From positions 1 through 12,987 of the forward strand of contig JBFMHD010000063.1 of NCBI GenBank assembly GCA_040752395.1: a stretch of DNA of 12,987 nt. The letters are read 5' to 3'. A program made the translations under genes and the position numbers. The notes beneath the pieces were generated by a model. The model saw nothing but the letters and a program-made list of their open reading frames with translations, searched no databases and had not been told where the DNA came from. This document shows, one piece after another, positions 1-12,987 of the stretch; within the stretch, counting starts at the first letter, position 1; each line of letters opens with the position of its first letter. Origin of the DNA: JBFMHD01 sp040752395 [NCBI: Candidatus Hydrogenedentota bacterium]. Lineage in GTDB: Bacteria > JBFMHD01.

Positions 1-213
1 TATATTACAGGCAAAGACCATGATAGCGAGATTATGTATAATCTTTCCAGAGACCCGGATGAAAATATTGAGATTTCTGATACAAGATTAAGTGTTAGAT
101 TTAAATCAAAAATAGATACAATTAAAAAAACGTTGCCGGTTCATCCCAATTTTAAAAAACAAACTCACAGCGAAGAATTAATTAAAGCCTTAAAAGGTTT
201 AGGATATTTATAA
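1..213 (+). CDS. C-terminal end of a probable sulfatase / alkaline-phosphatase-superfamily protein (partial)
   Basis: The frame is open from base 1 and ends at TAA 211-213, giving the last 70 residues of a protein whose start lies outside the window. The fragment has the look of a sulfatase C-terminus. Near its start is an IMYNLSRDPDE stretch, matching the usual 'LYdLenDPxE' segment that follows the sulfatase fold, and it ends in LIKALKGLGYL, like the common 'LkaLGYL' ending. The catalytic Cys/Ser and metal ligands would be far upstream and cannot be checked. If correct, it hydrolyses sulfate or phosphate esters, or transfers phosphoethanolamine-type groups. Lys-rich composition near residues 35-55 suggests an exposed tail. 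There is no strong terminator after the stop, only a weak AAAGA/TCTTT stem. It is not obviously in an operon with pckG, which has its own promoter. Confidence 0.55.
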   Translation, partial: YITGKDHDSEIMYNLSRDPDENIEISDTRLSVRFKSKIDTIKKTLPVHPNFKKQTHSEELIKALKGLGYL

Positions 214-226
214 GAAAGATAACGAA

Positions 227-247
227 TTCTTTACTTTTAACTTTTCA
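227..247. repeat. Three T-rich heptads after the sulfatase stop
   Basis: Three consecutive 7-bp units (TTCTTTA, CTTTTAA, CTTTTCA) follow the first gene's stop. They resemble the TACTTCT/CACTTTT units that end the long heptad tract at 2892-3030. Too short to stand alone; reported because the same type of unit recurs in this window. Confidence 0.3.
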
Positions 248-248
248 T

Positions 249-366
249 AGGAGTACTCATGAGCGCGTTTGTGCTCTACACAATATATGAAAAACTAAAG
301 ATGATATGTTGGCTTCAGGCTCCGGGCTTCGGCCTACAGCCGGAATACTGCACTAACCCACCTCTG
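249..366 (+). repeat. Modular intergenic repeat, copy A
   Basis: Three blocks occur in the same order and orientation at 2763-2964 (copy B). Block 1 is AGGAGTACTCA (249-259, identical to 2763-2773). Block 2 is 40 bp (269-308 against 2810-2849, 37 identical). Block 3 is 26 bp (316-341 against 2939-2964, 23 identical). In copy A blocks 1 and 2 are 9 bp apart and blocks 2 and 3 are 7 bp apart, with no expansion. The 3' part (311-366) reads as eight consecutive 7-bp units beginning GGCTTCA, GGCTCCG, GGCTTCG. No coding frame or clear RNA fold explains it. Confidence 0.75.
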
Positions 367-398
367 ATTGATCGATTGCAAAGAATTGAAATTTTTTG

Positions 399-426
399 TT
401 GACCAATTATCGCTTTTAATTATAAC
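399..426 (+). promoter_or_regulatory. Sigma-70-like promoter for pckG
   Basis: TTGACC (399-404) and TATAAC (421-426) are separated by 16 bp, each one base off the TTGACA and TATAAT consensus. Transcription would start near 433 and give a leader of about 55 nt. It is the best promoter-like site upstream of pckG. Confidence 0.6.
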
Positions 427-476
427 CTTCCGAGATTTTGTACCGAAAGTACTGAGAGTAGGTAGCTGGAGATGAT

Positions 477-482
477 AGGAGA
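477..482 (+). promoter_or_regulatory. Ribosome binding site of pckG
   Basis: AGGAGA lies 6 nt before the ATG at 489 and supports that start. Confidence 0.8.
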
Positions 483-488
483 ACCATT

Positions 489-2246
489 ATGACAACCTCA
501 GTTGAAAAATGGGTTGAAGAACAGGCTGCTCTTGCAAAACCTGAAAAAATTTACTGGTGTGATGGATCAGAAGAAGGAGCCCATAAACTTATTGAGATAG
601 GGATTAAAGAAGAAAAGATTGAGGGACAACCTGTTTTTACTCAACTTAATAATAATACTTATCCGAACTGTTATTATCATCGAAGTCATCCCACAGACGT
701 GGCACGAACCGAACACCTCACTTATGTCTGCCACCCTGACAGATTAACTACAGGACCTAACAATAACTGGATGGACCCTAAACAAGCTAAAGAATTATTA
801 ACTAAACTATCTGACGGTTGTATGAAGGGAAAGACAATGTATGTTCTGCCTTACATAATGGGGCACCCAGATTCGCCTTATGCTAAAACTTGTATCCAGC
901 TAACAGATATCTCGTATGTTGCCAGCAGTATGGGAATAATGACTCGAATGGGGAAATTTGTTTTAGATAAGATTGGTAACTCTTTTAATTTTGTAAAGGG
1001 GTTTCATTCGGTAGGCGATTTTGATCCGAATAAACGCTTTATTATGCATTTCCCGAATGAAGATTTAGTCTGGAGCATAGGTTCGGGTTATGGCGGCAAT
1101 GCGCTACTTGGCAAAAAATGTTTCTCTTTAAGAATCGCTTCGTATCTCGGGTTAAAAGAAAATTGGCTTGCTGAACATATGGTAATACTCGGTATCCAGG
1201 ATCCTGAGGGTAATATCACTTATGTCACCATCGCGATGCCATCAGCCTCTGGTAAAACTAATCTCGCTATGCTTGAATCTACACTGCCTGGTTATAAAGT
1301 CTGGACCCTCGGTGATGATATCGCCTGGCTTAATATTGGACCTGATGGTAGATTATATGCAATGAATCCTGAAACAGGTTTTTTTGGCGTCGCACCAGGC
1401 ACATCCAGAAAAACTAATCCTAATATGATGAAAACCTTGCTCGCTAATAAATTTTATCCCACTCTTTTTACTAATACCGCATTAAATGCTGATACTAATG
1501 AACCCTGGTGGGAGGGTATGGATGGTCCGATGCCCCTAAATCTTATTGATTGGAAAGGAAACAAATGGGTTAAAGCCGTGGAACCAAAAGCTGCACATCC
1601 TAATTCCCGATTCACTGTCTCTATCCATAATTGTCCAACATTATCTAAAGAATTTGATAACCCACAAGGTGTTCCTATCTCTGCTATAATTTTTGGCAGT
1701 AAAAGAACTCAGATTATACCGCTTGTTGTTGAATCATTCAACTGGCAGAATGGTGTATTTATGGGTGCTCGGCTCGGCTCTGAAACAACAGCAGCTGCTG
1801 CTGGTAAGGTCGGTGTTTTAAGACGAGACCCTATGGCTATGATCCCGTTTTGCGGCTATAATATGGGTGATTACTTCAGACATTGGCTTAATTTCGCTAA
1901 AAAATTGAAACACCCACCAAAAATATTCTCGGTTAACTGGTTTAGAACAAATGAAAAAGGCGAATATCTCTGGCCCGGTTTCGGCGAAAATATTCGCATA
2001 CTGAAATGGATCATTGATAGAGTGAATAATAAAGTTGGAGCCAATGAGATACCGCTTGGTTTCATTCCAAGGTTTGAAGATTTAAATTTAGAAGGTCTAA
2101 AAATAAAAAAAGAAGATTTTGAAGAATTATTTAAGTTTAAGAAAAACAAGTGGGATGATGAAATCTCAGATATCCATAAATTTTTCTCACAGTTTGAAGA
2201 TAGACTACCACACGAACTGTATGATGAACTGCAATTCAGACACTAA
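489..2246 (+). CDS. pckG: Phosphoenolpyruvate carboxykinase (GTP)
   Basis: Catalyses oxaloacetate + GTP to PEP + CO2 + GDP in the cytoplasm, the entry step of gluconeogenesis; it can run in the carboxylating direction in some anaerobes. It has 585 residues, slightly short of the usual 590-620 for the GTP-dependent family. Visible family features are the substrate-loop arginine in DVAR (R73), YGGNALLGKKCF (201-212), the P-loop PSASGKTN (251-258), GDDIAWL with the metal-binding aspartates (275-281), the ETGFFGVAPGTS stretch, and NWFR followed by FGENIR near the C-terminus. The P-loop has Ser254 where the GTP family normally has a hyper-reactive Cys (PSACGKTN). The start is fixed by an AGGAGA site 6 nt upstream. 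It appears monocistronic, with its own promoter and about 830 bp of non-coding DNA after it. The family call is secure because the ATP-type enzyme has a different P-loop. Confidence 0.97.
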   Translation: MTTSVEKWVEEQAALAKPEKIYWCDGSEEGAHKLIEIGIKEEKIEGQPVFTQLNNNTYPNCYYHRSHPTDVARTEHLTYVCHPDRLTTGPNNNWMDPKQAKELLTKLSDGCMKGKTMYVLPYIMGHPDSPYAKTCIQLTDISYVASSMGIMTRMGKFVLDKIGNSFNFVKGFHSVGDFDPNKRFIMHFPNEDLVWSIGSGYGGNALLGKKCFSLRIASYLGLKENWLAEHMVILGIQDPEGNITYVTIAMPSASGKTNLAMLESTLPGYKVWTLGDDIAWLNIGPDGRLYAMNPETGFFGVAPGTSRKTNPNMMKTLLANKFYPTLFTNTALNADTNEPWWEGMDGPMPLNLIDWKGNKWVKAVEPKAAHPNSRFTVSIHNCPTLSKEFDNPQGVPISAIIFGSKRTQIIPLVVESFNWQNGVFMGARLGSETTAAAAGKVGVLRRDPMAMIPFCGYNMGDYFRHWLNFAKKLKHPPKIFSVNWFRTNEKGEYLWPGFGENIRILKWIIDRVNNKVGANEIPLGFIPRFEDLNLEGLKIKKEDFEELFKFKKNKWDDEISDIHKFFSQFEDRLPHELYDELQFRH

Positions 2247-2254
2247 CGTTCTAA

Positions 2255-2278
2255 GGTTATTGCGTTTTGGGGTTATTG
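2255..2278. repeat. 8-bp period tract after pckG
   Basis: GGTTATTG, CGTTTTGG, GGTTATTG stand in series directly after the pckG stop. GGTTATTG is also the first full unit of the octad array at 2781-2812, so the two spacers share a repeat vocabulary. Confidence 0.5.
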
Positions 2279-2290
2279 TGTGACACACAA
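2276..2290. promoter_or_regulatory. Perfect 15-bp palindrome after pckG
   Basis: TTGTGTGACACACAA is an exact inverted repeat with 7-bp arms and a single central base. It could bind a dimeric protein or be a poor hairpin. No T-run follows, so it is not a standard terminator. It could also be chance. Confidence 0.3.
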
Positions 2291-2292
2291 CA

Positions 2293-2341
2293 AGACCATA
2301 GACATCAGACTTAAGAGGTTAAGTGCTTTAGTGTTGGGGTA
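2293..2341. repeat. Degenerate heptad tract downstream of pckG
   Basis: Seven consecutive 7-bp units with drifting sequence: AGACCAT, AGACATC, AGACTTA, AGAGGTT, AAGTGCT and so on. The first three share AGAC. The style matches the longer heptad tract at 2892-3030. A GGGG/CCCC palindrome (2336-2351) overlaps its end and gives a weak possible stem. Confidence 0.45.
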
Positions 2342-2762
2342 AATTTTCCCCTCATATTAATCAATTACACTTATTTTATAAATAAAAATCTTGATAATAA
2401 AGAAATTAGACTTTATAAAATATAATACACAGCCTATTTCTCATCCTTTTAAGAGATATTTTTTAATTTTAATGTTTTCAATGTATTTAATAATTAGTTT
2501 TTTAGATAAAAGATTAATGGCACAATAATAACCTTAAAAATTTTTAGTGAAAAAATATTTTAAAAATATTCGATAAAATAGCAAAAAAGTCCTATAAATA
2601 AAGAAATTAGAAGGCACAATTTTTGCACATAATTTAAGCTATTATTATTATAGAGAAAGACTATATATAAATGTATTTATTTATATATTATTATATCTAA
2701 AAATTAAAATTCGTCAAGTAAATTTTTCAGAATTTTTTTTAACACCTTATTTTATACAAACG
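2342..2762. other. AT-rich spacer without a gene
   Basis: Very AT-rich, with stops in all frames and no reading frame worth calling. It contains two identical 15-bp copies of AATAAAGAAATTAGA (2396-2410 and 2597-2611), the second running into a sigma-54-type promoter. It also has an AT-only inverted repeat (2663-2688, 10-bp arms, 6-nt loop) about 25 bp past the predicted start site. Nothing else is recognisable. Confidence 0.7.
2611..2628 (+). promoter_or_regulatory. Sigma-54 (RpoN)-type promoter
   Basis: GGCAC (2613-2617) and TTGCA (2623-2627) place the invariant GG (-24) and GC (-12) exactly 10 bp apart, as required by the family consensus TGGCAC-N5-TTGCW. Only the leading T of TGGCAC is replaced, by A. 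Transcription would start near 2638. The next gene begins 438 bp downstream, so its target is unclear: the antitoxin/giant-gene unit, a non-coding RNA, or a lost gene. Confidence 0.6.
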
Positions 2763-2772
2763 AGGAGTACTC

Positions 2773-2812
2773 AACTATTGGGTTATTGGGTTTTTGGGTT
2801 TTTGGGTTTTTG
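2773..2812. repeat. 8-bp tandem array (GGTTTTTG)
   Basis: Five units in exact 8-bp register: AACTATTG, GGTTATTG, then three identical GGTTTTTG. It lies between blocks 1 and 2 of copy B, where copy A has only 9 bp. Confidence 0.85.
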
Positions 2813-2853
2813 CGCTCTACACAAAGTATGAAAAACTAAAGATGATATGAAAA

Positions 2854-2888
2854 GAGTCGTGAGTCGTGAGTCGCAAGTCGTGAGTCAA
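2854..2888. repeat. 7-bp tandem array (GAGTCGT)
   Basis: Five 7-bp units: GAGTCGT twice, then GAGTCGC, AAGTCGT and GAGTCAA. Three bases separate it from the next heptad tract. The core GAGTC is the reverse complement of the GACTC core of the following tract, so the two arrays could pair as an imperfect long stem in RNA or single-stranded DNA. Confidence 0.85.
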
Positions 2889-2891
2889 AAC

Positions 2892-3030
2892 AGGACTCAG
2901 GACTCGAGACTCAAGACTCGAGACTCAAGACTTTTCAGCAGGCTCTGGGCTTCGGGCTCCAGCCAGCTGTAGTCCGTAGCCTGTACCCTGTCCTGATACC
3001 TCTCACTTCTCACTTTTTACTTCTTACTTC
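2892..3030. repeat. Long drifting heptad tract
   Basis: About twenty 7-bp units run without loss of phase up to the DUF433 gene region. Units change gradually: AGGACTC (twice), GAGACTC and AAGACTC alternating, then GGCTCTG, GGCTTCG, GGCTCCA, then GTAGTCC, GTAGCCT, GTACCCT, and finally CACTTCT, CACTTTT, TACTTCT, TACTTCG. Neighbouring units usually differ by one to three bases while the ends of the tract share little. It contains block 3 of the modular repeat. No protein reading explains the period. Confidence 0.8.
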
Positions 3031-3060
3031 GTGAAATTATTGGAATTACAATGTTTTTCA

Positions 3061-3067
3061 GAGGAGG
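3061..3067 (+). promoter_or_regulatory. Ribosome binding site deciding the DUF433 start
   Basis: GAGGAGG lies 8 nt before the ATG at 3076. This favours that ATG over an in-frame GTG at 3031, which touches the end of the heptad tract and has no such site. Confidence 0.85.
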
Positions 3068-3075
3068 TTTTACAA

Positions 3076-3306
3076 ATGTTTGAAAGAATATCTATCGATT
3101 CATCTGTATGTCACGGTCAAGCATGTATCAAAGGAACTCGGATACCTGTGCATCAAATTGTCGCTATGCTTGCCAATGGCGATAGCATTGAAGATTTGCT
3201 TAATGAGTATCCGAATATCAGCAGAGAAGATGTGTTGGATTGTCTTGCTTATGCAAGCAAATTAGCTGAAGAAGAAATTACACCGATAGAAGAATTAGCT
3301 CAATGA
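3076..3306 (+). CDS. DUF433 family antitoxin-like protein
   Basis: 76 residues, typical for the family. The N-terminal part carries the signature RISIDSSVCHGQACIKGTR (4-22), matching 'ItiDpxvcgGkPcIrGTRIpV', followed by a helix-turn-helix-like part: IVAMLANGDSIEDLLNEYP, then ISREDVLDCLAYA. In the family this is the DNA-binding antitoxin partner of DUF5615 PIN-like toxins. Here that partner follows with an ATGA overlap but is severely truncated. It could therefore be an orphan antitoxin or a free regulator. The start is chosen on the GAGGAGG site. The heptad tract fills the region where its promoter would be expected, so transcription may begin upstream of the repeats. Confidence 0.88.
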   Translation: MFERISIDSSVCHGQACIKGTRIPVHQIVAMLANGDSIEDLLNEYPNISREDVLDCLAYASKLAEEEITPIEELAQ

Positions 3307-3392
3307 ACATTCTTGTCGATGAGAACATTCCTAAAATGACGGTTTTTGAATTACAAAAGATGAAATTTGAAGTCATTGATATTCGCGTATAA
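3303..3392 (+). pseudogene. Truncated DUF5615 PIN-like toxin
   Basis: The ATG overlaps the antitoxin stop (ATGA at 3303-3306), the usual arrangement for this toxin-antitoxin pair. The 29-residue product begins MNILVDENIPK, the N-terminal signature of DUF5615 toxins with the first acidic residues of the PIN-like active site (D6, E7), and goes on to a KFEVIDIR strand. It then stops at TAA 3390-3392. Full members are about 110-120 residues, so the remaining strands and acidic residues are missing and no toxin activity is expected. No remnant of the rest is seen downstream: the giant gene begins 21 nt later, in the same frame. The break after DIR looks like a deletion or insertion junction. Confidence 0.8.
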
Positions 3393-3413
3393 AATCATAA
3401 AAAGGAGAAAAGA

Positions 3414-3545
3414 TTGTTTAACAAGTTTCGGTTACACTTTAGTCGCCGAAGTGGAAAACTGAATAACGTAAAAACCAGAACCATCCCGGTTTTTTTATTT
3501 ATTTTCTTTATGGTAATGGGGTCGGTAGGGATGATGTTTGCTGCT
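3414..3545 (+). other. Signal peptide of the giant protein
   Basis: A basic n-region of 23 residues (with R11-R12, K15, K20, R22) is followed by a hydrophobic core, I24 to F42, and AA at 43-44 before NNA. Cleavage after residue 43 or 44 is likely. The n-region is long but shows no clear Tat motif. The TTG start is preferred because the internal ATGs at 3513 and 3519 fall inside the hydrophobic core. Confidence 0.8.
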
Positions 3546-6500
3546 AATAATGCAACTTTGCCAGGTTCATGGAATGGTTGGAATAATGCTACAGGTCAGA
3601 CACCATGGTCGTTTGTTGGTCAGGGTAGTGATAACTGGTTTACTCTTTATCATGTTCCTTCCTGGGGTTTGGTTGAAGATAATTCATATGAGTGGAAAAT
3701 ATATCATTATGACTGGGGATGGAAAGGTGAAGGCTGGGCTGTTGGTATTATAACCCAGGCGAGTGGGGTTTCCGAGTATCTTGATATGAATGGAAATACG
3801 GCTAATAATACAATAACGTTTGGAGACCCGGGTTGGTACTGGTTTTATTACAATGGTGATGGTGAGGATATATGGATTTGTCCTGGTAGAGTAAGAACTG
3901 ATGGTTCCAACTGGAGTAATGCAACAGATGAACGTATAAAAGAATGGCCAACTGCATCTCTTATGGGGGATGATGTGAACACAAATGATACTTTTTATCT
4001 TAATTTTGATACTTATTTTATTTATCTCGGTCTTGGTGACCAGAATCTTGATAATTCTGACTGGTTTGTAGCGCTGGATGTTACTGGTGGCGGTTCTAAT
4101 GTTTCAGATGCCTGGAATGGCACGTATACTTTTCCTGATGGTTTTTATGCAGATTATATGCTTGAAGTTGAGAATGCTAATCCTGCTGCTGTGGCAACTT
4201 ATTCTGCTAGTTCATGGGATGACCCTGCGGATGGTACCAAAATTACTCGGGACTACTATACTATAGGCTCTAATGGGTTCAGTGAGGTTGTGATAAAATG
4301 GTCTGATATAGGAGGCAAACCTGATACGTTTTCTGTTATAGCCTGGGTCCAGTGGGAAGCTGAACAAAAGTTGAACTCAAGTTTTCCTACATCAAATTTA
4401 TCAAACGGTGTTATTCCTGCAAGATTTGTATCATATTATTTTTTCTCTGGTCAGATAGACGACTCAGGTGTTGCATATTGCGACACATCAATAAGACAAA
4501 CCGGGGATTTGATTATAGCAGAATTCAACCCTGATGACGATATGACCGCATATCCCCAAGCAGAATGGTTTGAGATATATAACCCTACCAACAGGTCAAT
4601 AGATTTAAAAAACTGGTGTATTATGGATGGTGATGGTGCTGAAGCATATATAGCAACAGTACCTACAACTTTACCACCTGGTGGTCATGCTCTTGTTTAT
4701 GCAGACGCAACTGCTGAATACCCGGGATATCAGCAGGAATCAGATACTACCGGTGATTTGAATAGGAACGGGTTTATAGATGTTTATGTTTTGGCTGATT
4801 TAATGACCACTACAGATGAAGATGTTTTTCTTTTAAATTATAATACAGTTCAAAGTGAAGATTCAACTGTAGATTTTGTGGTATATACAAATAACGATGC
4901 TACTAATAGCATGGATGATATGGACGACGCGTTTGATTATGGACAATGGTGCACAGGGTTAAACGCGGAAGCAAATGCTGTTGGTGATATAGACAACATC
5001 GATGGTGCTGCAAACGGGTCGTTTTATCGTAAGTTTGATTCCTATGGTTATCTGGATGAAAACAGTAAATACGACTGGGTACAGAACACCTCAAGCGGGA
5101 ACAGGACCGTAGGATATCATAACTCGTCACCTACTTCTATCACCAATGTTAAAATATACGACTCAACTTTTAGTTCTGAAATAAGTACTACTAACGCTAA
5201 TGAAAATGTGGGTATAGAGGTAAATGCTACAGACAGGTTTTCTTCATCAAGAGATTTCACTTCTGTTAACGTTTATGTTTATGACGGTAATGGTAGTGAC
5301 ACGGGTGATACCCTGGGAATACTCCAGATACAATTAAGAGAGACCGCAAACAACTCAGGTATTTTCCGTGGATATGTTTATCTTTCAAACTCGGCGAGCA
5401 ATTATGAAGCAGGTGTTCTTTATGTAACAGCAAGTGATTCAGTAAAAATATTCGCGATTGCAGATACAACAAAATGGGACGATGTAAAAATAACAGGCGC
5501 AGATGTTACTAAACCATCAATTACAGTGAACGACAGTTATTATGTGATGAAATCATCTGATTGCCCAATAGATGTAGATTTTGCTGATGACATTGATTTA
5601 TCAAAATATGCCTATTATATAAGCGGTGTTTCTGGCTCGTTTGGCGAGAAGAGTATATCAGGTAGTTCTTATACTGGTTTTGTAAGTATACCCGAGGCCT
5701 TTAATGCTATGACAAATAACGAGGTTTATAATGTGACCATAGGGTGTACTGATGCTTCTGGTAACGACACCTGGTGGTCTAATGCTGTGACTGTAAAAAA
5801 GGAGTTATGGTCAGCTGATGGGTCATGTACTGATTTTACAGCTCAGGGTGACGAGTTTATGGACTCGGATTATGGTGCGAGTCTATCACGTGGGTTCTAT
5901 TTCACCTGGGATGATACGTATTTCTACGTGCTCTGGGAAGGAAACAATTTGAATAATGATGATGTATTCATAGCGTTTGATACAGGTCCTGGCAGGAGTC
6001 AAGGTGCTACTAATGAATTTTATGAAGGTCAATGGTATTCCAATAGTAACTATAGACCAGATGTTGCTATTGTATTTTTTGATACCAATACTATTAACCG
6101 TTATTATAATTCTGGCTCAGCACTTACTTTAGATGCCAATTATGCGAGTTCATGGTTACACGACGATGGAACCGCATCTGATTTGACTTCTGAACTTCGG
6201 GTTCCACGATATTATATTCAGGGGTATAATTATTCGAGGTCAGATTCTATTGGTATTTTTGCATGGATTGGAGAAAACAATAATGCAAGCGGGCCTGGGG
6301 ACGACGTTTATGCAACATGGCCACGTACAAACGAGGACCCAGGAATCGGGCCTTTTTATTTCCATAACTGCATATTGTTTGAGAACACTTATGATACACA
6401 GGCACCAGACTCGTATCTACATACAAGGTTCAAAGTCTCGGCTGATACATCGGCACCTTATCAGAACACACCGTTCAATTTAAGGATCACAGCGCTTGAC

Positions 6501-9500
6501 AAGCGTGGTGATACAGATGCAGGTTACAACCAGGCACGAGGCGAAGTATTGATAGAAGTTTCAAGTGGCGGTATTTTTCCGACAACTACAACCGATACCT
6601 TTACAAACGGTTTTTTAATCCAGCAGGTGACTGTTGATGCGACTGGCAATGTTACTATCACGGTTCGTGACGCTAATGTAAATGTTACCCAGGGCGCTAT
6701 TAATCCACAGATATATGGAACTATTAGTTTAACATTTACAGCAGTCAACAACGCACCGTACGCAAGCAATCTATATCCCGGGACAGGGGTCTATCAGAAC
6801 ACTCGAAACCCGTTATTATCATGGACATTTAGTGATTCAGACCCATATGATACAGTTGGTTATGGGTTTCATCTCCAGGTCTCGACTACTAATAATTTTT
6901 TAAGCCCATATTATGAAGCATATTATACTGATACAACTGCGAGTTCGCATCAGGTCTCGACCAATCTTAACTACATGACACCTTACTGGTGGCGGGTTCG
7001 ATTAATTGATAACCAGCCAGAAACAGGTAGCTGGAGTAATGGTAATGACTCATTTGTGGTTCAGCGAATAGTTCTTGATGGTAATTCAGACGACTGGGAT
7101 GCAGGTACACCAGGCAGCTCTAATAACTCTTCAGTAGTAGATGACCAGTTCTGGGTCTGGACAGATGTTACCGGGGATGAAAGAACAGCTGGCCCTAATT
7201 CTGACGATAATTATGATATAAAGTACATGAAAATAGTTGGTGATACTAAATATTTATATTTTTATTTTGAATTTACAGATATTACAGAAAACGATTCTGT
7301 TGATATAAGCATAGTTGTTGATACCAATACATCAGGTAATATTTCATGGATAGGTGATGATGCAGGCGAAGATATTAATACTACAACAGCGTTTGATGCT
7401 GAGATGGTGTTAGATTTATCAGTTGACGGAGTTTACTATTTTCGGACAGGAGCATCAAACTGGACATCGCCTGCGATCCCTGATGATGCAGGTGCTCCTA
7501 CAAGCAATAATTGGATCTCCATTTCAAATAACATCGCTGAATTTAAACTACCCTGGAGTTTATTAGGTGTTAATATCTCATCATCACCAGAACTTGGGTT
7601 TGCGGTAATGACTTTTGCAAAAACAGTCAACACCGACCCATCAACAAATGATCATACAATATATATTAGTGATGGTGATGGACTTGATATAGTTCATCCA
7701 GGACCAGCAGAGGTATCAGATAATGTCGAATATGATAATACCTGGAATGTTGATTTATATGACCAGCGGCTTGAGTTTTATTTCAGTGTTAAATTTATGA
7801 GTGATGGCAGCGTGGATTATAATTTAAACCCACCACAAACACCAGATGCTGTTGACCCAGAAGACCACGGTAAAACCACAGATACTACACCACTTATCCA
7901 GTGGAGCTCTGTTTCTGACCCTGATAATGATACTGTTACTTTCTATCAATTTCAGCTTAGCGACAACCCGGGATTCACTGATGGGCTTATCATAACTCAT
8001 GTTATTGATACAACTGTTAAATCGAGCATAACGAGTTATCAGGTTGATTCCGGTTTAACATCTGGTAACACTTATTTCTGGCGTGTACGTGCTTATGATG
8101 TTCATGGTAGAGCCTCAAGCTGGGGGAGTTATCAGTTCCAGATCGGGAATCTTGGTAGAGCGATAGATGGATTCTCATCTGATTGGAACGAGACCAAGCC
8201 TGCGGATGTTGACCAGTGGCGCATAGAAAACTATGAGTTTATCTTTATAGATGATTATGATGACTCACGTGGTGCAGGCGGCATACCTAAGAACCCGAAA
8301 ACAGCTGATTTAGTTGAAGTACGGGTATATAGCGATAGCGCAAACGACGGTATGCTCTATTTCTTAATGAAGTTTAATAAACTAATTACCACTGACAGTT
8401 ATAACATAATGATAGCAATAGATACAGACCAGGTGAGTGATCAGCAAGTATCATGGATAGGTGATGAGTCAAGGGGGGCTAATTCTGTATGGGTTGATTC
8501 AAATGCTTACTCAGAAGCGCAATATACTATTGGTAGTGTAGGGGATGATTTCTGGGAATACGAAAAGCCGCAGAATGTATGGGACCGACCTGATTATAAT
8601 TCTGTATTTAAGAGCTATATAAATGCAGGAATTCAATCCGGTCAGGAGGTGGACTCGAACAACGTAGAGCTTGCTATCTGTATGAAAGATTTCGGGATTA
8701 GTTTACCTGTGGCTTCTAATTTTAAACTCCGCTTCACAATCGCTACATCATTTTTTGGTACTTCAGGCGACCCTGATGGAGTAGATAAAACAGATGATCA
8801 TTCAAGTGGTATAGATTTGATTGATGGTATGATCCCTGGTACTGGTGACTGGACTACTGATGAAGCACTTACTACTGACTATGCTATAAACTGGTATTTT
8901 ACACTCTTATTCGATAAAACCACAGGGAAGATTTTAGGTGGAGATGCTGATAATGATGGTTCAATATCAACTGGTGAGAACGTTCCTAAACTCAGGATTT
9001 CAGAGGTATATCTATCGCCTACCAATGATACTTTTATTGAGATAGTATGTATAGATGATGGCAACCCATCTGGTGGTGCGAACATCGGTGGTTATTATAT
9101 CAGCAATTATGACGGGACTCCGTACACAATTGCGACTAATACAATAATCAATTCTGAAGAATTTTTTCTATTACATATCGGCCAGGCAGGCACAAACGAG
9201 ACCACCTCAGGCACAGATGCGATCATAGACCAGTACACAGGTACTGGTTATGACCTTGATATTGATTACGAGCAAGTTGCATTAATAAAGCCTGCGAGAG
9301 CCAGCTCACCAAAGCATCCCCAGACAATAGTTGATGCAGTGGTCTGGAAAAACGATTCCCAGACAAGTTTTCCATCAGGCGAGTCAGATGATATAGATAC
9401 TATTGTCAGAGCTGGTGAGTGGCGTGATTCTGCGAATCTTTACAACGCTGTAATAATATTCTGGGATGATACCAGTGTTATGTATCGGCCAGGCACGTAT

Positions 9501-12500
9501 GAGGATGCGCATGTTGTATCAGATTGGCGTGTAATGCCACCAGCGACCCCTGGTTCAGGACCTGTCGCAACCATAGAGGTCGATGCTCCAGCATATGCAA
9601 ACTGGGACGTAGCGTTTCCCATTACTGTAAGGTTCAAAGATGCGTTCGGAAACTATGTTGTATTTACAGATACTTTTTACATATCAATCGATGCTTACTC
9701 TATCTCGCCAACCGCATCAAGAATAACAACTGCTGACAATGGTGAGACCACGTTTAATGCTACAGTAACCGGCGGTTCTGGTAACATCCTTCTTACTATA
9801 ACTGTAACATATCAAGGTGTAAGCGGCAGTGACCAGGTAACGCTATCGGATCAGAACAACCCGCCTGAGGTAACAATCGATACTACGCCAGCCGATGGTG
9901 ATACGTATTATGGTGCAATCAAAATTTATTTCACTTTAATAGATGGTTTATCTGATCAATGCACTGCAACCATACATTATTCTGATGACAATGGTTCAAC
10001 ATGGAAAACTCCTACATTAATCTATCAAACAGATACAACAGACTTACAGAGCAGTCCAAGTGGTGTTCAGCATTATGTAGTCTGGGATCTGCTTGCGGAC
10101 TTTGCTTGGGGTACCACACAGAATGATATTAAACTCAGGATAACGCCAACTGATACAGCTGGGAACACTGGATCAGCTGATACCACGCAAGCATTTACAG
10201 TTGCTAACCTTTTATTGCGAAATATAAAAATAAACGAGGTTGCGATGGATGAACCAGTTACTGACTGGTTTGAGTTATACAACAAAGGCTCGGATTCTAT
10301 CACAGTTGCTGGATTTACATTTGATGATGAGGATGCAGCTAATTTATTCTCGATCCCTGATACCTGGCCTGAAATAGGACCTGGTCATTATCTGTTAATC
10401 TATGTTGATGCAGATGGTGTAGGTGATACCAATACTAGTGATAGTGTGACCATATTTTATTCAGGTACAAACACCACCATTGATCTTGCTGTGTCTGAAG
10501 ATGAATTATACGTATTTTATGGCAGGTATGGTCAGTCATCCAGTGTAAGTACTAAAACCGTGATCGATTTTGTGAACTGGTGCAGTGATGGTGCTTATGG
10601 TCCGAATACTGATAGTGATGTTGCAGTGAATGCAGGGATCTGGGATGGTGAGACTTATGTAATATTCGTAGATGACGGCTCTAATTATTCAATCGGTTTG
10701 CTGCCTGATGGTGATGATAATGATACGCCGCCGGATTGGGGATATTTTAGTCCGGTTGACACAACACCAGGTGCAAGAAACCAAGCACCAATTACTGCTG
10801 ATATCAGGATAAACGAGTTTCATCCCGGTGATGATGGTGTACCGAATGATAATTTCGAGGATGTAGGTACTGCAGGTGCACCGCTTGATGGCGAGTGGAT
10901 CGAGCTTTATAATCCAGGCTCAACTGACGTTGATTTAAATGGCTGGCGATTTAAGTCAGGTGACGCTTATCTTAATATTACCACGAGTAACGTTGCTAAC
11001 TCTGATACTACAACACCAGCAGGTAGCGCTGTTATATCAGCTGACGGTTTCCTTGTAGTGTTTCGTGATGGTGATGCTGATTTCAGTCTACTTTGTGAAG
11101 GCCCGGATAGCATAATCCTTCAGAATGGTGCAGGTGATAGTATCTATTCTATTTACTATGGTGCAGGTGAAGGAAACGGTGATGATTGGACAAAGAGTCT
11201 TGCTTGTTTACCTGATGGCTCTTGTACATGGTATGCTACAACATTAATTACACGGGGTTATACTAACGAGAAATTATTGTATATAGAAGATGTGGCCGAT
11301 CCAACTCCAGGAACCAATACTACAACTATTACAATAAAGATAGTTGATATCCTTGGGAACGTCGATGTAAACAATAATTCTGATAGTTTCACGCTTCATG
11401 CAGATAACAGCGGTACGTTTCCTGCCTCGGTTCTATCAGGTTATTATATAAGTGGTGGTAATGCGAACTGGATTCGTGTAAGGGTTACGGCAGGCACTGT
11501 TCAGATTATTCTTTATGATTATGCGCTCCCGGAAACCGTAACCCTATCGCTTTCTGACCCGGCTCCATTAATGACATATTCTGATACAGAGGCTGTATAT
11601 TTCGCATCGGTTGATGGTTCTGGTACTGCAACGATTACGCCATCGAGTATCTGCGTTGGTGATACCTCAACATTTACAATCACGTATTATGCGAACGGTA
11701 ATTTAAATGGTGGTACTGTAACGGTCTATTTCCCGAATGATTTCTCCAACCCAAATATCACAAACCCTTCAGAGACAGGGTTTATTACAATTACTTCATC
11801 AGGTAGTATTTCAGATAGTGAGATAATAAATACTGATACACTTGTTATTTCAATCTCTACACTTGGTGTTGGTGGCTGGATACAGATAGTATATGGTGAT
11901 AACACAAGAGGTGCGCAGGCTGATACTGAGTCAGGGATATATACTTTTACTATTTGTTCTCAGGGTAGTGGTGGTACGCTTTCAGGCATCGGTTCCAGCC
12001 CATGGGTCTCTGTAACAGAGCGGGTTGTAATAAACGAATATTTACCTGACCCGGTCCCTGGGTTTGACCATGATGGTGGTGGTGAAGCAGAGCCTGGGGA
12101 CGAGTTCATAGAAATCCATAATACGAGTGATGATACGATTAATTTAGGTGGCTGGCGGATCACAGATGATGAGGCTTATACTGCCGGTTGTATCTTGGGG
12201 GGTGAGTTGCCACCAAGGGGTTTCTTTGTTCTTTATGGTGATAATGATACACGAGCATTTTATTCAGATGGCAGCATATATAAGAGTGGTGTAGGTAGCG
12301 GCGCACCAAGTTTAGCTAATACCGGTGATGTAATATTTCTTTTTGATAATAATAATGAGACAGTTGATTATCAATCATACACCAGTGCAACTGATAACCG
12401 GAGTTATCAGCGGAAATATGATGGGTATACAACTTTTATCAGTGCTTTACCGAGGCCAGGAGATACTGATTCTATTTGTATCTGGGATTCTGGTCCTGCG

Positions 12501-12987
12501 AATGCGCGTATCCGCATAACAACGCCTGCGAGTGTTAATAGTGGTGAAGCTTTTTCAAGTATCATCGCGGTCTGGGATGCGAATGATGATACTATCACAG
12601 AGATTGCTGCAGGCTCGGTTTCGCTTTCTACTGATAAAGGCACAATCAGTCCAACGAGTGTATCATTAACGAATGGTGTCTGGTCAGGTAACCTCACGAT
12701 AACGTATTCTTTAACAGATTCAGTAACAATCACTGGAGTTTACGAGGTCACGACTCGTGGTACATCTGCTCTTACTGTTATTGCACCAACCAATACTGCG
12801 CCGTATGATACTATCTTTATACCGATTGATGGCGAGACGTATGGTGCACAGGTTCGGATCACTGTCCAGATAATGGATAATGATGTTGAAGCCTGTACTC
12901 TTACGATCCAGTATTCTTGTTATGCTACAGGCACTAATACCTGGTATAACTGCACACTTGGTACAGGGTCAGATACTACTGATTCGC
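3414..12987 (+). CDS. Giant secreted multidomain protein with lamin tail, CBM9-like and Ig-like modules (partial, no stop in window)
   Basis: The frame starts at TTG 3414 behind AAAGGAGA (6-nt gap) and stays open for 3191 codons to the window edge. Residues 1-44 are a signal peptide. Modules in order: N-terminal sandwich 45-162; CBM9-like 163-353; LTD 364-572; Ig-like with an LRETANNSGIFRG motif 574-686; Ig-like to 795; CBM9-like 797-1003; Ig-like 1004-1111; FN3-like 1112-1218; CBM9-like 1219-1463; FN3-like 1472-1580; CBM9-like 1583-1842; EF-hand loop 1844-1855; LTD 1859-2049; Ig-like 2053-2263; LTDs 2270-2459 and 2463-2635; Ig-like to 2870; LTD 2871-3020; Ig-like to the edge. No catalytic motif is visible. 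It is rich in Asp, Asn, Ser, Thr, Gly and Tyr. It is probably exported as a surface adhesin or scaffold; the anchoring end is not seen. No frameshift was found by reading every codon. Module borders are approximate and assigned by eye. Confidence 0.93.
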   Translation, partial: MFNKFRLHFSRRSGKLNNVKTRTIPVFLFIFFMVMGSVGMMFAANNATLPGSWNGWNNATGQTPWSFVGQGSDNWFTLYHVPSWGLVEDNSYEWKIYHYDWGWKGEGWAVGIITQASGVSEYLDMNGNTANNTITFGDPGWYWFYYNGDGEDIWICPGRVRTDGSNWSNATDERIKEWPTASLMGDDVNTNDTFYLNFDTYFIYLGLGDQNLDNSDWFVALDVTGGGSNVSDAWNGTYTFPDGFYADYMLEVENANPAAVATYSASSWDDPADGTKITRDYYTIGSNGFSEVVIKWSDIGGKPDTFSVIAWVQWEAEQKLNSSFPTSNLSNGVIPARFVSYYFFSGQIDDSGVAYCDTSIRQTGDLIIAEFNPDDDMTAYPQAEWFEIYNPTNRSIDLKNWCIMDGDGAEAYIATVPTTLPPGGHALVYADATAEYPGYQQESDTTGDLNRNGFIDVYVLADLMTTTDEDVFLLNYNTVQSEDSTVDFVVYTNNDATNSMDDMDDAFDYGQWCTGLNAEANAVGDIDNIDGAANGSFYRKFDSYGYLDENSKYDWVQNTSSGNRTVGYHNSSPTSITNVKIYDSTFSSEISTTNANENVGIEVNATDRFSSSRDFTSVNVYVYDGNGSDTGDTLGILQIQLRETANNSGIFRGYVYLSNSASNYEAGVLYVTASDSVKIFAIADTTKWDDVKITGADVTKPSITVNDSYYVMKSSDCPIDVDFADDIDLSKYAYYISGVSGSFGEKSISGSSYTGFVSIPEAFNAMTNNEVYNVTIGCTDASGNDTWWSNAVTVKKELWSADGSCTDFTAQGDEFMDSDYGASLSRGFYFTWDDTYFYVLWEGNNLNNDDVFIAFDTGPGRSQGATNEFYEGQWYSNSNYRPDVAIVFFDTNTINRYYNSGSALTLDANYASSWLHDDGTASDLTSELRVPRYYIQGYNYSRSDSIGIFAWIGENNNASGPGDDVYATWPRTNEDPGIGPFYFHNCILFENTYDTQAPDSYLHTRFKVSADTSAPYQNTPFNLRITALDKRGDTDAGYNQARGEVLIEVSSGGIFPTTTTDTFTNGFLIQQVTVDATGNVTITVRDANVNVTQGAINPQIYGTISLTFTAVNNAPYASNLYPGTGVYQNTRNPLLSWTFSDSDPYDTVGYGFHLQVSTTNNFLSPYYEAYYTDTTASSHQVSTNLNYMTPYWWRVRLIDNQPETGSWSNGNDSFVVQRIVLDGNSDDWDAGTPGSSNNSSVVDDQFWVWTDVTGDERTAGPNSDDNYDIKYMKIVGDTKYLYFYFEFTDITENDSVDISIVVDTNTSGNISWIGDDAGEDINTTTAFDAEMVLDLSVDGVYYFRTGASNWTSPAIPDDAGAPTSNNWISISNNIAEFKLPWSLLGVNISSSPELGFAVMTFAKTVNTDPSTNDHTIYISDGDGLDIVHPGPAEVSDNVEYDNTWNVDLYDQRLEFYFSVKFMSDGSVDYNLNPPQTPDAVDPEDHGKTTDTTPLIQWSSVSDPDNDTVTFYQFQLSDNPGFTDGLIITHVIDTTVKSSITSYQVDSGLTSGNTYFWRVRAYDVHGRASSWGSYQFQIGNLGRAIDGFSSDWNETKPADVDQWRIENYEFIFIDDYDDSRGAGGIPKNPKTADLVEVRVYSDSANDGMLYFLMKFNKLITTDSYNIMIAIDTDQVSDQQVSWIGDESRGANSVWVDSNAYSEAQYTIGSVGDDFWEYEKPQNVWDRPDYNSVFKSYINAGIQSGQEVDSNNVELAICMKDFGISLPVASNFKLRFTIATSFFGTSGDPDGVDKTDDHSSGIDLIDGMIPGTGDWTTDEALTTDYAINWYFTLLFDKTTGKILGGDADNDGSISTGENVPKLRISEVYLSPTNDTFIEIVCIDDGNPSGGANIGGYYISNYDGTPYTIATNTIINSEEFFLLHIGQAGTNETTSGTDAIIDQYTGTGYDLDIDYEQVALIKPARASSPKHPQTIVDAVVWKNDSQTSFPSGESDDIDTIVRAGEWRDSANLYNAVIIFWDDTSVMYRPGTYEDAHVVSDWRVMPPATPGSGPVATIEVDAPAYANWDVAFPITVRFKDAFGNYVVFTDTFYISIDAYSISPTASRITTADNGETTFNATVTGGSGNILLTITVTYQGVSGSDQVTLSDQNNPPEVTIDTTPADGDTYYGAIKIYFTLIDGLSDQCTATIHYSDDNGSTWKTPTLIYQTDTTDLQSSPSGVQHYVVWDLLADFAWGTTQNDIKLRITPTDTAGNTGSADTTQAFTVANLLLRNIKINEVAMDEPVTDWFELYNKGSDSITVAGFTFDDEDAANLFSIPDTWPEIGPGHYLLIYVDADGVGDTNTSDSVTIFYSGTNTTIDLAVSEDELYVFYGRYGQSSSVSTKTVIDFVNWCSDGAYGPNTDSDVAVNAGIWDGETYVIFVDDGSNYSIGLLPDGDDNDTPPDWGYFSPVDTTPGARNQAPITADIRINEFHPGDDGVPNDNFEDVGTAGAPLDGEWIELYNPGSTDVDLNGWRFKSGDAYLNITTSNVANSDTTTPAGSAVISADGFLVVFRDGDADFSLLCEGPDSIILQNGAGDSIYSIYYGAGEGNGDDWTKSLACLPDGSCTWYATTLITRGYTNEKLLYIEDVADPTPGTNTTTITIKIVDILGNVDVNNNSDSFTLHADNSGTFPASVLSGYYISGGNANWIRVRVTAGTVQIILYDYALPETVTLSLSDPAPLMTYSDTEAVYFASVDGSGTATITPSSICVGDTSTFTITYYANGNLNGGTVTVYFPNDFSNPNITNPSETGFITITSSGSISDSEIINTDTLVISISTLGVGGWIQIVYGDNTRGAQADTESGIYTFTICSQGSGGTLSGIGSSPWVSVTERVVINEYLPDPVPGFDHDGGGEAEPGDEFIEIHNTSDDTINLGGWRITDDEAYTAGCILGGELPPRGFFVLYGDNDTRAFYSDGSIYKSGVGSGAPSLANTGDVIFLFDNNNETVDYQSYTSATDNRSYQRKYDGYTTFISALPRPGDTDSICIWDSGPANARIRITTPASVNSGEAFSSIIAVWDANDDTITEIAAGSVSLSTDKGTISPTSVSLTNGVWSGNLTITYSLTDSVTITGVYEVTTRGTSALTVIAPTNTAPYDTIFIPIDGETYGAQVRITVQIMDNDVEACTLTIQYSCYATGTNTWYNCTLGTGSDTTDS
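3546..3899 (+). other. N-terminal beta-sandwich module, starch-binding-like
   Basis: Residues 45-162. PGSWNGWNN near the start resembles the 'pGsFNgWd' opening of CBM48/X25-type and SusE-like glucan-binding modules. It is followed by aromatic-rich strands (YEWKIYHYDWGWKGEGW, GWYWFYYNGDGEDIWI). Sugar binding is inferred from this resemblance only. Confidence 0.4.
3900..4472 (+). other. CBM9/DOMON-like module 1
   Basis: Residues 163-353. It opens DGSNWS, then FDTYFIYLGLGDQN, WFVALDV and PDGFYADYMLEV, and later VIKWSDIGGKPDTFSVIAW. This is the strand order typical of the CBM9-like / glucodextranase C-terminal type of sandwich found in cell-surface polysaccharide proteins. Confidence 0.5.
4503..5129 (+). 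other. Lamin tail domain 1
   Basis: Residues 364-572. DLIIAEFNP, AEWFEIYNPTNRSIDLKNW and LPPGGHALVYAD are the classic LTD strands. It carries an insert with a dockerin-like half motif, GDLNRNGFIDVYVLADLM (447-464). Confidence 0.8.
5133..5471 (+). other. Ig-like module with NNSGIFRG motif
   Basis: Residues 574-686. LRETANNSGIFRGYVYLS matches the recurring 'LtEtgpNtGvFrG' strand pair of Ig-like modules in large bacterial surface proteins. It is followed by VTASDSVKIFAIAD, equivalent to the usual 'GDxixaxY' end. Confidence 0.55.
5802..6422 (+). other. CBM9/DOMON-like module 2
   Basis: Residues 797-1003. It opens LWSADGSCTDF and has FYFTWDDTYFYVLWEG, DDVFIAFDTGPG, and later SIGIFAWIGENN. The pattern of 'wDdtYlYv' and 'v.iafDt' follows CBM9-like modules. 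Confidence 0.55.
6747..7067 (+). other. Fibronectin-III-like module 1
   Basis: Residues 1112-1218. NPLLSWTFSDSDPYDTV, then YGFHLQVST, YWWRVRLIDNQ and GSWSNGNDSFVV follow the FN3-like pattern 'P.LsW...D.D...Y.iqvs...yyWRVra.D..g.ws'. A second copy is at 7827-8153. Confidence 0.65.
7068..7802 (+). other. CBM9/DOMON-like module 3
   Basis: Residues 1219-1463. It opens IVLDGNSDDWD, the usual 'i.iDG...DW' start. YDIKYMKIVGDTKYLYFYFEF, SIVVDTN and IAEFKLPWSLLG follow. It directly succeeds FN3-like module 1. Confidence 0.7.
7827..8153 (+). other. Fibronectin-III-like module 2
   Basis: Residues 1472-1580. TPLIQWSSVSDPDNDTV, YQFQLSDNPGF, YFWRVRAYD and SSWGSYQFQI parallel module 1. Each FN3-like module is followed at once by a CBM9-like module, so the pair seems to be a duplicated unit. 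Confidence 0.7.
8160..8939 (+). other. CBM9/DOMON-like module 4
   Basis: Residues 1583-1842. It opens AIDGFSSDWNET, parallel to module 3, followed by DLVEVRVYSDS, MLYFLMKF, IMIAIDTD and SWIGDESRG. It is longer than module 3. Confidence 0.65.
8943..8978 (+). other. EF-hand-type calcium loop
   Basis: Residues 1844-1855, DADNDGSISTGE, fit a 12-residue EF-hand loop: acidic at 1, 3 and 5, Gly at 6, Ile at 8, Glu at 12. It lies exactly between a CBM9-like module and an LTD, a good place for a calcium-stiffened linker. Confidence 0.65.
8988..9560 (+). other. Lamin tail domain 2 (divergent)
   Basis: Residues 1859-2049. LRISEVYLSP, FIEIVCID, IGGYYISNYDG and EEFFLLHIG follow the LTD strand order without the usual 'WiELYN' wording. 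It ends PPATPGSG, like the 'TPG' ends of the other LTDs. Confidence 0.55.
10221..10790 (+). other. Lamin tail domain 3
   Basis: Residues 2270-2459. IKINEVAMDEPVTDWFELYN, ITVAGFTFDD and IGPGHYLLIYVDADG are clear LTD strands. It ends VDTTPGARN. Confidence 0.85.
10800..11318 (+). other. Lamin tail domain 4
   Basis: Residues 2463-2635. DIRINEFHPGDDG, GEWIELYNPGSTDVDLNGW and DGFLVVFRDGD are textbook LTD strands. It ends DPTPGTN. It follows LTD 3 almost without a linker. Confidence 0.88.
12024..12473 (+). other. Lamin tail domain 5
   Basis: Residues 2871-3020. VVINEYLPDPVPG, DEFIEIHNTSDDTINLGGW, LPPRGFFVLYGDN and TGDVIFLFDNNNETVD are clear LTD strands. It ends SALPRPGD. Confidence 0.85.

Follow-up and report, generated by a model that had tools for sequence, protein, structure and literature searches.

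The heptanucleotide tract lying in the spacer between the genes of a GTP-type phosphoenolpyruvate carboxykinase (PEPCK) and a DUF433 protein is, in our opinion, best regarded as a composite of separate heptad modules accumulated in one spacer and not as a single drifting array, and a probability of about 0.55 is given to this reading. The sequence shows that every block consists of a few tandem units of a single type of 7-mer, and that two pairs of blocks are inverted copies capable of forming hairpins. The window, that is, the whole stretch of DNA analysed, comprises 12,987 bases, in which neither a tRNA nor an Rfam match at the gathering score was found. It contains the following features.

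1-213: end of an open frame
268-308, plus strand: anchor of the first copy of a repeated element (copy 1), upstream of the PEPCK gene
309-345, plus strand: short GGCT-type heptad block after the copy 1 anchor (lag-7 identity 0.633, 0/2000 shuffles as high)
489-2246, plus strand: PEPCK gene (Pfam PF00821, PF17297), upstream of the tract
2763-2774, plus strand: left end common to both copies of the repeated element, including the palindrome GAGTACTC; it aligns with copy 1 near 249-259
2775-2808, plus strand: 8-bp array TTGGGTTT of about 4 copies (TRF), gapped in the copy alignment, copy 1 having only a few bases here
2809-2849, plus strand: 41-nt anchor of the second copy (copy 2), with 3/41 differences from 268-308
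2850-2936, plus strand: hairpin 1, with a 5' arm of GAGTCGT heptads (2854-2886), a loop near 2887-2893 and a 3' arm of GACTCNN heptads (2894-2932)
2937-2997, plus strand: hairpin 2, with a 5' arm of GGCTYCG heptads and a 3' arm of GTAGCCT/GTACCCT heptads
2997-3030, plus strand: tail of CACTTCT/TACTTCT heptads (TRF period 7 at 3001-3030), unpaired in the predicted fold of 2854-3030
3076-3306, plus strand: DUF433 protein gene (Pfam PF04255), downstream of the tract
3414-12986: large open frame (at least 3191 aa, lamin-tail domains) that continues past the end of the window

The period of seven bases, for which a comparison with shuffled sequence had been set beforehand, was confirmed. Over 2892-3030, identity at lag 7 was 0.644, the mean of 2000 dinucleotide shuffles being 0.255 (sd 0.041) and none of them as high (0/2000); at lag 14 it was 0.536, again reached by 0/2000 shuffles, and no enrichment was seen at lags 6 and 8 over the same interval. 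All seven pieces tested, including 309-345, were enriched at lag 7 (each 0/2000), among them the most degenerate-looking piece, 2933-2996 (0.526), and the tail, 2997-3030 (0.815). The tract sets in near 2850, earlier than 2892, with GAGTCGT units from 2854, and 2854-3030 taken as a whole has a lag-7 identity of 0.647 (0/2000). By TRF, period 7 was called in three stretches, each a separate array (2854-2886, 2894-2932 and 3001-3030), and period 8 in one, with 4.4 copies (2778-2812). The expectation that other spacers would carry further tracts of this kind was borne out, within the window, by one short example, 309-345.

The earlier note had described about twenty units in perfect 7-bp register, changing stepwise from one type to another. 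Since the core registers differ between blocks (position mod 7 is 5 for GAGTC, 3 for GACTC, 1 for GGCT and 2 for the last ACTT run), a perfect register does not hold. Sliding lag-7 identity has peaks of 0.71-0.86 within blocks and dips at four joints, to 0.43 (~2876-2901), 0.14 (~2926-2946), 0.36 (~2956-2976) and 0.43 (~2986-3006). Identity at lag 7 is 95/118 (0.805) within blocks vs 15/52 (0.288) across joints, values that are descriptive and carry no test, since the block limits were drawn post hoc, after viewing the sliding profile. The supposed stepwise drift is mostly a change of block, and two of the changes, GAGTC/GACTC and GGCTTCG/GTAGCCT, are mainly strand inversions, the words being approximate reverse complements according to the predicted folds. 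Compared with heptanucleotide simple repeats of the LSSR/STRR type, the tract shares their tandem 7-nt periodicity, and near-identical units are found within its blocks (0.805) and not over its whole length.

Hairpin 1 is predicted to pair mostly with six pairs and one mismatch per heptad, with an RNA minimum free energy of -44.9 kcal/mol (z -6.30, 0/200 shuffles as stable); folded as DNA, it gives z -4.63 (0/200 shuffles). Its arms are alike at 27/33 positions after reverse complementing vs 21/33 in direct comparison. One heptad position carries G in the 5' arm and T or C, on the other strand, in the 3' arm, and these arm-specific letters suggest that each arm was homogenised on its own. AAAA stands to the left of this hairpin and TTTT to the right. 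Hairpin 2 is modest (RNA minimum free energy -27.2, z -2.27, 5/200 shuffles as stable), its arms being alike at 14/21 positions after reverse complementing vs 7/15 directly, and the CACTTCT tail has no inverted partner block.

Copy 1 of the repeated element, which spans about 249-345, provides the only internal comparison for the history of the tract. At up to 3 mismatches, the 23-nt core of the anchor has no match in the window outside these two copies, each of which is located in a spacer ahead of a same-strand gene (PEPCK and DUF433). After the anchor, 26 nt of the GGCT block (316-341 vs 2939-2964) match with 3 differences and no indel, and the copies diverge beyond. Copy 1 lacks the GAGTC hairpin, which in copy 2 separates the anchor and the GGCT block, and it lacks the 8-mer array, which in copy 2 lies between the GAGTACTC palindrome and the anchor. 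The copy alignment gave no clear copy 1 counterparts of the 3' arm of hairpin 2 and of the tail, and the fold of the copy 1 block (309-351) was no better than that of shuffles (z -0.79, 41/200 as stable). Read most simply, this alignment would mean that copy 2 gained modules; the alternative is that copy 1 lost them. A clean addition of complete hairpins only is not what the copies show, since copy 1 is also without the 3' arm of hairpin 2; hairpin 1, being absent from copy 1, is not a fixed part of the element.

A 36-base anchor pattern was searched for at up to 3 mismatches in three phyla and was found in 0/2 genomes of the phylum of G023, in 0/384 of that of G003 and in 0/294 of that of G021, the 384 and 294 genomes being drawn from larger groups. 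No orthologue of the tract locus was found among the searched genomes of these phyla, so the history of the tract rests on one paralogous pair. The PEPCK of the window has, among the best 80 of 364 loci, at most 73% identity to relatives over near full length and 77% identity to one relative in a partial match of 495 residues; a quick FastTree tree places an Endomicrobia MAG as its sister (end branches 0.23 and 0.27), with a Planctomycetes row equally near by path. Two phage records gave matches of 42 nt, one annotated as neuO with heptanucleotide repeats and the other as a general stress protein, and no plasmid match was found. Two exact 20-mer matches in viral contigs were discarded, there being no heptads in the ~350 bases inspected around them.

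Degenerate heptad arrays are found in other genomes as well. In 1,144,388 bases of PEPCK flanks, which were not chosen for repeats and came from many groups (best 80 of 364 loci of the PEPCK query), 10 period-7 and 6 period-8 arrays were present, the other periods from 4 to 15 giving 0-2 each; arrays with a strong period of 1-3 were dropped throughout by the filter. At E 0.001 or better, DNA resembling the tract was present in 6/47 genomes with PEPCK-query loci and in 12/294 genomes of the phylum of G021. G059 has 24 period-7 arrays in 800 kb, together with 35 period-8 arrays, several of them as inverted pairs, and G118 has 23 period-7 arrays in 800 kb; none was found by the same cut-off in 300 kb of G006. 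The array densities of G059, G118 and G022 are no random sample, since these genomes were picked for matching the tract, and a further 16 period-7 arrays in 218,361 bases of G122, G034, G071 and G050, along with some short loci, were left out of the counts because they too were picked by matches to the tract. Arrays of G059 are not clearly outside open reading frames (mean coding share 0.63 vs 0.895, crude ORFs), and on two contigs of G118 the coding share of arrays is 0.24 and 0.22 vs about 0.9.

Several local observations accompany these counts. On one contig of G059 (C1), 8-bp arrays of the AACCCTAT and GTTCATGT types occur at 35 places, several as inverted pairs, and at 182669-182761 the units change from the outer to the inner end in both arms; the 8-bp array TTGGGTTT of the window (2775-2808), beside the heptads, resembles them. 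One contig of G016 has four period-7 arrays within about 1.3 kb (L081:237-1547). This single 3-kb locus had suggested an array-rich genome, an idea given up after 18 other contigs of G016 (177,555 bases) proved to have no array by the same cut-off. A flanking element shared by the arrays of G059 and G118 was also considered and rejected, several of the 16 matching flank pairs being repeats or the two arms of one locus. Heptads of the CACTTCT type were seen at L182:12685-12749, L188:7258-7364 and L189:18299-18364, where by eye they form a putative hydrophobic protein start with SHFSLLT repeats, signal-peptide-like in appearance; the region of the array near L182:12685 aligns at near-equal length in three genomes (3601, 3600 and 3607 bases).

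Inverted partners are more frequent beside such arrays than in controls. The set used consisted of 58 period-7 arrays, 10 from PEPCK flanks (best 80 of 364 loci) and 48 from three genomes matching the tract, and for 16/58 the array's own flanks contained, within 150 nt, an inverted-complement match scoring at least 11, vs 6.1% of 1030 comparisons with the flanks of other arrays from the same source; complement only gave 8.6%, reverse only 3.4% and direct matches 6.9%. Permuted flanks were exceeded about 2.5- to 4.5-fold at every one of six thresholds (9 to 16). Stems of score 14 or more were predicted for 14/57 period-7 arrays vs 2.8% of 564 neighbouring stretches (spacers and genes mixed) and 0.7% of 285 shuffles, and for 15/41 period-8 arrays vs 3.2% of 408 neighbours and 0/205 shuffles, at least two hairpins being counted twice in these figures, once per arm, as both arms are arrays. 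At a stem threshold of 8 there was little difference for period 7 (40/57 vs 58% and 59%), and 43/57 period-7 arrays elsewhere have no stem of score 14.

The words of which the arrays consist proved to be characteristic of the genome. When consensus heptads were compared up to rotation and strand, the mean nearest-neighbour word distance was 0.62 within G059, 0.61 within G118 and about 1.8 between them, and the mean difference between and within genomes was reached in 0/1000 label shuffles. Within-genome distances were also below those of letter-permuted words (0/300 in each of G059 and G118); the ten PEPCK-flank arrays (best 80 of 364 loci), which come from different genomes, gave 12/300 in the same test. 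No word sharing beyond composition was seen between G059 and G118, 291 and 278 of 300 permutations giving distances as small or smaller, and the idea that the same heptads recur across phyla was rejected on the strength of letter permutation (170 and 90 of 300 for the PEPCK flanks). The five words of the window are nearer the pooled set than permuted words are (7/1000 as close), a closeness given no weight because the pooled set comes mostly from tract-matched genomes and four of the five words make up two inverted pairs.

Two sites could be compared between orthologous genes in three genomes of one genus (G034, G050 and G064).

L182:5453-5506, with the orthologous place in L263 and L264: in-frame heptad array in the ThiL gene, its word varying between species
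L183:9500-9556, L273 and L274: loop of the RnfC gene, occupied by different heptad arrays in two species; the third species has an unrelated insert there

In ThiL, G034 has about four CCGACTT units; at the same place, two ACCACTT units precede a short palindrome in G064, and two such pairs are present in G050. Two of the three species have only about two units per array at this site. In RnfC, G034 has GGAAGAT heptads and G064 CAGAGTT heptads, and the site in G050 is occupied by a different insert without heptads, which presumably resembles a dispersed palindromic repeat. The flanks of the RnfC tract are identical at 620/685 and 550/615 positions between G034 and G064, the tract itself at 33/54. 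The RnfC frame is open in all three rows at the compared site, and the RnfC frames of G034 and G064 and the ThiL frame of G034 are long, uninterrupted and NCBIfam-named. The stretch L183 about 10190-10360, beyond the RnfC gene of G034, is apparently a dispersed repeat, many places similar to it occurring in the three genomes. The proposal that length is held more constant than sequence therefore stands in part: period-7 arrays of many words occur elsewhere and the words differ at two orthologous sites, but length 7 is not fixed at the RnfC site, where the third species is without heptads.

The tract behaves as known heptad repeats and heptad stems do, its stacked inverted arrangement being unusual. 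Tandem 7-mers are familiar as the STRR heptamers of cyanobacteria. Long simple sequence repeats with 7-nt units were reportedly treated by Mrazek et al. in 2007. The LSSR/STRR heptamers, known in scattered lineages, are tandem 7-mers like the tract, which differs from them by having several different words joined in one spacer with blocks that pair as inverted copies. An earlier survey is cited as having found that, in most of its genomes, heptanucleotide repeats outnumber every other category of long simple repeats, polymerase slippage being their proposed cause (PMC4679880, PMC4692102).

The view that known heptamers consist of near-identical units overlooks the tRNA-Leu (UAA) intron of Nostoc, whose P6b stem is built on one of two degenerate heptad motifs, Class II heptads having been inferred to be repeatedly replaced by Class I (PMC4476775). 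P6b and hairpin 1 are both stem-loops with arms of degenerate heptad repeats, and the CGTGAGT units in the 5' arm of hairpin 1 agree with NNTGAGT, the Class II motif (PMC4476775). P6b, however, sits inside a group I intron of tRNA-Leu, whereas the tract lies in a spacer without a tRNA or an Rfam match at the gathering score. In Xanthomonas, GGGAATC heptad arrays are described as convergent pairs, with 70 cases in Xcc and 75 in Xac; like the tract, they place heptad arrays of opposite strands close by and are capable of stem-loops, but the study concerns one word family and its G-quadruplexes, whereas the tract has several words in series at one site (PMC4692102). Direct repeats of TAACTGA are reported from Beggiatoaceae, Cyanobacteria and Bacteroidetes; like the tract, they are intergenic heptads, they are dispersed in the genome, and some regions have other heptamers too (PMC4679880). 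The same study follows one word, related heptamers being rarely repeated in BOGUAY, where the TAACTGA sets stand mostly just upstream of start codons and include one indirect repeat (PMC4679880). In a literature search covering titles and abstract openings, no description of stacked inverted heptad blocks of different words was found.

Several explanations can be weighed against the composite reading. The closest of them supposes slippage and point mutation in place, so that one ancestral heptad array had its neighbouring units copied and its units diverged with distance. Similarity over 2854-3030 indeed falls with distance (0.65, 0.55, 0.45, 0.34, 0.28 and 0.22 at 1 to 6 units apart), simulated slippage with substitution also falls and keeps phase, intermediate-looking units (GTACCCT, TACCTCT) are found in blocks 4 and 5, and slippage with a turnover of words could yield blocks as well. 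Identity, however, drops at the joints and not evenly, the registers differ between blocks, and strand inversion accounts for two of the unit changes; moreover, the mean simulated profiles (one simple model, means of 200 runs) fall more slowly and plateau above background, whereas the tract reaches background within about five to six units. We consider this explanation rather unlikely. The drift with intact phase described in the earlier note, and the selection for spacing considered there, are unsupported here on similar grounds, the register shifting and similarity being at background within ~5 units.

A miniature mobile element of the REP or MITE type, mobilised in trans by a transposase (Y1 or another) and having the heptads as its hairpin arms, seems still less likely. 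As to the dispersed copies that mark REP/REPIN or MITE elements, two 41-nt anchor copies stand within 13 kb, with undefined ends. A folded heptad pair of G050 has many matches (query ~2864-2940) in three genomes of one genus, for which the repeat words alone could suffice. Of 16 other genomes searched, 14 have Y1_Tnp genes, the number being 4-8 in G034, G050, G064, G059 and G118, all five array-bearing, vs 1-3 in six not chosen for arrays; yet there are none in G122, which has the longest array seen, one each in G071 and G016, and five in G022, and the link to a transposase is therefore suggestive but inconsistent, array density being known for few of the 16 genomes. Against a mobile element also stand the lack of any target duplication seen, the rejected flank pairs of G059 and G118, and the negative anchor search in three phyla. 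Least probable, in our opinion, is a functional RNA or DNA element, with the hairpins serving to stop transcription or to form a 5' leader structure for the downstream gene. The very stable hairpin 1, bordered by AAAA and TTTT, and the position of both anchor copies upstream of same-strand genes would agree with such a role, but hairpin 1 is absent from copy 1, there is no Rfam family at the gathering score, and a scan for intrinsic terminators (G+C stem, loop of 3-8, then at least 5 T in 8 bases) called none at the tract, where the T run is only 4.

Under the composite reading, an array would first form by tandem duplication of 7 nt through polymerase slippage; an inverted copy may then arise from a strand switch at a hairpin or from insertion in the other orientation, after which the arms would be homogenised separately, as the heptad position differing between the arms of hairpin 1 suggests. 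Modules from the genome's own set of words would be added at permissive positions, for instance in spacers and protein loops; the hairpins can be explained without assuming a function for them. A wider and more tentative form of this reading, which we regard as possible and less probable than the composite nature of the tract itself, is that heptad arrays are insertable and swappable modules, the current words of a genome being written, often as inverted pairs, into permissive sites, and that the tract of the window is several such insertions stacked. If module insertion is true, a given site would hold the same kind of module in sister species but spell it with another word, as with CCGACTT vs ACCACTT in ThiL and GGAAGAT vs CAGAGTT in RnfC.

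Many bacteria favour a unit length of 7, a preference for which the literature offers polymerase slippage as a guess. Slippage of a single unit does not by itself predict inverted blocks in a stack, words specific to a genome or differing words at a fixed site, and a site-by-site comparison of sister genomes could separate slippage in place from the insertion of ready-made modules. In ThiL and RnfC, the heptads lie within conserved genes and the reading frame is kept, so that such arrays may be a source of new protein loops.
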